From Cetobacterium sp. ZOR0034 (GTDB lineage: Bacteria; Fusobacteriota; Fusobacteriia; Fusobacteriales; Fusobacteriaceae), in contig NZ_JTLI01000029.1 of the NCBI RefSeq assembly GCF_000799075.1, positions 34,364 to 98,363 of the forward strand: a stretch of 64,000 nt of DNA, written 5' to 3'. Below are positions 1-64,000 of the stretch, piece by piece; positions within the stretch are counted from its first letter, which is position 1; each line of letters opens with the position of its first letter. Both the position numbers and the translations under genes were made by a program. Under the pieces are notes generated by a model. The model saw only the letters and a list, made by a program, of their open reading frames with translations, was not told where the DNA came from and did not search any database.

Positions 1-2493
1 GAAACTTTATTAAAAGATATCGGAATAAATGAGATTGTAAAAGAAAAAGTAAAGCCTTGGTATATTCAACTTTTCTTAGCTTTTATAAATCCATTTAATT
101 TAATTTTATCAATATTAGCTGGAGTTTCATTTTTTACAGATATAATCTTTGCTCAAAAACATGACCGCTCTTGGTTTTCTATAGTTCTTATTTTTTCAAT
201 GATTCTAGTCAGTAGTCTTATAAAATTTGTTCAAGAGTATAAATCTTCAAAAACTGCTGAAGCTCTAAAAAACCTTATTACAACAACTGTAAGTGTTATA
301 AGAGATAATACTTCAGAAGAGATAAATATGAAACTTCTCGTTCCTGGTGACATTGTTAAACTTGCTGCTGGAGATATTATTCCCGCAGACATAAGAGTTA
401 TATCAAGCAAAGATCTTTTTCTTAGTCAATCTGCTCTTACAGGAGAATCCGCACCGATAGAAAAAAATTCAATTTTGCATTCTAGTGACTCTTCAATTGC
501 CGATTTAACAAATATTTTACTTATGGGAACAAATGTCTTAAGTGGCAGTGCTACTGGTGTAGTGTTAGCAACTGGTAAAAATAGTTATCTAAATGCCATT
601 GGTGAATCTTTGAAGAATAGTTCAACTACAAATAGCTTTGAAAAAGGAATTGATGATATCTCTAAGCTTCTTATTAGATTTATGATTATTATGGTACCTA
701 TTGTTTTCTTTATCAATGGTTATTTAAAAGGTTCTTGGTTTGAGGCTTTTCTTTTCAGTATCTCTGTTGCTATAGGATTGACACCTGAGATGTTACCTAT
801 GATTGTAACTGGTAATCTTACAAAAGGTGCCATTGAACTTTCAAAAAAGAAAACAATTGTAAAAAAACTTGATGCTATACATAATTTTGGTGCTATGAAT
901 ATTCTTTGTACAGACAAAACTGGAACTTTAACTCAAGATAAAGTTGCTGTTGTAAAGTATATAAATTTCAATGGTGATGAGGATGATTATGTTTTATATC
1001 TAGCTTATCTTAATAGTTATTTCCAAACTGGACTTAAAAATCTTATGGATAGAGCCATTTTAGAGTTTGAAGAGGAACACTACGGAGTAAAACATGAGTT
1101 TAAAAAAGTTGATGAGTTACCTTTTGATTTCGAACGTAGACGAATGTCTGTTATTCTAGAGGATAATAACAGTAATCGATTTATGATTACCAAAGGGGCT
1201 ATTGAAGAGATGCTACATGTTTCAAATTTTATTGAGATAAATAATATAACTCAGCCGATGAATCAAAAAATCAAAGAAAAAATTATAAATATTGTTTCTA
1301 AACTAAACGAAGATGGCATGAGAGTAATTGGAATTACTAAAAAATCTCTTTCTCAAAATAGAGAACTTAATTTTACAATTAAAGATGAATCTGAAATGAG
1401 TTTTATAGGAATGTTAGGTTTTTTAGATCCAGCAAAAGATGGTGTCAGTGATGTTTTAAAAAATTTAAATGAATATGGTGTGGATATAAAAATATTGACT
1501 GGTGATAATGAGCTTGTCACTCGAAAAATTTGTAAAGATATCGATTTGATAATAACTGGTTGCTTAAATGGAAATACACTCGAAGTTTTAAATGATACCC
1601 AATTGAAAGATTTATTAAAAACTACTAATATCTTCTGCAAACTTTCTCCGATAGATAAAAGTAGAATTATAAAACTTTTAAAAGATATGGGAAATACAGT
1701 CGGATATATGGGTGATGGAATCAATGATGCTCCGGCTTTAAAACAATGTGATGTAGGGATATCTGTAGACACAGCTATGGATATTGCCAAGGAATCAGCT
1801 CAAATAATTCTTTTAGAAAAAGATCTATCCGTTCTTTTAGAAGGAGTTATCGTTGGACGAAAAATATATACTAATATGATAAAATATTTAAAAATGACAG
1901 CTTCATCTAATTTTGGAAATGTTTTCAGTGTTGTTTTAGCAAGTGCATTTTTACCATTTTTACCAATGCTTCCAATACAGATACTTTTCCAAAACTTATT
2001 ATATGATATATCTCAAATTTCTATTCCTTGGGACAATGTTGATAAAGAGGAAATTATTACTCCTAAAAATTGGAATGCTAAAAATGTTGCAAAGTTTATG
2101 ATTTATATTGGCCCTCTTAGCTCTGTGTTTGATATATTAACATTCTTATTGATGTTTTGCATTTTTAAAGCCAATACTGCTGCTACTCAAGATCTTTTTC
2201 ACACCGGTTGGTTTATTGAAAGTATTATCTCTCAAACTCTTATAATTCATCTTATAAGAACTAGAAAAATTCCGTTTATACAGTCTAATGCAAACGTAAA
2301 AGTTATTCTTTTAACAACTACAATTATGATGTTTGCTATATTTGTTCCTTATAGTAAACTAAGTACCACATTAGGGTTTGTACCTCTTGCAAGCAGCTAC
2401 TATTTCTGGTTATTCTTAATAATCCTAGGGTATTTCTTAATAGTTCTAGTAATGAAAAAATATTTTATAAAAAAATTTAATGACTGGTTATAA
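1..2493 (+). CDS. mgtA: Mg2+-transporting P-type ATPase (MgtA-like), 5' end outside window
   Basis: The frame is open from base 1, so the start lies upstream and 830 residues are visible. P-type ATPase signatures are present in order: LTGES in the actuator domain, the membrane motif GLTPEMLPMIV that is typical of the MgtA/MgtB group, the phosphorylation site DKTGTLT and the hinge GDGINDAP. About six hydrophobic C-terminal segments follow. The family imports magnesium across the inner membrane using ATP. The first visible residues (around KPWYIQLFLAFINPF) match the region before the first membrane pair, so only a short N-terminus is missing. An M-box or other leader cannot be judged because the 5' region is absent. 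An ATG at 199 is internal. It ends at a shared terminator facing the deacetylase. Confidence 0.9.
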   Translation, partial: ETLLKDIGINEIVKEKVKPWYIQLFLAFINPFNLILSILAGVSFFTDIIFAQKHDRSWFSIVLIFSMILVSSLIKFVQEYKSSKTAEALKNLITTTVSVIRDNTSEEINMKLLVPGDIVKLAAGDIIPADIRVISSKDLFLSQSALTGESAPIEKNSILHSSDSSIADLTNILLMGTNVLSGSATGVVLATGKNSYLNAIGESLKNSSTTNSFEKGIDDISKLLIRFMIIMVPIVFFINGYLKGSWFEAFLFSISVAIGLTPEMLPMIVTGNLTKGAIELSKKKTIVKKLDAIHNFGAMNILCTDKTGTLTQDKVAVVKYINFNGDEDDYVLYLAYLNSYFQTGLKNLMDRAILEFEEEHYGVKHEFKKVDELPFDFERRRMSVILEDNNSNRFMITKGAIEEMLHVSNFIEINNITQPMNQKIKEKIINIVSKLNEDGMRVIGITKKSLSQNRELNFTIKDESEMSFIGMLGFLDPAKDGVSDVLKNLNEYGVDIKILTGDNELVTRKICKDIDLIITGCLNGNTLEVLNDTQLKDLLKTTNIFCKLSPIDKSRIIKLLKDMGNTVGYMGDGINDAPALKQCDVGISVDTAMDIAKESAQIILLEKDLSVLLEGVIVGRKIYTNMIKYLKMTASSNFGNVFSVVLASAFLPFLPMLPIQILFQNLLYDISQISIPWDNVDKEEIITPKNWNAKNVAKFMIYIGPLSSVFDILTFLLMFCIFKANTAATQDLFHTGWFIESIISQTLIIHLIRTRKIPFIQSNANVKVILLTTTIMMFAIFVPYSKLSTTLGFVPLASSYYFWLFLIILGYFLIVLVMKKYFIKKFNDWL

Positions 2494-2506
2494 ATACTTA
2501 AAAATA

Positions 2507-2550
2507 AAAAGGAGATATCTTTTAAATCTTTAGATATCTCCTTTTTATTT
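2507..2550. terminator. Bidirectional terminator
   Basis: A perfect 14-bp stem (arms 2507-2520 and 2532-2545, AAAAGGAGATATCT and its complement) has an 11-nt loop and A/T tails on both sides. It lies between the convergent ATPase and deacetylase genes. Confidence 0.9.
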
Positions 2551-3229
2551 ATTTTTTATATGCATTGACTCTTAAAAGTTCATCTAACCGAACAAACTCA
2601 TAATTCTGTTCTCTATAATATGGAATAAGAACTTTTAATGCTTCATATGATGTATATTTATCTGGCTGAGTATGCATAAGTATTATACTTCCATTCTTCG
2701 TTTGTTTTTTTTGTATCTCTACAATTTCTTTTACAGTTTTTTTAGAGTTCCAATCCTCCCCATCTACATTCCAAAGAATAATATCCATCCCTATTTGTTT
2801 TACGGCTAATTTTACATTTGCTGTATTTATTCCATAGGGTGGACGATATAATGTCGGGGTTAAACCTATTATATCACTTATATATAAATTAGTTTTCTCT
2901 ATTTCTTTAACTATCTCTTCTTTTGATGCCTTCTGAAAATTTAAATGACTATAACTATGATTTAATACTAAATGTCCATCATCAAATGTTTTTTTTACTT
3001 GTTCTTTTTTAGCTTTTATATTTCTTCCTATAAAAAAGAAAGAAGCTTTTATCTCTTCCTCTTTCAATAAGTTTAAAATTTTAGATAAAGATGTATCATT
3101 CGGACCATCATCAAATGTTAAAGCTATCTTTTTTTCTGCACTGCCACCACAAAAATATATATTTCCAGCACCCCATGCTTTAGTAACACTTAAAATTAGT
3201 ATCAATAAAATCGATAGTTTTTTTCTCAT
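2549..3229 (-). CDS. Exported polysaccharide deacetylase (NodB domain)
   Basis: This 226-residue protein has an N-terminal signal peptide (about 1-20, ending near KAWGA). A carbohydrate esterase family 4 domain follows: TFDDGP with the catalytic Asp and first metal Asp, the metal-binding HSYSH motif, RPPYG, and a C-terminal LMHT. All catalytic positions look intact, so it should remove acetyl groups from a cell-envelope or extracellular N-acetylated sugar. The substrate cannot be read. The start ATG follows a GGGGGAAAG ribosome site. It is the last gene of a same-strand set (response regulator, kinase, ArnT-like transferase, deacetylase), with a 106-bp gap before it, so it may be co-transcribed or have its own promoter. 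Confidence 0.85.
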   Translation of the reverse strand: MRKKLSILLILILSVTKAWGAGNIYFCGGSAEKKIALTFDDGPNDTSLSKILNLLKEEEIKASFFFIGRNIKAKKEQVKKTFDDGHLVLNHSYSHLNFQKASKEEIVKEIEKTNLYISDIIGLTPTLYRPPYGINTANVKLAVKQIGMDIILWNVDGEDWNSKKTVKEIVEIQKKQTKNGSIILMHTQPDKYTSYEALKVLIPYYREQNYEFVRLDELLRVNAYKK

Positions 3230-3335
3230 AACTTTCCCCCTATGTATCTATTCTTTGCTTTACTCCTCCCTTAAATACTTGTCATGTTATTTTTACCATC
3301 TTTATTATATATATCCTTGTTTGACTTTTATAATT

Positions 3336-4895
3336 CTATTTATTTATTATTTTATAAAGATAGATTAAATCATTACTATCACTAAATCTAGCATATGATT
3401 CTGTATACTCAATACTGTATTTATCTTTATTTTCAAAAGATGAATCTTTAGATAATATATAAAACTCTTCAGGTAACTCTGTCTTTTCCGTTAGTGGATA
3501 GATATTTTGCCCAACACTCCAAACATCATCAATAGAGAAATCAGAGGAATATATTTCAAAACTTTTTTTATTTTTTTGTAAAGTTTCTAAAGATTGTATA
3601 GATACACTTTTTTTGCTTCTAATATCTTTTTCTATTATCCATGTTAAACTAGAATTTACCAATATCAATGACAATCCAGTCAAATAGATAACTCGCTGTT
3701 TTAATATATTTTTATTTTTCGAATACGACTTAATCAGCACAAATAGTAAGACCAAAAATGGAATTGCTAAATAAAACATATTAAATCGTTTCCAAAATAC
3801 AAGTCCAATTCCACCGATAGCTACAACAAATAACAACCAGCTTTGAACTCTAAATAATAATTTATCAAATTTCTCCAAGATATTCCAGTCTGTATTCAAA
3901 TAATAGTTTAAAACCACCCCTATAGGAATTGAAGACACAATATAAATTGGGAACCCATATCTTTCCTTCTTCATTTTTACAACTGAAAGAAACAGAAACG
4001 TTAGAACTGTCCAAATAAATCCAAATTTAAAGATTTTATTTTTATTTTCGTTTTTAAAAGACCACTTTCTTAAAAATGTAGCTACTGAAAAGAATATCCA
4101 GCCACCCATAAATAGGAAATAGTTTAAGTAGAAAAAGAATCCTCTCACATGCTTGCTTGACCATGTATCCTTTTCTTTCATCATAACAGATAGAAACAAA
4201 TCTTTATTCTCTATCAGCATAGCTATTGGCCAAATAGAAGCTAATGCAATTCCTATAGCTAAATACCCAGCTATTCTCCACTTATTAATTTTCAATGTTT
4301 TAAAACCAAAAATTACTCCATATGAAATTAAAAATGGAATAAACATTCCATACAAAGCAACGGGTCCTTTACTCAACAGTGATGAGCCTAAAAAAACTCC
4401 TGCTAAAAATAGATAAGTTTTTTTTTCGCTTCTCAGATTTTTAATTAAATAAGTTATCGAACCAAACATAAATATATATGGATATGCATCCCAAGCGTTT
4501 TCAGATCCAACTTTCGTCAACATAAATGTTGTACTTGCTATGAAAGCAGATATAAAGGCTAGATTATCATCTTTTGATAACTCTTGAACCATACGGTAAA
4601 TAAAAAATATCAATAAAATAGAACAAAGTGCAACTGGAATTCTTAAAATCCATTCATCTGAAAAATTCCCACTCATTTTCATTACAATTGCAGTTAACCA
4701 TGTTGGTAGAGGTGGCTTTTCGAAACGGTATTGGCCATTTAGAGTTGTCACAAGCCATTCATTATTAAGAACAATCTCTCTTGCTGTTATAAAGTTTCTA
4801 GATTCCATAAGGTCAGCTTTTCTAACCCAAATTGTTGAAAAAAATGAGATAAAACTCAACCCCAAAAGTGATAAAAGTTTTTTATCCTTAAACAT
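3336..4895 (-). CDS. ArnT/PMT-family glycosyltransferase (GT39/GT83-like), membrane
   Basis: This 519-residue polytopic protein starts with a membrane segment, then a periplasmic loop with acidic ESRNF and the motif RFEKPPLPTWL. That pairing is seen in ArnT-type transferases, which move a sugar from an undecaprenyl-phosphate carrier to lipid A or another envelope acceptor on the periplasmic face. Roughly a dozen hydrophobic segments are followed by a soluble C-terminal region. It lies 35 bp downstream of the sensor kinase and is probably in its operon. A second, distinct ArnT-like gene ends the divergent operon (10505-11911). No arnA or arnB homologue is present, so L-Ara4N is not the indicated sugar. 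Galacturonate is more likely given the neighbours. Donor and acceptor are inference. Confidence 0.8.
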   Translation of the reverse strand: MFKDKKLLSLLGLSFISFFSTIWVRKADLMESRNFITAREIVLNNEWLVTTLNGQYRFEKPPLPTWLTAIVMKMSGNFSDEWILRIPVALCSILLIFFIYRMVQELSKDDNLAFISAFIASTTFMLTKVGSENAWDAYPYIFMFGSITYLIKNLRSEKKTYLFLAGVFLGSSLLSKGPVALYGMFIPFLISYGVIFGFKTLKINKWRIAGYLAIGIALASIWPIAMLIENKDLFLSVMMKEKDTWSSKHVRGFFFYLNYFLFMGGWIFFSVATFLRKWSFKNENKNKIFKFGFIWTVLTFLFLSVVKMKKERYGFPIYIVSSIPIGVVLNYYLNTDWNILEKFDKLLFRVQSWLLFVVAIGGIGLVFWKRFNMFYLAIPFLVLLFVLIKSYSKNKNILKQRVIYLTGLSLILVNSSLTWIIEKDIRSKKSVSIQSLETLQKNKKSFEIYSSDFSIDDVWSVGQNIYPLTEKTELPEEFYILSKDSSFENKDKYSIEYTESYARFSDSNDLIYLYKIINK

Positions 4896-4930
4896 AAACT
4901 CCTCCTAATTTTAAATAATTATGTAATCTT

Positions 4931-6277
4931 TTATAAGTCAAATAATAATTTTATTGTTGTCCCAATATTTGGAGTACTCGATATTCTTATATCTAATTTT
5001 AAAATATTAACTATCCTCTTAACTATAGACATTCCAAGTCCATGTCCTGCAATCTCCTTACTTCTAGATTTGTTAGCTCTAAAAAATCTATCATATATAT
5101 GGTGTAACTCTTCTGGTGTCATTCCTATTCCTTGATCTTCTATTGTTAATTCTGCTCTGTTTTCCTCTTCATTATTTGAAAGAGATATTACAATAGGATT
5201 ATCTTTTCCGTATTTAATCGCATTTTCTAAAAGATTTTTTACCAATAACTTTATTAATGCTTCATCAGATTTTATGATTGTGTATTCTGGGTTAAATATT
5301 ATATCTGCTTTAGGATATTGATGCTTCAACCCAGATATACACCCTAAAATAATCTCTGAAAATTCAATCTCTTTTCTTTCGCTACGAATATCGGATTCTT
5401 TAGCTATAAAAAGAAGTTTTTCAATTAAAAGATTCATATTTTTAGTTTCGTCCTCTATTGAAATTAATGCTTCATTGAAAACTTCAGGATCTTTTTTTCC
5501 CCAACGTTTTATCATATCAATATAACCACTTATTATGAATAACGGCGTTTTTAATTCATGAGATGAGTTGTGAACAAATTCTATCTGTTTTTTATTTTGC
5601 TCATCAAGTCTAAGTAACATCTCCTCATAAGAATCTATAATTGTGTCAAACTCTTTAAAATAATTTGTTGGCTTTATAACTTCTAAATTTTCTAAAGTTA
5701 TATTTGAATTTAATTTTTCTAATAATGAAAGCTGTTTATCAACTTTTTTCAAGAGGCGATTAAAAGCAAAACTCGAAATTGCAACAGTTACTATAAGCCC
5801 GGCCAGAAAAATATATATCATATCAAAGAAAAACTTTTTTTCGTCTCCTAAATTTTTTACAAGTATAACTGTAAACGTTTCTCCATCTCTATTTTTCAGT
5901 TCATTTTTTAAAACTAGATAATCATACATGTGAATATTTGTAACCTTATCTTCAATCGCAAAATTTAGAATCTTTTTATCTTGAGTTTCTGAATAGATAT
6001 GATCTTTATATTTTATAGTTATCTTTAAATCTTCAAGGGATGGATTCTCAACTCTAAAAAGACTATTTACAAGGTCTCCTTCAAATATCTCCATAGATTT
6101 TGAACTTACCTCTTCTAAGATTTCATATTTCAAAAAAGCCATAGCATTTCTCATTGTATGCTTTGATGAGTTTATAAGATACTTCCCTGTTATTGAAAGG
6201 GATATTGTTAATACTGCTGCAAATAAACAGATTGTTTGAATCGAACTTCTTCTAAGAGTTCCAGAAAGTGTTTTCAA
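4931..6277 (-). CDS. Two-component sensor histidine kinase
   Basis: This 448-residue kinase has one membrane segment near residues 14-33, an extracytoplasmic sensor region of about 115 residues, and a second segment near 152-171. The HisKA domain follows with phospho-acceptor His240 in the SSHELKTP motif. The HATPase domain has N box NLLENAIKYG, G1 DQGIGM, F box YDRFFRANKS and G2 GHGLGMSIV, so it looks active. No clear HAMP domain was recognised. It starts 1 bp after the response regulator stop codon, giving a classic pair. The neighbouring envelope genes suggest it senses envelope or cation stress as PmrB does. The signal is not readable. Confidence 0.9.
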   Translation of the reverse strand: MKTLSGTLRRSSIQTICLFAAVLTISLSITGKYLINSSKHTMRNAMAFLKYEILEEVSSKSMEIFEGDLVNSLFRVENPSLEDLKITIKYKDHIYSETQDKKILNFAIEDKVTNIHMYDYLVLKNELKNRDGETFTVILVKNLGDEKKFFFDMIYIFLAGLIVTVAISSFAFNRLLKKVDKQLSLLEKLNSNITLENLEVIKPTNYFKEFDTIIDSYEEMLLRLDEQNKKQIEFVHNSSHELKTPLFIISGYIDMIKRWGKKDPEVFNEALISIEDETKNMNLLIEKLLFIAKESDIRSERKEIEFSEIILGCISGLKHQYPKADIIFNPEYTIIKSDEALIKLLVKNLLENAIKYGKDNPIVISLSNNEEENRAELTIEDQGIGMTPEELHHIYDRFFRANKSRSKEIAGHGLGMSIVKRIVNILKLDIRISSTPNIGTTIKLLFDL

Positions 6278-6278
6278 A

Positions 6279-6953
6279 TTAATCCTCCTTTTTTAATGAA
6301 TATCCAAAACCACGAATTGTTTTTATATATCTATTTTCAGGATCTAATTTCTTTCGAAGTGATTTTATATACATATCAATAATTTTTCCATCTCCAAAAT
6401 AATCATACCCCCATACATTTTCTAAAATATTTTCTCTAGTTAAAACGAGATTTTTATTTACCATTAAATAGTGAAGTAAATTGTATTCAGTCTTAGTTAA
6501 AACAATTGCAACTCCATTTACCTCTACCTCTTTTGTTGTAAGATCTAATGATATCTCTCCAAACTTTAAAATTTTCTTATCCACTACTGATTGTTTATTT
6601 CTAAATATCACTCTCATTCTAGCTAAAAGCTCACCTATAATAAACGGCTTAGTTATATAATCATCCGCTCCTAAATCTAAAAGAGCAATCTTACTAAAAA
6701 TTTCATCTTTTGCTGTCAAAACTATGATTGGAATGTTTGACTCTTTTCGAATCGTTTTACAAACCTCTTCTCCATCCATAAGAGGTAACATTAAATCTAA
6801 AAGAATCAACGAATAACTTTTCTCTCTAAATAATTCCAATCCCACTTTACCATTTTCTGCTAAATGTACATTATATCCTTCATGTATCAATTCTAACTCT
6901 AAATATCTTCTAATTTTTGGGTCATCTTCTATTATCAATATCTCTTTTTTCAT
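6279..6953 (-). CDS. OmpR-family response regulator
   Basis: This 224-residue protein has a receiver domain with acidic pair E9/D10/D11, phospho-acceptor Asp53 in LLLDLMLP and a conserved Lys near 103 (TKPF). A winged-helix Trans_reg_C domain ending in IRGFGY follows. It is the first gene of the kinase operon. Its promoter (6988-7019) and the divergent glycosyltransferase promoter both carry TTTAC direct repeats 11 bp apart, the geometry OmpR-family dimers use. The simplest reading is that it autoregulates and controls both operons. Confidence 0.92.
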   Translation of the reverse strand: MKKEILIIEDDPKIRRYLELELIHEGYNVHLAENGKVGLELFREKSYSLILLDLMLPLMDGEEVCKTIRKESNIPIIVLTAKDEIFSKIALLDLGADDYITKPFIIGELLARMRVIFRNKQSVVDKKILKFGEISLDLTTKEVEVNGVAIVLTKTEYNLLHYLMVNKNLVLTRENILENVWGYDYFGDGKIIDMYIKSLRKKLDPENRYIKTIRGFGYSLKKED

Positions 6954-6987
6954 TTAACATCATCCTCCATGTTGAATCATTTTTTAT

Positions 6988-7019
6988 ATTATAAAATAAA
7001 AAAGTAAAAAATTGGTAAA
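6988..7019 (-). promoter_or_regulatory. Response-regulator box and promoter of the two-component operon
   Basis: Read on the minus strand: TTTAC (7019-7015), 6 nt, TTTAC (7008-7004), 10 nt, then a perfect TATAAT (6993-6988). The repeat period is 11 bp and there is no consensus -35, which suggests an activator-dependent promoter. The spacing is identical to the divergent promoter at 7089-7119. Confidence 0.7.
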
Positions 7020-7088
7020 ATTTATTTTTTTAGTCTCAAAAAGGATATTTTAATTTTTTTTGAAGAAATATAGGATATTTTTAAAAAT

Positions 7089-7119
7089 TTACTAAAAATT
7101 TACTTTTTGAACTTATAAT
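7089..7119 (+). promoter_or_regulatory. Response-regulator box and promoter of the glycosyltransferase operon
   Basis: TTTAC (7088/7089-7092), 6 nt, TTTAC (7099-7103), 10 nt, then TATAAT (7114-7119). This is the same TTTAC-N6-TTTAC-N10-TATAAT layout as on the opposite strand. The -35 position is replaced by the repeats. A further pair of AGGATATTTT repeats (7042 and 7072) sits upstream, with unknown meaning. Confidence 0.7.
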
Positions 7120-7141
7120 GGAAAAAAAACAGGAGGCAAGG

Positions 7142-7843
7142 ATGGAAATATCAGCAGTAATACCCGTATACAACGAGAAGGATAATATTTTACCTATGGT
7201 TGAGAGAATCGAGACAGCATTTCAAAAAGGTTTTAAAAAATATGAGATTATATTTGTAAATGACGGTAGTAATGATGGAAGTTATGAAATTTTAAATAAG
7301 TTAAAAATAGAAAACTCTAACGTAAAGGTTTTTCATTTTGTTAAAAATAGTGGACAAAGTGCTGCTATTGATGCAGGTTTTCAAAGAGCTGAAGGAGATT
7401 TAGTTCTGATGATGGATGGAGATTTACAAACAGATCCTGAGGATGTATATAAGCTTTTAGAATATATTCCTGAATATGATGTTGTCAATGGAAGAAGAGC
7501 CACAAGAGAGGATGGTTTCAAAAGAAAATTAGCTTCTAAAATTGGAAATGGTTTTAGAAACTTTGTAACTGGCGATAATATTCAAGATACTGGTTGCCCT
7601 TTAAAACTATTCAAAAAAGAGGTTGTTAAATCATATAAGATGTTTAATGGAATGCATAGATTCCTACCTACTTTAGCAAAATACATGGGATATAAAGTAA
7701 CAGAAGTTCCTGTAAGACACTACGATAGATTACACGGCGAATCTAAATATAAAGTTTTTGGAAGAGGATTCAAAGCTTTCAAAGATGTATTTGCAGTAAG
7801 ATGGATGAAAAATAGAATACTTACATGGAAAATAGAGGAGTAA
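7142..7843 (+). CDS. GT2 polyprenyl-phosphate sugar transferase (DPM1/RgtE-like)
   Basis: The 233-residue GT-A protein has the opening strand SAVIPVYNEKDN, FVNDGSNDGS and the DxD-type MMDGDLQ, followed by DTGCPLKLF, HRFLP and HGESKY, all marks of dolichyl/polyprenyl-phosphate sugar synthases. It lacks the two C-terminal membrane helices of ArnC. The adjacent LAB_N protein may supply membrane contact. In rhizobia, RgtE uses UDP-galacturonate to make dodecaprenyl-phosphate GalA, and the epimerase and dehydrogenase downstream would provide that donor, so GalA is the favoured sugar (inference). The ATG at 7142 follows AGGAGG by 5 nt and is preferred over the ATG at 7118, which overlaps the -10. 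Confidence 0.85.
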   Translation: MEISAVIPVYNEKDNILPMVERIETAFQKGFKKYEIIFVNDGSNDGSYEILNKLKIENSNVKVFHFVKNSGQSAAIDAGFQRAEGDLVLMMDGDLQTDPEDVYKLLEYIPEYDVVNGRRATREDGFKRKLASKIGNGFRNFVTGDNIQDTGCPLKLFKKEVVKSYKMFNGMHRFLPTLAKYMGYKVTEVPVRHYDRLHGESKYKVFGRGFKAFKDVFAVRWMKNRILTWKIEE

Positions 7844-7844
7844 T

Positions 7845-8117
7845 ATGAATATAAACAATTGGAATATATTTTTAATAATTGGATTCATTGGACAAGGCCT
7901 TTTCTCAATGAGGTTTATTATTCAATGGATAGCGAGTGAGAAAGCAAAGAAAAGTGTAATTCCTTTTTCTTTCTGGATTTTTAGTTTACTTGGAAGTATT
8001 TTACTATTAATTTATGCTTTATATAAAAAAGACCCTGTTTTCATACTTGGTCAAGCACCAAATGTTTTGATTTATTCTAGAAATATATACTTAATAAAAA
8101 AAAGAGGAGTTGAATAA
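7845..8117 (+). CDS. LAB_N domain membrane protein
   Basis: This 90-residue protein has three hydrophobic segments and the family pattern QGLFSMRFIIQWIASE, SVIPFSFWIFSLLGS and GQAPNVLIYSRN. The domain is known as the N-terminal region of some lipid A biosynthesis proteins and often neighbours GT2 polyprenyl-phosphate transferases. Its biochemical role is not settled. It begins 1 bp after the GT2 stop and probably acts with it at the membrane, standing in for the missing ArnC-type helices (inference). Confidence 0.8.
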   Translation: MNINNWNIFLIIGFIGQGLFSMRFIIQWIASEKAKKSVIPFSFWIFSLLGSILLLIYALYKKDPVFILGQAPNVLIYSRNIYLIKKRGVE

Positions 8118-8120
8118 TAA

Positions 8121-9158
8121 ATGAAAATTCTTATAACAGGTACTGCTGGGTTTATAGGTTCACATCTTGTAGAAAAACTATTGAGTTTAGGACACGCAGT
8201 TATTGGAGTAGATAACTTCCATGAGTTCTATTCTTTAGATATAAAGATTAAAAATGTTTTAGAAAGTACAAATAAAATTGAATATCTTGATGAGATTTTA
8301 TCAGAGGACAGTAAAGAGAAGAAAATAAACTCACTACTTCAAAAAGTAAACTCAAATGAATATTTTTTAGAGTACTGTGACCTTAAAGACGCTGAAAATT
8401 TAAATAAGATATTTAAAAATAATCAAATTGATATGGTTATAAATCTAGCTGGATTAGCTGGAGTTCGTCCATCTTTAGAAAATCCTATTGAATATGAAAA
8501 AGTTAATGTTGGTGGCTATCTAAACCTTTTAGAGTGTTGTAAAAAATACAATGTAAAAAGATTTATTCAAGCTTCTTCAAGCTCTATATATGGAGATAAT
8601 AAAGTAGTTCCATTCAAAGAAACTGATATTGTAGACTTCGCTATCTCTCCTTATGCTGCAACTAAAAAATCGTGTGAAGTTTTAGGTCATGTTTATTTCA
8701 AACTTTATAATATTGATAGCTTACAATTTAGATTCTTTACAGTTTATGGACCAAGACAAAGACCTGATTTAGCTATTCACAAATTTATTGATAAAATTTA
8801 TAAAGATGAGAGTATTCCTGTTTTTGGAGATGGAGAAACATATAGAGACTACACATATATTGATGATATCATTGACGGTGTTGTAAAAGGTGTTCAATAT
8901 TTAGAAAAAAATAAAAATGTTTATGAAATCATAAATTTAGGTGAATCTGATGCTATCTCTTTAAACTTTATGATTGAAACAATTGAAAAACATATGAATA
9001 AAAAATCCAAAATAGATAGACTGCCAATGCAACCAGGGGATGTTAAAAGAACATTTGCAGAGATAGATAAAGCTAAAAACCTTCTAGGATATAATCCTAC
9101 TACAAAGTTTGATGATGGAATCCAAAAGTTTATAAGATGGTATTTAGGAGGAAAATAG
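8121..9158 (+). CDS. UDP-glucuronate 4-epimerase (NAD-dependent)
   Basis: The 345-residue short-chain dehydrogenase-type epimerase has N-terminal GTAGFIG for NAD binding, NLAGLAGVRPSLENP, a YAATK catalytic pair, FFTVYGPRQRPDLAIHKF and GDGETYRDYTYIDDI. The C-terminal MQPGDVKRTFAEI is typical of the UDP-GlcA 4-epimerase branch rather than UDP-glucose epimerases. It should convert UDP-glucuronate to UDP-galacturonate in the cytoplasm. It is followed after 1 bp by UDP-glucose 6-dehydrogenase, which makes its substrate. A loop around residues 40-80 is somewhat longer than usual. Confidence 0.85.
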   Translation: MKILITGTAGFIGSHLVEKLLSLGHAVIGVDNFHEFYSLDIKIKNVLESTNKIEYLDEILSEDSKEKKINSLLQKVNSNEYFLEYCDLKDAENLNKIFKNNQIDMVINLAGLAGVRPSLENPIEYEKVNVGGYLNLLECCKKYNVKRFIQASSSSIYGDNKVVPFKETDIVDFAISPYAATKKSCEVLGHVYFKLYNIDSLQFRFFTVYGPRQRPDLAIHKFIDKIYKDESIPVFGDGETYRDYTYIDDIIDGVVKGVQYLEKNKNVYEIINLGESDAISLNFMIETIEKHMNKKSKIDRLPMQPGDVKRTFAEIDKAKNLLGYNPTTKFDDGIQKFIRWYLGGK

Positions 9159-9159
9159 T

Positions 9160-10482
9160 ATGAAAATCACAGTTATTGGAACTGGTTATGTTGGTTTAGT
9201 TCAAGGAGTTATTTTAAGTGAGTTCGGACATAAAATTATATGCTTAGATATAGACGAAAAGAAAATTGAAAATTTAAAAAATGGAATTATTCCAATATAT
9301 GAACCTGGTTTGAAAGATATTTTAGATAGAAATGTAGAAGAAGGTAGACTAAAGTTCACAACAAATAAAGAGTATGCTTTAGAAAACTCTGAAGTTATTT
9401 TTATTGCTGTTGGAACTCCGCCTGCGGATGATGGGTCTGCTGATTTAACTTATGTTTTAGATTGTGCTAAAGATATTGGAAAAAATATAAAAGATTACGT
9501 TGTTGTTGTGAATAAATCAACTGTTCCTGTTGGAACTGGAGATCTTGTTGAAGAAACTATAGAGAATGAATTGCTTAAAAGAAAGTTAAATTTAGAATTT
9601 GATGTGGTTTCAAATCCTGAATTTTTAAGAGAAGGGAAAGCTGTTAATGATTGTCTAAGACCTGATAGAGTTGTTGTTGGAACAGAAAGTAAAAAAGCTC
9701 AAGTTATAATGAAAAAAATATATGATGTTTTATATATAAATAAAACTCCATTTGTCTTTACAAATAGAAGAACTTCTGAGATGATAAAATATGCCTCTAA
9801 TGCATTCTTAGCTGTAAAAATATCTTTCATCAATGAAATTGCTTTATTAGCTGAAAAAGTTGGAGCTAACACACAAGAAATCGCTCAAGCTATGGGTATG
9901 GATGGTAGAATATCTCCTAAGTTTCTACATTGTGGACCTGGATATGGTGGGTCATGTTTCCCTAAAGATACAAAAGCTATTGTTGAGATTGGAAAAGAAT
10001 ATGGAGAGGATATGAGTGTTATCGCTGCTGCTATCTCAGCAAATGAAAAACAAAAACAAAAAATGGTTGACAAAATAATCAGAGAAATGAATGGAATCTC
10101 TGGAAAAACAATTTGTGTATTAGGATTATCATTTAAACCTGATACAGATGATGTTAGAGATGCACCAAGTATCGATATAATTAAAGGTTTGATTGAACAT
10201 GGTGCAAATATAAAAGCTTACTGTCCTAAAGGAATTGAGGAAGCTAAGTGGAGATTGAAATCTTACAATGATAAAATAAAATATTATAAAGATGAAGAGA
10301 GTTGTACTCAAGATGCAGATGCGATAGTTTTAATGACAGAATGGAATCAATTTAGAGGAATTAATCTAGAAGAGTTGAAGAATAGAATGAATGATAATTT
10401 TTATTTTGATCTAAGAAATGTACATACTAAAAATTGCAGAGTAAGATCATTATTCAAATATTATCCAGTTGGGCAAAAATAA
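9160..10482 (+). CDS. ugd: UDP-glucose 6-dehydrogenase
   Basis: This is a 440-residue enzyme of the usual length. The Rossmann motif GTGYVGLVQG is at the N-terminus, then the catalytic Lys region and VVNKSTVPVGTG. The catalytic cysteine lies in GYGGSCFPKDTKA, and the C-terminal UDP-binding domain contains GLSFKPDTDDVRDAPS. It oxidises UDP-glucose twice with NAD to UDP-glucuronate, feeding the epimerase just upstream. Translation is tightly coupled to the neighbouring genes. Confidence 0.93.
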   Translation: MKITVIGTGYVGLVQGVILSEFGHKIICLDIDEKKIENLKNGIIPIYEPGLKDILDRNVEEGRLKFTTNKEYALENSEVIFIAVGTPPADDGSADLTYVLDCAKDIGKNIKDYVVVVNKSTVPVGTGDLVEETIENELLKRKLNLEFDVVSNPEFLREGKAVNDCLRPDRVVVGTESKKAQVIMKKIYDVLYINKTPFVFTNRRTSEMIKYASNAFLAVKISFINEIALLAEKVGANTQEIAQAMGMDGRISPKFLHCGPGYGGSCFPKDTKAIVEIGKEYGEDMSVIAAAISANEKQKQKMVDKIIREMNGISGKTICVLGLSFKPDTDDVRDAPSIDIIKGLIEHGANIKAYCPKGIEEAKWRLKSYNDKIKYYKDEESCTQDADAIVLMTEWNQFRGINLEELKNRMNDNFYFDLRNVHTKNCRVRSLFKYYPVGQK

Positions 10483-10504
10483 AACTTAAACTAGAGGAGA
10501 ATTT

Positions 10505-11911
10505 ATGTATCTAAAAATTGATGAAAACAAACAAAATAGAGAACGTTATAAACTATTTTTTATAATTTATTTTTTATTTATGATATGCCTCACTTTCTTT
10601 AGAGCCCCTGATTTAAGAAATGAACTAAAATATTTTTTAATTACAGATCAAATGTTAGCAACTAAGAACTTTGTAGTTTTAGGATATTTTAATGAACTTT
10701 ATCCTGATAAGCCCCCAATTTATTTCTGGCTACTAGGAGTTATTAGAAGTATTAGCAAAGATTCTTTCTATCCATTGGCTTTAATATTTGGAAGTGTCAT
10801 TCCTGCTTGGATTACAGGAATTTTAGGTTTTAAATTATTCAAACTTTATTGGAGTGAAAAAATGGCATATTTATCTCTTGCTATTTTTATAACACTTCCA
10901 TATTTATTAGGTATCTCTTTAGTTCTTCGAATGGACTATCTAATGACTGCTTTCATTTTTGGAGCTTTATACATTTTCTTTAAATCATACTCTGAAAAAG
11001 ATAAAAAGAAAATTAGTTTTCAAAATATATTTCTAATCTATCTATTTATAGCTCTTGGAGTTCTTGTAAAAGGTGGAGCAGCTATAGTTATTACTATACT
11101 TACAATTTTAACGTTTCTATATTTAGATAGAAATTTAAAATATTTAAAAAATATAAAACCAATATTTGGATTTGGAGTTATTTTAAGTATTCTAGGCTTT
11201 TGGCTTTTACTGATCTCAACTTCATCTAATGGGAATGAGTATATATCTCTTCTATTAGGTCAAGAAACTATTGGTAGAATGGTAAAAGCTAAAACTCACA
11301 CAAGACCAATCTATTATTATATTAAAAATCTTATTTTCACGGTTTTGCCTCTAACACCATTTCTTGTGAGAGGTTCTATAAACAGTTTAAAAAATATAAA
11401 ACTTAGACATAAATGGAAACTTGTGGATAAGATATCATTAAGCTTATTTCTACCTAATTTACTATTTTTCAGTTTAATAAGTGGGAAACTAGATATCTAT
11501 TTACTTCCTCTATATTATGGAGTTGTTGTTATTGCCTTAAGATTTATAGAACACGAATGGAGTGGAACAAAAGAATCAATTTGTAAAAAAATATTATATA
11601 TCAATGTTGGGATAGGAGTTTTATGTGCTGTTGCTCTTCCTTATTATAATAAAAATTACACTATGATGGATGCTATAAAGATATTGAAAGAAAACACTCA
11701 AAATGTTTATAGCTACAGATTTAATGATGCTAAAAATATTTTAACTGAAATTAATAAAAAATCTTTAGATGATCTACCATTAGACGAGCTATACAAAATA
11801 AATGAAGGAGAACTTCTGCTAGCAAGAAAAAAATATTATAAAGATATCCCACTTCAAAACTTTAAAGAAGTATACTCTAATAACGAATATATAATTTTAA
11901 TCAGAGAATAA
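10505..11911 (+). CDS. ArnT-like membrane glycosyltransferase (second copy)
   Basis: The 468-residue polytopic protein has an early periplasmic loop with acidic DLRNELKYF and the motif LYPDKPPIYFWLLG, the ArnT/PMT signature. Many hydrophobic segments and a short soluble C-terminus follow. It is predicted to transfer the sugar from the polyprenyl-phosphate donor made by the GT2 enzyme to lipid A or core on the periplasmic side. It is only loosely similar in the signature region to the ArnT-like protein at 3336-4895, so the two may use different acceptors. It ends the operon before a strong terminator. Confidence 0.82.
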   Translation: MYLKIDENKQNRERYKLFFIIYFLFMICLTFFRAPDLRNELKYFLITDQMLATKNFVVLGYFNELYPDKPPIYFWLLGVIRSISKDSFYPLALIFGSVIPAWITGILGFKLFKLYWSEKMAYLSLAIFITLPYLLGISLVLRMDYLMTAFIFGALYIFFKSYSEKDKKKISFQNIFLIYLFIALGVLVKGGAAIVITILTILTFLYLDRNLKYLKNIKPIFGFGVILSILGFWLLLISTSSNGNEYISLLLGQETIGRMVKAKTHTRPIYYYIKNLIFTVLPLTPFLVRGSINSLKNIKLRHKWKLVDKISLSLFLPNLLFFSLISGKLDIYLLPLYYGVVVIALRFIEHEWSGTKESICKKILYINVGIGVLCAVALPYYNKNYTMMDAIKILKENTQNVYSYRFNDAKNILTEINKKSLDDLPLDELYKINEGELLLARKKYYKDIPLQNFKEVYSNNEYIILIRE

Positions 11912-11920
11912 CTTCAAACA

Positions 11921-11958
11921 AAAAAATCCTTCCCTTTTTTAGAAGAGAAGGATTTTTT
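11921..11958. terminator. Bidirectional terminator
   Basis: A 12-bp stem (AAAAAATCCTTC with GAAGGATTTTTT) is flanked by A and T runs. It serves the glycosyltransferase operon and the convergent methyltransferase operon. Confidence 0.88.
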
Positions 11959-12554
11959 TATTTTTCAGCTACTATAAATCTAACCACATCGCCTAACATT
12001 ATATTTCGACTAGTTACCTTTGAAAAACCGGTATTTCTAATGGTTTTTTCAGTTTCTCTTATAAGAGATGTCCCTAATATAAGTTTTGTAAAAATATTTA
12101 AAAATCTAAGAGCTAAGTTTATTATTTCATTTTCACTTCTCATATGTTCTATAAAAACAGCTTTTCCACCAGGTTTAAGAACTCTATACACTTCAGCAAT
12201 TCCTTTTTCAGGATTAGGAACTGTACAAAATACACACGAGGAAAATACTGAATCAAAAGTTTCATCTTCAAAGCTCATATTTTCAATATCCATATCCAAA
12301 AGAGTTATATTTTTCATATCCAATAACTTTGACTTTTTTTTAGCTAACTCTAACATTCCAATTGAAAAATCTATCCCTGTTACATCAGCATCTTTTGGAT
12401 AATATTCTAAAGAAGCTCCACTTCCTATTCCAACTTCTAAAATTTTTCCATTTAACATTTGAACAGCATTTTCTTTTATACTTTTCATAGGCATATTTCG
12501 CTCTATCTTATCAAATAATTTTGCAATTCTGCTATACTTATCTTTTGTTTGCAT
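11958..12554 (-). CDS. Class I SAM-dependent methyltransferase (UbiE/PmtA-like)
   Basis: The 198-residue protein has SAM motif I ILEVGIGSG and a motif near FSSCVFCTVPNPEKG, then VYRVLKPGGKAVFIEH, which is common to UbiE and phospholipid-type methyltransferases. The substrate is unknown. Its start overlaps the 3' end of the PAP2 phosphatase gene by 17 bp, suggesting translational coupling and perhaps a shared lipid substrate. It is the last gene of the azoreductase, FMN-binding, PAP2, methyltransferase set. Confidence 0.75.
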   Translation of the reverse strand: MQTKDKYSRIAKLFDKIERNMPMKSIKENAVQMLNGKILEVGIGSGASLEYYPKDADVTGIDFSIGMLELAKKKSKLLDMKNITLLDMDIENMSFEDETFDSVFSSCVFCTVPNPEKGIAEVYRVLKPGGKAVFIEHMRSENEIINLALRFLNIFTKLILGTSLIRETEKTIRNTGFSKVTSRNIMLGDVVRFIVAEK

Positions 12555-13263
12555 AAACTCCTCCTAAAATTGTACCTATTACTGCACTTGTAAATACATC
12601 GCTCATCCAATGTGCTGATAAACAAATTCTTGAAACTCCTACTAAAATAGCTAGTAAAAAACACAATATTTTTATAGAGGTTTTTTGAGATTTAAAAGCT
12701 AAAAAAGAATAGCTACAAAATGCTACCATCGTATGTCCTGATGGAAATGACATATAAGTTCCTTTAAAAGGAATCTCTCTTTCTAAAATATCTTCAATAA
12801 AATAGAATCCAGAGCTGTTCCACTCTAAAAATGGACGACTTCTCATAAATATAATTTTTAAAATAGTTGATATACTCACACCTAAAATCATAACAATTAT
12901 CATACCTAAACTAGTATTTTCTAATTTTACAATAGATTTTATTTTTGAATATAAAAACATTGGAAAAACTAGTAATGCAACATACTCTGGTTCACCTAGA
13001 TGTGTAATTATTTTAAAAATCTTTGTATACTCTATATTTAAATCTGGATGAAGAGAAAAATATCCTGTAGGATACTTATTAGAAATAAAAAAAGCCATCT
13101 TTTTATCTATAAATAATATCAGAACAAGAATTAAAATCAAGTATAAAATTAAATACTTCAAATAATCTATTTTAAATTCAAATTTTACTGTTAATAAATC
13201 TCTTCGTTTTATAAAGATATAGCTAATCAAAAATATCAATAATACTATTCCTAAAAGTTTCAT
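12538..13263 (-). CDS. PAP2-family membrane phosphatase
   Basis: This 241-residue protein has about six hydrophobic segments. The three PAP2 signature blocks are present: K(x)6RP in KIIFMRSRP, FPSGH, and SRICLSAHWMSD carrying the catalytic His. Such enzymes dephosphorylate undecaprenyl pyrophosphate, phosphatidylglycerol-phosphate or lipid A at the outer face of the inner membrane. The nearby lipid-modification locus makes a carrier-lipid or lipid A role attractive, but the substrate cannot be read. Confidence 0.85.
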   Translation of the reverse strand: MKLLGIVLLIFLISYIFIKRRDLLTVKFEFKIDYLKYLILYLILILVLILFIDKKMAFFISNKYPTGYFSLHPDLNIEYTKIFKIITHLGEPEYVALLVFPMFLYSKIKSIVKLENTSLGMIIVMILGVSISTILKIIFMRSRPFLEWNSSGFYFIEDILEREIPFKGTYMSFPSGHTMVAFCSYSFLAFKSQKTSIKILCFLLAILVGVSRICLSAHWMSDVFTSAVIGTILGGVYANKR

Positions 13264-13274
13264 ATTCCACTCTC

Positions 13275-13700
13275 TTATAAATCAGATTTTTTTATTACAT
13301 AATCTCCAGGTCCTTCATTGTTAGCTTTTTCCAACAATAAAGCCATCTGTTTTTTAAAATGATCTGTTGAATCTGTGGCACCAGCTACACTGTCCATCTT
13401 TTCTAAATTTTTTCCAGATTTAAAATAGTTTTCTGGAATCATTTTAGAATACATACTTGGATTCACTCCTACTTTTTTTAACATATCTGTATTATAATTT
13501 TTATCTTGAGAAGCTTTTTTTCCACTTTTCTTAATTCTATCATGTGTTGCTTCAACAACCTCACCATTTTTTACAACCATCTCTGTATATGGATACCAAA
13601 ACCAAATTGAGCCATCACTCACAACAGTATATTTACCATCTTTCAATTGTCCGTTAGCTATACTAGAAATTGCTATCATTAATAATAAAATTTTTTTCAT
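13275..13700 (-). CDS. Exported FMN-binding domain protein
   Basis: This 141-residue protein has a signal peptide (about 1-16). Near the C-terminus it carries DSVAGATDST, close to the D-x-x-(S/T)-G-A-T flavinylation motif of NqrC/RnfG-type FMN-binding domains. Thr109 would be the FMN attachment residue. The fourth position is Ala rather than Ser/Thr. Covalent flavinylation is done by ApbE, which is not encoded here. It is likely a periplasmic electron carrier. It lies 28 bp downstream of a flavin reductase-type gene. Confidence 0.78.
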   Translation of the reverse strand: MKKILLLMIAISSIANGQLKDGKYTVVSDGSIWFWYPYTEMVVKNGEVVEATHDRIKKSGKKASQDKNYNTDMLKKVGVNPSMYSKMIPENYFKSGKNLEKMDSVAGATDSTDHFKKQMALLLEKANNEGPGDYVIKKSDL

Positions 13701-13728
13701 AACTCTATCCTCCTAAAAACTTGATTTT

Positions 13729-14316
13729 TTAGAAACCTTTACTCATACTTTTAACTTTATTTAAAAACTCTGGAAACTTTTCCTTTGCTTTTACTGGATC
13801 TTTATCTGTATTTTCAAATATTATCTTCTTAAAATTCTTTATTCCCATAAATCTAAAGATAAAACGAACATATCTTTCATCCCAAGCTATAAGTGAAAGA
13901 GGAAATGGATATGCTCCTCCTCTGCTTCCTATATAAATAGCTGTTTTATCTTTTAATAGTCCTTTTGGAATTCCATTAGAACTATATCTAAATGTCACTC
14001 CTTTTGCAACAATATGATCTATATATGATTTCAAAATTGAAGGAGTTGTTAAATTCCACATAGGAGCACACACAATATATTTATCAAACTCAGAAAAATA
14101 TATTGCTTCTTCACACATTTTTCCAGAACGTTTATTTATTGCATTAGATAAAGTTTCATAGCTCAAATGTTCCTGTCCTTTTTCATATAGATCCATTATT
14201 TCTATTTCGTGAGTTGGATTTTGAATTTTATATTCTTTTATAAATTCCATTCCTGCTCTTTTACTATAAGATTCCTCTATTGGTTTTGGATTGGCTAATA
14301 TACATAGTACCTTCAT
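13729..14316 (-). CDS. FMN-dependent NADH-azoreductase-like flavodoxin-fold protein
   Basis: The 195-residue protein begins with KVLCILANPKPIEESYS and contains APMWNLTTPSILKSYIDHI, the AzoR pattern for FMN binding and dimer contact. Such enzymes reduce quinones or azo compounds with NADH in the cytoplasm. A clear GGAGATAAT ribosome site precedes the start. It heads the four-gene operon that contains the FMN-binding protein. Confidence 0.82.
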   Translation of the reverse strand: MKVLCILANPKPIEESYSKRAGMEFIKEYKIQNPTHEIEIMDLYEKGQEHLSYETLSNAINKRSGKMCEEAIYFSEFDKYIVCAPMWNLTTPSILKSYIDHIVAKGVTFRYSSNGIPKGLLKDKTAIYIGSRGGAYPFPLSLIAWDERYVRFIFRFMGIKNFKKIIFENTDKDPVKAKEKFPEFLNKVKSMSKGF

Positions 14317-14407
14317 AATTATCTCCTTTTGTAACTAAATTTAAAAATATCTTTATTCATATATTTTTACGGTTTTTTTGAAAAAATCCTCTATTATAAA
14401 TGAAAGT

Positions 14408-14435
14408 TTGAAATCTATTTTTTTTATGTTACAAT
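14408..14435 (+). promoter_or_regulatory. Promoter of the PLD-helicase gene
   Basis: TTGAAA (14408-14413), 16 bp, TACAAT (14430-14435). It lies 35 bp upstream of the start codon, which has TTGGAGA as ribosome site. Confidence 0.55.
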
Positions 14436-14470
14436 AATTTCATAATAAATCTTAAAAGATTGGAGACTCT

Positions 14471-16642
14471 ATGTTAATTAGTAATAACAAAGTTACAATG
14501 TATGAAAGTTTAAAAAACTCTATTAATTTATCCGAAGAGATAATTATTAATGTCTCTTTTATTCGTGATAGCGGATTAAAGTTACTAATTCCAGAACTTA
14601 CAAAAGCTCGTTCTGAAGGTAAGTCTATCAAGATACTCACGAGTGACTATATGAACGTTACAGAGCCTAATGCTTTATATAGATTACTCGATATTCCTGG
14701 TGTGAAAATTTTTAAAAATCCTGAAAAACCTTCATTTCATCCCAAAACTTATATTTTTAAAAATAAAAACAATGTTGAAATATACGTCGGTTCTTCAAAT
14801 ATCTCATACTCAGCTTTAATCTCTGGAGTTGAATGGTCATATCAATTTTTTGGAGATACACAAAATAGTGATATCAACAATATATTAACAGAATTTGAAG
14901 AGCTATACGAAAAAAATAGTTTCGAATTAACCTTAGATTGGCTCAGAAAATATGAAAAAAACTATAAAAAAAAGGAGTTTCAAAATTATATAGACCCTGA
15001 CTCTTCAAAGAGTTCAATTGAAGAGATCGAACCAATAAAATTTCAAGTTCCAGCTCTTTATGAGTTATCAAAAACAAGAGAGGAGGGCTTCAATAAAGCT
15101 TTAGTGATTGTTGCAACAGGACTTGGAAAAACATACCTATCGGCTTTCGATTCTAAGAATTTCAATAAAATTCTTTTTGTCGCTCATAGAGATGAGATTT
15201 TAAAAGATGCTCAAAAAACTTTTGAAACTATCTATTCAGATTCTAAAAACTACGGATTTTTCAATGGATCTACAAAAGAAACAAAAAAAGATATTATATT
15301 TGCAAGTGTTCAAACTCTTTCTAAAAATGATTATCTTTCTGAAGATTATTTCTCAAAAGACTATTTTGATTATATAGTTGTAGATGAGTTTCATCACAGT
15401 TCAGCTAAAAGTTACTCTGAAATTTTAAACTACTTTAAACCGAAATTTCTTCTTGGATTAACTGCAACTCCTGATCGTGCTGACTCTGGTGATATTTATA
15501 AGTTATGTGACTACAATATCGCTTACGAATGCGATCTCAGAGTTGCTATTAATAATGGTTGGCTAACTCCGTTTCAATACTTTGGAATTTATGATGACAC
15601 TGATTATTCACTTATTCCTTGGCGTGGAGGAAAATATGATTTAGAATCTTTAGAAAACTCATTGATTGTAGAAAAAAGAGTCCAACTAATTTTAGAAAAA
15701 TATTTGAAATATCGTAAAAAAAGTACTATCGCTTTTTGTGCTAGTGTAAAACATACTAAAGTTATGCATAACTATTTTTTAAAAAATAAAATAAAAAGCG
15801 CTATAGTTTTAGGAGAAACTTCTATTTCTGATCGACAAAATATAATTAAGAAATTTAAAGAAGGAAAATTAGATATCATATTCACTGTTGATATTTTTAA
15901 TGAGGGAATAGATATTCCATGTATAGATACAGTTTTATTTTTAAGACCTACAACTTCTTATACAATTTTCATGCAACAATTAGGTAGAGGGCTTAGAACT
16001 TATCCCAATAAACATCACTTAAGATTTCTTGATTTTGTTGGAAATTATAAAGGTTCTGAATTAAAGCCTTCATTTTTAACTGGATTCAGAAAAAATGGTA
16101 ATTTACCAAAATCCCCTTTAGATGAAAACTTTATTCTTCCAGAGGGCTGTACTGCTAACTTTGATTTTAAAATTATAGAGCACTTTGAAAATGAGGAAAA
16201 GAAAAGAGAGCCCCTTCATCAAAAAATGATTCAAGATTATCTCAATGTTAAAGATTATTTAAAGAAAACACCTACTATTATGGATATCTATACATTTGGA
16301 GAGTATCCAGTTTCTCTGTATATAAAAGAATACGAGGGTTGGTATAATTTCTTGAAAACAGTTAATGATTTAAATGAAAAAGAACTACAGTTTACTCAAA
16401 AAGCAATCGACTTTTTAAAGCTTTTAGATACAACCGAAATGACGAAATCTTACAAAATTCCATTATTTTTAAGTTTGTTTGAGGTAGAGCCTAAACGAAC
16501 TTCATCTTTTTTTAAATTTTCTTTAAAATTACATTTAACCACTTTTCATCTCCTCTACCAACTCTCACATCTGATGTTTCAAAAATATCTTCTAAATAAA
16601 AGTCACTTTTCTCAAGTAGCTTTGAAAATCTTTCTTTTGTAA
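14471..16642 (+). CDS. PLD-nuclease/SF2 helicase, C-terminus replaced in this orientation
   Basis: As read, 723 residues. Residues 1-170 form a phospholipase D-type nuclease domain with H90xK92 and GSSN(110). An SF2 helicase follows: Walker A ATGLGKT near 215-221, VVDEFHH at 303-309, LTATPDR, and motif VI QQLGRGLRT. The natural protein sequence runs to FEVEPK (residue 675, base 16495) inside a 19-bp repeat. The next 48 residues are antisense of a methyltransferase gene and look meaningless. The matching C-terminal part (110 residues after the same FEVEPK) lies inverted at 17093-17443, so flipping the segment would give a 785-residue protein. PLD-helicase proteins of this kind occur in defence or DNA-repair settings. 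The role here is inference. Confidence 0.85.
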   Translation: MLISNNKVTMYESLKNSINLSEEIIINVSFIRDSGLKLLIPELTKARSEGKSIKILTSDYMNVTEPNALYRLLDIPGVKIFKNPEKPSFHPKTYIFKNKNNVEIYVGSSNISYSALISGVEWSYQFFGDTQNSDINNILTEFEELYEKNSFELTLDWLRKYEKNYKKKEFQNYIDPDSSKSSIEEIEPIKFQVPALYELSKTREEGFNKALVIVATGLGKTYLSAFDSKNFNKILFVAHRDEILKDAQKTFETIYSDSKNYGFFNGSTKETKKDIIFASVQTLSKNDYLSEDYFSKDYFDYIVVDEFHHSSAKSYSEILNYFKPKFLLGLTATPDRADSGDIYKLCDYNIAYECDLRVAINNGWLTPFQYFGIYDDTDYSLIPWRGGKYDLESLENSLIVEKRVQLILEKYLKYRKKSTIAFCASVKHTKVMHNYFLKNKIKSAIVLGETSISDRQNIIKKFKEGKLDIIFTVDIFNEGIDIPCIDTVLFLRPTTSYTIFMQQLGRGLRTYPNKHHLRFLDFVGNYKGSELKPSFLTGFRKNGNLPKSPLDENFILPEGCTANFDFKIIEHFENEEKKREPLHQKMIQDYLNVKDYLKKTPTIMDIYTFGEYPVSLYIKEYEGWYNFLKTVNDLNEKELQFTQKAIDFLKLLDTTEMTKSYKIPLFLSLFEVEPKRTSSFFKFSLKLHLTTFHLLYQLSHLMFQKYLLNKSHFSQVALKIFLL
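16478..16496 (+). repeat. Left 19-bp inverted repeat (candidate crossover site)
   Basis: TTTGAGGTAGAGCCTAAAC, identical to the complement of 17425-17443. It is an imperfect palindrome (TTTGAGG and CCTAAAC half-sites), as serine-recombinase crossover sites usually are. It encodes FEVEPK in the helicase frame. Flanking bases do not match beyond 19 bp. Confidence 0.85.
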
Positions 16643-17093
16643 AGCATGTAAATTTTCTATCATTTTTTTCATAATCTTGACTTCCAACCTTAAAAGAAGC
16701 GTAAACAACTCCATTATTTTTAAGAGAAGTGTATATTTTATTTAAAGTTTCTAAAATCTCTTCGTAAGAAAGATGTAAAAGAGAAGCACAAGCCCACACT
16801 CCAATAAATTTATCTTTGAAATCTATATTTTTCATATCAATTACGATAACACCTTGCCCAATATATTTCGAAGCTTTCTCTGCTAAAACTGGTGATAAAT
16901 CAATTGCTGTAACTTTATACCCTAATTCTATAAAGTATTTTGAATCTCTTCCACTTCCGCAACCTAAATCTAATATTTCACCAGTTTGTTCAGATAAATT
17001 TTTAATAAAATAGTTATAGTTGTAACTCATATCCGCTTTAACTGTATCCTTGAAAAAATTTTCTGCATTTTCATTATAAAATTTAACCGACAT
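16512..17093 (-). CDS. Class I SAM-dependent methyltransferase (TehB-like) inside the invertible segment
   Basis: The 193-residue protein has SAM-binding motif ILDLGCGSGRDSKYF, acidic VTAIDLS, and a C-terminal GDEKWLNVILKK. It resembles small-molecule methyltransferases. No NPPY or similar DNA-methylase motif is seen, so it is not an evident restriction-modification partner. Its ATG overlaps the stop of the displaced helicase 3' end (TAATG) after a GGAGG site, so it belongs downstream of the helicase in the other orientation. In the present orientation no obvious promoter drives it. Confidence 0.8.
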   Translation of the reverse strand: MSVKFYNENAENFFKDTVKADMSYNYNYFIKNLSEQTGEILDLGCGSGRDSKYFIELGYKVTAIDLSPVLAEKASKYIGQGVIVIDMKNIDFKDKFIGVWACASLLHLSYEEILETLNKIYTSLKNNGVVYASFKVGSQDYEKNDRKFTCFTKERFSKLLEKSDFYLEDIFETSDVRVGRGDEKWLNVILKKI

Positions 17094-17443
17094 TATTTTT
17101 CCTCCATATACTTTCTATTAAAGTAGTTTATATTACGATAGTTTAATCTATCTAAGATGTTGTTTAATAGCATATAATTATTTTTAATTTCATTATACAA
17201 CTTTTCATTTAAATAAAAAATATTATTTTTATATTCAAAAAAGTCTTTATTTTTCTCATTTTTAGTCAAATATTTTATAGGATTATCTTTTGCTAAATTC
17301 ATAAAGCTTTTCAATTCCCAATTTTTCCAATCAGTATGTTTTTTATTATTTAAATCTTTTCCATGCAGTTTATTATCATAAAATTGTTTAAAATACTTTC
17401 CTATCTCCTCTAATTCTATACTCTGTTTAGGCTCTACCTCAAA
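17093..17443 (-). pseudogene. Displaced, inverted 3' end of the PLD-helicase gene
   Basis: Read on the minus strand from the repeat, FEVEPK continues into QSIELEEIGKYF and runs 110 residues to the stop at 17093-17095. The frame extends upstream to 17572, but those residues are antisense of the HNR-type gene and give no credible start. The segment looks like a normal C-terminus for the helicase, not a separate gene. It is silent here unless the segment inverts. Confidence 0.8.
17425..17443 (-). repeat. Right 19-bp inverted repeat (candidate crossover site)
   Basis: Perfect inverted copy of 16478-16496. On the plus strand it reads GTTTAGGCTCTACCTCAAA and leads into the open frame of the downstream HNR-type gene (residues LGSTS). 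Confidence 0.85.
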
Positions 17444-17543
17444 TGGAAACAATAAAAGACAAGTTGTAGTAGAGTCAAATGAAGAACTAATATCTTTATA
17501 CAAAAGCTTCTCTGAGAAAATTAAAGCTACAAATGGAGCTTCT

Positions 17544-18059
17544 ATGTCTGAATTAAAAAAATATGGATTCAAATACTCTTCAACAGTTTTATTGAGACGT
17601 TTTGGAAATTGGAAAACTGTAAAAGAGCTATCTGGATTTACATTTAAACTTGGTTCTATTTACTCTAAAGAGGATATCGTCAAAGCGTTACTAATAGCTC
17701 GAGCAGAGAAAGGACGAAGGCTTTCACAAAGTGAAATCAACAAAAATAAAGAGCTTCCATCTCTAGAAACAATTTTGAAATTTTTCAAGACTACTAAAAT
17801 TTCCAAAGTATGGGATGAGATTGAAAAAAACTTAGAAAAAACAACTACCGAAGGAAAAATATACTCTCTTGAGGAGATTAAAGATTTACTATATAAACAA
17901 TATTGTTTGAAAGGTTCAACTCTAACTATTTCTGAGATTGAAGTTCTCACAAAACAAGGAATTCTTCCTGGCAAAACAACAATATACAGACATTTTAAAA
18001 CATATAAAATCAAAGAGATTTGGAAAATAATCTTAGAGGAGAAATCAACACATGAATAA
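17544..18059 (+). CDS. Protein with homing-endonuclease-associated-type repeats, 5' end unclear
   Basis: 171 residues from the first ATG. Repeated modules of about 55 residues are visible: YSKEDIVKALLIARAEKGRRL...LPSLETILKFFKTTKISKVW and YSLEEIKDLLYKQY...LPGKTTIYRHFKTYKIKEIW, preceded by MSELKKYGF...TVLLRRFGNWKTVKELSGF. These resemble the DNA-binding repeats found beside homing endonucleases (pattern: acidic helix, GxxxTxxEI, SxxTxxRxFGSW). The first module actually begins upstream (from SNEELISLYKSF, near 17478), where the frame is open back to 17382 but has no ATG, GTG or TTG start. The gene therefore looks beheaded in either orientation of the neighbouring segment. It overlaps the next gene by 8 bp. 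Confidence 0.6.
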   Translation: MSELKKYGFKYSSTVLLRRFGNWKTVKELSGFTFKLGSIYSKEDIVKALLIARAEKGRRLSQSEINKNKELPSLETILKFFKTTKISKVWDEIEKNLEKTTTEGKIYSLEEIKDLLYKQYCLKGSTLTISEIEVLTKQGILPGKTTIYRHFKTYKIKEIWKIILEEKSTHE

Positions 18060-18429
18060 AATTAAACAAGTTTTAAAGAAATACTGGCCTTCAGAAAAAG
18101 TTAATACTTTCTATGAAAAATTAGAAATCTCTTTTCCAGTATATAAAATAGAGTGTCTCGAATTTTTTATAGAGGATATTTTCATTCAAAATCCAAAAGT
18201 TTCCTCTTCTGATATTTTTTCATATACAAAAAATATGGATGCCTTTCTAAATTCTGAAGAGTTTCTCATTGATTTTTTTAAGTGTACAAAAACTTTAGAG
18301 GGAGATTTAATCGCATCTAAATTAGAAAATAACCCTTTAGAAGTTGAAAGAATAGTAGAGGAACTCTTGAAAAAAGAGAAAATTAAATTCAAAGAGAATG
18401 AAAATCAATTTATTGTTTGGTACCTTTAA
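18052..18429 (+). CDS. Hypothetical protein in the helicase island
   Basis: 125 residues, mostly helical and charged, with no signal peptide, membrane segment or motif I recognise. The start overlaps the end of the HNR-type gene (ATGAATAA) and follows a TTAGAGGAG ribosome site, so the two are translationally coupled. Its place between the DNA-binding repeat protein and the recombinase suggests it is part of the same accessory unit. The function is unknown. Confidence 0.6.
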   Translation: MNKIKQVLKKYWPSEKVNTFYEKLEISFPVYKIECLEFFIEDIFIQNPKVSSSDIFSYTKNMDAFLNSEEFLIDFFKCTKTLEGDLIASKLENNPLEVERIVEELLKKEKIKFKENENQFIVWYL

Positions 18430-18513
18430 TCCTTCAATTATAATACTATTATTTAAAGCTATTATGGATTATAATATAGCTTTATTACAATAATTTATTT
18501 TAAGAGGGATTTT

Positions 18514-19077
18514 ATGAAGATTGGATATGTTCGAGTCTCAACAGTCGAACAAAATGAAAAACGACAATTAAAAAAAATGAATGAAATGAAGATTGACAAA
18601 ATATACATCGAAAAAATATCCGCTAAAGATATTAAAGGAAGAACTCAATTAATAACTATGTTAAATGAAGTTGTTGAAGGCGACACCATTTATGTCCACG
18701 ATTTTTCAAGATTGGCTAGGTCAACAAAAGATCTCCTATACATCACTGAAATTTTAGCTCAGAAAAAGGTGGCTCTTATATCTTTTAAAGAAAATATAGA
18801 TACTTCGACTGCAACTGGAAAACTAATGCTAACTATGATTGGAGCTATAAATGAGTTCGAAAGAACAAACCTTTTAGAAAGACAAAAAGAAGGGATTTTT
18901 CTAGCCAAAGAGTTAGGAAAATATAAAGGACGCAAACCGATTCCTTTTCCTGATAACTGGGAGAATATCTATGTAAAATGGAAAAATAAAGAGATATCGC
19001 CCTCATTTGCTATGGAAAATTTAAATCTAAAAAAATCTACATTTTATAAGTTAGCTAAAGAGTGGGAGAGGAAATAA
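18514..19077 (+). CDS. Serine recombinase (resolvase/DNA invertase family)
   Basis: The 187-residue size matches Hin/Gin invertases and Tn3 resolvases. The catalytic Ser9 lies in YVRVST. The arginine cluster DFSRLARSTKDL (R66, R69) and the long E helix GAINEFERTNLLERQKEGI are intact. A C-terminal helix-turn-helix (SPSFAMENLNLKKSTFYKLAKEW) binds DNA. It is the natural candidate to invert 16478-17443, since small serine recombinases commonly act on nearby inverted sites. A resolvase role on another element cannot be excluded. A GAGGG site precedes the start. Confidence 0.9.
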   Translation: MKIGYVRVSTVEQNEKRQLKKMNEMKIDKIYIEKISAKDIKGRTQLITMLNEVVEGDTIYVHDFSRLARSTKDLLYITEILAQKKVALISFKENIDTSTATGKLMLTMIGAINEFERTNLLERQKEGIFLAKELGKYKGRKPIPFPDNWENIYVKWKNKEISPSFAMENLNLKKSTFYKLAKEWERK

Positions 19078-19095
19078 TCCTCTCTCATTTTTATC
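19063..19095 (+). terminator. Terminator of the recombinase gene
   Basis: The stem GAGAGGA/TCCTCTC overlaps the stop codon and is followed by a T-rich run. Confidence 0.6.
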
Positions 19096-19105
19096 TCTTT
19101 TTGAA

Positions 19106-20281
19106 TTACTTTTTTGTAGCTTCAAAAGCCTCTTTAACTTTTAATAATTCACTCTCATTTAAAATCAATTTAAGTCCTAAAAGTGCCAAAGCTTTTCCTC
19201 CTAAAATAACAGCTTCATCTCCAGCTAAAGAACCTGCTGCATCATTAAACTCATGAGTGTGTCCAACAACACATGAATCACAAATTTTAATATTTGGATG
19301 AATTGTTGGAACAATGTGACTTACATTTCCAACATCTGTTGAACCCATACTTTTCTTAGAATCCACTAAAACTTCTACTCCTAACTTTTTCATAACATCA
19401 ACATAAAGATCATCAAAATATCTTATTTGAACTAAGTTATCAACTCTATTTTGGAAACTAGAAACTTTCGACTTACATCCAGTCATAAGAGCAGCACCAT
19501 CTGCTATATCCACAATTTTTTGTGTAACCTCGTCACACCCCTCTTTTGTTGCAGCACGAATATAAAATCTAGCTTTTGTATAATCTGGAATTATATTTGG
19601 AGCATCCCCACCATGAGTAATAATCCCGTGAATTTTTATATCTGATGTAACATGCTGTCTCAATGTAGCTATTCCATTGAAAAAATGTAATAAGGCATCT
19701 AAAGCATTTTTTCCACTTTCTGGAGACCCAGCAGCATGAGCAGACTTTCCAAAGAATTCAAAATCCAAGGGATTTACAGCCAAACTATTTTTTGTTATTG
19801 AGTGCTCGCTACTTGGATGAATAATCATAGCTGCATCTATTCCTTCAAAAAGATTCTCTCTCACAAATGAGCCTTTTGCACTTCCATTTTGTCCTCCCTC
19901 TTCTGCAGGGCACCCATATATAACTACTTCACCTGGGATATTTTCCAAAGAGTCAGCAAGAGCAACTCCACCAGCTACACTTATTCCGGCTATAACATTG
20001 TGCCCACAAGCATGCCCTAAATTTGGCAAAGCATCATACTCAGCTAAAAAAGCAAGTTTTGGATACTCACCATGAATTGATTTTTTTCTAGCTATAAATC
20101 CTGTTTTATGTCCAGCTATATCTCTTTCTACATCGAACCCCTTCGATTCCAAATAGTTTGTTAGCAACTCAGATGCAAAATACTCTTCGTTTCCAATCTC
20201 GGGATTTTTATGTATATTTTGACTTAAACTTATAAACTCATCTCTATTCTCATCTAAAAAACCTATTATTCTATTTTCCAT
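19106..20281 (-). CDS. M20 family metallo-amidohydrolase
   Basis: 391 residues, starting at the ATG with GGGAGG 7 nt upstream. M20 motifs are clear: ALPNLGHACGHNVI (metal His/Asp region), GCPAEEGGQNGS (catalytic Glu pair), and HAAGSPESGKNALDAL in the dimerisation lid domain. These enzymes remove acyl groups from N-acyl amino acids or aminobenzoyl-glutamate. It is the last gene of the methionine transporter operon, 36 bp after metQ, so an N-acylated methionine or related sulfur amino acid is a plausible substrate (inference). Confidence 0.85.
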   Translation of the reverse strand: MENRIIGFLDENRDEFISLSQNIHKNPEIGNEEYFASELLTNYLESKGFDVERDIAGHKTGFIARKKSIHGEYPKLAFLAEYDALPNLGHACGHNVIAGISVAGGVALADSLENIPGEVVIYGCPAEEGGQNGSAKGSFVRENLFEGIDAAMIIHPSSEHSITKNSLAVNPLDFEFFGKSAHAAGSPESGKNALDALLHFFNGIATLRQHVTSDIKIHGIITHGGDAPNIIPDYTKARFYIRAATKEGCDEVTQKIVDIADGAALMTGCKSKVSSFQNRVDNLVQIRYFDDLYVDVMKKLGVEVLVDSKKSMGSTDVGNVSHIVPTIHPNIKICDSCVVGHTHEFNDAAGSLAGDEAVILGGKALALLGLKLILNESELLKVKEAFEATKK

Positions 20282-20317
20282 TTTAAATCCTCCCAATCTT
20301 ATCTTTTTTATTTTTAT

Positions 20318-21136
20318 TTAAAATACAGCTATTGATGATCCTCTATAATAATCATCTATTATTTTTTTATTCTCAGCAGTTTGATATATCTCTAAAACTC
20401 TTTTTATTTCAGGGTTATTTTGATTATCCTCTCTTGCTGCTATAATATTAAAGTATGGTTTCAATCTCTCATTTTTGAAGTCTTCAATAAATATTGAATC
20501 TTGCAGAGGCGAATACCCAGCTTGAACAGCAACCCCATTATTTATAGCTGCCACATCTACATCCTCTATTGATCTTGGAATTTGTGTTGCTACAAGCTCA
20601 ACAATTTTTATTCCTTTCGGATTAGCTACTATATCTTTAACTCTTGGAAATGCTCCTGCTTCTTTATTTAAAGTTACTAATCCTGCATCTTGAAGTAATA
20701 ATAGTGCTCTTCCACCATTTGAACTATCATTTGGTATTGCTACTGTTGCCCCATCTTTTAAAGCTGATAAATCAGTTATCTTTTTAGAATATATCCCCAT
20801 CGGTGCTAAAACCGTATATCCTAAATTTACAATACTTAACTTATGCTCTTTCTTAAAATTATCAAAGTATATCTCAGTTTGAAAAGCATTTATATCTATC
20901 TCTTTTTCCTGCAAAGCTAAGTTTGGTCTTATATAATCCGCAAAATTTATAAACTTCAACTCTATATTCTCTTTTTTTAATTCATCTCTAACATTTTCCC
21001 AAATAACATTCTCATCTCCATTTATTCCTAACTTTACAATCTTAGTTCCTGAAGTTACATCTTCTGATTTTTTTCCACAACCTACAACTCCTAAAATAGA
21101 TAGCACTACTAATAAAATAACTCTTAATTTTTTCAT
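20318..21136 (-). CDS. metQ: Methionine ABC transporter substrate-binding lipoprotein
   Basis: The 272-residue NlpA/MetQ-family protein has a lipoprotein signal ending in lipobox VVGCG near residue 20. Family residues KLGINGDE, NAFQTEIYFDNF, VAIPNDSSNGGRALLLLQ and YYRGSSIAVF are present. It binds D- or L-methionine outside the inner membrane and passes it to MetI. It is third in the metN-metI-metQ order, with 25 bp before it. Confidence 0.92.
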   Translation of the reverse strand: MKKLRVILLVVLSILGVVGCGKKSEDVTSGTKIVKLGINGDENVIWENVRDELKKENIELKFINFADYIRPNLALQEKEIDINAFQTEIYFDNFKKEHKLSIVNLGYTVLAPMGIYSKKITDLSALKDGATVAIPNDSSNGGRALLLLQDAGLVTLNKEAGAFPRVKDIVANPKGIKIVELVATQIPRSIEDVDVAAINNGVAVQAGYSPLQDSIFIEDFKNERLKPYFNIIAAREDNQNNPEIKRVLEIYQTAENKKIIDDYYRGSSIAVF

Positions 21137-21161
21137 AATCTCTCCTCCGATGTTTCAATTT

Positions 21162-21842
21162 TTATTTTTTTATTCTTTTTAATATTTTTTCTCCAGACCA
21201 TTGAATTGCTGTAATCAAAGTCACAAGTATGACAATTGTTACAACCATAATATCCGTTTTAAAATGTTGATATCCATATCTTATTGCAAAGTCTCCAAGA
21301 CCTCCTCCACCAACAGTTCCTGCCACTGCTGAAAATCCAATCAAACTAACTGTTGTTATAATAAGAGCATATATAATTTCAGGTAGAGCTTCTCTTAGTA
21401 AAACTCTATAGATTATTTCAAAAGGTGTTGAACCCATTGAATACGCTGCTTCTATAACTCCTGAATCCACTCCCAAAAGTGCTGATTCAATCTGTCTAGC
21501 CACAAAAGGTGCTGACCCAAATATAAGAGGAACAATCGCTCCTTTCAATCCAATAGTTGTTCCCATAAAAAATCTTGTTACAGGAATCAAAGCTGCAAGT
21601 AAAATCACAAATGGAATTGATCTAAACACATTTATAATCTTCCCCAAAATACTATTGATTAAGTTATTTTCTAAAATTCCATCTTTTCTAGTCACAACCA
21701 AAACTATCCCCATTAAAAGTCCAATCAGCGTTGAGATTGTTCCTGCTATAGATACCATTAACAAAGTTTCTCCCATGGCACGAACCATCTCATCTTGATA
21801 CTTAATTACATTTTCTAAAGAACTATATAGCTTTTCTACCAT
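21162..21842 (-). CDS. metI: Methionine ABC transporter permease
   Basis: The 226-residue permease has five hydrophobic segments and the EAA loop EAAYSMGSTPFEIIYRVLLREALPE that docks to the ATPase. Its length and order fit MetI. The start overlaps the end of metN by 20 bp. Confidence 0.93.
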   Translation of the reverse strand: MVEKLYSSLENVIKYQDEMVRAMGETLLMVSIAGTISTLIGLLMGIVLVVTRKDGILENNLINSILGKIINVFRSIPFVILLAALIPVTRFFMGTTIGLKGAIVPLIFGSAPFVARQIESALLGVDSGVIEAAYSMGSTPFEIIYRVLLREALPEIIYALIITTVSLIGFSAVAGTVGGGGLGDFAIRYGYQHFKTDIMVVTIVILVTLITAIQWSGEKILKRIKK

Positions 21843-22857
21843 CTTTTAAAACCTCCGTGTATATATTATTTTTATTTAAGTAATCTAAGGAATTTTGGAT
21901 ATTTTCCTCTTCCCCTTTCAATTTCACAACCAAGTTTCCTATTGGTGTTTCCTTTATAATCTCTATATTTCCAAAAAGGATACTACCATCAACATCATAA
22001 TCTCTTGATATTTTTGAAATGTAAGCCTCCTCTGTATTACTACCAACATAAGCTAACTTAATTATTTTTTCATCGCCTTTTACAAGAACTGTGTTTAAAT
22101 AATCATTTATCTTATCACTATTGAAAACTGAGGATAAAAACCTTTTTGTTATTGGCTCTTTCGGTCTCGAGAAAATATCTATAACATCCCCCTCTTCTTT
22201 TACAAACCCATCTTCCATAACAATAACTCTATCACAAATCTCTTTTATAACCTCCATCTGATGAGTTATCAAAACAATGGTTACTCCTAAATCTTTATTT
22301 ATTTTTTTTAGTAGTTTTAAAATAGATACTGTTGTTTCTGGATCTAGGGCTGAGGTTGCTTCATCACAAAGGATTATATCTGGATTATTCGCTAACGCTC
22401 TAGCTATTCCAACTCTTTGCTTTTGTCCTCCAGAAAGTTGTGATGGATAACTACTTTTTTTATCTTTTAATCCAACTAAATCCAACAAACTATTTACTCT
22501 TTCATCTATCTCAGCTTTTGAAAGTCCACTGCCTTTCAATGGGTAAGCTATATTTTTAGCAACTGTCCTACTTCTCATCAGATTGAAATGTTGAAATATC
22601 ATCCCAATTTTTTTTCTTTTCTCTCTAAGCTCTCTCGCATTTAAAGACCCTAACTCAACTCCATCAATTAAAACTTCTCCAGAACATGGTGTCTCTAAAA
22701 GATTTATACATCTCAGCAGCGTACTTTTTCCAGCTCCAGAATAACCTATAATTCCTGTAATCTCTCCTTTTTTAAAATCGAAAGATAGTTCTTTTAATGC
22801 CTCAACACTTTGACCTTTACTCTCATAAGTTTTTATAATATTCCTAAGTTGTATCAT
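21823..22857 (-). CDS. metN: Methionine ABC transporter ATP-binding protein
   Basis: 344 residues from the ATG at 22857, which follows GGAGGAGATAGAT. An upstream in-frame start would lie close to the terminator and lacks a ribosome site. The ATPase has Walker A GYSGAGKST, Q-loop QHFNLM, signature LSGGQKQR, Walker B ILCDEATSALD and the switch His (THQMEV). A C-terminal NIL-type regulatory domain (about 260-344) fits methionine feedback. It is first in the operon, downstream of a leader peptide and attenuator. Confidence 0.93.
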   Translation of the reverse strand: MIQLRNIIKTYESKGQSVEALKELSFDFKKGEITGIIGYSGAGKSTLLRCINLLETPCSGEVLIDGVELGSLNARELREKRKKIGMIFQHFNLMRSRTVAKNIAYPLKGSGLSKAEIDERVNSLLDLVGLKDKKSSYPSQLSGGQKQRVGIARALANNPDIILCDEATSALDPETTVSILKLLKKINKDLGVTIVLITHQMEVIKEICDRVIVMEDGFVKEEGDVIDIFSRPKEPITKRFLSSVFNSDKINDYLNTVLVKGDEKIIKLAYVGSNTEEAYISKISRDYDVDGSILFGNIEIIKETPIGNLVVKLKGEEENIQNSLDYLNKNNIYTEVLKDGRKAI

Positions 22858-22908
22858 ATCTATCTCCTCCAAATATTTTATATTTTTAATTTTTTGAAAA
22901 AATTGTAT

Positions 22909-22940
22909 AAAAAAAAGCTTGAGATTTAATCCCAAGCTTT
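22909..22940 (-). terminator. Attenuator terminator before metN
   Basis: Minus-strand stem AAAGCTTG/CAAGCTTT, extended by G-U, G-C and A-U pairs, then eight U residues. The 5' arm contains CTTGGGA (22936-22930), which can instead pair with TCCCAAG upstream (22965-22959), so formation should be conditional. Confidence 0.8.
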
Positions 22941-22958
22941 ATGTTAACAACTTTATTC

Positions 22959-23033
22959 CTTGGGAGCTCTCTTTTTGTAAGCAAAAATGAGTTCGTCCCA
23001 AAATTAAAAATTAATTTTTGGTTCCAACTCCCA
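22959..23033 (-). promoter_or_regulatory. Alternative RNA pairings of the met leader
   Basis: Segment CTCCCAAG (22966-22959) can pair either with TGGGAG (23033-23028), which overlaps the last Met and the following Gly codon of the leader peptide, or with CTTGGGA of the terminator. A separate hairpin GAGTT...AACTC (23030-23026 with 22993-22989), with inner CCAAAA/TTTTGG, competes. A ribosome paused on the Met codons would free CTCCCAAG to form the antiterminator. Confidence 0.6.
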
Positions 23034-23085
23034 TAGGCATCATATTCATCATTGTAGTTTTTGATATTAAATTATAGTTCGTCAT
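23011..23085 (-). CDS. Methionine-rich leader peptide of the met operon (24 aa)
   Basis: A short frame with a strong AAGGAG site 7 nt before ATG encodes 24 residues. It holds six methionines, five of them in the run MMNMMPM (residues 12-18). The stop is followed by paired RNA segments and an intrinsic terminator ahead of metN. This is the layout of classic amino acid biosynthesis leader peptides such as hisL, but for methionine. No S-box, T-box or MetJ site is visible in the region. The peptide itself probably has no function beyond being translated. Confidence 0.75.
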   Translation of the reverse strand: MTNYNLISKTTMMNMMPMGVGTKN

Positions 23086-23117
23086 TTAACTACTCCTTCG
23101 ATAAATTATTTTTAAGT

Positions 23118-23146
23118 ATACTAACATATGAAAATTTAGAAGTCAA
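23118..23146 (-). promoter_or_regulatory. Promoter of the met leader and transporter operon
   Basis: TTGACT (23146-23141), 17 bp, TAGTAT (23123-23118) on the minus strand, about 33 bp before the leader ATG. Confidence 0.7.
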
Positions 23147-23158
23147 ATTATTTTTTAA

Positions 23159-24784
23159 TTATTTTTTATTTAAAGTTGAATAGTTTGAATATCCACCAGA
23201 AATATTATATGCATCGAACCCTGAATTTAAAAGGATATTTTGCCCCATATTTCCTGTAACACCTTTATTGCAATGAACTGCAATTTTTTTACTTTTATCC
23301 AACTCTTTTACTTTTTCTCTTAAAGTTTCTAGAGGTATATTTATAGCGTCCTCTATATGTGCCGCTTCGTATTGAGATTTACTTCTAACATCTATAACCA
23401 AGAATTCATCTCTTTTCTCTTTCAACTCTTTTGGAGTTACAATTTTATTTTTTCCATTTATAGCATTATCTAAAATCATACCTGTATAATTTACAGGATC
23501 TTTTGTTGTTGAGAAAGGTGGTGCATAAGCTAAATCTAGATGGAATAGTTGGTCTACTGTCGCTCCGAATGTTAAAAGTGTTGCAAAAACATCTATTCTC
23601 TTATCAACACCATTTTCCCCTAACATCTGAACACCTAAAAGCTTCCCAGTCTTTCTATCGGCAATCGCTTTTATTACCATCTCTCTAGATGCTTCTAAAT
23701 ACTCTGTTTGATTTGGTTTTATATTGTGAATTATCTCGATTGAATATCCTTTTTCTAAAGCTTCTTTCTCATCTAATCCAGTGCTAGCAAAGGCCATATC
23801 AAATATTTTGAAAATTGACGTTCCTAAAATGCCTTTAAACTCTAAATTTCCACCAGTAAGTCTATCTCCTAAAATACGTCCCATCTTATTTGCTGTTGAC
23901 CCAAGTGGAACATATGTTTCCTCTCCAGTTAAAAGTGAATATGTTGTAGCACAATCTCCAGCTGCGTAAATATCTTTCAAATTAGTTTCTAAATGACTAT
24001 TTACTCTTATCGCTTCGCTTTTTCCTAACTGTATTCCTGATGATTTTAAAAACTCTACATTTGGAAGTACTCCAACCGCTGCTACTATAAAATCAACTTC
24101 TAAAGTTTCTCCATTTTCAGTACTAACTATTTTTCCATCCTCAGAAATATTTTTTATCTTATCGTTTAAAATTAGTTTAACACCTTTTTTAGCTAGATAT
24201 TTCTCTAGATAGATACTTATTTCTGAATCCACTCTTCCTATACTAGAATTCATCTCAAGAACAGTTACCTCTATTCCTCTTTGAGCTAAGTTTTCTACCA
24301 TCTCAAGTCCAATATATCCAGAACCAACTATCAAAGCTTTTTTAGGAGACGTTTCATGAATAAACTTTTTTAATTTATCTCCTGTTTCAACATCTCTTAT
24401 ATAGAATATATTTTCATTATCAAAATCGATTTTCCTAGGTCTCGCTCCTGTTGTAATTACTAGCTTATCATATGAATCTTCAAAAACCTCTTTGGTTATT
24501 TCATTTAAAACCTCTATCTTTTTTAAATCTGGATTTACAGATAAAACTTTATGGTTTATATTAAGCTTCATATTAAAACGAGATTCGAACCATTTAGCAT
24601 CTCTTGGAGTTAGATTTCCTCTTTTTATATAATCCTCTCCAATGTAATATGGAACTCCACATCCAGAGTAACTTATATCTGATCCTGAAGTATAAGCCAC
24701 AATCTCTACCTCTTCGCTATTTCTACGAGCTTTTGCTATAACAGATGTCCCCGCTGCTACTGCTCCAACTACAACTATCTTCAT
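23159..24784 (-). CDS. CoA-disulfide reductase-type flavoprotein with C-terminal rhodanese domain
   Basis: 541 residues from the ATG at 24784 (GGGAGG just upstream). The N-terminal part is a pyridine nucleotide-disulfide oxidoreductase with FAD motif VVVGAVAAGTS, the single active cysteine C42 in SYSGCGVPYY, NAD motif IVGSGYIGLE and ATTYS/AYAPPFS segments. The last ~100 residues are a rhodanese domain with active Cys in VHCNKGV. Fusions of this kind reduce CoA persulfides or polysulfide and handle sulfane sulfur. The next gene upstream in the transcript is an Acr3-type exporter 28 bp away, which hints at a link to arsenic or sulfur stress. Confidence 0.87.
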   Translation of the reverse strand: MKIVVVGAVAAGTSVIAKARRNSEEVEIVAYTSGSDISYSGCGVPYYIGEDYIKRGNLTPRDAKWFESRFNMKLNINHKVLSVNPDLKKIEVLNEITKEVFEDSYDKLVITTGARPRKIDFDNENIFYIRDVETGDKLKKFIHETSPKKALIVGSGYIGLEMVENLAQRGIEVTVLEMNSSIGRVDSEISIYLEKYLAKKGVKLILNDKIKNISEDGKIVSTENGETLEVDFIVAAVGVLPNVEFLKSSGIQLGKSEAIRVNSHLETNLKDIYAAGDCATTYSLLTGEETYVPLGSTANKMGRILGDRLTGGNLEFKGILGTSIFKIFDMAFASTGLDEKEALEKGYSIEIIHNIKPNQTEYLEASREMVIKAIADRKTGKLLGVQMLGENGVDKRIDVFATLLTFGATVDQLFHLDLAYAPPFSTTKDPVNYTGMILDNAINGKNKIVTPKELKEKRDEFLVIDVRSKSQYEAAHIEDAINIPLETLREKVKELDKSKKIAVHCNKGVTGNMGQNILLNSGFDAYNISGGYSNYSTLNKK

Positions 24785-24812
24785 TTTTCCTCCCAAATTT
24801 ACTTAATTTTAA

Positions 24813-25838
24813 TTACGCTTTTACAAAATATTCTCTTGTTTTATTAGATATTCCGACTAGTATTAACATCACAGGAACCTCTACTAAAACACCAACTACA
24901 GTTGCTAATGTAGCACCTGAATTCAAGCCAAATAAAGATATTGACACTGCCACTGCTAACTCAAAGAAGTTACTGGCCCCAATCATTCCTGCTGGTGAAG
25001 CTATCTCATGAGGAAGTTTCCAAACTTTAGCCCATCCATATGCTAAGAAGAAAATAAAGAACGTTTGAATTGTTAATGGTATAGATATTAATAAAATATC
25101 CAAAGGATTGTCTATTATTTTTCTTCCTTGGAAAGAGAAAATTATTGTTAATGTCAATAGTAATCCTGTTATCGTTATTTTATCAAACTTTTTTATAAAT
25201 ATATTTTTAAAATAATCTAGTCCTTTTGATTTTATAATATAATGTCTTGAAGTTACACCTAAAATTAGTGGAATAACTACAAATAAAACAACTGAAAGAA
25301 TCAGTGTATCATATGGAACAACAACATTACTTATTCCTAATAATAGTGCTACAATCGGTACAAAACCTATTAATAATATTAAATCATTCACAGCAACTTG
25401 AACCAAAGTATAAGCTGGATTTCCTTTTGTAAGTTGACTCCAAACAAAAACCATAGCTGTACAAGGTGCTGCACCTAAAAGTACGGCTCCAGCAATATAT
25501 TCATCTGCTAAATTTAAAGGTATTAAATTTTTAAAAATAACTTTAAAGAATAACACTGATATAGCATACATTGTAAATGGTTTAATTAACCAGTTAGTTA
25601 CACAAGTAACTGTTAATCCTTTTGTATTTTTTGTTGCATTCATTATAGATGTAAAATCGATTTTCAACATCATTGGATAAATCATAAGCCAGATTAAAAT
25701 AGCTACTGGTATTGATACATTTGAATATTCAAAAAGAGCTAAAGTCTCTGGTACTACTGGTGCAAATATTCCAATTGAAACCCCTAAAACTATACAAATT
25801 CCTACCCAAATTGATAGGTATTTCTCAAAAAATCCCAT
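24813..25838 (-). CDS. Acr3-family arsenite exporter
   Basis: The 341-residue protein has about ten hydrophobic segments. The family motif GAAPCTAMVFVWS with its conserved cysteine, and NDLILL downstream, identify the Acr3 branch of the bile/arsenite/riboflavin transporter superfamily. It would extrude As(III). No arsR or arsC is nearby, so control is unclear. It heads a two-gene operon with the CoA-disulfide reductase, and its ATG has an AGGAGG site. Confidence 0.85.
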   Translation of the reverse strand: MGFFEKYLSIWVGICIVLGVSIGIFAPVVPETLALFEYSNVSIPVAILIWLMIYPMMLKIDFTSIMNATKNTKGLTVTCVTNWLIKPFTMYAISVLFFKVIFKNLIPLNLADEYIAGAVLLGAAPCTAMVFVWSQLTKGNPAYTLVQVAVNDLILLIGFVPIVALLLGISNVVVPYDTLILSVVLFVVIPLILGVTSRHYIIKSKGLDYFKNIFIKKFDKITITGLLLTLTIIFSFQGRKIIDNPLDILLISIPLTIQTFFIFFLAYGWAKVWKLPHEIASPAGMIGASNFFELAVAVSISLFGLNSGATLATVVGVLVEVPVMLILVGISNKTREYFVKA

Positions 25839-25993
25839 TTTTCCTCCTAAATATTAATTTTTTCACATGAATAATCAATTATAATTTATCACAAAGCTTT
25901 TCTTTTGTAAATAAGAATATTATTATTTTCTAATATTATGAATAAAATCATATTTTGTATATTTTTTAAATAAAAATATCATTTTTTTATTTT

Positions 25994-26022
25994 TTGAACT
26001 GATTCATATACTATGGTATAAT
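25994..26022 (+). promoter_or_regulatory. Promoter of the Rpn-family gene
   Basis: TTGAAC (25994-25999), 17 bp, TATAAT (26017-26022). The rest of the 213-bp spacer is AT-rich, with no other structure seen. Confidence 0.65.
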
Positions 26023-26051
26023 CTAAATAAAACTAAAAGGAAGTGATTGAA

Positions 26052-26930
26052 ATGTGTACGAAATTATTTGAACCAAAAGTTGATTATGTATTTAAAAATC
26101 TATTTGGATCAGAAAAACATCCAAGAATATTGATATCCTTTTTAAATGCATGTATAAAACCAGAAAGTCCAATAGTTAGTGTTCAACTAAAAAATACAGA
26201 ATTATCAAAAGAATATATTGAAGATAGTTTCTCTAGATTAGATGTTTTAGCTAAAACAGATAAAGGAGAGATAATAAATATTGAAATGCAAAGAGCTGAT
26301 GAAAAAAATATGATAAAGCGTAGTCTTTACTATTGGTCAAAAGCTTTTTCTGGAGAATATGGAGGAAAAAGTAGATATAGGGAACTTCCTAGAACTATCT
26401 GTATAAATGTTATAGATTTTAATCTTTTGTTAGAAGAAAATTATCATAATAAATATATTTTAAAAAATGCTAAAACTAGTAATATTTTAACTGATACTAT
26501 GGAAATACATTTTATTGAACTGCCAAAAATGAAAGAGATTGATACCAAAGACGCTCTTAGTATGTGGACAGCATTTATAAATGATCCAAATGATGATAAA
26601 GTTATCGAACTAGAAAGCATGCTTGAAGAACTTCATGAAGCTCGAATTGAATTAGCAAGAATAAGTAGAGACCCAAAAGAAGCTGAAAATTATAGACTTC
26701 GTCAAAATGCGATGAACGAAAGAATGAATGCACTTTTAGAAGCTGAAGATAAAGGAATTGCTAAAGGCATAGCTCAGGGTATGGCTCAAGGTATAGCTCG
26801 AGGTATCGCAGAAGGAGAAAAATTAGCTAAATTAGAAATTGCTAAGACTTCATTACAAAATGGATTAAGTCCTGACATTATAACTCAAATAACTGGATTA
26901 ACTATTGAAGAGATTGAAAATTTGAAATAA
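26052..26930 (+). CDS. Rpn-family PD-(D/E)XK nuclease / putative transposase
   Basis: 292 residues from the ATG at 26052, 8 nt after AGGAAG. The N-terminal part has the family opening FEPKVDYVFKNLFGSE and nuclease residues SRLDVLAKTDKGEIINIEMQ (D, E-x-Q). It then has the SLYYWSKAF segment. The C-terminal region holds a run of GIAKG/GMAQG/GIARG-type five-residue repeats before a final helical tail. Members promote recA-independent recombination in E. coli or are orphan transposase-like. No terminal repeats flank it, so it is not an obvious mobile element. Confidence 0.85.
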   Translation: MCTKLFEPKVDYVFKNLFGSEKHPRILISFLNACIKPESPIVSVQLKNTELSKEYIEDSFSRLDVLAKTDKGEIINIEMQRADEKNMIKRSLYYWSKAFSGEYGGKSRYRELPRTICINVIDFNLLLEENYHNKYILKNAKTSNILTDTMEIHFIELPKMKEIDTKDALSMWTAFINDPNDDKVIELESMLEELHEARIELARISRDPKEAENYRLRQNAMNERMNALLEAEDKGIAKGIAQGMAQGIARGIAEGEKLAKLEIAKTSLQNGLSPDIITQITGLTIEEIENLK

Positions 26931-27034
26931 AGATATTTTAAATAAACCCTATATCATTTATTCAAAATTTATGATAAAATTTAAATATTGTTTGTAAAAA
27001 ATAAATTTAATAAATAGATTAGGAGTAAAAATTT

Positions 27035-28588
27035 ATGAGTATTTTAGATGTAAAAGACGTAAGTCATGGATTTGGTTCTAGAGTTATTCTTGAAAACGCC
27101 TCATTCAGACTTTTAAAAGGTGAGCATGTTGGTCTTGTTGGAGCCAACGGAGAAGGAAAATCTACTTTCCTTAACATTATAACTGGTAAACTTATGCCTG
27201 ATGAAGGTAAAGTTTCATGGTGTAATCACATAACTACTGGTTACCTTGACCAATATAGTACTTTAGAAAAAGGAAAAACAATCAGAGATATCTTAAAATC
27301 AGCTTTTGCTGGAATGTTCCAACTTGAACAAGACATCATGGATCTTTATACAAAAATGGGAGATTGTACTCCTGAAGAGATGGACGAAATCTTAGAGGAG
27401 ATTGGAGAGATTCAAAGTATCCTTGAAGGAGGAGATTTCTATAATCTTGACTCTAAAATAGAGGAATATGCAGCTGGATTAGGTCTATTAGATATCGGAC
27501 TTGAAAAAGATGTATCAGAGCTTTCTGGAGGACAAAGAGCAAAGATTCTTCTAGCTAAAGTACTTCTAGAAAATCCAATGATTCTTATACTAGATGAGCC
27601 TACAAACTTCCTAGATGAAGATCATATAATCTGGTTAAAGAACTTCTTACAAAACTATGAGAATGCTTTTATTCTAGTTTCACACGATATTCCATTCTTA
27701 AATGATGTTACAAACGTAATTTATCATATAGAAGCTGCTGAGTTAACTAGATATACTGGAGACTACTACCAATTTAGAGAGATGTATGAACTGAAAAAGA
27801 GACAAATCGAATCAGCTTATAAAAAGCAACAAAAAGAGATTGCTCATCTTCAAGATTTCATAGCTCGTAACAAAGCTAGAGTTGCTACGACAAACTTAGC
27901 AAAAGATAGACAAAAGAAACTTGATCGTATGGATATAATTGAGATTGCTAGAGAGAAACCAAAACCAATATTCGGATTTAAAACTGCTCGTACTCCATCT
28001 AGAGAGATTATAACAGTTAAAGATCTTGTTATCGGATATGATGAGCCATTAACAAAACCACTTAACTTCACAATTGAACGTAATCAAAAAATTGCCATCA
28101 AAGGAGTTAACGGTTTAGGAAAATCAACTCTTTTAAATACAATTTTAAAAAATATAAAAGCTTTATCTGGGGAGATTGAGCATGGACAATTCTTAGAAGT
28201 TGGATACTTCAAACAAGAAGAGGAAAGTTCAACAACAACTGCTCTAGATGAGTTCTGGAATGAGTTCCCTGGACTTACAAATGCAGAAGTTAGAGCTGCT
28301 CTTGCTAGATGTGGATTAACTACCGACCATATCACAAGTCAAATGCGTGTTCTTTCTGGAGGAGAAAATGCAAAAGTTAGACTTGCTAAAATCATGAACC
28401 GTGAAATAAACTTCTTAGTTCTAGATGAGCCTACAAATCACTTAGATATTGATGCTAAAGAGGAACTTAAAAGAGCAATAAAAGAGTTTAATGGAACTGT
28501 TTTAATGGTAAGTCACGAACCAGAATTCTATATGGACGTTGCTACTGAAATTTGGAACGTTGAAGATTGGACGACTAAAATTATATAA
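27035..28588 (+). CDS. ABC-F family ATPase (YbiT-like)
   Basis: The 517-residue protein has two ABC domains and no membrane segment. Domain 1 has GANGEGKST, LSGGQRAK and LDEPTNFLD. Domain 2 has GVNGLGKST, LSGGENAKVRLA and LDEPTNHLD. A linker of about 80 residues (FREMYELKKRQIESAYKKQQ onward) is the P-site tRNA interaction motif. ABC-F proteins act on the ribosome. This length and linker fit the YbiT/EttA-like housekeeping group better than the resistance types. It is a single gene with its own terminator. Confidence 0.9.
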   Translation: MSILDVKDVSHGFGSRVILENASFRLLKGEHVGLVGANGEGKSTFLNIITGKLMPDEGKVSWCNHITTGYLDQYSTLEKGKTIRDILKSAFAGMFQLEQDIMDLYTKMGDCTPEEMDEILEEIGEIQSILEGGDFYNLDSKIEEYAAGLGLLDIGLEKDVSELSGGQRAKILLAKVLLENPMILILDEPTNFLDEDHIIWLKNFLQNYENAFILVSHDIPFLNDVTNVIYHIEAAELTRYTGDYYQFREMYELKKRQIESAYKKQQKEIAHLQDFIARNKARVATTNLAKDRQKKLDRMDIIEIAREKPKPIFGFKTARTPSREIITVKDLVIGYDEPLTKPLNFTIERNQKIAIKGVNGLGKSTLLNTILKNIKALSGEIEHGQFLEVGYFKQEEESSTTTALDEFWNEFPGLTNAEVRAALARCGLTTDHITSQMRVLSGGENAKVRLAKIMNREINFLVLDEPTNHLDIDAKEELKRAIKEFNGTVLMVSHEPEFYMDVATEIWNVEDWTTKII

Positions 28589-28596
28589 ATTTATAT

Positions 28597-28630
28597 AAAA
28601 TCTGTTGATAATTTATCAGCAGATTTTTTT
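28597..28630 (+). terminator. Terminator of the ABC-F gene
   Basis: Stem AAAATCTGTTGATAA/TTATCAGCAGATTTT (one G-U), then a T run. Confidence 0.85.
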
Positions 28631-28662
28631 ATTAAAAAATTTTTAAACTTTTCAAAAAAAAC

Positions 28663-28691
28663 TTGCTTTTTTTCATTTAACAGTTTATAAT
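28663..28691 (+). promoter_or_regulatory. Promoter of the small exported protein
   Basis: TTGCTT (28663-28668), 17 bp, TATAAT (28686-28691), 56 bp before the start codon. Confidence 0.65.
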
Positions 28692-28747
28692 TTATCCATA
28701 AATGAAATCATTACAAATTTAAAAAAGTAATAAAAAGGAGGCATATA

Positions 28748-28933
28748 ATGAAAATATTACTAGCAACTTCTATTCTTACTTTATCTTTAATGGCATACAG
28801 CACAGAAAAAACATATTCAGTTCCAGCTACTGGTACTTTAATGAAATATACAACTCAAGATAATAACAACAAGAACTTAGATACAAAATATTTTTCTGCA
28901 ACAGGTTCGTTAGCTTTTTATAACAATAATTAA
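28748..28933 (+). CDS. Small exported protein (61 aa), function unknown
   Basis: It has a full set of gene signals: a 17-bp-spaced promoter, an AAGGAGG site 6 nt before ATG, and a terminator just after the stop. The first ~18 residues form a signal peptide (MKILLATSILTLSLMAYS). The mature part of about 43 residues is polar and rich in Thr, Asn and Tyr, with no cysteines. I do not recognise a family. It stands alone between two terminators, so it is expressed independently. Confidence 0.65.
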   Translation: MKILLATSILTLSLMAYSTEKTYSVPATGTLMKYTTQDNNNKNLDTKYFSATGSLAFYNNN

Positions 28934-28937
28934 TTAA

Positions 28938-28980
28938 TAAAAAATCCACTAATTTTATGATAAATCAGTGGATTTTTTTA
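28938..28980. terminator. Bidirectional terminator
   Basis: Stem AATCCACT/AGTGGATT (28943-28950 and 28967-28974) with A and T tails, between convergent genes. Confidence 0.85.
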
Positions 28981-30126
28981 TTATTTTTTTAATTTTATTT
29001 TAGTTTTATATCTATTTAGCCATGCATTTAAAGAATTAGAATTTTTCTTTTTCAAATCTCTCTTATTGTGCTGCTCTCCAAATATTAAATCAACTATATG
29101 AAGCGTTTTTGTTTCTCCAACTTCTAAAGCCTCTCTACATCCAGCACAATATGTCAAAATATTTCCTGTGCTACTGCTTTCTGCTCTTTTTTTCCTAACC
29201 TCTTCACTTATCTCTGAAGCAACCGTAGCTACCATTCCTCCGAGTCCACAGCATCTTGTTTTCTCCTTCGAGTATTCAAACTCCTCATATTCATATCCCA
29301 ACTCATTCACAATCCACCTAACTCCATCTTGAATGGACTTCTCAAATCTAGTTGGACATGAATCATGAATATTAAATTTAAGATCAGATCCGATTCCTAT
29401 ATTGATTTTTTCTTCAGGCAATCCTATTTCTGGTAGTAGCTCCCACAAAGATATTATTTCTATATCTAAATCTTTCTTAAACATCTTATAACATGATTGA
29501 CATGCAACAACTATTTTTTCTACATTTTTTTCTTTAAATTGTTTTTCTAATTTTTCAAATTTTTTAGAAAATAACTCTGCCTCTCCAATATCTCTAGTTG
29601 GTTTACCACAACATGCTAACATCGATTGAACACTGTTATCTAATCTATCATTCAGATGATTTAATATGCTTTTAACCCCTGAAGGAGTGTAAGATGATAA
29701 AGAACACCCTGGAAAAAATAGATATTTTACATTTTCTTTCTGTGGATCAATATCTTTACTAAAAAATTTAGTCTCTCCTAAATATTGATGAACTTGTACA
29801 CCTTTATGACCTTTTAAAGGCGATTTTCCACTATTATCTTTAGTATACTCATCTCTTAAATCTTGAAAACTAGATTTTAAATCTAATTTTTTCGGACAAA
29901 CTAATTTACATTGATCACAAAGATTACAAGAAAAAGCTATCTTTGAATCCATATTTTTATATCCTTTTTCTAGATATTCACTGAATAACTCTTTCGGGCT
30001 TTCAGTATACCTATACATCATCGGACACTCTTTCATACAAAGTTTACAACTAGATTTTTTTCCAGAAGTTGCTAAACAGTTATCAGCTATATATTTCATT
30101 TTTGATTCCATAATTTTATTTGACAT
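28981..30126 (-). CDS. Fe-S oxidoreductase with two CCG domains (GlcF/HdrB-like)
   Basis: The 381-residue protein has an N-terminal ferredoxin-like pair (CKLCMKECP and CNLCDQCKLVCP), then two cysteine-rich CCG domains (FPGCSLSSY...ACCGKP, ACQSCY, and ...RCCGLGG...YCAGC). Such subunits pass electrons between a flavin dehydrogenase and a quinone or thiol. It is transcribed divergently from a mercuric reductase-like flavoprotein. The shared 136-bp spacer suggests joint control of a redox unit. Confidence 0.85.
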   Translation of the reverse strand: MSNKIMESKMKYIADNCLATSGKKSSCKLCMKECPMMYRYTESPKELFSEYLEKGYKNMDSKIAFSCNLCDQCKLVCPKKLDLKSSFQDLRDEYTKDNSGKSPLKGHKGVQVHQYLGETKFFSKDIDPQKENVKYLFFPGCSLSSYTPSGVKSILNHLNDRLDNSVQSMLACCGKPTRDIGEAELFSKKFEKLEKQFKEKNVEKIVVACQSCYKMFKKDLDIEIISLWELLPEIGLPEEKINIGIGSDLKFNIHDSCPTRFEKSIQDGVRWIVNELGYEYEEFEYSKEKTRCCGLGGMVATVASEISEEVRKKRAESSSTGNILTYCAGCREALEVGETKTLHIVDLIFGEQHNKRDLKKKNSNSLNAWLNRYKTKIKLKK

Positions 30127-30262
30127 GAATTCTCCTCTATCTATATCTTTATTTTCATCAAAATAACTAGTAACTTTTTTGTAACTGATTGATATAGTGT
30201 AATTAATATGTTACATTATATATTATACTATAATTGTCATCATATTTTAAGGAGGTTTTTTT

Positions 30263-31588
30263 ATGTACCATACAATTGTTTTAGGCGGTGGAGCAGGTGG
30301 ACTTACAACTTCTATTGGACTTGCATCTGCTGGAAAAAAAGTTCTTCTTATTGAAAAAGAAAATCTTGGTGGAGAGTGTACTTGGAGTGGCTGTATCGCT
30401 TCTAAAAGCTTTATCTCTGCGACTAAAACTTCTAAAAATCTAAAAGAGGTTTTAGAGAAAACTCTTAAAAATATACATAAAGTTGGTGACAGTGAATTAC
30501 CACATATCTCTAACTTCAAAAATATAGACTTAGTTATTGGTAAAGGAAGTTTTGTAGATAAAAATAGTATTATTGTAAACGACACTATATACAAAGGAAA
30601 AAATATTGTAATCTCTACTGGAAGTTCTCCTTTTATTCCAAATATAAAAGGATTAGAAAAAATTGATTACTTAACAAACCAAAATTTTTTCTATATAAAA
30701 GATGATTACAGTAGTATGATTATGATTGGAGCTGGGATAATCTCTTTAGAACTAGCTTTTCCTCTTAAAAAACTTGGAATAGATGTCACAATTTTAGAAA
30801 AATCTAACCTTTTTCTTCCTAATATGGAAGACGAAATTAGAGAGTTCTATTCTAAACGATTAAAAGAAGAGGGTATTGATTTATTCTTAAACTGTGAAGA
30901 GATAGAGATTTTATCTTTTGATGAATCCAATAAAAAAGTTTTAATAAAAACAAATCACAAAAATTTTGAAACTGAAAAAGTTTTTATATCTACTGGAAGA
31001 GTTCCTAATTTAAAAGATTTAAATTTAGAAAAAGCTGGTATTGAGTTCAACAATAAAGGCATTGTTGTTGACAAATATATGAGAACATCATCTAAAAATA
31101 TATTCTCTATTGGAGATGTAGCATCACCTCTTAAATTTTCACACGTAGCTGGATATCACGGTGAAACAGTTGTCAGAAATCTTCTGTTCCCTTATATTAT
31201 GAAATCGATAAATTATTCTAATATTCCTTGGACAATATTTGGTGAAACTGAGGTTTCTAAAGTTGGACTGAGTGAAGATGAAGCTAAAACTAAATATAAA
31301 AAAATATATACATACAATTTGGATGAAAATAATGATAGAAGTTTAATCACGTTTGAAAAAAATTTCTATTTAAAGGTTATTTGTGACAATAAATTTAATA
31401 TTGTAGGAGCTACATGCATAGGTGAAAGAGCTGGAGAACTTATTGGCTTTTTACAACTCATGATTGGAAATAAAATTAAGTTTTATAAAGCTATGAAATC
31501 TATTCAAGCTTACCCTACATATACTTACTATATAAGAAACCTGTCTAAAAAAGCTTATATAGATCATTTAAAAAGCTATTTACCATAA
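30263..31588 (+). CDS. FAD-dependent disulfide oxidoreductase (mercuric reductase/lipoamide dehydrogenase-like)
   Basis: The 441-residue protein has FAD motif VLGGGAGGLTTS, redox pair GGECTWSGC (C-x4-C), NAD motif MIGAGIISLE and FSIGDVA. The C-terminal dimer domain ends with the catalytic-type region AYPTYTYYIRN, where lipoamide dehydrogenases have HxHPT. The usual His is not evident, so it may not act on lipoamide. It heads a plus-strand operon with a TVP38 protein and a YnjBCD-like transporter, as in the E. coli ydj/ynj region. The physiological substrate is unknown. Confidence 0.83.
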   Translation: MYHTIVLGGGAGGLTTSIGLASAGKKVLLIEKENLGGECTWSGCIASKSFISATKTSKNLKEVLEKTLKNIHKVGDSELPHISNFKNIDLVIGKGSFVDKNSIIVNDTIYKGKNIVISTGSSPFIPNIKGLEKIDYLTNQNFFYIKDDYSSMIMIGAGIISLELAFPLKKLGIDVTILEKSNLFLPNMEDEIREFYSKRLKEEGIDLFLNCEEIEILSFDESNKKVLIKTNHKNFETEKVFISTGRVPNLKDLNLEKAGIEFNNKGIVVDKYMRTSSKNIFSIGDVASPLKFSHVAGYHGETVVRNLLFPYIMKSINYSNIPWTIFGETEVSKVGLSEDEAKTKYKKIYTYNLDENNDRSLITFEKNFYLKVICDNKFNIVGATCIGERAGELIGFLQLMIGNKIKFYKAMKSIQAYPTYTYYIRNLSKKAYIDHLKSYLP

Positions 31589-31606
31589 TCTACTTGGAGG
31601 TGAATC

Positions 31607-32275
31607 TTGAAAAATAACAAAAAAAGAATAGTAAAATTGTTCATTCTAATCTTTATAGCTTTTCTCTTCTTTCTATTCTTTAAATATGATGGAGTGAAAT
31701 ATATAAAAGATAAAGAGCAATTAAAAACATTAATAGAAAGTTTTGGAATCTTAGCTCCTTTAAGTTACATATTACTTTACTGTATTGTAACTGTTACAAC
31801 AATATCAACTCTTCCTCTTAGTTTGGCAGGTGGAGTACTATTTGGACCAGTTTATGGAATTATTTATACTATGATTGGAGCTAGTTTTGGAATGATGTCT
31901 TCATTTTTAATAGCTAGATATATTGCTAAAGATTTCATTGAACGAAAGTTTTCAAATCTACAGATTTTTAAAAAAATAAATGAAGGAGTTAAAAAAGATG
32001 GTCCATTTATTCTTGCAGTAACGAGATTATTGCCTATATTTCCTTTTGGAATTCAAAACTATCTTTACGGATTAACCTCTATCAGTTTTTTTAAATATAC
32101 TATCTTTTCTATAATATTTATTTTACCCGGAACTTCAGTTTTCGTCTTACTTGCTGGAGCTATATCTGCTGGAAATACAAAAGATGCAGCTAAAATATCT
32201 TTAATCGCATCGCTAATATTTTTAGCTCTGACTATTATTACTAAAATTATTCAAAATAAAATAAAAAACAGATAG
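31607..32275 (+). CDS. TVP38/TMEM64-family (DedA-like) membrane protein
   Basis: 222 residues with about six hydrophobic segments. The family core GGVLFGPVYGIIYTMIGASFGMMSSFLIAR and the motif TRLLPIFPFGIQNYLYGLTSI are clear. These proteins are scramblase- or transporter-like and support membrane lipid or ion balance. The start is TTG at 31607 after TTGGAGG, since no ATG lies near. It sits 18 bp after the flavoprotein gene. E. coli YdjX/YdjZ of this family lie beside ynjBCD. Confidence 0.85.
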   Translation: MKNNKKRIVKLFILIFIAFLFFLFFKYDGVKYIKDKEQLKTLIESFGILAPLSYILLYCIVTVTTISTLPLSLAGGVLFGPVYGIIYTMIGASFGMMSSFLIARYIAKDFIERKFSNLQIFKKINEGVKKDGPFILAVTRLLPIFPFGIQNYLYGLTSISFFKYTIFSIIFILPGTSVFVLLAGAISAGNTKDAAKISLIASLIFLALTIITKIIQNKIKNR

Positions 32276-32283
32276 GAGATTCT

Positions 32284-33447
32284 ATGTTAAAGAAAATTAT
32301 TAAACCACTACTTCCTATTCTCTTGATTGGGATTGTTATAGGATGTGGAAAAAAAGAAAACAATGAAGTTAACATATATATGTGGGGTGGCTCAAAAGAG
32401 ATTAACACCTTTATGGATGACATTGTTATTCCAGCAATTTCAAAAAAAGAAAATATTACTTTAAAAAGAGTTCCAATTGTTGATATTAAAGATGTTGTAA
32501 ATAAACTTATAATAGAAAAACAAGCTGGTAAAAAAAATGGAACTATCGATGTTTTATGGGTTAATGGTGAAAACTTTAAAGCCTTAAAAGATGCTGAGGT
32601 TCTTGAAAAAAATATTTTAGCTAAAATTGATAATAAAAACATAATAAAAGAAAGCACAACAGTTAAAGATTTTGGTGAAACTATTGATGGATTAGAGGTT
32701 CCTTTTGGAGAAGCTCAGTTCAACTTTATCTATAATACAGCCAAAGGAGAGATTCCTTTCAGTAATTGGATGACTTTATCTCAGTATGTAAAAAATAATC
32801 CTGAAAAATTTACATATCCAAATACCTCTAATTTTACTGGTAGTGCTTTTGTAAGAAATATCGCTATCGATATTCTTGGATATGATGAGATTTCAAAAAT
32901 GACTACTGATGAACTTAAAGCTAACTTAAATATTGTTTGGAATTTTTTAAATGAGATAGAACCATATCTTTGGAGAAAAGGTGAAACATATCCAGAGTCA
33001 GAAGGAAAATTAGATTTATTATATTCAGCTGGTGAAGTTGATATCACGATGGGATATACAATTAATAAGGTTAATTCAAAAATTGAATCTGGGGATTACC
33101 CCGTAACGTCAAAAAGTTTCCTACTAGATAAAGGAACTCTTTTTAATAATCACTACTTAGCGATTCCAGAAAACTCTGCTAATAAAAATGCTGCCTTAAA
33201 AGTTATAAATGAACTGGTTTCACCAGAGATACAACTGCTTAAACAAGATCCTAAAAATTGGGGTGACTTTACAATTTTAGATATGAAAAAACTACCGACT
33301 GAAGCTGTTCAAAAGTTTATTTTATTAAATAAAAGTGATAAAATCCCATCATCAGAGGAGCTTGCAGAGAAAAGAGTGATGGAGTTAACTCCTGAAAAGT
33401 TAGAGATTATAGACAAAGGTTGGTTAGAATACGTTGGTAAAAATTAA
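32284..33447 (+). CDS. ABC transporter substrate-binding lipoprotein (YnjB-like)
   Basis: The 387-residue protein has a lipoprotein signal ending in IGIVIGCG (lipid-bearing Cys near 22). A type II binding fold follows, with WGGSKEINTFMDD and IDVLWVNGENF, as in the YnjB group. The ligand of this group is not firmly known; related proteins bind thiamine, polyamines or metals. The two permeases and ATPase follow directly. Confidence 0.82.
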   Translation: MLKKIIKPLLPILLIGIVIGCGKKENNEVNIYMWGGSKEINTFMDDIVIPAISKKENITLKRVPIVDIKDVVNKLIIEKQAGKKNGTIDVLWVNGENFKALKDAEVLEKNILAKIDNKNIIKESTTVKDFGETIDGLEVPFGEAQFNFIYNTAKGEIPFSNWMTLSQYVKNNPEKFTYPNTSNFTGSAFVRNIAIDILGYDEISKMTTDELKANLNIVWNFLNEIEPYLWRKGETYPESEGKLDLLYSAGEVDITMGYTINKVNSKIESGDYPVTSKSFLLDKGTLFNNHYLAIPENSANKNAALKVINELVSPEIQLLKQDPKNWGDFTILDMKKLPTEAVQKFILLNKSDKIPSSEELAEKRVMELTPEKLEIIDKGWLEYVGKN

Positions 33448-34312
33448 AAAGTATATATTTATAACTCCTTTTTTAATATATATTTCAGTATTTTTTTTAT
33501 ATGGCTTATACTACGTTTTTATGACCTCTATTGGATTTAACAGAATTCTAAGTCCTTCCTACTTTACTTTAGATTTTTATCGTGAAATTTTAAGCTCAAA
33601 AGAAGTTTATGAGAGTTTTATTTACACAATAAAAATAAATACAATATCTGCTTTTATTTCAATTACTTTAACAGTAGTTTTGTTGTTTCTAATATTTTTA
33701 GGAAAAAGAAAGAATTATTCTCATATAAAACTATTTCAAAAGATTGTTGAATCTCCAACTTTTATTCCTTATCTTGTAAGTGCCTATGGTATTTTACTCG
33801 TATTTATGAAAAACGGGATTCTTCATAATCTTTTTCTTAAATTTGGAATCTTATCGAGTAACCAATTTCCAATTCTAACAAATGAGAAATATGGTATTAG
33901 TATAATTCTTACATATATCTGGAAAACCTTACCTTTTATGACCATGATGGCTCTTCCAATAATGTTTAGAGTTGAAAAGAAATGGGATTCTTTAGGTAAA
34001 ATCTATAACTTAAGTAACTTAAAGTTTTTTAAAAAAATAATATTACCTTTAATTTTACCAAACTTAGGAGTTAGTTTCTTTATAGTTTTAAGCTATCTCT
34101 TTGCATCATTTGAAACTCCCTATATTTTAGGAGTAACTCATCCAAGAGTTTTATCAGTATTGGTCTTCGATATGTATGCAAAAGGAAGTTTGGATTTGAG
34201 AGGTAAAATAATGGTTTTAAATATATTAATCTCTTGTATAAGTTTAATTTTTGCTGGAGCTATATATTTCATTTTTAAATATTTTACAAAATTTGAAGAT
34301 AGAGAGTGGTAA
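33434..34312 (+). CDS. ABC transporter permease (YnjC N-terminal-like)
   Basis: The 292-residue permease has six hydrophobic segments and an EAA-like loop near NLSNLKFFKKIILPLILPNL. It begins with a TTG inside the last codons of the binding protein gene, so translation is coupled. E. coli YnjC is a single long protein with two permease halves; here the halves are separate genes. The start codon is the least certain part. Confidence 0.82.
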   Translation: MVKIKKYIFITPFLIYISVFFLYGLYYVFMTSIGFNRILSPSYFTLDFYREILSSKEVYESFIYTIKINTISAFISITLTVVLLFLIFLGKRKNYSHIKLFQKIVESPTFIPYLVSAYGILLVFMKNGILHNLFLKFGILSSNQFPILTNEKYGISIILTYIWKTLPFMTMMALPIMFRVEKKWDSLGKIYNLSNLKFFKKIILPLILPNLGVSFFIVLSYLFASFETPYILGVTHPRVLSVLVFDMYAKGSLDLRGKIMVLNILISCISLIFAGAIYFIFKYFTKFEDREW

Positions 34313-34314
34313 TC

Positions 34315-35085
34315 ATGAAAAAATATATTTTGAATTTAACATATTTTATAATCTGCTTATTTTTTCTATTGCCATTTATGGGCATATTTTTTAAAAGTCT
34401 GAATTTTAAAATGTGGATATACGTTTTAAATTCATGGAGTACTTATGAAAGTTTAATCACTACCACAACGATTCTTTTTATAACTGTACTCATTAATTTT
34501 ATAATAGGAACTCCCGTTGCAGCTTTTTTAGTAAGAGAAAAATCTAAACTAAATTTTTTACTGATGATTCTGATAGCTCTTCCTCTTATAATTCCTGTTA
34601 TGGTAAGTACGATGGGACTACAATTTTCTTTTATAAAATTAAATTTGATTGATAGTGTTCTTGGAGTTTCTATTGTACACAGTGTTGCAACTATTCCCTA
34701 CTATATTCTAAGTATGAAATCGGGATATCTTACAATAAATAAAGATTATTTAAATCTCGGAAAAATTTTAGGAGCTAATCCTATACAAATCTTTTTTAAG
34801 ATTACGTTGCCTTTAATATATCCCTCGTTTTTAGTTGGAGTTTCGCTAACTATAGTTGTTTCTTTAGCACAGTATCTTATCACATTTATAATAGGAGGTG
34901 GAAGAGTTATCACTCTTCCGATTTTAATGATGCCATATCTAGTAGATGGTGGAATAACCAACGGAACCGTTTACAGTGTTATTTATATTATTTTTACATA
35001 CCTCTTACTATTTTTACTAAATAGTTTTACCAAAAATATATACAGAAAGAGAGATTTACATGATTCAAATAAACAATGTATCTAA
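34315..35085 (+). CDS. ABC transporter permease (second half)
   Basis: 256 residues from the ATG at 34315, 2 bp after the previous stop. A GTG at 34306 is possible but lacks a better ribosome site. Six hydrophobic segments and the EAA loop NLGKILGANPIQIFFKITLPLIYPS are seen. It pairs with the preceding permease to form the channel. Confidence 0.84.
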   Translation: MKKYILNLTYFIICLFFLLPFMGIFFKSLNFKMWIYVLNSWSTYESLITTTTILFITVLINFIIGTPVAAFLVREKSKLNFLLMILIALPLIIPVMVSTMGLQFSFIKLNLIDSVLGVSIVHSVATIPYYILSMKSGYLTINKDYLNLGKILGANPIQIFFKITLPLIYPSFLVGVSLTIVVSLAQYLITFIIGGGRVITLPILMMPYLVDGGITNGTVYSVIYIIFTYLLLFLLNSFTKNIYRKRDLHDSNKQCI

Positions 35086-36040
35086 AACATTTTCAGGATT
35101 TCTTTTAAAAAATATAAATTTATCAATAACCTCAGGCGAGTTTATTGGTATATTGGGACAATCGGGTTCGGGAAAATCAACTCTTTTAAATTTAATAGCT
35201 GGTTTAGATGAAGATTTTACTGGAGAGATTAAAATAGAGGGTAAGAACCCATCTCATACCATAAAAAATGGAGAGATTAGTATGGTTTTTCAAGATTCAT
35301 TGCTTCTTCCACACTTAAATGTATTTGATAACATTGCGTTTGGCTTGAAAATAAAAAAAATAAATAAATCTGAAATAGAAAAAAGAGTTTTCGAAGCAAT
35401 TTCTGAAATGGAGCTAACGGGAAAAGAGAAAAGATTTCCAAATGAGTTAAGTGGAGGAGAAAAGCAAAGAGTTTCTATAGCTAGAGCTCTCGTGACAAAA
35501 CCAAAACTTCTTTTAATGGATGAGCCATTCTCTGCATTAGATTTTAATTTAAGAGAACGAATGCAAAAATTAGTTAAATCTCTTCATAAAAAATATAAAA
35601 TTAGTACTATTTTTGTAACTCATGATAGAGATGAAGCTTTCTTTTTAGCGGATAGAATTGCTATAATGTCTGATGGAGAACTTTTAGAGTTTGATACTCC
35701 TCAAGCTTTATATTACACCCCTAAAACACTATATACCGCTAAACTTCTTGGAATAGAAAATATACTTTCTAAAAAAGATTTTGAAGTAATTTTTGGACCG
35801 AGAGATGAAAATTTTGATTTTATCGCTTTTAGAGGAAACGATCTATGTATTGTTCAAAACTCTAATTTTACTGGAATCATTGAAGATATCCAGTTTGGAT
35901 TAGGAAAATATTGTCTCATTATTTTAATTAGAGATATAAGGCTCTATTTCATACAAGAAAAGGAACCAAAGGAAAAAATTGGAGATTTCATCTGTTTTTT
36001 ATATAATAAAAATAATGAAATCTTAATCAAAGGAGAATAA
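35060..36040 (+). CDS. ABC transporter ATP-binding protein (YnjD-like)
   Basis: The 326-residue ATPase has Walker A GQSGSGKST, Q-loop FQDSLL, signature LSGGEKQR, Walker B LLMDEPFSALD and THDRDEA. A C-terminal TOBE-like region of about 100 residues (from IFGPRDENF) is longer than in E. coli YnjD. Its start overlaps the permease by 26 bp. Confidence 0.87.
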   Translation: MIQINNVSKTFSGFLLKNINLSITSGEFIGILGQSGSGKSTLLNLIAGLDEDFTGEIKIEGKNPSHTIKNGEISMVFQDSLLLPHLNVFDNIAFGLKIKKINKSEIEKRVFEAISEMELTGKEKRFPNELSGGEKQRVSIARALVTKPKLLLMDEPFSALDFNLRERMQKLVKSLHKKYKISTIFVTHDRDEAFFLADRIAIMSDGELLEFDTPQALYYTPKTLYTAKLLGIENILSKKDFEVIFGPRDENFDFIAFRGNDLCIVQNSNFTGIIEDIQFGLGKYCLIILIRDIRLYFIQEKEPKEKIGDFICFLYNKNNEILIKGE

Positions 36041-36044
36041 ACTA

Positions 36045-36632
36045 ATGTTAGATACACACTGTAGAAAATATATTCAACCACTTATTGAAGTAGCCGCAAA
36101 TTTAGCTATAAAATTGAAGTTAAGTGCGAACTTTGTAACAATTTTAGCTGCTATCATTGGAATTTCAAGTGGAATTTTTACCCTGATAGATAAGAATATC
36201 TTAGCTATTATCATGTTATGGTTATCAGGCTATCTTGATGCTGTTGACGGAACAATAGCTCGTAAAACAAAGTCATCTACAGCTTTTGGTACTGTTATGG
36301 ATATAACTTTTGATAGAGTTGTTGAAGGGTCTGTTATAATTGGGGTAGCATATAAATATCCTCAATTTAGCTTTATCTCCCTTTTACTGGCAATCAGTAT
36401 AATTATTTCTATGACAATCTTTTTAACAACAGGACCTTTAGCTCAAAACAAAGGTGAAAAAACATTTTATTATCAAGCTGGATTGGCTGAAAGAACTGAA
36501 GGCTTTATTATGCTATCCGCTATGATTTTATTAAGAGAAAAAAGTGGACTTATAATAAATCTATTCACTGGAATCGTTTTATTCACTGCTTTCCAAAGAT
36601 TTGTTGAAGCCAAGAAGATTTTAGATAAATAA
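36045..36632 (+). CDS. CDP-alcohol phosphatidyltransferase family protein (YnjF-like)
   Basis: The 195-residue membrane protein has the complete family motif D-G-x2-A-R-x8-G-x3-D-x3-D, read as DGTIARKTKSSTAFGTVMDITFD. It would join a CDP-activated lipid to an alcohol, or the reverse, in the inner membrane. The alcohol is unknown. Its position as last gene after the ABC genes mirrors ynjF in E. coli; a ynjE rhodanese is absent here. Confidence 0.85.
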   Translation: MLDTHCRKYIQPLIEVAANLAIKLKLSANFVTILAAIIGISSGIFTLIDKNILAIIMLWLSGYLDAVDGTIARKTKSSTAFGTVMDITFDRVVEGSVIIGVAYKYPQFSFISLLLAISIIISMTIFLTTGPLAQNKGEKTFYYQAGLAERTEGFIMLSAMILLREKSGLIINLFTGIVLFTAFQRFVEAKKILDK

Positions 36633-36674
36633 AAAATCCCACTAGTAGATTTTTAATTCGCTAGTGGGTTTTTT
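36631..36674. terminator. Bidirectional terminator
   Basis: A 14- to 15-bp stem, AAAAAATCCCACTAG with CTAGTGGGTTTTTT, between convergent operons. Confidence 0.9.
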
Positions 36675-36679
36675 ATCTC

Positions 36680-36928
36680 CTATTTATATTTAATTTTCAT
36701 TTTTAAAATAGTTATTGCAAATGACAATGTCACAGCATTTCCTATAATAACTGGGATATCTTTTCTAAAAGTTCCATAGATTAACCAAGCAAAAACTCCT
36801 ACTGTAAACATTATATACATCAAAAGTGAGATTCCACTTGTATCTTTTGTCTTTATAGTTTTTATAGCTTGAGGTAAAAATGAAACTGTTGTTAAAAAAG
36901 CTGCACAATATCCTAATATATCTATCAT
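36680..36928 (-). CDS. SemiSWEET sugar transporter
   Basis: The 82-residue protein has three hydrophobic segments and the PQ motif in SFLPQAIKTIKTKDTSGIS. SemiSWEETs are half-size sugar facilitators that work as dimers in the inner membrane. It lies 10 bp after the alpha-galactosidase gene in the same operon, so it probably moves a released monosaccharide such as galactose, glucose or sucrose (inference). Confidence 0.85.
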   Translation of the reverse strand: MIDILGYCAAFLTTVSFLPQAIKTIKTKDTSGISLLMYIMFTVGVFAWLIYGTFRKDIPVIIGNAVTLSFAITILKMKIKYK

Positions 36929-36938
36929 TTTTTTCTCC

Positions 36939-39200
36939 TTAAATAGCTTTTAATTTAATTAAGCAACTTTTAAAATCTCCAATTAAGCTATCTAACTCTC
37001 CTTCAACTTGTAAATTCCCTAAATCAGAGAATGAAGGCTCTTTAAATATAACTCCACTATTTTGAAGCTCATCACCATAGTATGACTTTCCTTGAACTTG
37101 CAAACTTTCCACTGAATATAGATAATCTTCATTTAATCCACTCAATATCAGTGATTCATACCCGGCATTAGGAACTGATAAGATTTTATATTTTGCTACT
37201 AGCGCTTCTTTTTTATCCTTGCTAACAACCATCCATGCTGCATCATTTAATTTTTTCTCAAATGGAGAAACCAATCTATAAAAATCTCCAAATTGAATTA
37301 ATTCTCTATTTTCTTTGAAAAATTCTATCTGTTTTTTAACAATCTCTTTCTCTTCATCAGTTATCTTATTCAAATCTAGCTCATATCCAAAAGCTCCAAA
37401 AATAGCGACATTCCCACGTGTTTTTATAGGTGTTACTCTATTTGTTTGATGATTTGGAACTGCCGACACATGAGCTCCCATAGAAACTACTGGATAACAA
37501 AGTGATGTTCCGTATTGAATCTTAATTCTTTCAACTGCATCTGTATCATCACTCGTCCAAGTTTGTGGCATATAATATAACATCCCTGGATCAAATCTAT
37601 TTCCGCCACTTGCACAAGATTCAAATAAAACTTCTGGAAACTCTGTTGTTAACTTTTCTAAAAGCTCGTAAAGACCTAAAATATATCTATGGAAAACCTC
37701 TCCTTGTTTTGTAGAATCTATAACTTCTGACCAAACTTCAGTCATCGGTCTATTCATATCCCATTTCACATATGATATTTTTGATTCTCTCAATATTTTA
37801 GATATTTTTTCATAAAGATATTCACGAACATCCTCTCTTCCTAAATCCAAAGTATGCTGATTTCTACTTGGAGTATTTTTTCTATTTGGAGCTCTTAAAA
37901 TCCAATTTGGATGATTTCTATAAAGTTCACTATCTTTATTTACCATTTCAGGCTCAAACCAAAGACCAAATTTAATCCCCATCTCTTCAACTTTTTTCGA
38001 TAATCCCTCAACACCACTAGGAATTTTTTCTAGATTACTCCACCAATCTCCCAACCCAGCTTTGTCATGATTTCTAGCTCCAAACCATCCATCATCTAAA
38101 ACAAACAGTTCAACACCTAACTCTTTTGCTTTTTTAGCTATATCTAAAATTTTCTCCTCATTGAAATCAAAATATGTAGCCTCCCAGTTATTAAGTAACA
38201 CTGGTCTAACCTTATCTCTCCAAACTCCTCTAGCTAATCTTTCTCTATAAAGTCTATGATAGTTTAAGCTAAGTCCGTTCATACCAGTATTTGAGTAACT
38301 CATTACAACTTCTGGAGATTGGAATTCATCATTTTTTAATAATGTCCAATTAAAATTAAATGGATTCATACCAATTGAAACTCTAAGTTTGTCGTACTGA
38401 TTTTTTTCAACCATCTCAATATGATTTCCACTATAAACTAAGTTGAAACCATAAACTTCTCCTGAAAACTCTGTAGTTTCTTTTCTTTTTAAAGCTATAA
38501 ATGGATTGCTATTTACACTACTTGTTCCTCTTTTACTATCTATTACAAATTTGTTTTGGTTTATTTCACTTATCTCAACGTGTCTCTCTCTTGACCAAGC
38601 TCCCGAAAGATGTACAATTTGAAAATCAGGTTCTTTAAAATCTAAAGATGCACTTAAAAATCTTTCTAAAACCAACTTTTCATCCGATTCATTTTTTATG
38701 TGAGCATTTCTTGTAATAACATCATAATCTCTAAATATAGTATAACTTAAAGTTAGAGTTGCTCCTATAAGTTCATCTTTTAAATATATTTTTAAAGTTT
38801 TAGCTTCATTTGAATTTTCAATATATGTATTTGGAAGATTTTTTAGATTTTCTTTTCCTTCAACTATTTCATATGAATGATAAGTAAAATCTGTAACTCT
38901 ACTTCCATTTTCTTGTAAAACTACAATTGCAGGTTCTCTATAGTCCCCATTTCCATAACTCGGATACTCTTGTAGCAAGATATCTTTACAAAACCCTCTT
39001 TTCTCATCTAAAGCGTTTGGAGTAACCGGAACCTCCGCCGAAGTTATTTGAACTAAGTGTTCATATGAGTCTCTATGTTTTATTTTTTTTCCAAAATAAA
39101 GATGTCCTAAAGTTCCATCATCTAAAACTTTTAAAATATAACTGATATTCTCATTACAAAGGTGAAACTCTAATTTTTTTTCATTTATAAGTATATGCAT
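36939..39200 (-). CDS. Alpha-galactosidase, GH36
   Basis: 753 residues, the usual length. An N-terminal beta-sandwich is followed by the barrel with VLDDGWFGAR, nucleophile Asp in YVKWDMNR and acid/base Asp in SDDTDAVERI, plus ESCASGGNRFD. No signal peptide, so it acts in the cytoplasm on melibiose/raffinose-type alpha-galactosides taken in by the symporter encoded just before it. A GGAGG site precedes the ATG. Confidence 0.93.
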   Translation of the reverse strand: MHILINEKKLEFHLCNENISYILKVLDDGTLGHLYFGKKIKHRDSYEHLVQITSAEVPVTPNALDEKRGFCKDILLQEYPSYGNGDYREPAIVVLQENGSRVTDFTYHSYEIVEGKENLKNLPNTYIENSNEAKTLKIYLKDELIGATLTLSYTIFRDYDVITRNAHIKNESDEKLVLERFLSASLDFKEPDFQIVHLSGAWSRERHVEISEINQNKFVIDSKRGTSSVNSNPFIALKRKETTEFSGEVYGFNLVYSGNHIEMVEKNQYDKLRVSIGMNPFNFNWTLLKNDEFQSPEVVMSYSNTGMNGLSLNYHRLYRERLARGVWRDKVRPVLLNNWEATYFDFNEEKILDIAKKAKELGVELFVLDDGWFGARNHDKAGLGDWWSNLEKIPSGVEGLSKKVEEMGIKFGLWFEPEMVNKDSELYRNHPNWILRAPNRKNTPSRNQHTLDLGREDVREYLYEKISKILRESKISYVKWDMNRPMTEVWSEVIDSTKQGEVFHRYILGLYELLEKLTTEFPEVLFESCASGGNRFDPGMLYYMPQTWTSDDTDAVERIKIQYGTSLCYPVVSMGAHVSAVPNHQTNRVTPIKTRGNVAIFGAFGYELDLNKITDEEKEIVKKQIEFFKENRELIQFGDFYRLVSPFEKKLNDAAWMVVSKDKKEALVAKYKILSVPNAGYESLILSGLNEDYLYSVESLQVQGKSYYGDELQNSGVIFKEPSFSDLGNLQVEGELDSLIGDFKSCLIKLKAI

Positions 39201-39209
39201 TTTTCCTCC

Positions 39210-40913
39210 CTAAGCTTCTACTGCTTTTTCTACTTTTAATTTTTGTCTATATTTTCTAATTGTTATAACTACTAAGGCTGTAACTGTCCACAATATACCT
39301 AGATTTTTTTGTAATCCCATAAAGTTCAGTGTAACCAATCCATATTTTGAGAAAATAACATAGAACGATAACATAACAGATACAATTATAGTTCCAGCTT
39401 CGTATTGATACTCCCACGGAGTTACTTCAACAATATTTTTATTTACTAAAACGTATGGAGTTTTTCTAGGCTTCAACTTTCCTATAATTAACATAATTCC
39501 ACAACTTATAACAAACAGTATTGCCGACTGATGTAAAAAATGTAAATCTGGCTTAACTACTAGTTGAAGGAATGCATATGATGAAACGAAAAATGCCAGT
39601 GAAATTTTTGCAGCTATTGCTGGTACATATTTTGTTGTATATCCAATAAAAATTATTGTAAATATTGGTACATTGAAAAATCCATTTACAATTTGTAGAT
39701 ACTGAAATAATCCTTGTGGTGCCTTCATTATTAGAGGTGCTGTAAATAAAGATGTCAATGCTATAACAAATCCAAATATTTTTCCTTTATTTACTATTTG
39801 AGCATCTGTTTTATTTTTTCCAAAAATTGGTTTATAAACATTTATACAGAATAGTGTAGAAGCACTGTTTAAAGTACTGTTATAACTACTTAGAACAGCT
39901 CCAAACATTACCGCTGCAAAGAATCCTACAAAATATTTTGGCATTAAACCTTTAATCAGATGAGAGTACATTAAATCAGGTTCAGCAAAATTTGCACCAT
40001 AAATATGATAGGCTATAATTCCTGGAATTATTACAATTATAGGAGTAAATATTTTTAGTAGCCCTGCTAACATAACTCCTTTTTGACCTTCTTTTAAATT
40101 TTTAGCAGCCAAAGCTCTTTGCATAATTCCTTGATCTGTTCCCCAATAATATAGATTAACTAAAAGCATTCCTGTGAAAAGGGTTGTAAATGGAATTGGA
40201 TCTGAATTTGAACCGATAGCATCAAATTTTTCTGGATGTGCTAAAACTAATTCTCCAATTCCTCTAGTAAATGAACCATCTCCTATAAATTTAAAACCGA
40301 AATAAGGTACTGATAATCCCCCAATTACAAGTCCTATTCCATTTAAAGTATCTGAAAATGCTACTGCTTTTAACCCTCCAAAAATCGCATAGATTGCACC
40401 TATAATTCCAATAGCCCAAACTGTTATCCAGATTCCAGCTGTATAAGAAACACCTAAAACTCCAGATATATCAAACAGTTGACTCATAACTAATGCTCCT
40501 GCATAAAGTGTAGGTGGTAATCCGTTTAAAACATAACTGATTAAAAATAGATATGTTACAAATTTTCTAACTCCTGGATCAAAACGATCTTCTAAAAATT
40601 CTGGAATTGTTGTAAGACCACCTTTTAAGTATCTAGGAACTAAAAACATTGCAACAAGTACCAAAGTTATTCCTGAACAAACTTCCCATCCCATAACAGA
40701 CATGTTATGAGTATAAGATTGTGCACTCATTCCCGCAAAATTTGCTGGACTAAGATTTGTTAGCATTAGAGACCCCGCTATAAATCCAGCTGTTAAACTT
40801 CTTCCACCTAAAAAATAACCGTCATTTGTGTCTAATGTATCTCCTTTAGTTTTATAATAAGTTAATATAGCAACTAAAGCTGTAAAGAAAATAAAAGATA
40901 AAAACATTAACAT
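39210..40913 (-). CDS. Sodium:solute symporter (SSS family, sugar)
   Basis: The 567-residue protein has about 14 hydrophobic segments. Family blocks include GGRSLTAGFIAGSLMLTNLSP near the N-terminus and YYWGTDQGIMQRALAAKNLKEG, a pattern shared with the Vibrio sodium/galactose carrier vSGLT. It likely brings galactose or alpha-galactosides in with sodium. It sits between the LacI regulator (44 bp) and the alpha-galactosidase (9 bp). Confidence 0.87.
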   Translation of the reverse strand: MLMFLSFIFFTALVAILTYYKTKGDTLDTNDGYFLGGRSLTAGFIAGSLMLTNLSPANFAGMSAQSYTHNMSVMGWEVCSGITLVLVAMFLVPRYLKGGLTTIPEFLEDRFDPGVRKFVTYLFLISYVLNGLPPTLYAGALVMSQLFDISGVLGVSYTAGIWITVWAIGIIGAIYAIFGGLKAVAFSDTLNGIGLVIGGLSVPYFGFKFIGDGSFTRGIGELVLAHPEKFDAIGSNSDPIPFTTLFTGMLLVNLYYWGTDQGIMQRALAAKNLKEGQKGVMLAGLLKIFTPIIVIIPGIIAYHIYGANFAEPDLMYSHLIKGLMPKYFVGFFAAVMFGAVLSSYNSTLNSASTLFCINVYKPIFGKNKTDAQIVNKGKIFGFVIALTSLFTAPLIMKAPQGLFQYLQIVNGFFNVPIFTIIFIGYTTKYVPAIAAKISLAFFVSSYAFLQLVVKPDLHFLHQSAILFVISCGIMLIIGKLKPRKTPYVLVNKNIVEVTPWEYQYEAGTIIVSVMLSFYVIFSKYGLVTLNFMGLQKNLGILWTVTALVVITIRKYRQKLKVEKAVEA

Positions 40914-40957
40914 AAAGTCACACTCCCCGTATATTTATTTTAAAATTTTAAAAAAAT

Positions 40958-41992
40958 TTAATCTTCAAAATAATCCATCATACTTTCTATTAATTTTGTC
41001 TTTGTATATTCAACTCTTGTTTCTACAAACTCAGAAACTAAGAATTCGATACTTTTCTTAGCTGTTTCTTTTAACATTGGTGACACCGTTTTAAATCCCA
41101 TTGGAACTGTATATTTCAAATTATCGAATCCCCAAATCTCTAATTTTTTATAATCCACTTCAAACTCTTTCAAAGCTTTCACGATTCCAAATAGCATATT
41201 ATCACTTGATGAAAAAATAGCATCAAATTCTATATTATTTTTTAATATTTGAACCATATCGCTATAAGCATTTCCTCTACAATAATCTGATTTTAAAATT
41301 AGATTTTTATCGATATCTATTTTTTTCTTTTTTAAACTATCTTCATACGCTCTTTTTCTTTCAAATCCAGAAAGTTTATTTAAATCTCCTAGAAATATAA
41401 GTGGTCGTTTTAAATTTTTTTCTAAAATCTTCTCCATAATAGAAGAGGCTCCACCATAATCATCTGTATTTATATATAAAGTTTTCTGAGCCATATTGTT
41501 AATTTCTTTGGCGTAGTCTACTACCACAACTTTGTATTCACTTTTTATCATTTTTTCTAAAAACATATTATCTCTTAAAAAACCAATGAATATTCCACTT
41601 GAGACATTTCCATTCTTAAAAAAAGCTTCTATTCTCTTTTCATCATTAAAATCTTTTACATAGTCTACTAAAATTTGATGATTTTCTAAAAAAGCTTCTT
41701 TTACAACCGTATCTGTAAAATCCATAAAGTATGCTGTATCCATGCTTGTAGTTTCAGAATTCATATTAGGTTCATATATAAAAACTCCAATTACACTATT
41801 TTTTTTCCCTGCCAATGTCTGAGCATTTAAATTTGGAATATAATTGTATTCATCGATTATTTTTAAGATTTTTTGTCGATTCTTAACACTCACATTTGGA
41901 TGATTATTTAAAACTCTCGAAACTGTACTTCTTGAAACTCCTGCTAATTTAGCTATCTCTGTACTATCTATTTTCAAATTTTCTTTTTTCAT
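40958..41992 (-). CDS. LacI-family transcriptional regulator
   Basis: The 344-residue protein has an N-terminal helix-turn-helix (STEIAKLAGVSRSTVSRVLNN), hinge helix and periplasmic-binding-protein-like effector domain. The GalR-type sugar pocket probably senses galactose or an alpha-galactoside. It is first in the alpha-galactoside operon, with a perfect 20-bp palindrome just upstream of its ribosome site, which suggests autoregulation of the whole unit. Confidence 0.92.
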   Translation of the reverse strand: MKKENLKIDSTEIAKLAGVSRSTVSRVLNNHPNVSVKNRQKILKIIDEYNYIPNLNAQTLAGKKNSVIGVFIYEPNMNSETTSMDTAYFMDFTDTVVKEAFLENHQILVDYVKDFNDEKRIEAFFKNGNVSSGIFIGFLRDNMFLEKMIKSEYKVVVVDYAKEINNMAQKTLYINTDDYGGASSIMEKILEKNLKRPLIFLGDLNKLSGFERKRAYEDSLKKKKIDIDKNLILKSDYCRGNAYSDMVQILKNNIEFDAIFSSSDNMLFGIVKALKEFEVDYKKLEIWGFDNLKYTVPMGFKTVSPMLKETAKKSIEFLVSEFVETRVEYTKTKLIESMMDYFED

Positions 41993-42005
41993 ATTGCGCC
42001 TTTCT

Positions 42006-42025
42006 TTTTGGACAGCTGTCCAAAA
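42006..42025. promoter_or_regulatory. Perfect 20-bp palindrome, likely LacI-family operator
   Basis: TTTTGGACAGCTGTCCAAAA, 13 bp upstream of the lacI-type start codon and downstream of a TATAAT-like -10 (42058-42053, minus strand). The even-centred CAGCTG core with AT arms fits LacI-family operators. No second copy was seen in the window. Confidence 0.7.
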
Positions 42026-42106
42026 GTTTTTTAAAAAAATATTTATGTACGTATTATAAAATAAAAAATAGAAAAATAAACATTTTTTATTAAAAAAGTA
42101 TTTTTC

Positions 42107-42128
42107 TTTTTTTACTTTAGTAAAAAAA
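42107..42128. repeat. Inverted repeat in the lacI/add spacer
   Basis: Two 10-bp arms (TTTTTTTACT and AGTAAAAAAA) separated by TT, 44 bp upstream of the adenosine deaminase -35. Its role is unknown. The rest of the 396-bp spacer is AT-rich apart from the operator, promoter and riboswitch listed separately. Confidence 0.5.
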
Positions 42129-42171
42129 CTTCTATTTTTTATACTTAACTTTTTTAGTTAAATATTTTTTA

Positions 42172-42200
42172 TTGACAGACATTATTATTTAATATATAAT
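42172..42200 (+). promoter_or_regulatory. Consensus promoter of the riboswitch-deaminase transcript
   Basis: TTGACA (42172-42177), 17 bp, TATAAT (42195-42200): a perfect sigma-70-type match. Confidence 0.85.
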
Positions 42201-42242
42201 AATTGAAATATATTTTTTAAATATATAAAAATTAAATAAACA

Positions 42243-42310
42243 ACTTCGTATAACCCTATTAATCTGGTATAGGGGTCTCTACCACGGAACCATAATTCCT
42301 GCTTACGAAG
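42243..42310 (+). ncRNA. Purine riboswitch, adenine-type
   Basis: P1 CTTCGTA (42244-42250) pairs with TACGAAG (42304-42310). Between them are the family core segments TATAACCC, CTGGTATAGGGGTCTCTACC and GGAACCATAATTCC. The base matching position 74 of the B. subtilis xpt aptamer is T (in GCTTACG), which marks adenine specificity. The downstream gene acts on adenosine/adenine, in line with the add riboswitch of Vibrio vulnificus. Confidence 0.88.
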
Positions 42311-42359
42311 AAGATATGTCTATCATTGTCATATTTTCTTCGTGTGCAGGATTTTTTTT
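42297..42359 (+). terminator. Riboswitch expression-platform terminator
   Basis: TCCTGC, 2-nt bulge, then ACGAAGAAGATATG pair with CATATTTTCTTCGT, 2 nt, GCAGGA, followed by eight T. The 5' arm uses the 3' strands of aptamer P3 and P1, so the terminator and aptamer exclude each other. Ligand binding should switch the gene on. Confidence 0.85.
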
Positions 42360-42388
42360 ATAATTTTTTATTTAGAAGGAGAAAAAAT

Positions 42389-43396
42389 ATGAATTTAAGC
42401 AAATTACCAAAAATCGAGTTACACTGTCATCTTGATGGAAGTGTAAGACCTGAAACTATTATTGAGTTATCAAAAATTGAAAATGTTAAACTGCCAAGTT
42501 ATGATATAGAAACTATTAGAAATATTATGGTTGCTCCTATGGAATGTACATCTCTTGATGAGTATTTAGAAAAGTTCCAAATTCCTGTTGCTATTATGCA
42601 ATCTAAGGAGAGCTTAGAAAGAGTCACTTTTGAACTTATGGAAGATTCTGCTAAAGAAAATATAAAATATATTGAGATTAGATTTGCTCCATTACTTCAT
42701 ATAAATAAGGGGCTTTCTGTTGAAGAGATTTTAGAGAGTGTTGTTAAAGGAATTAAAAAAGCTGAAGAGATATACGATATAAAAGGAAATCTTATCTTAT
42801 CATTCCTAAGACATATGTCTGCTGAAACTATCTACGATGTTATTGAAGCTGGAAGAAGATTTTTAGGCAATGGTGTTGTGGCTATAGATCTTTGTGCAAG
42901 TGAAGAAAAAGGTTTTTGTGAAAGATTTATAAAGCCATTCGAACTTGGAAGAGAGTATGGTTATAAAGTTACTATACATGCTGGTGAAACTGGAATTGGA
43001 GAGAATGTTTTAGATGCTGTTCAAATGCTACATGCTGAGAGAATTGGTCATGGAATCCACATAAAAAATTGTAAAGCTGCTTATGATATCGTAAAAGAAA
43101 ATGGAATTACATTAGAGATGTGTCCTACGAGCAATGTTCAAACTAAAGCTGTTGAGAATTTTGAAAATCATCCTCTTTTAGATTTCTATAAAGATGGAAT
43201 AAATGTAACAATAAATACTGATAATAGAACTGTTTCTAATACTACTTTAACTAATGAGATTCTTGTTTCTAAAGATAACTTCAATATGGATTTTGAAATT
43301 TATAAAAATATATATCTAACTTCTGTTGAAGCTGCTTTTACAACTTCAGAGATTAAAAATAAACTGAAAATTGATTTAAATAAATCTTTCATATAA
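42389..43396 (+). CDS. add: Adenosine/adenine deaminase
   Basis: 335 residues from the ATG at 42389, 7 nt after AGAAGGAG. An upstream in-frame ATG at 42326 falls inside the terminator hairpin. Zinc and catalytic motifs: KIELHCHLDGS, TIHAGETG with the metal His and nearby Glu, GHGI, and NTDN as the second metal Asp region. It hydrolyses adenosine (or adenine) to inosine (hypoxanthine) in the cytoplasm. The adenine-type riboswitch directly controls it. Confidence 0.9.
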   Translation: MNLSKLPKIELHCHLDGSVRPETIIELSKIENVKLPSYDIETIRNIMVAPMECTSLDEYLEKFQIPVAIMQSKESLERVTFELMEDSAKENIKYIEIRFAPLLHINKGLSVEEILESVVKGIKKAEEIYDIKGNLILSFLRHMSAETIYDVIEAGRRFLGNGVVAIDLCASEEKGFCERFIKPFELGREYGYKVTIHAGETGIGENVLDAVQMLHAERIGHGIHIKNCKAAYDIVKENGITLEMCPTSNVQTKAVENFENHPLLDFYKDGINVTINTDNRTVSNTTLTNEILVSKDNFNMDFEIYKNIYLTSVEAAFTTSEIKNKLKIDLNKSFI

Positions 43397-43397
43397 T

Positions 43398-43434
43398 AAA
43401 AAAGACTCAATTTTTTAGAATTGAGTCTCTTTTT
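43398..43434. terminator. Bidirectional terminator
   Basis: Stem AGACTCAATT/AATTGAGTCT (43403-43412 and 43419-43428) with A and T tails. Confidence 0.88.
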
Positions 43435-43442
43435 ATTCTTAA

Positions 43443-44591
43443 TCAATTTAATTTATTTACAAAGATTTCTGCTTTATCTATATTTTCTTTATTGAAAAAT
43501 TTAGCTAGATATCGATTTTTTCTAACATCAACATATATAAAATCTCGCACTCCAGACTCTTTTACAATTTTCTCTTGTTCAGATAGATATTTTAGGCCTT
43601 CGCTGTCTAAAGAGTTCCAAAATCCTATAGCAACCTCTTTATCCTTTATTCTATTAAAATATATCTCCATCTCTTCTAAATATTTTTCTGCTGCCACTGC
43701 TGCTACTGCACCATCTGCCGCGGCTGTTATAACTTGTTTCAAATATTTATCTCTCACATCACCAGCAACAAAAACCCCTGAAACTGATGAGTTTAAAAGT
43801 TTATCACACTCTATATGTCCTCTTTTATCTAATTCAATTTCACTCTCTTCTAAAAACTCTGTATTAGGTATCATCCCAACAAAGAAGAATACCCCTTTGC
43901 AAAATATTTTAGTAAGCTCTCCACTCTTTAAATTTTTTACAGTCACACTATCTACCGATTCATCTCCATCAATCTCATCTAAAGTTGAATTCCAAATAAA
44001 CTCCATCTTAGGATTTTTCAAAGCCTCCTCTGCACTGAGTCTATTACAATCTAAAACTCCCTCATCATGTAAAACTATAACTTTTACCTTAGAGGCATAC
44101 TTAGATATAAACATCCCTTCTTCGATAGCCTGATCTCCACTTCCTACAACTACAACCTCTTGATTAGAGAAAAATTCCGCATCACAAGTTGCACAGTATG
44201 CCACTCCTCTTCCTTTGAAATCTACTTCACCAGGAATCCCTAAAACTCTTGGCTTTGTTCCTGTAGCAAAAATCACACTTTTAGCTCGATACTCTTTTCT
44301 TCTACTCTTAAGAATTTTTATCTCTCCATCAAGTTCGACACTTCTTATACTATCCCTTATAATTGTCGCTCCTAGTCCTTCTGCATGCTTGGACATTACC
44401 TCCCCTAAATTTTCTCCCGAAGTTTTAGGTATTCCTGGATAATTTACAATCTCGGTTGTTTTTGCTGCCATCCCTCCTATAGTTCCTTTTTCCAATATCA
44501 AAGTTTTCATTTTGGCTCTAGCTCCATAAACTCCTGCTGCTAATCCTGCTGGTCCAGCCCCAACTATCACTAAATCATAAATTTTTTCCAT
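43443..44591 (-). CDS. Thioredoxin reductase-like flavoprotein with C-terminal extension
   Basis: 382 residues. The first ~305 match TrxB: FAD motif VGAGPAGLAAG, redox pair YCATCD, NAD motif VVGSGDQAIEE and AGDVRDKYLKQVITAAADG. A further ~75 residues (from YFNRIKDKEVAIGF) form an extra domain that may carry a degenerate thioredoxin-like fold, with no CxxC. It lies in an operon with a sulfotransferase-thioredoxin fusion, so it is probably the dedicated reductase of that thioredoxin domain. Confidence 0.85.
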   Translation of the reverse strand: MEKIYDLVIVGAGPAGLAAGVYGARAKMKTLILEKGTIGGMAAKTTEIVNYPGIPKTSGENLGEVMSKHAEGLGATIIRDSIRSVELDGEIKILKSRRKEYRAKSVIFATGTKPRVLGIPGEVDFKGRGVAYCATCDAEFFSNQEVVVVGSGDQAIEEGMFISKYASKVKVIVLHDEGVLDCNRLSAEEALKNPKMEFIWNSTLDEIDGDESVDSVTVKNLKSGELTKIFCKGVFFFVGMIPNTEFLEESEIELDKRGHIECDKLLNSSVSGVFVAGDVRDKYLKQVITAAADGAVAAVAAEKYLEEMEIYFNRIKDKEVAIGFWNSLDSEGLKYLSEQEKIVKESGVRDFIYVDVRKNRYLAKFFNKENIDKAEIFVNKLN

Positions 44592-44606
44592 AATATCCTC
44601 CAGTAT

Positions 44607-46037
44607 TTAAAGTAATCCTAGTATTCCCCAGTAAGGAACACATACAACTAGTAAAAATAGTAAACTTAGTATCATTTTCAATAAATAAATTTTTACAAAC
44701 TCTTTTAGAGTCATTATTCCATAACTAAACATCATCAATGGTAAGACATATTCATACGGGAATATTATTTGCTCTAATCCTACTGCATATGAATTCAGTA
44801 TAACTGTTGGAGATATCCCATTCTCGATAGCTGCTTCCACAAGAGGTTGAGTTAGAGCACTCGCTGCAGCTAAAGGAGTTAGTAAGAAGTTAACAATTAC
44901 ACCTATTAACCAACTTACAGAAACTATCTCAAAGCTGCTTCCTTTTAAAAACGGAGTCAATATTCTACCAATAAAAGCTCCTGTTCCTGTTGCCATAGAT
45001 ACAGCTCCAATTGTCATAGCTCCTGTCATTAATATTATCATTGCCATATTAACACTTTTTATATCTTTTTCATCTGCAACATTGATTCCAGGAAGATAGA
45101 AGCAAAATGCTCCAATTGCAAATACCCAACCTGCAGATACATTATGAATACTGCTTGTACAAAGTATAGTTACCATAACTCCTAAAACCAACATAACTTT
45201 TTTCTCACTTGTAGTTATTTTTCCTAATTTTGAATACTCTTTTTCAAAATAATCTTTTGTTTTAAAGTTATTTTCTTTTCTGAAAATCTCTGCATTTCCT
45301 CTATAGAAAAATAAAACTGCACCTATATATACACAAGATAAAATAAATGTCATTAATCCCATTTCTTTCATATAAGCAACCCAACTTAAATTTACACCAA
45401 AATTTTTAGCAATTGAATATGCAATCAAATTTATTCCATCAACTATTGTCCAAGGTGTTAGTGCCATAAACGAGCTAGTAGCCATTATTGCAATTGCCTC
45501 TTTAGTATTCTTCTTCAATCCCAAAGCAGTAATAATTCCATAAGCTATTGGTAAAAATAATGTCGTTCTTGCCGCGGTGCTTGGTATAATTATACATAAT
45601 ATTAATCCAACAATTAGAAATCCTAATAAAATTCCACGATATGTTCCACCAGCAATTTTTATAGCAGTTATCGCCATCCTTTTCATCAATCCAGTTCTAT
45701 CAAAAACATTTGAAATTATCATTCCACCTATAAATAACCACGGCATCTCTGTAGTCCAAGGCGAAAAAGCTTGAGCTGGAGTTGCCAATCCAAAACTCAC
45801 ATAAACTATAGGTAATACCAAAGCTGGTGCAGCTAATGGCATCAACTCAAAAGCCCAAATCATAATAACTAAAATTGTAATCATAAAAAATGTTCGTATA
45901 TTTCCAGTATAGTTTTCATTAAGCTGTATCAACATAGGAGTAAACATCATCAGTATTGAAATAATCCACTTTATCACCTTCGTTTTGTCGTAACCTTTTT
46001 CCTCTAATACCTCATCTAACTTTGCAACATTTTCCAT
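44607..46037 (-). CDS. SLC13/DASS-family anion transporter
   Basis: The 476-residue protein has 11-13 hydrophobic segments. Family marks include ELMPLAAPALVLPIVYV, the IIPSTAARTTLFLPI segment like the SNT motif of CitT/SLC13, and a second half repeat near LLTPLAAASALTQP. Members import dicarboxylates, sulfate or related anions with sodium. Lying between the arylsulfotransferase fusion and the thioredoxin reductase, it may carry sulfate or an aromatic sulfate/acid (inference). Confidence 0.8.
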   Translation of the reverse strand: MENVAKLDEVLEEKGYDKTKVIKWIISILMMFTPMLIQLNENYTGNIRTFFMITILVIMIWAFELMPLAAPALVLPIVYVSFGLATPAQAFSPWTTEMPWLFIGGMIISNVFDRTGLMKRMAITAIKIAGGTYRGILLGFLIVGLILCIIIPSTAARTTLFLPIAYGIITALGLKKNTKEAIAIMATSSFMALTPWTIVDGINLIAYSIAKNFGVNLSWVAYMKEMGLMTFILSCVYIGAVLFFYRGNAEIFRKENNFKTKDYFEKEYSKLGKITTSEKKVMLVLGVMVTILCTSSIHNVSAGWVFAIGAFCFYLPGINVADEKDIKSVNMAMIILMTGAMTIGAVSMATGTGAFIGRILTPFLKGSSFEIVSVSWLIGVIVNFLLTPLAAASALTQPLVEAAIENGISPTVILNSYAVGLEQIIFPYEYVLPLMMFSYGIMTLKEFVKIYLLKMILSLLFLLVVCVPYWGILGLL

Positions 46038-46062
46038 AAAAGCCTCCTATCTCTTAATAAAA

Positions 46063-46088
46063 AAGGTTACCCGTTTAAAGGTAACCTT
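46063..46088 (-). terminator. Intercistronic hairpin after the sulfotransferase gene
   Basis: Stem AAGGTTACC/GGTAACCTT with a T run on the minus strand, between the fusion gene and the SLC13 gene. It may be a partial terminator that lowers expression of the downstream genes. Confidence 0.65.
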
Positions 46089-46102
46089 CTTAAAATTAAA
46101 AA

Positions 46103-47890
46103 TTACTGCTCTAAGAACTCCTCTACCTCATCAATTGAATGTGAACCTATTAATCTTCCTTTTAACTCTCCATTTTCATATAGCATTAAAGTTGGAATTG
46201 ATTTTATCTTATTCTCATCTAAGTATGGTTTCTCTTTATCAGCATCTAAGTGGTACTTTTCAAATTGTCCTTCAAAGTCTGGTAATAACTCTTCCAAAAT
46301 TGGCTGTAAATCTCTACAGTTTCTACATCTCTCCGCTCCTACAAACACCAGAACAGATTTTCCTTCAGCTACAACCTCTTTCAATTTTACTGATGATATT
46401 CCAGGGAATAAATCTTCATTTATATCAAACAGTTTAATTTTTTGTTTCACTTCATCACCAGCAGCAACACATGTACTAAGTGCATCTGCTTTTACATAAG
46501 GCATTACACCTTCAACTTTTATTTTAACTGCTGTTCCACTTGGAGCCGCTCCAGGGACTCTAAAGTTCGCAACATCTATTCTTTCAATTGGTGTTTCTAC
46601 AGGCTTTTCAACTTGTGGAACCCACTCATACGGAACTCTATATGATCTATAAATCATATTCATATTCATAATCTCTTTATCCCATCTAGGATTTATATAC
46701 TCCCAAACTATCTCGTGGTCTGCTGTAACCTCTATCAATCTACCATTCGATCCCTCTGTTATTAAAGTATTTCCATTTTCTAATCTTTGAGCTCCACTTA
46801 TAAATGGACTATAGAATCTTGAGGCATCTAATGGTACAACAAATCCAGCTTCTAACGGTGTATACTGCCAAACTATTTCCAATGTTATTGGATCTATTTC
46901 TAGAACTCTAGAGAAATCTCTTCTAGCATTTTTTTCTCCAAACTTTGAAACAGGGTTTGGTGCTCCATATCCAGCCCATCCTCCATTGTCAAATACTAAA
47001 ATATTTCCTTCTCCAGGAAGACCTCTTGGAATCATATGAGCATGGTGTTGCCCTATAATGCACCCTAAGTGTTGTAACTCCTCTGTTTTATAATCTGGTC
47101 CTATTTTCCAAGTTAGCTCTCCTGTTTTTTTACTTATTATTGCAATTATATTTGTTTCTCTTGCATCCCAAATAATATTATCTGGATGGAATCTTTCATC
47201 TCCTTCATCATACCATCTATTTGGTCCTAAAACAGACATCGAGTTAATATGCATCCAGTCTCCAACTTTTTCAGGAGATGTTGCTCTTAAATTTGGATCT
47301 CTGAATAAAACATTTTTTGCTTCTTCTGAGAATCCATATTCATCGAAGTGTTCGTTGCATGCCCACTCCCAAATAATTTTATTATTTTCATCAACTTCAT
47401 AAATAACATCATCATGTAAAAGTTTATCAGATATCTTAGGATTTCTAATATTTTTATGACCTAAAATTAAAGTTTTTCCTCCACCTATCTTTGGTTCCAT
47501 ACCTGGAACATAGTATCCAACAGGATTTCCCTCTCTTTGATAGTCATGATGTTGTCTAGCCATCCATCTTGGAGCCTCTCCCTCATCCTCTATATGTTCA
47601 TACTCATCAAACTTCCAAACAATATTCCCATCCCAATCCAACTCAACTAAGTCAACTTGATCTTGCATTCCAAATTTTGGACTTCTTTCTCCTCTACTCC
47701 CTAAAATATGTCCATTTGGAAACATCTTATTTGGGAATCCTTGTAATCCTTCCCATAGACGAATCTCTCGTCCATTCATATCAATCAACATTGCTCCTAA
47801 ACCAATTAAATTAAATACTGTGTAACCGCTCCACGCTTTCTCTGGATTATAAATTGTAGCTCCTGTAGGATAAACTGTAGGATGACCCAT
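46103..47890 (-). CDS. Arylsulfotransferase (ASST)-like protein fused to thioredoxin
   Basis: 595 residues with no signal peptide, so cytoplasmic. Residues 1-440 form a beta-propeller-type ASST domain with repeated W-x-D/N strands (NIVWKFDEYEH, KIIWEWACNEH, LTWKIGPDY, IVWQYTPLE) and a GQHHAHMIPRG block that may hold the catalytic His. After a linker, the last ~105 residues are thioredoxin-like with CRNC as redox pair and the cis-Pro region SIPTLMLYENG. Known ASSTs move sulfate between aryl groups and are periplasmic, with disulfides made by DsbL/DsbI. A cytoplasmic thioredoxin fusion is unusual. It heads the SLC13/thioredoxin reductase operon. Confidence 0.85.
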   Translation of the reverse strand: MGHPTVYPTGATIYNPEKAWSGYTVFNLIGLGAMLIDMNGREIRLWEGLQGFPNKMFPNGHILGSRGERSPKFGMQDQVDLVELDWDGNIVWKFDEYEHIEDEGEAPRWMARQHHDYQREGNPVGYYVPGMEPKIGGGKTLILGHKNIRNPKISDKLLHDDVIYEVDENNKIIWEWACNEHFDEYGFSEEAKNVLFRDPNLRATSPEKVGDWMHINSMSVLGPNRWYDEGDERFHPDNIIWDARETNIIAIISKKTGELTWKIGPDYKTEELQHLGCIIGQHHAHMIPRGLPGEGNILVFDNGGWAGYGAPNPVSKFGEKNARRDFSRVLEIDPITLEIVWQYTPLEAGFVVPLDASRFYSPFISGAQRLENGNTLITEGSNGRLIEVTADHEIVWEYINPRWDKEIMNMNMIYRSYRVPYEWVPQVEKPVETPIERIDVANFRVPGAAPSGTAVKIKVEGVMPYVKADALSTCVAAGDEVKQKIKLFDINEDLFPGISSVKLKEVVAEGKSVLVFVGAERCRNCRDLQPILEELLPDFEGQFEKYHLDADKEKPYLDENKIKSIPTLMLYENGELKGRLIGSHSIDEVEEFLEQ

Positions 47891-47943
47891 TCTAAAACCT
47901 CCACATATATTTTATTTTTAACTTGTTCGTTAAAATTTAATTC

Positions 47944-47973
47944 ATAATATCTTCTAGTTAAATACTCATTCAA
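47944..47973 (-). promoter_or_regulatory. Possible promoter of the sulfotransferase operon
   Basis: TTGAAT (47973-47968), 18 bp, TATTAT (47949-47944) on the minus strand. An inverted repeat TAGTT/AACTA overlaps the spacer and may be an operator. The rest of the 310-bp gap to 48200 is AT-rich, with only the terminator at 48136-48168. Confidence 0.45.
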
Positions 47974-48135
47974 CTATGTTCTATTTTAATTCTTATTGAT
48001 TGCAATTATATGCTTTAGTTTAGTTAGTAATCGATAATTTGTCAAAAGTATTTTAAGGTTAAAAATAAATTTTTTGTAGAACAAATTATATTCATTTTTT
48101 GAGTAATTTTTTAAAACCACTCTCTAATCGGGAAT

Positions 48136-48168
48136 AAAAAAATACAAGTATATTAATATACTTGTATT
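48136..48168 (-). terminator. Terminator of the nitroreductase gene
   Basis: Perfect 28-nt palindrome (arms AATACAAGTATATT and AATATACTTGTATT, 48141-48168), followed on the minus strand by a T run. Confidence 0.8.
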
Positions 48169-48200
48169 TGAAGATCTTTTTTTAACCTTTTTAAATCTCT

Positions 48201-49016
48201 CTATTTCCAAATTATATTTGGTTTTTTTCTTGGAGTAGTTCTTCTATACTTTACATTTGGATAACCCACTACCATGCACGCCACAAGGTTCTGAGATTTT
48301 TCTATCCCTAAAAACTCTTTTATTGCTGGATTTTCCTCTGCTGCTCTCACTAAGAAACCACTAAATACAGTTCCTAGACCCAACGCATCTATCATAAGTT
48401 TCATATTTGCAGAAGCCAATCCTGCATTAAGAGCATGTTCTGATGTAACCATAATAAGCACTGGTGCTTTAAAGAATAAATTGTCCTCTCCATCAGGATT
48501 TGTAATAAAATCATCATGCATCTTTATCCACATAGCCGCATATCTTTTATATAAAGGATTTGTTGAATTTTCTAAAATATAATGCCCCATAGCTTTAAGA
48601 GTTTCTAAAGTAATTCTTCTAACATCTTGAATACTATCTTTCACCACAACATAGTTTACATTTTGTGCATTACTTGCTGTTTGAGTAAATCTTCCAGCTT
48701 CTATTATTTTTAATATCTTTTCATTTTCTACATCCTGATTTTTAAAATGTCTAATTGTTCTTTCAAATCTTATAAAGTTTAAAAGATTATCTGGGTCTAT
48801 TGTAAAACTATCTTTATCATACTCAACTACATCATTCATATCATACTCATCTGTAGAAATTGCTGCCACAGGGCAAACAGCTATGCAGTGACCACATTTA
48901 AAACATCTTACATTTTTTATTTCAGCTTTTCCCTCCACCATCTCAATATCTTTTACAAAACAATCCTTAGTACACAGCTCACATCCGATACATTTTTCAG
49001 TATTAACCTTAAACAT
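48201..49016 (-). CDS. Ferredoxin-nitroreductase fusion protein
   Basis: 271 residues from the ATG at 49016 (GGAGG 8 nt upstream). The N-terminal 60 residues hold two 4Fe-4S clusters (CIGCELCTKDC and CFKCGHCIAVCP). The rest is a nitroreductase fold with FERTIRHFKN, AGRFTQTASNAQN for FMN and a C-terminal VVGYPNVKYRR. Such fusions are common in anaerobes and use ferredoxin-type electrons to reduce nitro compounds or flavins. It is downstream of the second two-component system. Confidence 0.88.
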   Translation of the reverse strand: MFKVNTEKCIGCELCTKDCFVKDIEMVEGKAEIKNVRCFKCGHCIAVCPVAAISTDEYDMNDVVEYDKDSFTIDPDNLLNFIRFERTIRHFKNQDVENEKILKIIEAGRFTQTASNAQNVNYVVVKDSIQDVRRITLETLKAMGHYILENSTNPLYKRYAAMWIKMHDDFITNPDGEDNLFFKAPVLIMVTSEHALNAGLASANMKLMIDALGLGTVFSGFLVRAAEENPAIKEFLGIEKSQNLVACMVVGYPNVKYRRTTPRKKPNIIWK

Positions 49017-49082
49017 AAAATCATCCTCCAAATAAAAATTTATTTACTCACTATATTATATACCATTCTCCCAATAGTTATA

Positions 49083-50435
49083 TTAATTTTTTTCATTAAA
49101 TATCTTCAGTTTTACTATAAACATCTCCCTATCAATAACTATATCATATTCAATATCTCCTAAATCAGAAGCCTTTTGAACGATCGATAATCCCAATCCC
49201 ATACCATCAAACTTGAACTCCTCTGCATTTTTACCTCTTGCAAAAGGTTGAAATAAATTTTTTTTATCAATCTCAATTGTTCCATCAAAGCTATTTTCAA
49301 TAAATAAAAATTCATCTTTTTCAAAAATTTCTATCTTTCCTCCAACTTTACTATATTTTAAAGCATTCTGAATTAAGTTGTTAAAAATCAATTTTAATAG
49401 TCTTGAATCACCTAAGATATTGCTTGTTTTAACAGAAACATTTATCTCTATATCTTTTTCAAGTTCTATTATGTCATATTTTTCTAAAGCGTCATTTAAA
49501 ATTTCATTTAAATCCAATTTTTCTTTTTTTACTTTGAAAACACTGCTATCTAGCTTCGAAAGAGTTAACAGGTTCTCTGTCAAATCCTTCATCTCATTTC
49601 CAACCTTTAAAATAATTTCGTGGTATCGTCTTTTCTCTTTTATATCTAAATTCTCCTCTTCTAAAAGAGCTGTGGCATGAGCACAAATAACTGATATTGG
49701 AGTTCTTAATTCATGAGAAGCATTCGATACAAAAGATTTCAAATTATTTATAGAAGTTGAAAGTTCATTTGACATCTTCTCTAAATTTCTACTTAAGTCT
49801 CCAATTTCATCCTCTCTAGGTATACTTATATTTTCTGGGAATTCTAATTTTGAAATCTTATCAGCTTTCTCCTTTAAATAACTTATATCTTTTGTTATTC
49901 TCTTTGAAAAAATAACTCCTGCAATCAAAGAGATCAACGATGCTATTAAAGCTGTAACTATATTAAATATATTACTCTCATGACTGTGAGATTGAATTAC
50001 CGAAAGAGATGTTCTTACAATCATCTGTTTTTCTTCTGATATTTTCTCAGCATAATACAAAACTTTGGCATCATTTCCTAAAAACTCTTGGATTTGAAAT
50101 TTATTGTAAACTGCTTCATTAATAGTTGTAGTTCGCCTCATCATATGGCTTCCCATCATGTGAGTTTTTTTCAGAGATTTAATCTCTATATCTATTCCCA
50201 TCGCTTCTTTTACATCATAAACATAATTTTCATAGTTATCCTCTGATTGAGTTTCATATATATATTTACCTGTTTCTATAACTCTCATCATCATCTCTTT
50301 TTTTCTATATGTATAAAATTTTTCTAAGAAAATAGCATTAAAAAAATAATTTGTCAAAAGAGTTGTAAGTATTATAAAAATTGAAAATCCAAATATCTTT
50401 CGAAATAGATTCATTTTAATTTTGATTGAAAACAT
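49083..50435 (-). CDS. Two-component sensor histidine kinase (second system)
   Basis: 450 residues. The chosen ATG follows GGAG by 6 nt and overlaps the end of the regulator gene. It has one membrane segment near 12-35, an extracytoplasmic region with Met/His-rich KKTHMMGSHMMRRTTT, a second segment and HAMP (about 185-235). The HisKA phospho-acceptor His lies in NASHELRTPIS and the ATPase domain has NLIQNALKYS and GMGLGLSIV. The Met/His patch suggests metal or copper sensing, as in CusS-type kinases (inference). Confidence 0.88.
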   Translation of the reverse strand: MFSIKIKMNLFRKIFGFSIFIILTTLLTNYFFNAIFLEKFYTYRKKEMMMRVIETGKYIYETQSEDNYENYVYDVKEAMGIDIEIKSLKKTHMMGSHMMRRTTTINEAVYNKFQIQEFLGNDAKVLYYAEKISEEKQMIVRTSLSVIQSHSHESNIFNIVTALIASLISLIAGVIFSKRITKDISYLKEKADKISKLEFPENISIPREDEIGDLSRNLEKMSNELSTSINNLKSFVSNASHELRTPISVICAHATALLEEENLDIKEKRRYHEIILKVGNEMKDLTENLLTLSKLDSSVFKVKKEKLDLNEILNDALEKYDIIELEKDIEINVSVKTSNILGDSRLLKLIFNNLIQNALKYSKVGGKIEIFEKDEFLFIENSFDGTIEIDKKNLFQPFARGKNAEEFKFDGMGLGLSIVQKASDLGDIEYDIVIDREMFIVKLKIFNEKN

Positions 50436-51078
50436 ATCCAACTCCTCTTATTGATTTTATGTAATCACCATAGATTCCAAGTTTTTTTCGAAGACGAGTC
50501 ACAAGAGTATCAACAGCTCTTTCCTCTCCACTAAATTCAAATCCCCAAACTTCGTTTAATAAAGTCTCTCTTCCTAAAATTATATTTTCATTTCTAAAAA
50601 AATATTCTAAAAGTAAGGCTTCTCTTTTACTTAAAATTATCTCCGTTTCTTCATCTATAATAACTTTAAATCTATTGTAATCAAAAGTTAATCCATCTAA
50701 ATAGAAAAATTCATCACTTTCCATTTTTAAAAGTTTCTTTATTTTTAATAAAATTATCTTTGTACTTATGGGTTTCGTAATATAGTCATCTGCTCCAAGT
50801 TCTAAGCCATGTATCTCATCTAACTCTGTATCACGAGCTGTCATTATAATTATTGGAATCTTTGAAAACTGTCTTATCTCTTTGCATATCTCCCAACCAT
50901 TTTTTTTAGGTAAATTTATATCTAAAAGAACTAGTGATGGTGAAAAAGAGTAAAACTCCTCTAAAGCCTCATCTCCTCTAGTTACTATCTTTATCTCAAA
51001 TCTCTCTTTAATTAAAGTTTTTCCAATTATATTTGCTAAACTCTCTTCATCCTCTATAATAAGTATCTTTCTTTTCAT
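50416..51078 (-). CDS. OmpR-family response regulator (second system)
   Basis: 220 residues from the ATG at 51078 (GGAG 8 nt upstream). The receiver has an acidic pair in IIEDEES, phospho-Asp in LLDINLPKKNG and a Lys in TKPIS. The winged helix ends in IRGVGYVF. It lies in the same orientation as two small exported proteins upstream, with a terminator-like hairpin (51129-51155) between. Confidence 0.9.
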   Translation of the reverse strand: MKRKILIIEDEESLANIIGKTLIKERFEIKIVTRGDEALEEFYSFSPSLVLLDINLPKKNGWEICKEIRQFSKIPIIIMTARDTELDEIHGLELGADDYITKPISTKIILLKIKKLLKMESDEFFYLDGLTFDYNRFKVIIDEETEIILSKREALLLEYFFRNENIILGRETLLNEVWGFEFSGEERAVDTLVTRLRKKLGIYGDYIKSIRGVGYVFNQN

Positions 51079-51128
51079 CAATTTCACTCCCTATTTGCTA
51101 TCACTTTTCGTCAATATATTATACAACA

Positions 51129-51155
51129 AAAAGACGAGTTCGCCCCGCCTTTTTA
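51129..51155 (-). terminator. Hairpin between the small Met-rich gene and the regulator
   Basis: Stem AAAAAG/CTTTTT extended by G-U and CG/CG pairs around a GC-rich loop. It is a weak to moderate terminator, so the regulator may be expressed partly by readthrough. Confidence 0.5.
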
Positions 51156-51187
51156 TTGCTTCTATATTATTTATCTCAACTATTAGA

Positions 51188-51547
51188 CTAATTTGTTTTC
51201 ATCATATTTTGTTGCATTTTAGTCATATGAGCAGCTCTGATATTTGCTATCTCTCCATTTAAAACTTCAACTTTTTTCATATCTGGATTCGATGTATTCA
51301 TAATTTTGCTTATTTCTAATCTTTTCTCTTGAATTTTTATCATATCACCTTGCATCTCTTTTCTTAACTCAGGAGACATATTCATTCCCATATGGTTTCC
51401 ATTGTGTCCACCACTCATCATTCCACAGCTCATTGATTCATTCATCATTCCACCATTTCCATGATTCATTCCACCCATATTTCCATGTCCTTTAGCAAAA
51501 GATACCGCTGATAAAGCTAACATTCCTACAAATAATAATTTTTTCAT
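51188..51547 (-). CDS. Small exported Met/His/Gly-rich protein
   Basis: 119 residues from the ATG after GGGAG. A signal peptide (about 1-18, ending SFAKG) is followed by a 40-residue stretch dense in Met, His, Gly and Asn (for example GGMNHGNGGMM). Then comes a helical part (SPELRKEMQGDMIKIQEKRLEISKIM) like Spy/CpxP-type periplasmic chaperones. Methionine- and histidine-rich motifs often bind copper or silver. It is encoded next to a kinase whose sensor loop is also Met/His-rich, so metal stress is a likely theme. Confidence 0.75.
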   Translation of the reverse strand: MKKLLFVGMLALSAVSFAKGHGNMGGMNHGNGGMMNESMSCGMMSGGHNGNHMGMNMSPELRKEMQGDMIKIQEKRLEISKIMNTSNPDMKKVEVLNGEIANIRAAHMTKMQQNMMKTN

Positions 51548-51596
51548 TAAAATCACTCCCTTATCTATTTTTTATTTTTTCTCTGTTCTTTATACA

Positions 51597-51629
51597 TCTA
51601 TATTAACAAAAGTTTGTTACAGAATTGTT
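51597..51629 (-). promoter_or_regulatory. Possible response-regulator box of the Met-rich gene
   Basis: On the minus strand AACAA (51629-51625), 6 nt, AACAA (51618-51614): 11-bp period, followed after 11 nt by TATAGA (51602-51597). The layout is like the boxes at 6988-7119 but with a different word, as expected for a different regulator. Confidence 0.45.
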
Positions 51630-51648
51630 TCAATTGCATTTTTATTTT

Positions 51649-51972
51649 TTAAATTTTTTGATATCTCTGTGGATTATTTTTTATATCTAATTTTAACTTT
51701 TGAATCTCTGAATCTCTATTTTTTTCTAACTCTTGAATTTTAGAATTTAAAAATTTCAATTTTTTATTATAATCTCTAGTTGAACTTTTTAGATTTCTCA
51801 GTTCTATTTTATAACTATCTAATAATTTTTCATTTGTATCAAATATATATTCATAAGCTATCTTTTGCTCGGGTTTTAAATATAAATCAAACTCATTTAA
51901 ACTAATCTCTACTGAAGCTAAAATAGATGTTATATTTAAAATAATCATTCCTAATAAAACTATTTTTTTCAT
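51649..51972 (-). CDS. Small exported helical protein
   Basis: 107 residues from the ATG at 51972, which begins a signal peptide (MKKIVLLGMIILNITSILA). In-frame codons upstream of it lack signal-peptide character. The mature part is helical, with FDLYLKPEQKIAYEYIFD and a long charged helix, recalling Spy/CpxP-like envelope chaperones but without a clear LTxxQ motif. It lies upstream of the Met-rich gene in the same direction. The family is not certain. Confidence 0.65.
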   Translation of the reverse strand: MKKIVLLGMIILNITSILASVEISLNEFDLYLKPEQKIAYEYIFDTNEKLLDSYKIELRNLKSSTRDYNKKLKFLNSKIQELEKNRDSEIQKLKLDIKNNPQRYQKI

Positions 51973-52097
51973 ATTTTTAATCCTCCAATAATAATTTTTC
52001 CATTTTTCTCTCTCAAACATATTAACAACTTTATGTTTCTAAATTGTGTCAAAAATTGTATAATAATTTGAAACGAATTTTTAAAGGAGCTATTAAA

Positions 52098-52751
52098 TTG
52101 AAAAAACAAATTTTTGAAAGTTGGTTAGAGGGAGTTGAACTAAAATCACATATAAAAAATCCGAATATATCTGTTGGCGATTTTTCTTATTACTCTGGAT
52201 ACTATCACGAAAAACCTTTCGATGAATTTTGTGTCCGTTACTTATTAGGTGATAATAGTACTAAAAATTATAAAGAAATTTTTGGAGAGAAATTTGAATT
52301 TGATAAATTAATTATAGGAAAATTTTGTTCTATAGGATCAGGAGCTATTTTTATGTTAGCTGGAAATCAAGGTCATAATTATTCGTGGATATCAACTTTT
52401 CCATTCAATCCTAAAATTTTTCCAAATGCTAAAAATGGATTTAAGAAAAAAGGAGATACCGTTATAGGCAATGATGTCTGGATTGGAAGTGAAGCCCTTA
52501 TAATGCCCGGAGTTCAAATCGCTGACGGTGCTGTCATTGCTGCTAAATCTGTAGTTACTAAAAATGTTCCACCATATTCAATTGTGGGTGGAAATCCTGC
52601 CAAAATTATAAAGAAAAGATTTTCAGATGATGATATTACTAAACTTTTAGAAATAAAATGGTGGAATTGGGATATTATTAAAATTAATGAGGCTTTACCT
52701 TTTATTAACAGTGAAAATATTAACGATTTATTTTTATTTTCCAAAAGTTAA
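52098..52751 (+). CDS. Hexapeptide-repeat acetyltransferase, CatB/Vat-like
   Basis: 217 residues from a TTG start at 52098, 8 nt after AAAGGAG. The start is chosen because family members begin at KKQIFESWLEG. Left-handed helix repeats, the active-site block AGNQGHNYSWISTFPF with the catalytic His, and C-terminal GGNPAKIIKKRF place it among xenobiotic acetyltransferases (type B chloramphenicol or streptogramin A). The substrate and any resistance effect cannot be inferred from sequence alone. It is a single gene. Confidence 0.82.
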   Translation: MKKQIFESWLEGVELKSHIKNPNISVGDFSYYSGYYHEKPFDEFCVRYLLGDNSTKNYKEIFGEKFEFDKLIIGKFCSIGSGAIFMLAGNQGHNYSWISTFPFNPKIFPNAKNGFKKKGDTVIGNDVWIGSEALIMPGVQIADGAVIAAKSVVTKNVPPYSIVGGNPAKIIKKRFSDDDITKLLEIKWWNWDIIKINEALPFINSENINDLFLFSKS

Positions 52752-52846
52752 ATAAAAAAATTGACAAATTGATTTAAACACAGTATAAATATAGGGTGTA
52801 TGGGTATATTTATACTGTAACTATATATAGGAGAACGCAATTATTT

Positions 52847-53302
52847 ATGAAATTTTTATTATTAAGCATATTATTTTCTGTATCTTTATACGGAAAAGAG
52901 AATCTACAAATCTCAAAATATTTTAAATTAAAAGATGCAACTAAAAGTGCTACAGCAAAAAGATATAAAATAAATAATTTACCCAAAAGTAATACGAATA
53001 TTATCTACGCAGCTAAAAGACTCGATAAAGTTAAAGAGATTTTAAAGAAAGATATATATGTAACAAGCTGGTATAGAGGTGACTTATTAAATAAAAAAGT
53101 TAGAGGAGTTAAAAATTCTCAACACAAAGATGGTCTAGCTATTGATTTCAAAATCAATGGCAGTGCTAAAACTATAAAATCTAAACTAGATAAAGCCAAT
53201 ATAAGTTATGATCAATTGATATATTATTCTAAGCAAAATAGAGTTCATATTAGTTTCAATAAAGATGTTGCAAAAGAAAGAAATCAATATATTTTAAAAT
53301 AA
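52847..53302 (+). CDS. Exported M15-type peptidase (Peptidase_M15_3)
   Basis: 151 residues from the ATG that begins the signal peptide (MKFLLLSILFSVSLYGK). Zinc-peptidase residues are visible: TSWYRG, SQHKDGLAIDFK (His and Asp ligands) and a C-terminal RVHISF (His ligand). Such enzymes cut D-Ala-containing peptidoglycan cross-links and are common in phage lysis or cell-wall remodelling. The ribosome site AGGAG is 13 nt from this ATG, rather far, so the start is not fully certain. Confidence 0.75.
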   Translation: MKFLLLSILFSVSLYGKENLQISKYFKLKDATKSATAKRYKINNLPKSNTNIIYAAKRLDKVKEILKKDIYVTSWYRGDLLNKKVRGVKNSQHKDGLAIDFKINGSAKTIKSKLDKANISYDQLIYYSKQNRVHISFNKDVAKERNQYILK

Positions 53303-53313
53303 ATATTTTCTAT

Positions 53314-53343
53314 AAAAAAACCGTGATGAGATTCACGGTTTTT
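53314..53343. terminator. Bidirectional terminator
   Basis: Stem AAAAACCGTGA/TCACGGTTTTT between convergent genes. Confidence 0.88.
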
Positions 53344-53352
53344 AAAATTCTT

Positions 53353-54033
53353 TTATATCTCTGTTTTATAAGACTTGTTATTAAAAATAAAATCTCTAAC
53401 ATAAATCGAACCCTTTGGGTGTTTCAACATTTTTTGAAAAACTTGGATTGTTAATTTTGTTATATTAAGATTATTTAAAACCAAATCATTATTTGATTTT
53501 ATTCCATAGTATTTTGAAATCTCAAGTAATTTAGGCCATCGATTTCTTCCATTCGAGTTTTTTATCTCAACAATATTTATATTTGTAATCATTGTACAAA
53601 ATTGTATCCTCTGATTCAAATTTAATATATTTTCACTAAGTTTTATATTATGCGAAACGAAATGCTCTACATCATTTGAAAAAATTTTAAAAGCCTCTTT
53701 TTTACCATCATGAAAATCCTCTAATCGAATAAATTCACCTGTTTTTAAATTGAATCCCATTTTTATTGCTGTAATATTTGATTCTTCTAAAAAACTAGAT
53801 GTTGTATCAATTGTATAAAAAATAATTTTTTTATAATCTTTTGATATCTTCTCTATTTCTGAATCAATTTTTTTTGAAGTTATAATAGTTTTCTTCGCTA
53901 TAGGCTTAGGTTGATGTAGCTTTCTCTCACTAGAACTCCTAACTTTTACTTTACTGATATATTTAGATTTTTTAGAACTTTTCATATAAAAAAATAGCAC
54001 TATTCCAATAGTTAAAACTAATATATATATCAT
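53353..54033 (-). CDS. Membrane-anchored DnaQ-like protein with altered catalytic motif
   Basis: 226 residues. An N-terminal membrane helix (2-17) is followed by a basic linker and a DEDD exonuclease-like fold: strand IIFYTIDTTSS where DnaQ proteins have F-D-x-E-T, then VSHNIKLSENIL (compare VxHNxxFDxxxL), and WPKLLEISKYYGI. The Glu of the DxE motif is replaced by Thr and the HNxxFD Asp by Ser. The protein is probably not a nuclease, or is a highly diverged one. It starts 3 bp after the stop of a 54-residue gene. Confidence 0.6.
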   Translation of the reverse strand: MIYILVLTIGIVLFFYMKSSKKSKYISKVKVRSSSERKLHQPKPIAKKTIITSKKIDSEIEKISKDYKKIIFYTIDTTSSFLEESNITAIKMGFNLKTGEFIRLEDFHDGKKEAFKIFSNDVEHFVSHNIKLSENILNLNQRIQFCTMITNINIVEIKNSNGRNRWPKLLEISKYYGIKSNNDLVLNNLNITKLTIQVFQKMLKHPKGSIYVRDFIFNNKSYKTEI

Positions 54034-54036
54034 ATA

Positions 54037-54201
54037 TTAAGCCTTTATTATTTTTAACTTCAATAAGTTGTCGCTAGATTTCTCGAACTTTATAGATTTC
54101 AATTCAAAATCTAACTTTGCTAGTTTAGGTAGTAACTCGTTTGCTATTTTTTCACATAACTCATGCTCTTTTAAGTGTGTATTTTGGTTTAAAATTTTCA
54201 A
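54037..54201 (-). CDS. Small protein of 54 aa with TTG start
   Basis: A TTG codon follows a perfect GGGAGGG site by 7 nt and opens a 54-residue charged helical protein (KILNQNTHLKEHELCEKIANEL near the N-terminus) that ends just before the DnaQ-like gene (TAATATATG). It has one Cys and no membrane segment. The strong ribosome site and tight coupling are the support; no family is recognised. Confidence 0.5.
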   Translation of the reverse strand: MKILNQNTHLKEHELCEKIANELLPKLAKLDFELKSIKFEKSSDNLLKLKIIKA

Positions 54202-54242
54202 AATATATCCCTCCCAAATAAATTCTACATCTATATTTTATA

Positions 54243-55257
54243 CTAATTTGTAGAAAAAAGGAAGACCTTTTTTAGATAAATTTTCAAATCTTTTCTTAAT
54301 AATAAGTTCCAAGCTACAAGACATAAAATCTCTGAGAATAAAGTGCTCAACCAAACACCTTTTAATCCTAAACTTTTAGAACTAATAAATAGCACTATCG
54401 GAAAAAATACTATTGATCTAAATATAGATATAATATTGGATTTTTCAGGGGTATTTATAGCTTGATAGTATCCTGATTGAATAACATTAACTCCTATAAC
54501 AAAAAATGCAAGATTAAAAATAGTCAGCCCTATATATGTTTCGTTTATAATAAATATATCATTTGTAAAGAATCCAATAATTTTATTTCCCCAAACATAT
54601 AAAATAATAAAATAAAATAAATTTATGCTAAATGCTGCCATCATTGTAAATTTGTAAAATTTAGAAACTTTTTCATGATTTTTAGCTCCGTGATTAAAAC
54701 TAAATAATGGTTGAACTCCAAACGATAATCCTAATAGTAACATATAAACTATTGTTGTTAAATAATTTATAATTCCAAACGATGCCATTTGATTTTCATT
54801 TCCAATTTTTAAAATAGCTAGATTCATACAAAATATTATAATTGAAAATGTAATCTCCATAAAAAATGATGGAAATCCTATTCTTATAAAACTAAAAATA
54901 TTCTCTTTATATATTCTGCTTTTACCAAAAGAAAGATGACCTTTTTTAAATAAAAAATGTAAAACTTAAAATTAAACTTAAAATTAATAAAAATAATAGT
55001 ATCTCTCTAAATATACTGATACCTTTTTTTATATTACCATTTCCAAAACTTTCAGATATAAGAGTTCCACCACCAACTGCAAACATCGAAGCTATCCCAA
55101 AAAATAAAATAGAAATTGGCATAACTAAATTTACTGCTCCTAATGCTAAAGCACCAACTCCTTGCCCAACAAAAATACCATCAACTATTACATACATTGA
55201 TGAAATAAACATTGCAAATACCGAAGGTACTGCGTACTTAATAAATTCTTTAAACAT
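54243..55257 (-). pseudogene. MATE-family efflux pump, frameshifted
   Basis: Residues 1-103 (from ATG 55257, MFKEFIKYAVPSVFAMF) and the following part (KKGHLSFGKSRIYKENIF onward, to 54243) are the two halves of one MATE protein in different frames. The first half ends at TAA near 54946, in a run of T6 and A6 where a one-base shift would rejoin the frame. Joined length is about 335 residues, shorter than the usual ~450, so part of the second half may also be missing. It is divergent from a MerR regulator with a shared operator-promoter. Confidence 0.8.
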
Positions 55258-55282
55258 TTTACTTCCTCCTTTAATACTCTTT

Positions 55283-55313
55283 AGTGTATACTCTATTGTA
55301 ACAATAGAGTCAA
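55283..55313 (-). promoter_or_regulatory. MerR-type promoter and operator for the MATE gene
   Basis: TTGACT (55313-55308), a 19-bp spacer and TACACT (55288-55283) on the minus strand. A 21-bp perfect palindrome (arms ACTCTATTGT and ACAATAGAGT, 55290-55310) fills the spacer. A long spacer with a central palindrome is the hallmark of MerR-activated promoters. Confidence 0.8.
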
Positions 55314-55331
55314 AATATATTTGGAGGAAAA

Positions 55332-56114
55332 ATGATTTTTTCAATTGGTGAAACAGCAAAATTAAATAATGTAACTATTCAAACATTACGTCATTATGAT
55401 AAAGAGGGACTTTTAAAGCCTTCATATATAGATGAAAATACAAAATACAGATTCTATTCTATAGATCAATTTTTACAAATAGATTTCATTAAAAGATGTA
55501 AGGCCCTTGGCTTCTCTTTAGATAAGATAAAATGTCTTTTATATGAAGAGAATAGCTTAGAAAATATTTTAGAATCAATAATTTTTCAAAAATATATGGT
55601 TCAATTACAAATTGAAAAGTTACAAAATCTGAAAAACAACTTAGAAGAGTTAGAAAATAATTTAGAACACGCTATTTTTAAGTTAGATAAATCTCCTGAT
55701 TTAGAAGATATAAGCTTTTATATTTTAGGTAGCTCTAAAGGTGAAATGAAAAATATTGCTGATATTGAAACTCATATAAGAAAAGTTTTGAAAAGTTTTA
55801 AATCTCCTCATAACATCAGTGACACATTTATTGTTTTAAAAACGAATAAAGACTCTCCTGAAATCTATACCGAGCTTATAATAGCTTCGTATTCTATTAA
55901 AAGCGAAATAAAATATTCAGCTCGTGGAGTCTCATTTTATACTGAAAGTGCAGCTTTCCATACTAAGGATTTCTTTGAGAAAATTGAAGATTTTAGTATC
56001 GAAAATAATCTTCAAACTAGAAGTGAATATCTCGAAATAGCCTATGTCTCAAAGCTAGATAGTAAAAATAAAGAGAGATCACTCGTAAGTATTTTCTCTC
56101 CAATAGATTTGTAA
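55332..56114 (+). CDS. MerR-family regulator (BmrR-like)
   Basis: The 260-residue protein has an N-terminal winged helix (SIGETAKLNNVTIQTLRHYDKEGLLKP), a coiled-coil dimer helix, and a C-terminal ~150-residue effector domain of the GyrI/BmrR type that binds drugs or lipophilic cations. Divergent to the MATE pump and its palindromic promoter, it probably activates that pump in response to a toxic ligand. Confidence 0.88.
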   Translation: MIFSIGETAKLNNVTIQTLRHYDKEGLLKPSYIDENTKYRFYSIDQFLQIDFIKRCKALGFSLDKIKCLLYEENSLENILESIIFQKYMVQLQIEKLQNLKNNLEELENNLEHAIFKLDKSPDLEDISFYILGSSKGEMKNIADIETHIRKVLKSFKSPHNISDTFIVLKTNKDSPEIYTELIIASYSIKSEIKYSARGVSFYTESAAFHTKDFFEKIEDFSIENNLQTRSEYLEIAYVSKLDSKNKERSLVSIFSPIDL

Positions 56115-56160
56115 AAAACTCCTCGCGTGGATAAGCTAACTATCCTAACGAGGAGTTTTT
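56113..56160. terminator. Bidirectional terminator
   Basis: Outer stem AAAAAACTCCTCG/CGAGGAGTTTTT with an inner GGATA/TATCC pairing. Confidence 0.85.
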
Positions 56161-56188
56161 TATAGTAAAGGGTATTAATAATATAAAG

Positions 56189-57490
56189 TTATTTGTTAAT
56201 TCTATTGTATCTTTGAATTATTCTATCTGAATCAGCTACGTGCTTTTCAACAATTTTCTCTACAGAAGTTTTTCCTTCATAGTTTGCTTCCATTGCTTCA
56301 ACCATTTTATCTCTAAGCTCTGGGAATACTCCTATAATAGCTCCTTGAGTTGAGTAAGATGGCTTAGTTTCTTTTATTTCAGCAACAGCAGTTCCAAATT
56401 GTGGATATTGTTCCATATTTTGTTTCATCTCTGCTGTATCGTAAGAAGCTTTGTTCACTGGATAATAACCTGTATTAATTGACCAGTAAGATTGAACATC
56501 TTTTGATGTAGCGTATTTAATAAAGTCCCAAGCTGCTTTTTGAGTTGAATCAGCTGATGAGTTTGTTATCCAAAGAGATGCTCCTCCAACAACACTTCCA
56601 TTGAAGTTTCCGCTTTCGTTTAAAACAAATCCTGTACCAACTTCAAAGTTAGAGTTATTTATAACTCCTTTAATTCCAGCAGACGAATCAAAATACATAG
56701 CTACTTTTCCAGATGAGAAAGCTGTTCTTATAGAATCCCAATCTCTTCCGTATGATGTTGCAGAACCATCTTTATACATACCTCTTAAAAACTCTAAAAT
56801 TTTTGGTAAATCTTTTTTATATGTTACAGATGTTGGAGTCTCTCCAGTTCTACCATTATTTTTATCTACATATGTCACTCCATCATTAGCTAAGAACTGC
56901 TCAATAAACCATCCATACATAAGTACTGCTGAACCGTATCTATCAATAGAACCACTGCTATTCTTTTTAACTAATTTCTTTGAATACTCTGCAAACTCAG
57001 CATAACTTTTTGGAGGAGTATTTGGATCTAATCCAGCTTCTCTAAAAGCATCTTTATTATATATCATTATCGCTGTTGATGAGTTAAATGGCATAGAGTA
57101 TAACTTTCCATCTATTCTATAATAATTTAAAAGTGCATCCTCTAACTGATTAACATCAAACTTATCTGCTTCTATAAAGTTTTGCATTGGAGTTATAGCT
57201 CCACTATTATACATGAATGATGTTGAAATATCATTCATTTGAATAAGAGTAGGTGCATCTTTCGTTCCTGATATTGCCTTAAATTTTCCAATTGTTTCCT
57301 CATAAGATCCTTGATAAATTGCTTCAATCTCTACATCCCCTTGAGATTTATTGTAATCTGCAACGATTTTATTCAAACTAGTCTGAAGCCCTCCACTCAT
57401 CGAGTGCCAAAATACTACTTTTTCTTTTCCTAAAAGTGTCGTTGATAAAGTTAATCCCAATCCAAATAGTGCCAATTTTTTTAAATTCAT
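56189..57490 (-). CDS. ugpB: sn-Glycerol-3-phosphate-type ABC substrate-binding protein
   Basis: 433 residues with a signal peptide (about 1-22, ending LLGKE; no lipobox) and the UgpB opening VVFWHSMSGGLQTSLNKIV. GSYEETIGKFKA and the C-terminal region fit the same group. It delivers glycerol-3-phosphate or a glycerophosphodiester to UgpAE. It is third in the order ugpA, ugpE, ugpB. The symbol rests on family resemblance. Confidence 0.83.
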   Translation of the reverse strand: MNLKKLALFGLGLTLSTTLLGKEKVVFWHSMSGGLQTSLNKIVADYNKSQGDVEIEAIYQGSYEETIGKFKAISGTKDAPTLIQMNDISTSFMYNSGAITPMQNFIEADKFDVNQLEDALLNYYRIDGKLYSMPFNSSTAIMIYNKDAFREAGLDPNTPPKSYAEFAEYSKKLVKKNSSGSIDRYGSAVLMYGWFIEQFLANDGVTYVDKNNGRTGETPTSVTYKKDLPKILEFLRGMYKDGSATSYGRDWDSIRTAFSSGKVAMYFDSSAGIKGVINNSNFEVGTGFVLNESGNFNGSVVGGASLWITNSSADSTQKAAWDFIKYATSKDVQSYWSINTGYYPVNKASYDTAEMKQNMEQYPQFGTAVAEIKETKPSYSTQGAIIGVFPELRDKMVEAMEANYEGKTSVEKIVEKHVADSDRIIQRYNRINK

Positions 57491-57526
57491 TTTTCCTCCC
57501 GTTTATTTTAAAGTTTCAATTCTTAA

Positions 57527-58330
57527 TTACTCTTTTACTGCTCCAGAAGTCATCCCTTTTTGAAGTTGACTTTGCCCTATAAATAGAACAATTAATGAGG
57601 GAATAATAACAATAACTACTGCAGCCATTAAAATTCCAAAGTTTGTTCCCTCTTCTGCTTTTATCATCTTTAAACCAATTTGAATTGTTCTAGATTCCGG
57701 TCTAGTTGAAATCATCAACGGCCATAAATACATATTCCAAACGTTTAAGAATGAATAGATTCCCCAAGTACTTAATATCCCTTTTGATAGTGGTAAAACT
57801 ATTTTTAAATATATAAATCCATGGCTACAACCATCTATTTTGGCTGCCTCAATTAGCGATTTATTAAGTGTTTTAAATTGTTGTACCATTAAAAATATTC
57901 CAAGTCCATTTGCTAAAAACGGTAATATTATTCCTAACTTTGTATTTAATAATCTCATTTTTAAAATTGTAAAGTAGTTTGGAATAAATATCGATTCCCA
58001 AGGAATAAATATTGAACACATCACAAGTAAAAATATAATTTTTTTCTCCTTAAACTCCACAAATACAAGAGCATAAGCTGTCATACTACAAATTATTATT
58101 TGAATAATCATGGCAACTATTGATGTTATTAAGCTATTCATGAAAAACTGAAGTATTGGCACATTCTGTAATAACTCTTTATAGTTTGTTAGCTTTACTT
58201 CACTTGGTAATAACTTTCCACTTATAATATCCTTCGTTGACATAAAACTAGAGATTAAAGCATATATTATTGGAAAGAAAACTAAAATTCCAGACAAAAT
58301 AAGTAATCCATAAAATATTTTCTTTTTCAT
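57527..58330 (-). CDS. ugpE: Sugar-phosphate ABC transporter permease (UgpE-like)
   Basis: The 267-residue permease has six hydrophobic segments and EAA loop EAAKIDGCSHGFIYLKIVLPLSKG, the MalG/UgpE type. It begins 1 bp after the UgpA-like gene and ends with a lysine/glutamate tail. Confidence 0.85.
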   Translation of the reverse strand: MKKKIFYGLLILSGILVFFPIIYALISSFMSTKDIISGKLLPSEVKLTNYKELLQNVPILQFFMNSLITSIVAMIIQIIICSMTAYALVFVEFKEKKIIFLLVMCSIFIPWESIFIPNYFTILKMRLLNTKLGIILPFLANGLGIFLMVQQFKTLNKSLIEAAKIDGCSHGFIYLKIVLPLSKGILSTWGIYSFLNVWNMYLWPLMISTRPESRTIQIGLKMIKAEEGTNFGILMAAVVIVIIPSLIVLFIGQSQLQKGMTSGAVKE

Positions 58331-58331
58331 T

Positions 58332-59201
58332 TTACTGATAGTGCACCTTCCTTTCTAGTTTAAATTTAACAATCATTATTATTGTAATCAATAGAAGTAG
58401 GAATAATCCCTGAGCACTAGCATAATCAAATCTATAGTTACTAAACGCTGTTTTATAAATACTATATACTATAAAGTTTGTTGAGTTTGATGGTCCTCCA
58501 CCTGTTAATATATCTACTTGACCGAAACTTTGGAATGATTTTAAAGTTGTTGTAATCAACAAGTAGAATAAACTTGGACTCAGTAGTGGTATTGTTACTC
58601 TAAATAGTTTCGAGAAATAATCAACCCCATCTACTTCACAGCTTTCATCAATCTCTTGACTTATATTTTGTAATCCTGCTGTTAAAACTAAGAATCCGAA
58701 ACCTATATTCATCCAGATTGTTGCAAACGAAATTGCCCAAATTGCGTATGTTGAACTTGTAAACCAGTTTATTGGTAAAATTCCAAAGAATTTTAAAATA
58801 TCATTTATCAATCCTACACTCGGATGAAATAAAAATAAAACTATACTTGAACTAGCCGAAACTGAAACTCCCATACTTGATGAGAAAATAACCCTAAATA
58901 GTTTTATTCCCTTTAATTTTTCATTACATATTATCGCTAAAAATAGTGATATAATCATACTAAAAGTCACTGTTATTAGTGAAAATTTTAATGTTGCTAA
59001 AATACTTTCATAAAACGAAGCATCTGTAAATAATTCATAGAAATTTTCAATCCCTGCAAATCCTACTATCTGTCCTTTTGAATCAGTGAAAGACAATGAA
59101 TACATAACCGTCTTCAATAGCGGATAGATATAAAATGTCAATAATATTAGCAATGATGGCATTGAAAATAAAACTCCTGTTAATTTTTGTTCTTTTTTCA
59201 T
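58332..59201 (-). CDS. ugpA: Sugar-phosphate ABC transporter permease (UgpA-like)
   Basis: The 289-residue permease has six hydrophobic segments and EAA-type loop DESCEVDGVDYFSKLFRVTIPLLSPS, the MalF/UgpA type. It is first in the operon after GGAGGG. No ATPase gene (ugpC) is in the operon, so a shared MsmK/UgpC-like ATPase elsewhere must energise the system. Confidence 0.85.
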   Translation of the reverse strand: MKKEQKLTGVLFSMPSLLILLTFYIYPLLKTVMYSLSFTDSKGQIVGFAGIENFYELFTDASFYESILATLKFSLITVTFSMIISLFLAIICNEKLKGIKLFRVIFSSSMGVSVSASSSIVLFLFHPSVGLINDILKFFGILPINWFTSSTYAIWAISFATIWMNIGFGFLVLTAGLQNISQEIDESCEVDGVDYFSKLFRVTIPLLSPSLFYLLITTTLKSFQSFGQVDILTGGGPSNSTNFIVYSIYKTAFSNYRFDYASAQGLFLLLLITIIMIVKFKLERKVHYQ

Positions 59202-59318
59202 AATCCCTCCTCAACTATTACTTTATACTATCCATGTTAATCCTTTATAAATTTTATGTAAAAGTTGTGTAAGAATTTTATAAGTTCCTATTTTCACTTT
59301 TTTCTCTAATATTTTGTA

Positions 59319-59352
59319 AAAAATAAAAAAATAGAACCATTTCCTGGTTCTA
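59319..59352 (-). terminator. Terminator of the GGDEF gene
   Basis: Stem TAGAACCA/TGGTTCTA (59332-59339, 59345-59352), followed by T-rich sequence on the minus strand. Confidence 0.85.
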
Positions 59353-59360
59353 CAATTTTT

Positions 59361-60791
59361 TTATAAAATTTTATAGTTATTCTTTCCACTATTTTTAACT
59401 TCATAAAGTATTTTGTCTGCATTCTCATATAATTCTTGAAATTCTATTCCACTTTTAGGATATAAAGCTACTCCTATAGATAATGTTATTGTAACAGCCT
59501 TATTTTTTATAACTATCCCCTCTTTCAATATTTCAAATAATTTCTTCAATTTTTTTTCAATTGAATTGATATCCTTATAATCTACAGCAAAAATACTAAA
59601 TTCATCTCCTCCCATTCTAATAACTATATCAAAATCATTAAAAGCTTTCTTCAATATTTTTGCTATTTGAACCAAAACCTCATCTCCACCATCATGACCC
59701 AATGTTTCATTAATATTTTTAAAATTATCAATATCTATCATAATAAAAGCATGATATGAGCTCAATGTACTTTCATCTATAATCTGTTTTATCATCTGTT
59801 CACCAGATTTTCTATTATATACTTTTGTCAATGAATCTCGAGCAACATACTCTAAGAGAGCATATTCTCTTTCTTGAGAAAGAGAAATTTCTTTTTTATA
59901 TATATAAATTCCTACAAAAATTATACTCAAAAGAATAATAGCAATAAAAATTACTAAAACCATCGAGTGTTGAAGTAAAAAATCTTTAAAACTAATAACT
60001 TCAATATATCGCTTTAACCATTTAGATGTAAGCTTCTCAATTGTTCCATCTCTTTGTCTTTGGATTATTGCTTTATCCAACTCCTCTATTAAATATTTAT
60101 TATTTTCTGAAACTCCTATTGAAAACATCTTATTTACTAAAATCTGACCAACTGCATTTATATCTCCATATTTTTTACCTAAACGACGCCCTACAGAATA
60201 TGTAGCCAAAATAAAATCATTTTCTCCACTTTTTATAGATTTAAAAGCTTCTCCATAACTATTATACCCTTTAGCTTTTTTATCTAATTTATAAGGTTTC
60301 AAAAAAAGATTTTTGCTATCACTTCCTTTTAAATACGCTATCTTTTTATCATAGAGTTCATCAAAATTAGAATACTTTTTCGTTCCAAATAAAACAAAGG
60401 AATCTTTACTTACAGGAATAGAAGAATAAATATTTTGAGTATACTTTGAGCCTGTAACAACCCCTAAAATTAAATCTGCTTCATTTTTTTCTATAGCTTT
60501 AATACACTCACTCCAAGGAAGTAATCTTAAATCTATATTTTTTTTTAAAATCTCTCCTAGTGAATATATCAGTTCAACATCAAATCCTACAATTTTATTT
60601 TTATTATCAATAAACGAATATGGTTCAAAATCCACATCTGTAACTACAATCAAGGTTTCTAAGTAGTTATTATTTTCTTTATATTCCATTAAAGGTAGTT
60701 TATTTTTAAATGAATATCTCATCAAAACTAAATAAAAAAATAAACTTATTATCCCTATAACTGCTCCTATATAATATTTTTTATTTTTCAT
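59361..60791 (-). CDS. Diguanylate cyclase with periplasmic SBP3 sensor domain
   Basis: 476 residues from the ATG at 60791 (AAGGGG 8 nt upstream). A membrane helix (about 8-26) precedes a periplasmic binding-protein type 3 domain (FEPYSFIDNKNKIVGFDVELI, as in amino-acid sensors). A second membrane helix (about 275-300) and a GGDEF domain with intact RMGGDEF and DIDNFKNINETLGHDGGD follow. No EAL domain is present. It should make cyclic di-GMP in response to an extracellular small solute. It is a single gene with its own terminator. Confidence 0.88.
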   Translation of the reverse strand: MKNKKYYIGAVIGIISLFFYLVLMRYSFKNKLPLMEYKENNNYLETLIVVTDVDFEPYSFIDNKNKIVGFDVELIYSLGEILKKNIDLRLLPWSECIKAIEKNEADLILGVVTGSKYTQNIYSSIPVSKDSFVLFGTKKYSNFDELYDKKIAYLKGSDSKNLFLKPYKLDKKAKGYNSYGEAFKSIKSGENDFILATYSVGRRLGKKYGDINAVGQILVNKMFSIGVSENNKYLIEELDKAIIQRQRDGTIEKLTSKWLKRYIEVISFKDFLLQHSMVLVIFIAIILLSIIFVGIYIYKKEISLSQEREYALLEYVARDSLTKVYNRKSGEQMIKQIIDESTLSSYHAFIMIDIDNFKNINETLGHDGGDEVLVQIAKILKKAFNDFDIVIRMGGDEFSIFAVDYKDINSIEKKLKKLFEILKEGIVIKNKAVTITLSIGVALYPKSGIEFQELYENADKILYEVKNSGKNNYKIL

Positions 60792-60883
60792 AATCATTTC
60801 CCCTTTCATAATTATGTAAAACCTATATACCAATGAAATTTTAATTTCTTTTAATAACACTTGTTATAATTGCAAGTTAGTCT

Positions 60884-60914
60884 AAAAAAAAACTATCTCA
60901 AAGATTTGAGATAG
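60884..60914 (-). terminator. Terminator of the siroheme reductase operon
   Basis: Stem CTATCTCAA/TTGAGATAG with nine T on the minus strand. Confidence 0.85.
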
Positions 60915-60921
60915 CCACATC

Positions 60922-61557
60922 TTATTTTATAACAATTTTAAATTTCTCATCAGTTTCCTTTATGTATTCAAATTCTGAATTTAAAGTTTCTACAAAAGTT
61001 TTTATCCAAAAATCTCTTAAATCATAAAAAACTTTTACATCAATATTCTCTTTTGCCCAAACATCTTTATGAACACAAACTCTTCTTTCCCATTGAACCA
61101 AATTATCTTCAGAAACAGATATAACATTTACTCTATCACACGGCATTCCATCTAAAATATAGTTATTCATGCAATTATAAATATCAGAAGCTACAGCAGG
61201 CTTTCTCTCTTTTTTTACCTCTTCAGCTGCTAAAATAGCTTGTTCTTCAAAAATTTTCTTTAAATGCTCTATTCCATTCTCATCATTTTTTAATATAAAA
61301 TTAATCCATGCTGCCATTCTTCCCTCTGAAGAGTGAATTCTTCCTTGTAACCATCCATGAATATTGTTTATATCTATAATCTCTTCTAAATTTTTATTCT
61401 CTAATTTTTTTCCATATTTTTCTTCTATCTCTTCGTTTACAACTGAAACATCTAATCCTCTATCCACTATGAATTTTACTATACTTTCCTCTAAATTTTC
61501 AAACCATAATATCTTATTAAAAAGCCAATAATGTATTTTTCCTAAATATAAACTCAT
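60922..61557 (-). CDS. Conserved hypothetical protein in the siroheme reductase operon
   Basis: 211 residues, soluble, acidic and helical, with Trp-rich spots (IHYWLFNKILWFEN, IHGWLQGRIHSSEGRMAAW) and a few cysteines (MNNYILDGMPCDRV, RRVCVHKDVW). No family is recognised with confidence. It begins 12 bp after the DUF1858 gene, with AAAGGAG, and so is made together with the reductase. It may be a partner or maturation protein. Confidence 0.6.
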   Translation of the reverse strand: MSLYLGKIHYWLFNKILWFENLEESIVKFIVDRGLDVSVVNEEIEEKYGKKLENKNLEEIIDINNIHGWLQGRIHSSEGRMAAWINFILKNDENGIEHLKKIFEEQAILAAEEVKKERKPAVASDIYNCMNNYILDGMPCDRVNVISVSEDNLVQWERRVCVHKDVWAKENIDVKVFYDLRDFWIKTFVETLNSEFEYIKETDEKFKIVIK

Positions 61558-61569
61558 CAGTCTCTCCTT

Positions 61570-61752
61570 TTATGCATTTAATCTTTCTAAAACTTCATTT
61601 AAATCTAATCCGTGAATCTCACAAGCTTGTTCTAATCTCTCCATTTGAGCTGAGGGACATCCAATACATCCCATTCCATATCCCATTAAAATCTCTACTG
61701 CCTTTGGGTTAGTTTCTATTATCTCTGCTATTATTGTATCTTTAGTTATCAT
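61570..61752 (-). CDS. DUF1858 small redox-disulfide protein
   Basis: 60 residues with the DUF1858 pattern: TIAEIIETNPKAVEILMGYGMGCIGCPSAQ, with CIGC as a likely redox or metal pair. The domain is annotated as associated with hybrid-cluster proteins. Its start overlaps the end of the siroheme reductase gene by 11 bp. Confidence 0.82.
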   Translation of the reverse strand: MITKDTIIAEIIETNPKAVEILMGYGMGCIGCPSAQMERLEQACEIHGLDLNEVLERLNA

Positions 61753-62434
61753 CTTTATCTTCTCCTTTTATTTCTAATAATTTTATAATATCTGTTCTAA
61801 ACAGTTCAATACCAATTCTATCTATAAAATGCCCCAACTTTTCTCCCATAGTTGCATTTTCATTGTAGTAGTTCAAAGTTATTTCCACAGCCGTATAAGC
61901 CTCGGATTCTGATAAATCTCTAATTAGAATATCAGCACTACGAGGATTAAATCCTGCGCTTCCTCCAACTGTTATAAAAAATTTTCCATCTGTATCCACA
62001 ATAACACCAATATCTTTTGAATAAGCTCCAGTACAAGCGTTTCTACATCCTACAACAGCTATTTTAGTTCTACACGGAAGTTCCATTCCATGGAAATTAT
62101 TGCTTATTTTCATTCCTATCCCAATCGTTGGATACTTTGATCTTTTGCAATAGTTAGCTGGACATATCTCAACATTTTTTACAGAGTTTTGAGTTCTTAC
62201 AGCTGGCTCCATTCCTAATTCATCCCAAATGGCACCTAAATCTTCCTCTTTTAAATTAGTTATTAAAACTCTTTGACCCGATGTAATTTTTAAAACACCT
62301 TTATATTTTTTAGCTACTTCAGCTATTTTTATCAGTTTATCTGGCGTAATAAATCCTCCAGGTATATGAGGAGTTATTCCATAAGTTCTTTTTCCATCTT
62401 TTATCTTTTGTAGATTTCCTCCATGAATACTCAT
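61742..62434 (-). CDS. Small siroheme/4Fe-4S reductase (nitrite/sulfite reductase family)
   Basis: 230 residues, starting at the ATG at 62434. An earlier ATG (62470) lies upstream of the inferred transcription start. It has GGNLQKIKDGKRTYGITPHIPGGFITPDKL, a ferredoxin-like half domain, then the cluster cysteines CPANYC and CRNAC of the siroheme/4Fe-4S site. Length and layout match small single-repeat sulfite or nitrite reductase-like proteins of anaerobes. The true substrate is uncertain (nitrite, sulfite or nitric oxide chemistry). Confidence 0.82.
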   Translation of the reverse strand: MSIHGGNLQKIKDGKRTYGITPHIPGGFITPDKLIKIAEVAKKYKGVLKITSGQRVLITNLKEEDLGAIWDELGMEPAVRTQNSVKNVEICPANYCKRSKYPTIGIGMKISNNFHGMELPCRTKIAVVGCRNACTGAYSKDIGVIVDTDGKFFITVGGSAGFNPRSADILIRDLSESEAYTAVEITLNYYNENATMGEKLGHFIDRIGIELFRTDIIKLLEIKGEDKDDN

Positions 62435-62457
62435 CTTCAAATCACCATCCTGAATAT

Positions 62458-62499
62458 ATAATATAATCATTTCAGAAAAAAATCAGTAACATAGGTTAC
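62458..62499 (-). promoter_or_regulatory. Crp/Fnr-type operator and -10 of the siroheme reductase operon
   Basis: Palindrome GTAAC-N4-GTTAC (62486-62499) on both strands and a -10 TATTAT (62463-62458, minus). If transcription starts near 62451, the palindrome centre is at -41.5, the class II activator position of Crp/Fnr proteins. Longer arms TTTCAGAA/TTCTGAAA (62470-62477, 62501-62508) enclose it. Confidence 0.6.
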
Positions 62500-62510
62500 A
62501 TTCTGAAAAA

Positions 62511-63053
62511 TTAAAAACCTAATCTTTGCTTTCCTCTATAGTCATCAGCTTTCTCTTTATTGACTCTTATATATTTTTGTGTAACAGAAACACTTGAATG
62601 ATTTAGTAACTGTTGAACAAACATAATATCCTTTGTTTCATTGTATGCTAATGTTGCAAATGATTTTCTAAAACTATGTGTGCTTATAAATGTACTATCT
62701 ATATTCTCGTGATCACAAGCTTTCAATATCTGATCTTGAACCTTTCTAACAAATGCTTTAACTTCTTTTTCTTCTGAAGCAAATATATAATTATCATCTC
62801 TTGTTCTATTCTTAAAAAGATATTCTACTAACTCCATATTTATCCTTGTTATTTGTGGTTTTTTTGTCTTTTTTTCGATTATTTCCAATTTTCCAAACTG
62901 TATATCACTATATTTTAATCTAGCTATATCTTGAATTCTAAGCCCTGTATTAAGTTCAACTAAAAGGGCATTTCTTACATCTTGTTTTATTTTTTCCGAG
63001 CCTAAAATTAGGTCAATTTCATCTTTACTTATTGCTTTCGTCATTTTTCCCAT
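62511..63053 (-). CDS. Core-only tyrosine recombinase
   Basis: The 180-residue protein has the catalytic residues of the integrase family in order: Arg in NTGLRIQDIARL, His-x-x-Arg in HSFRKSF, His in LLNHSS and Tyr in QKYIRV. The usual N-terminal DNA-grasping domain is absent, so it is about half normal length. A good AAAGGGTG site precedes the start. It may act on a nearby site or be a domesticated enzyme; no inverted sites pairing with it were recognised. Confidence 0.82.
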   Translation of the reverse strand: MGKMTKAISKDEIDLILGSEKIKQDVRNALLVELNTGLRIQDIARLKYSDIQFGKLEIIEKKTKKPQITRINMELVEYLFKNRTRDDNYIFASEEKEVKAFVRKVQDQILKACDHENIDSTFISTHSFRKSFATLAYNETKDIMFVQQLLNHSSVSVTQKYIRVNKEKADDYRGKQRLGF

Positions 63054-63102
63054 ATAATCATCACCCTTTTTTAATTATAACATTTATAATATTTTTACGA
63101 AA

Positions 63103-63927
63103 CTATTTAATAACTCTATTTTCTACAGGTACCTGGATTTCAGTTATATATTCCTCTACATTTTCAGTGCTATGAATATCAACATGAAAAATCTCAAATA
63201 TATCTCCTTTTATAATTAAATTTCTCTTCTCAATAAATTTTTTTACTTTTTCATAATACTTATAACTTTCCGAATAATATCCCTTATAAAAAACTGTAAC
63301 ATAAAGTCCACTTCCAATCTCTTCTCCATCTTCTGTTCCTTCATTATTTATAACAAATGTTTCTTCGTAAACATTATAGTTTCCATTAAAAAAATTCTCT
63401 TTACTCAATGTTCCACCATATTCATTATCAATAAATAAAAAATCATTTTCTGAAAGCGTTTTTATACTTAACAATTTAATTTTAAAGTCAATATCTCCAT
63501 CCTCTTTAACTTGTCCTTTAGATTTTATAACTCTTCTTTTAGGTATCTCTTTTAATTCAGGAACTTCAAAAATAACTTCATTCTTAAAATATTCTAAATT
63601 TGATTTTTTTATTAGAAGCTCCTCTTTTAATTTATTGAATTTTTCTAATTCTCTCTCTACAATATCTAATTGAGAATTCAGTATTTTTTCAGTAGAACTA
63701 ACACTTCTTGTTTCTAAAAAACCTTTTATATCATCAAGTCCCAATCCCAATCCTCTTAAATTACGTATATTGTTCAACTTCCAGATTTGCTCATTTGTAT
63801 AATATCTATATCCACTCTCTTTTTTCATTGCTGGTTCTAATAGTTTTATTTTTTCATAATGCCTTAGTGTATCTACACTTATATTATAAATTTTGCTTAT
63901 TTCACCGATTGAGTAATATTTTTTCAT
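63103..63927 (-). CDS. MerR-family regulator (BltR/BmrR-like)
   Basis: The 274-residue protein has a winged helix (SIGEISKIYNISVDTLRHYEKIKLLEP), a coiled-coil helix near 75-110 and a C-terminal ~150-residue GyrI-like effector domain (ending in EEYITEIQVPV). It probably senses a drug-like molecule and controls a gene beyond the window edge as well as itself. Confidence 0.88.
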   Translation of the reverse strand: MKKYYSIGEISKIYNISVDTLRHYEKIKLLEPAMKKESGYRYYTNEQIWKLNNIRNLRGLGLGLDDIKGFLETRSVSSTEKILNSQLDIVERELEKFNKLKEELLIKKSNLEYFKNEVIFEVPELKEIPKRRVIKSKGQVKEDGDIDFKIKLLSIKTLSENDFLFIDNEYGGTLSKENFFNGNYNVYEETFVINNEGTEDGEEIGSGLYVTVFYKGYYSESYKYYEKVKKFIEKRNLIIKGDIFEIFHVDIHSTENVEEYITEIQVPVENRVIK

Positions 63928-63937
63928 AAAATCACCT

Positions 63938-63968
63938 CGTATAATGAAGATATAAAAATCTTCATCAA
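63938..63968 (-). promoter_or_regulatory. MerR-type promoter upstream of the second MerR gene
   Basis: TTGATG (63968-63963), 19 bp, TATACG (63943-63938) on the minus strand, with an inverted repeat ATGAAGAT/ATCTTCAT (63944-63951, 63958-63965) in the spacer. Same design as at 55283-55313. Confidence 0.6.
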
Positions 63969-64000
63969 TTTATTTGTTATAATTTACTAAAGTGCTGTGG

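Follow-up and report, generated by a model that had tools for sequence, protein, structure and literature searches.

Invertons, intragenic or gene-spanning, were reportedly described by Jiang in 2019 and by Chanin in 2024. In the excerpts of the literature compared here, invertons of both kinds (cited in PMC11868660) combine short inverted repeats, reversible inversion and an altered coding sequence, all of which the Cetobacterium locus presented here would share. Invertible type I hsdS loci, namely PsrA and its relatives (PMC7394358, PMC7096588, PMC4948785), resemble it in being restriction systems diversified by inversion with a recombinase nearby. The e14 P segment also involves a serine recombinase, PinQ, and spans genes, and its inversion has an anti-phage effect; there the recombinase works from a different prophage, its targets are tail-fibre genes and the product blocks adsorption (PMC12529663). 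The same excerpt mentions that anti-phage genes frequently have recombinases next to them, whose role there it calls unknown. Finally, SauUSI is a type IV modification-dependent endonuclease, and the excerpted account of it does not report phase variation (PMC7913695).

We analysed a window of 64,000 nucleotides (the whole stretch of DNA under study) from Cetobacterium sp. ZOR0034, in which a short segment interrupts a predicted SauUSI-like nuclease-helicase operon. This segment is likely a reversible on/off switch for the predicted system, and the serine recombinase next to the segment is predicted to carry out the inversion (Table 1). Unlike the invertons above, it has each arm in a separate coding sequence, and one inversion would break two genes and reverse a third. 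Specificity is shuffled between hsdS copies in the invertible hsdS loci (PMC7394358), whereas the Cetobacterium locus has no duplicated gene, its outcome would be on or off, and its enzyme is a predicted single-chain SauUSI-like nuclease-helicase, unlike hsdS-type systems. An invertible type I restriction-modification system was considered and rejected, as no hsdS-like gene was found among the ORFs between positions 14471 and 19077. Unlike the segment acted on by PinQ, the one studied here cuts a restriction-type operon, and its candidate recombinase adjoins it.

Table 1. Features of the predicted switch and its operon, in window coordinates
Feature	Position	Strand	Basis or remark
PLD-nuclease/SF2-helicase gene, OFF form, 723 aa	14471..16642	+	ORF and profile matches
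Left arm of inverted repeat	16478-16496	+	Helicase codons 670-676
Predicted invertible segment	16478..17443	.	966 bp with arms, 928 bp inside
Third gene, detached 5' end	16497..16542	-	GTG start, GAGGAG upstream, inside methyltransferase 3' end
Class I SAM-dependent methyltransferase, 193 aa	16512..17093	- (reversed at present)	Methyltransf_25, 2.4e-14
Detached helicase 3' end (110-residue tail)	17093..17424	-	In-silico inversion; homologous tail in 18/18 examined relatives
Right arm of inverted repeat	17425-17443	-	Linker of third gene
Third gene body, HNH-repeat protein	17444..18059	+	HNH_repeat, 3e-9
Fourth gene, 125 aa	18052..18429	+	Overlaps third gene
Small serine recombinase, 187 aa, candidate invertase	18514-19077	+	Pfam Resolvase, 7.7e-36

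The two arms (TTTGAGGTAGAGCCTAAAC) form the perfect 19-bp inverted repeat that the initial annotation had claimed. With up to two mismatches allowed, this site has exactly two matches in the whole 2.74-Mb genome, and its chance expectation in the window is 0.03 with up to three mismatches. Since a perfect repeat of at least 19 bp within 5 kb also arose in 3 of 60 dinucleotide shuffles of the window, the case for a switch rests on the placement of the arms and on the relatives; for DNA this rich in AT, the repeat length alone is no more than mildly unusual. Dyad symmetry at the left site covers 11 of 16 positions, which is not significant (0.07 in shuffles).

Inverting the segment in silico restored three frames and put the methyltransferase in line. 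FEVEPK then continued in frame into the 110-residue tail, yielding a 785-aa helicase with a stop codon overlapping the methyltransferase start (TAATG), while the present ORF consists of 675 native residues followed, after FEVEPK, by 48 antisense residues. The 785-aa helicase, the TAATG overlap and the 48 antisense residues had been proposed in the initial annotation and were reproduced here. The same annotation correctly placed the helicase 3' end and the methyltransferase in the segment, both reversed, and overlooked the third gene. At present, the third gene is a frame without ATG, GTG or TTG before position 17544; once inverted, it gains a GTG start (ON coordinate 17379) with GAGGAG 7 nt upstream. 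Relatives start this gene at the same place, inside the methyltransferase 3' end. In the ON state, a single operon would encode, in this order, the 785-aa helicase, the methyltransferase, the HNH-repeat protein and the 125-aa protein. Inversion would exchange the DNA inside the repeats, with the helicase trading its last 110 residues for 48 antisense ones, the methyltransferase facing against the operon and the HNH-repeat gene deprived of its start, so that a single event would silence three genes at once.

The helicase matched Pfam families ResIII (3.3e-38) and Helicase_C (4.4e-19) as well as the PADLOC model mREase_IV (8e-97); an HNH_repeat match at residues 585-629 was below the cut-off. 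Residues 2-634 of P0001, a protein of the ON form, aligned with residues 32-671 of the 953 of SauUSI (PDB 7clg; 3.3e-97), and the HxK motif (H90-P-K92) was invariant in 40/40 aligned proteins. We predict a SauUSI-like nuclease-helicase system, which shares with SauUSI (PMC7913695, PDB 7clg) a PLD nuclease with HxK and an SF2 ATPase, combined in a single chain, and the start of the coupler. In contrast to SauUSI as described in the excerpt (PMC7913695), the Cetobacterium enzyme has 785 aa, a different 110-residue C-terminal domain and different operon partners, and the sequence match covers neither the SRA-type recognition domain nor most of the coupler. No SRA family appeared in the Pfam scans, and the alignment to the PDB sequence does not extend past SauUSI residue 671.

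In structure predictions, the 110-residue tail is a confidently predicted domain (block-mean pLDDT of 71-95; 61 for the last five residues). The antisense tail is not, with a pLDDT of 24-36 and all OFF-form residues from 669 to 723 below 50, low values that are partly due to few sequences aligning there. The inversion cuts this restriction-type enzyme at a domain border. If both states were functional, the OFF form would be an alternative product that works, such as a nuclease-helicase with another specificity or with none; the OFF gene does retain the PLD and ATPase domains, with a stop after 48 residues, and the antisense tail is alike between lineages. We hold this to be very unlikely, given that the tail is predicted to be disordered, that its conservation is explained by its lying antisense to the methyltransferase, and that the partner genes are off too.

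The methyltransferase, regarded as cargo in the initial annotation, proved instead to be a regular part of the operon, being the second gene, on the same strand, in 18/18 examined relatives. DNA methyltransferases are marked by the motifs [DNS]PP[YFW] or PC. Neither was present in this 193-aa protein, the best-matching families of which are of the small-molecule type. Classical restriction-modification with a DNA methyltransferase partner was accordingly rejected. The fourth gene had no Pfam match and is retained in genomes G001, G003, G004 and G007, and weakly in G012.

Both orientations were found in close relatives. P0001 (785 aa) and P0002 (738 aa, partial) are ON, FEVEPK running into the predicted tail, and P0006 is OFF, ending in the antisense tail; P0006 differs from them at 3 and 4 of 675 shared residues, respectively, so at least 670/675 are shared. 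At the right junction, P0121 (226 aa; N-terminus MVKCNFKENLKKEEVRLGSTSNG) is ON, with 10 differences from the predicted ON protein, and P0123 (171 aa) is OFF. A similar antisense tail ends P0045, from a Cetobacterium lineage with 71% identity. This contrast, drawn at the protein level from different assemblies and not from reads of one clone, supports the on/off phase variation suggested initially, and we infer switching back and forth within single clones. As for the tail itself, 106/120 homologues carry it among the matches listed, and helicase, tail and methyltransferase are collinear in 18/18 examined operons without the repeats. The initial reading thus passed both checks it had named, on orientation in relatives and on the tail in homologues. 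The 18 operons come from 17 genomes (G001 contributing two) and from 20 regions minus G004 and G007, where only the right flank was seen; the set covers matches above about 52% identity, exclusive of the degraded matches in G017 and G030.

The present orientation could be an uncommon inversion that became fixed in one lineage and broke the operon there, amounting to decay instead of phase variation. The helicase proteins of the window's own lineage, P0003-P0005, are indeed all OFF and none ON among the matches listed, three cases that do not amount to a frequency in a clustered protein database, and the enzyme is decayed or deleted in other relatives, such as G017 (25 stops in the match), P0091, P0092, P0094 and P0095. 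However, the detached pieces (the 110-codon tail, the methyltransferase and the two ends of the third gene) are all still open frames, the sister lineage has ON and OFF forms at 3/675 differences, the OFF form recurs in a more distant lineage, and contigs of two lineages are broken at the repeats, which makes simple decay very improbable. These breaks are precise: in a near-identical MAG, contig C36 stops with the final base of the left arm and contig C59 opens with the initial base of the right one, and contig C92 of G004 runs out within the right arm. Such breaks are expected if the sample holds both orientations. Usual assembly k-mers are longer than 19 bp. The arms should thus not alone confuse assembly, and OFF forms occur on several contigs, including long ones (98,363, 75,445 and 56,117 bases), with ON forms on others. 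An assembly artefact caused by the repeats therefore seems extremely unlikely, even if the evidence all comes from assemblies and metagenome contigs do end at the repeats.

The Hin-sized serine recombinase noted initially is present next to the operon and is the candidate enzyme for the predicted switch. It shares with the Hin/gamma-delta/Sin group a catalytic N-terminal domain and a short C-terminal part. Its best PDB matches are gamma-delta resolvase, Sin and DNA-invertase structures; since gamma-delta resolvase is the closest, resolvase and invertase are indistinguishable by sequence. A small serine recombinase adjoins 3/3 repeat-bearing loci with a visible flank, G007 and G004 included, and 0/15 repeat-less loci with at least 2 kb visible downstream (three more are too short to judge). 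Relatives of the enzyme elsewhere resemble solo or plasmid resolvases, and a search allowing up to four mismatches found the 19-bp site near none of eight homologues.

Because the genome holds 6 Resolvase and 8 Phage_integrase loci, another enzyme may perform the inversion. The inversion would then be real and switch the operon, with a recombinase acting in trans, for example the small tyrosine recombinase of 180 aa at 62511-63053 on the same contig, and the adjacent serine recombinase would be a leftover of an island's arrival, a gene for mobility or resolution. Beside the same amidohydrolase gene, G001, G003 and G008 have other neighbours, so operon and recombinase may have arrived together, and PinQ offers a precedent for a segment inverted by a remote recombinase (PMC12529663). 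Still, the tyrosine recombinase occurs in 8/12 genomes of the genus at 82-100% identity, including G001, G003 and G005 with repeat-less operons; it shows no association with the repeats, in contrast to the adjacent serine recombinase. We consider action in trans rather unlikely.

Defence genes adjoin 4/5 examined relatives of the operon, and the ON state presumably restricts phage or other foreign DNA. A fitness cost of the ON state would make an OFF fraction worthwhile. We give an even chance to the full reading in which a SauUSI-like operon has its own dedicated invertase, arms in two genes switch three genes together, a clone keeps defended and undefended cells, and the recombinase is a regulatory part and not a sign of mobility. 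The locus combines two 19-bp sites with a single candidate recombinase and a restriction-type enzyme, which makes it a compact test case for the role of such recombinases.

SauUSI-like enzymes need no protective methylation. If our reading is true, this would be a case of a single-chain SauUSI-like system subject to on/off phase variation, and the cost of the enzyme for DNA uptake and lysogeny may be why an OFF fraction pays. Defence genes labelled as broken in a genome may merely be switched off.

The perfect 19-bp inverted repeats reported in the initial annotation are present and enclose 928 bp (see table). In a whole-genome search allowing up to two mismatches, the 19-bp site was matched only at these two arms. 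Repeat length alone is little proof of an invertible segment: when the window was shuffled 60 times with dinucleotides preserved, 3 shuffles also contained a perfect inverted repeat of at least 19 bp within 5 kb. Inversion of the segment in silico reproduced the earlier claim of a 785-aa helicase (hereafter the ON form) whose stop codon overlaps the methyltransferase start (TAATG). It had been missed, though, that a third gene contains the right arm; this gene encodes a homing-endonuclease-associated repeat. In the present (OFF) state, its frame is without ATG, GTG or TTG before position 17544, and after inversion it acquires a GTG start behind GAGGAG, within the methyltransferase 3' end. The copies in two related genomes, G001 and G003, start at the same place. 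A single inversion event thus restores or disrupts two genes while turning a third one around.

Features of the invertible locus and candidate recombinases (window positions)
Feature	Position
Left arm, 19-bp perfect inverted repeat	16478-16496
Helicase tail, inside the segment	17093-17424
Right arm, 19-bp perfect inverted repeat	17425-17443
Fourth gene, 125 aa	downstream of third gene
Serine recombinase, 187 aa	downstream of fourth gene
Tyrosine recombinase, 180 aa	62511-63053

Both orientations were found among database proteins when the predicted ON helicase was searched against 5.8 billion sequences and the best 120 of 7,328 matches were considered. P0001 (785 aa) is an ON form with 95% identity to the predicted protein across its full length, and P0002, a 738-aa partial protein, has the same native tail. 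P0006 carries the antisense OFF tail and differs from P0001 and P0002 at only 3 and 4, respectively, of the 675 residues ahead of the junction. The third gene was likewise found with the ON junction (P0121, 226 aa, 10 differences) and in the OFF form (P0123, 171 aa). P0003 to P0005, from the lineage of the window, are all OFF; P0005 also has an E to D change at residue 673, inside the left arm, indicating that the arm sequence varies in nature. P0045, approximately 71% identical, ends with KVDPKKTIFSSSVFTFFLVSHLTIFHSPFQL, resembling the antisense tail of the window, and no ON partner for its lineage was among the 120 matches listed. The native tail was present in 106 of these best 120 matches, the remaining 14 being five OFF forms, truncated proteins, and P0091, P0092, P0094 and P0095. 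The latter four are related PLD-helicases cut at approximately residue 630 and running in frame into the methyltransferase C-terminus, the arrangement that a deletion joining the two operon genes would leave.

Contig ends also coincided with the arms. In G007 (region L003), a MAG sharing 97% with the window, one contig stops with the final base of the left arm and a second starts with the initial base of the right arm; a search of this genome did not recover the inner segment. The G004 contig stops eight bases into the right arm, and the partial proteins P0007 and P0122 end at places corresponding to arm breaks. Arms this short should not halt an assembler by themselves; two competing continuations would. 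A near-identical methyltransferase (P0156) is encoded on a contig of 977 bases, nearly the 966 bp of the segment, which is what separate assembly of the segment would look like.

In all 18 repeat-less loci examined, drawn from 17 genomes in the family, the helicase continues into its tail with the methyltransferase next on the same strand, and none has a perfect inverted repeat longer than 15 bp, 300-2,500 bp apart, touching the operon genes. One G028 contig (L065, C20) has a 20-bp perfect pair (1396-1415 and 2027-2046, about 610 bp apart) beyond the operon, just past the methyltransferase, which may mark another invertible segment or have arisen by chance. Four of the 18 loci (G003, both G001 contigs and G012) also have the third and fourth genes. 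The N-terminal linker of the third gene is shorter where the repeat is absent (P0124, P0129, P0138 and P0150) than in P0121, which suggests that the arm arrived as a small insertion.

Residues 2-634 of the Cetobacterium enzyme align with residues 32-671 of the SauUSI chain of known structure (3.3e-97). The SauUSI description gives a nuclease (1-191), a coupler (618-805) and an SRA-fold recognition domain (806-953) (PMC7913695). The Cetobacterium enzyme retains HPK (90-92) and the ATPase, whereas its C-terminus is distinct. The predicted ON model is confident over the tail lost in OFF (pLDDT block means of 71-95, dropping to 61 over the last five residues) and places the junction in a turn following helix 662-670; the OFF model falls below 50 over residues 669 to 723, although few sequences align there. 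Thus, as modeled, the break made by the switch coincides with a domain border, and what is lost is likely required for activity or for choosing the target. Sequence divergence is also unusually rapid in the tail compared with the head: the window and P0001 differ at 23 of 675 head and 17 of 110 tail residues, and P0001 and P0002 at 5 of 675 and 5 of 63. This exceeds other family pairs, with a median tail/head ratio of 1.35 in 741 pairs, all more divergent. Either weaker constraint during the OFF state or selection acting on a recognition domain would give this pattern.

A serine recombinase adjoins the operon in all three repeat-bearing loci with a visible flank (the window, G007 and G004, the last counted on 11 visible bases of one arm, with one difference) and in none of the 15 operons that lack the repeats and show 2 kb or more of downstream sequence; a further three were too short to judge. 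More distant copies share a contig with the operon in G003 (74%, at a distance of about 53 kb) and in G001 (38%, at about 8 kb). The adjacent enzyme is a candidate for throwing the switch. Counting against this role, the 19-bp site was not found at up to four mismatches near eight of its homologues, its sequence resembles resolvases as much as invertases, the dyad symmetry of the site is not significant, and the genome holds six Resolvase and eight Phage_integrase loci. The small tyrosine recombinase on the same contig is a conserved genus gene (82-100% in 8 of 12 genus genomes) whose presence does not track the repeats, and no inverted repeat of note lies near it. The left arm in P0007 codes FEV and the right arm in G004 reads TTTGGGGTAGA; if both belong to one lineage, exchange would fall within GGTAGA, the center of the window's site. 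In G003 (L097, contig C1), a homologue of the serine recombinase sits between two near-identical copies of an isochorismatase-like gene (5623-6141 and 10086-10604).

The best PADLOC model for the helicase was a type IV restriction enzyme (8e-97). Eight neighboring ORFs were picked from the loci of five relatives. Five of them, spread over four of the five loci, matched defense models, namely type I and type II restriction genes and ZorA. The methyltransferase sequence contained neither of the DNA-methyltransferase motifs sought, [DNS]PP[YFW] and PC. In the open-licence literature, we found no SauUSI-like single-chain system switched on and off by inversion with arms in two genes. Restriction genes that invert are a familiar finding at hsdS loci (PMC7394358), and one case of recombinase-driven anti-phage inversion, PinQ, is described (PMC12529663).
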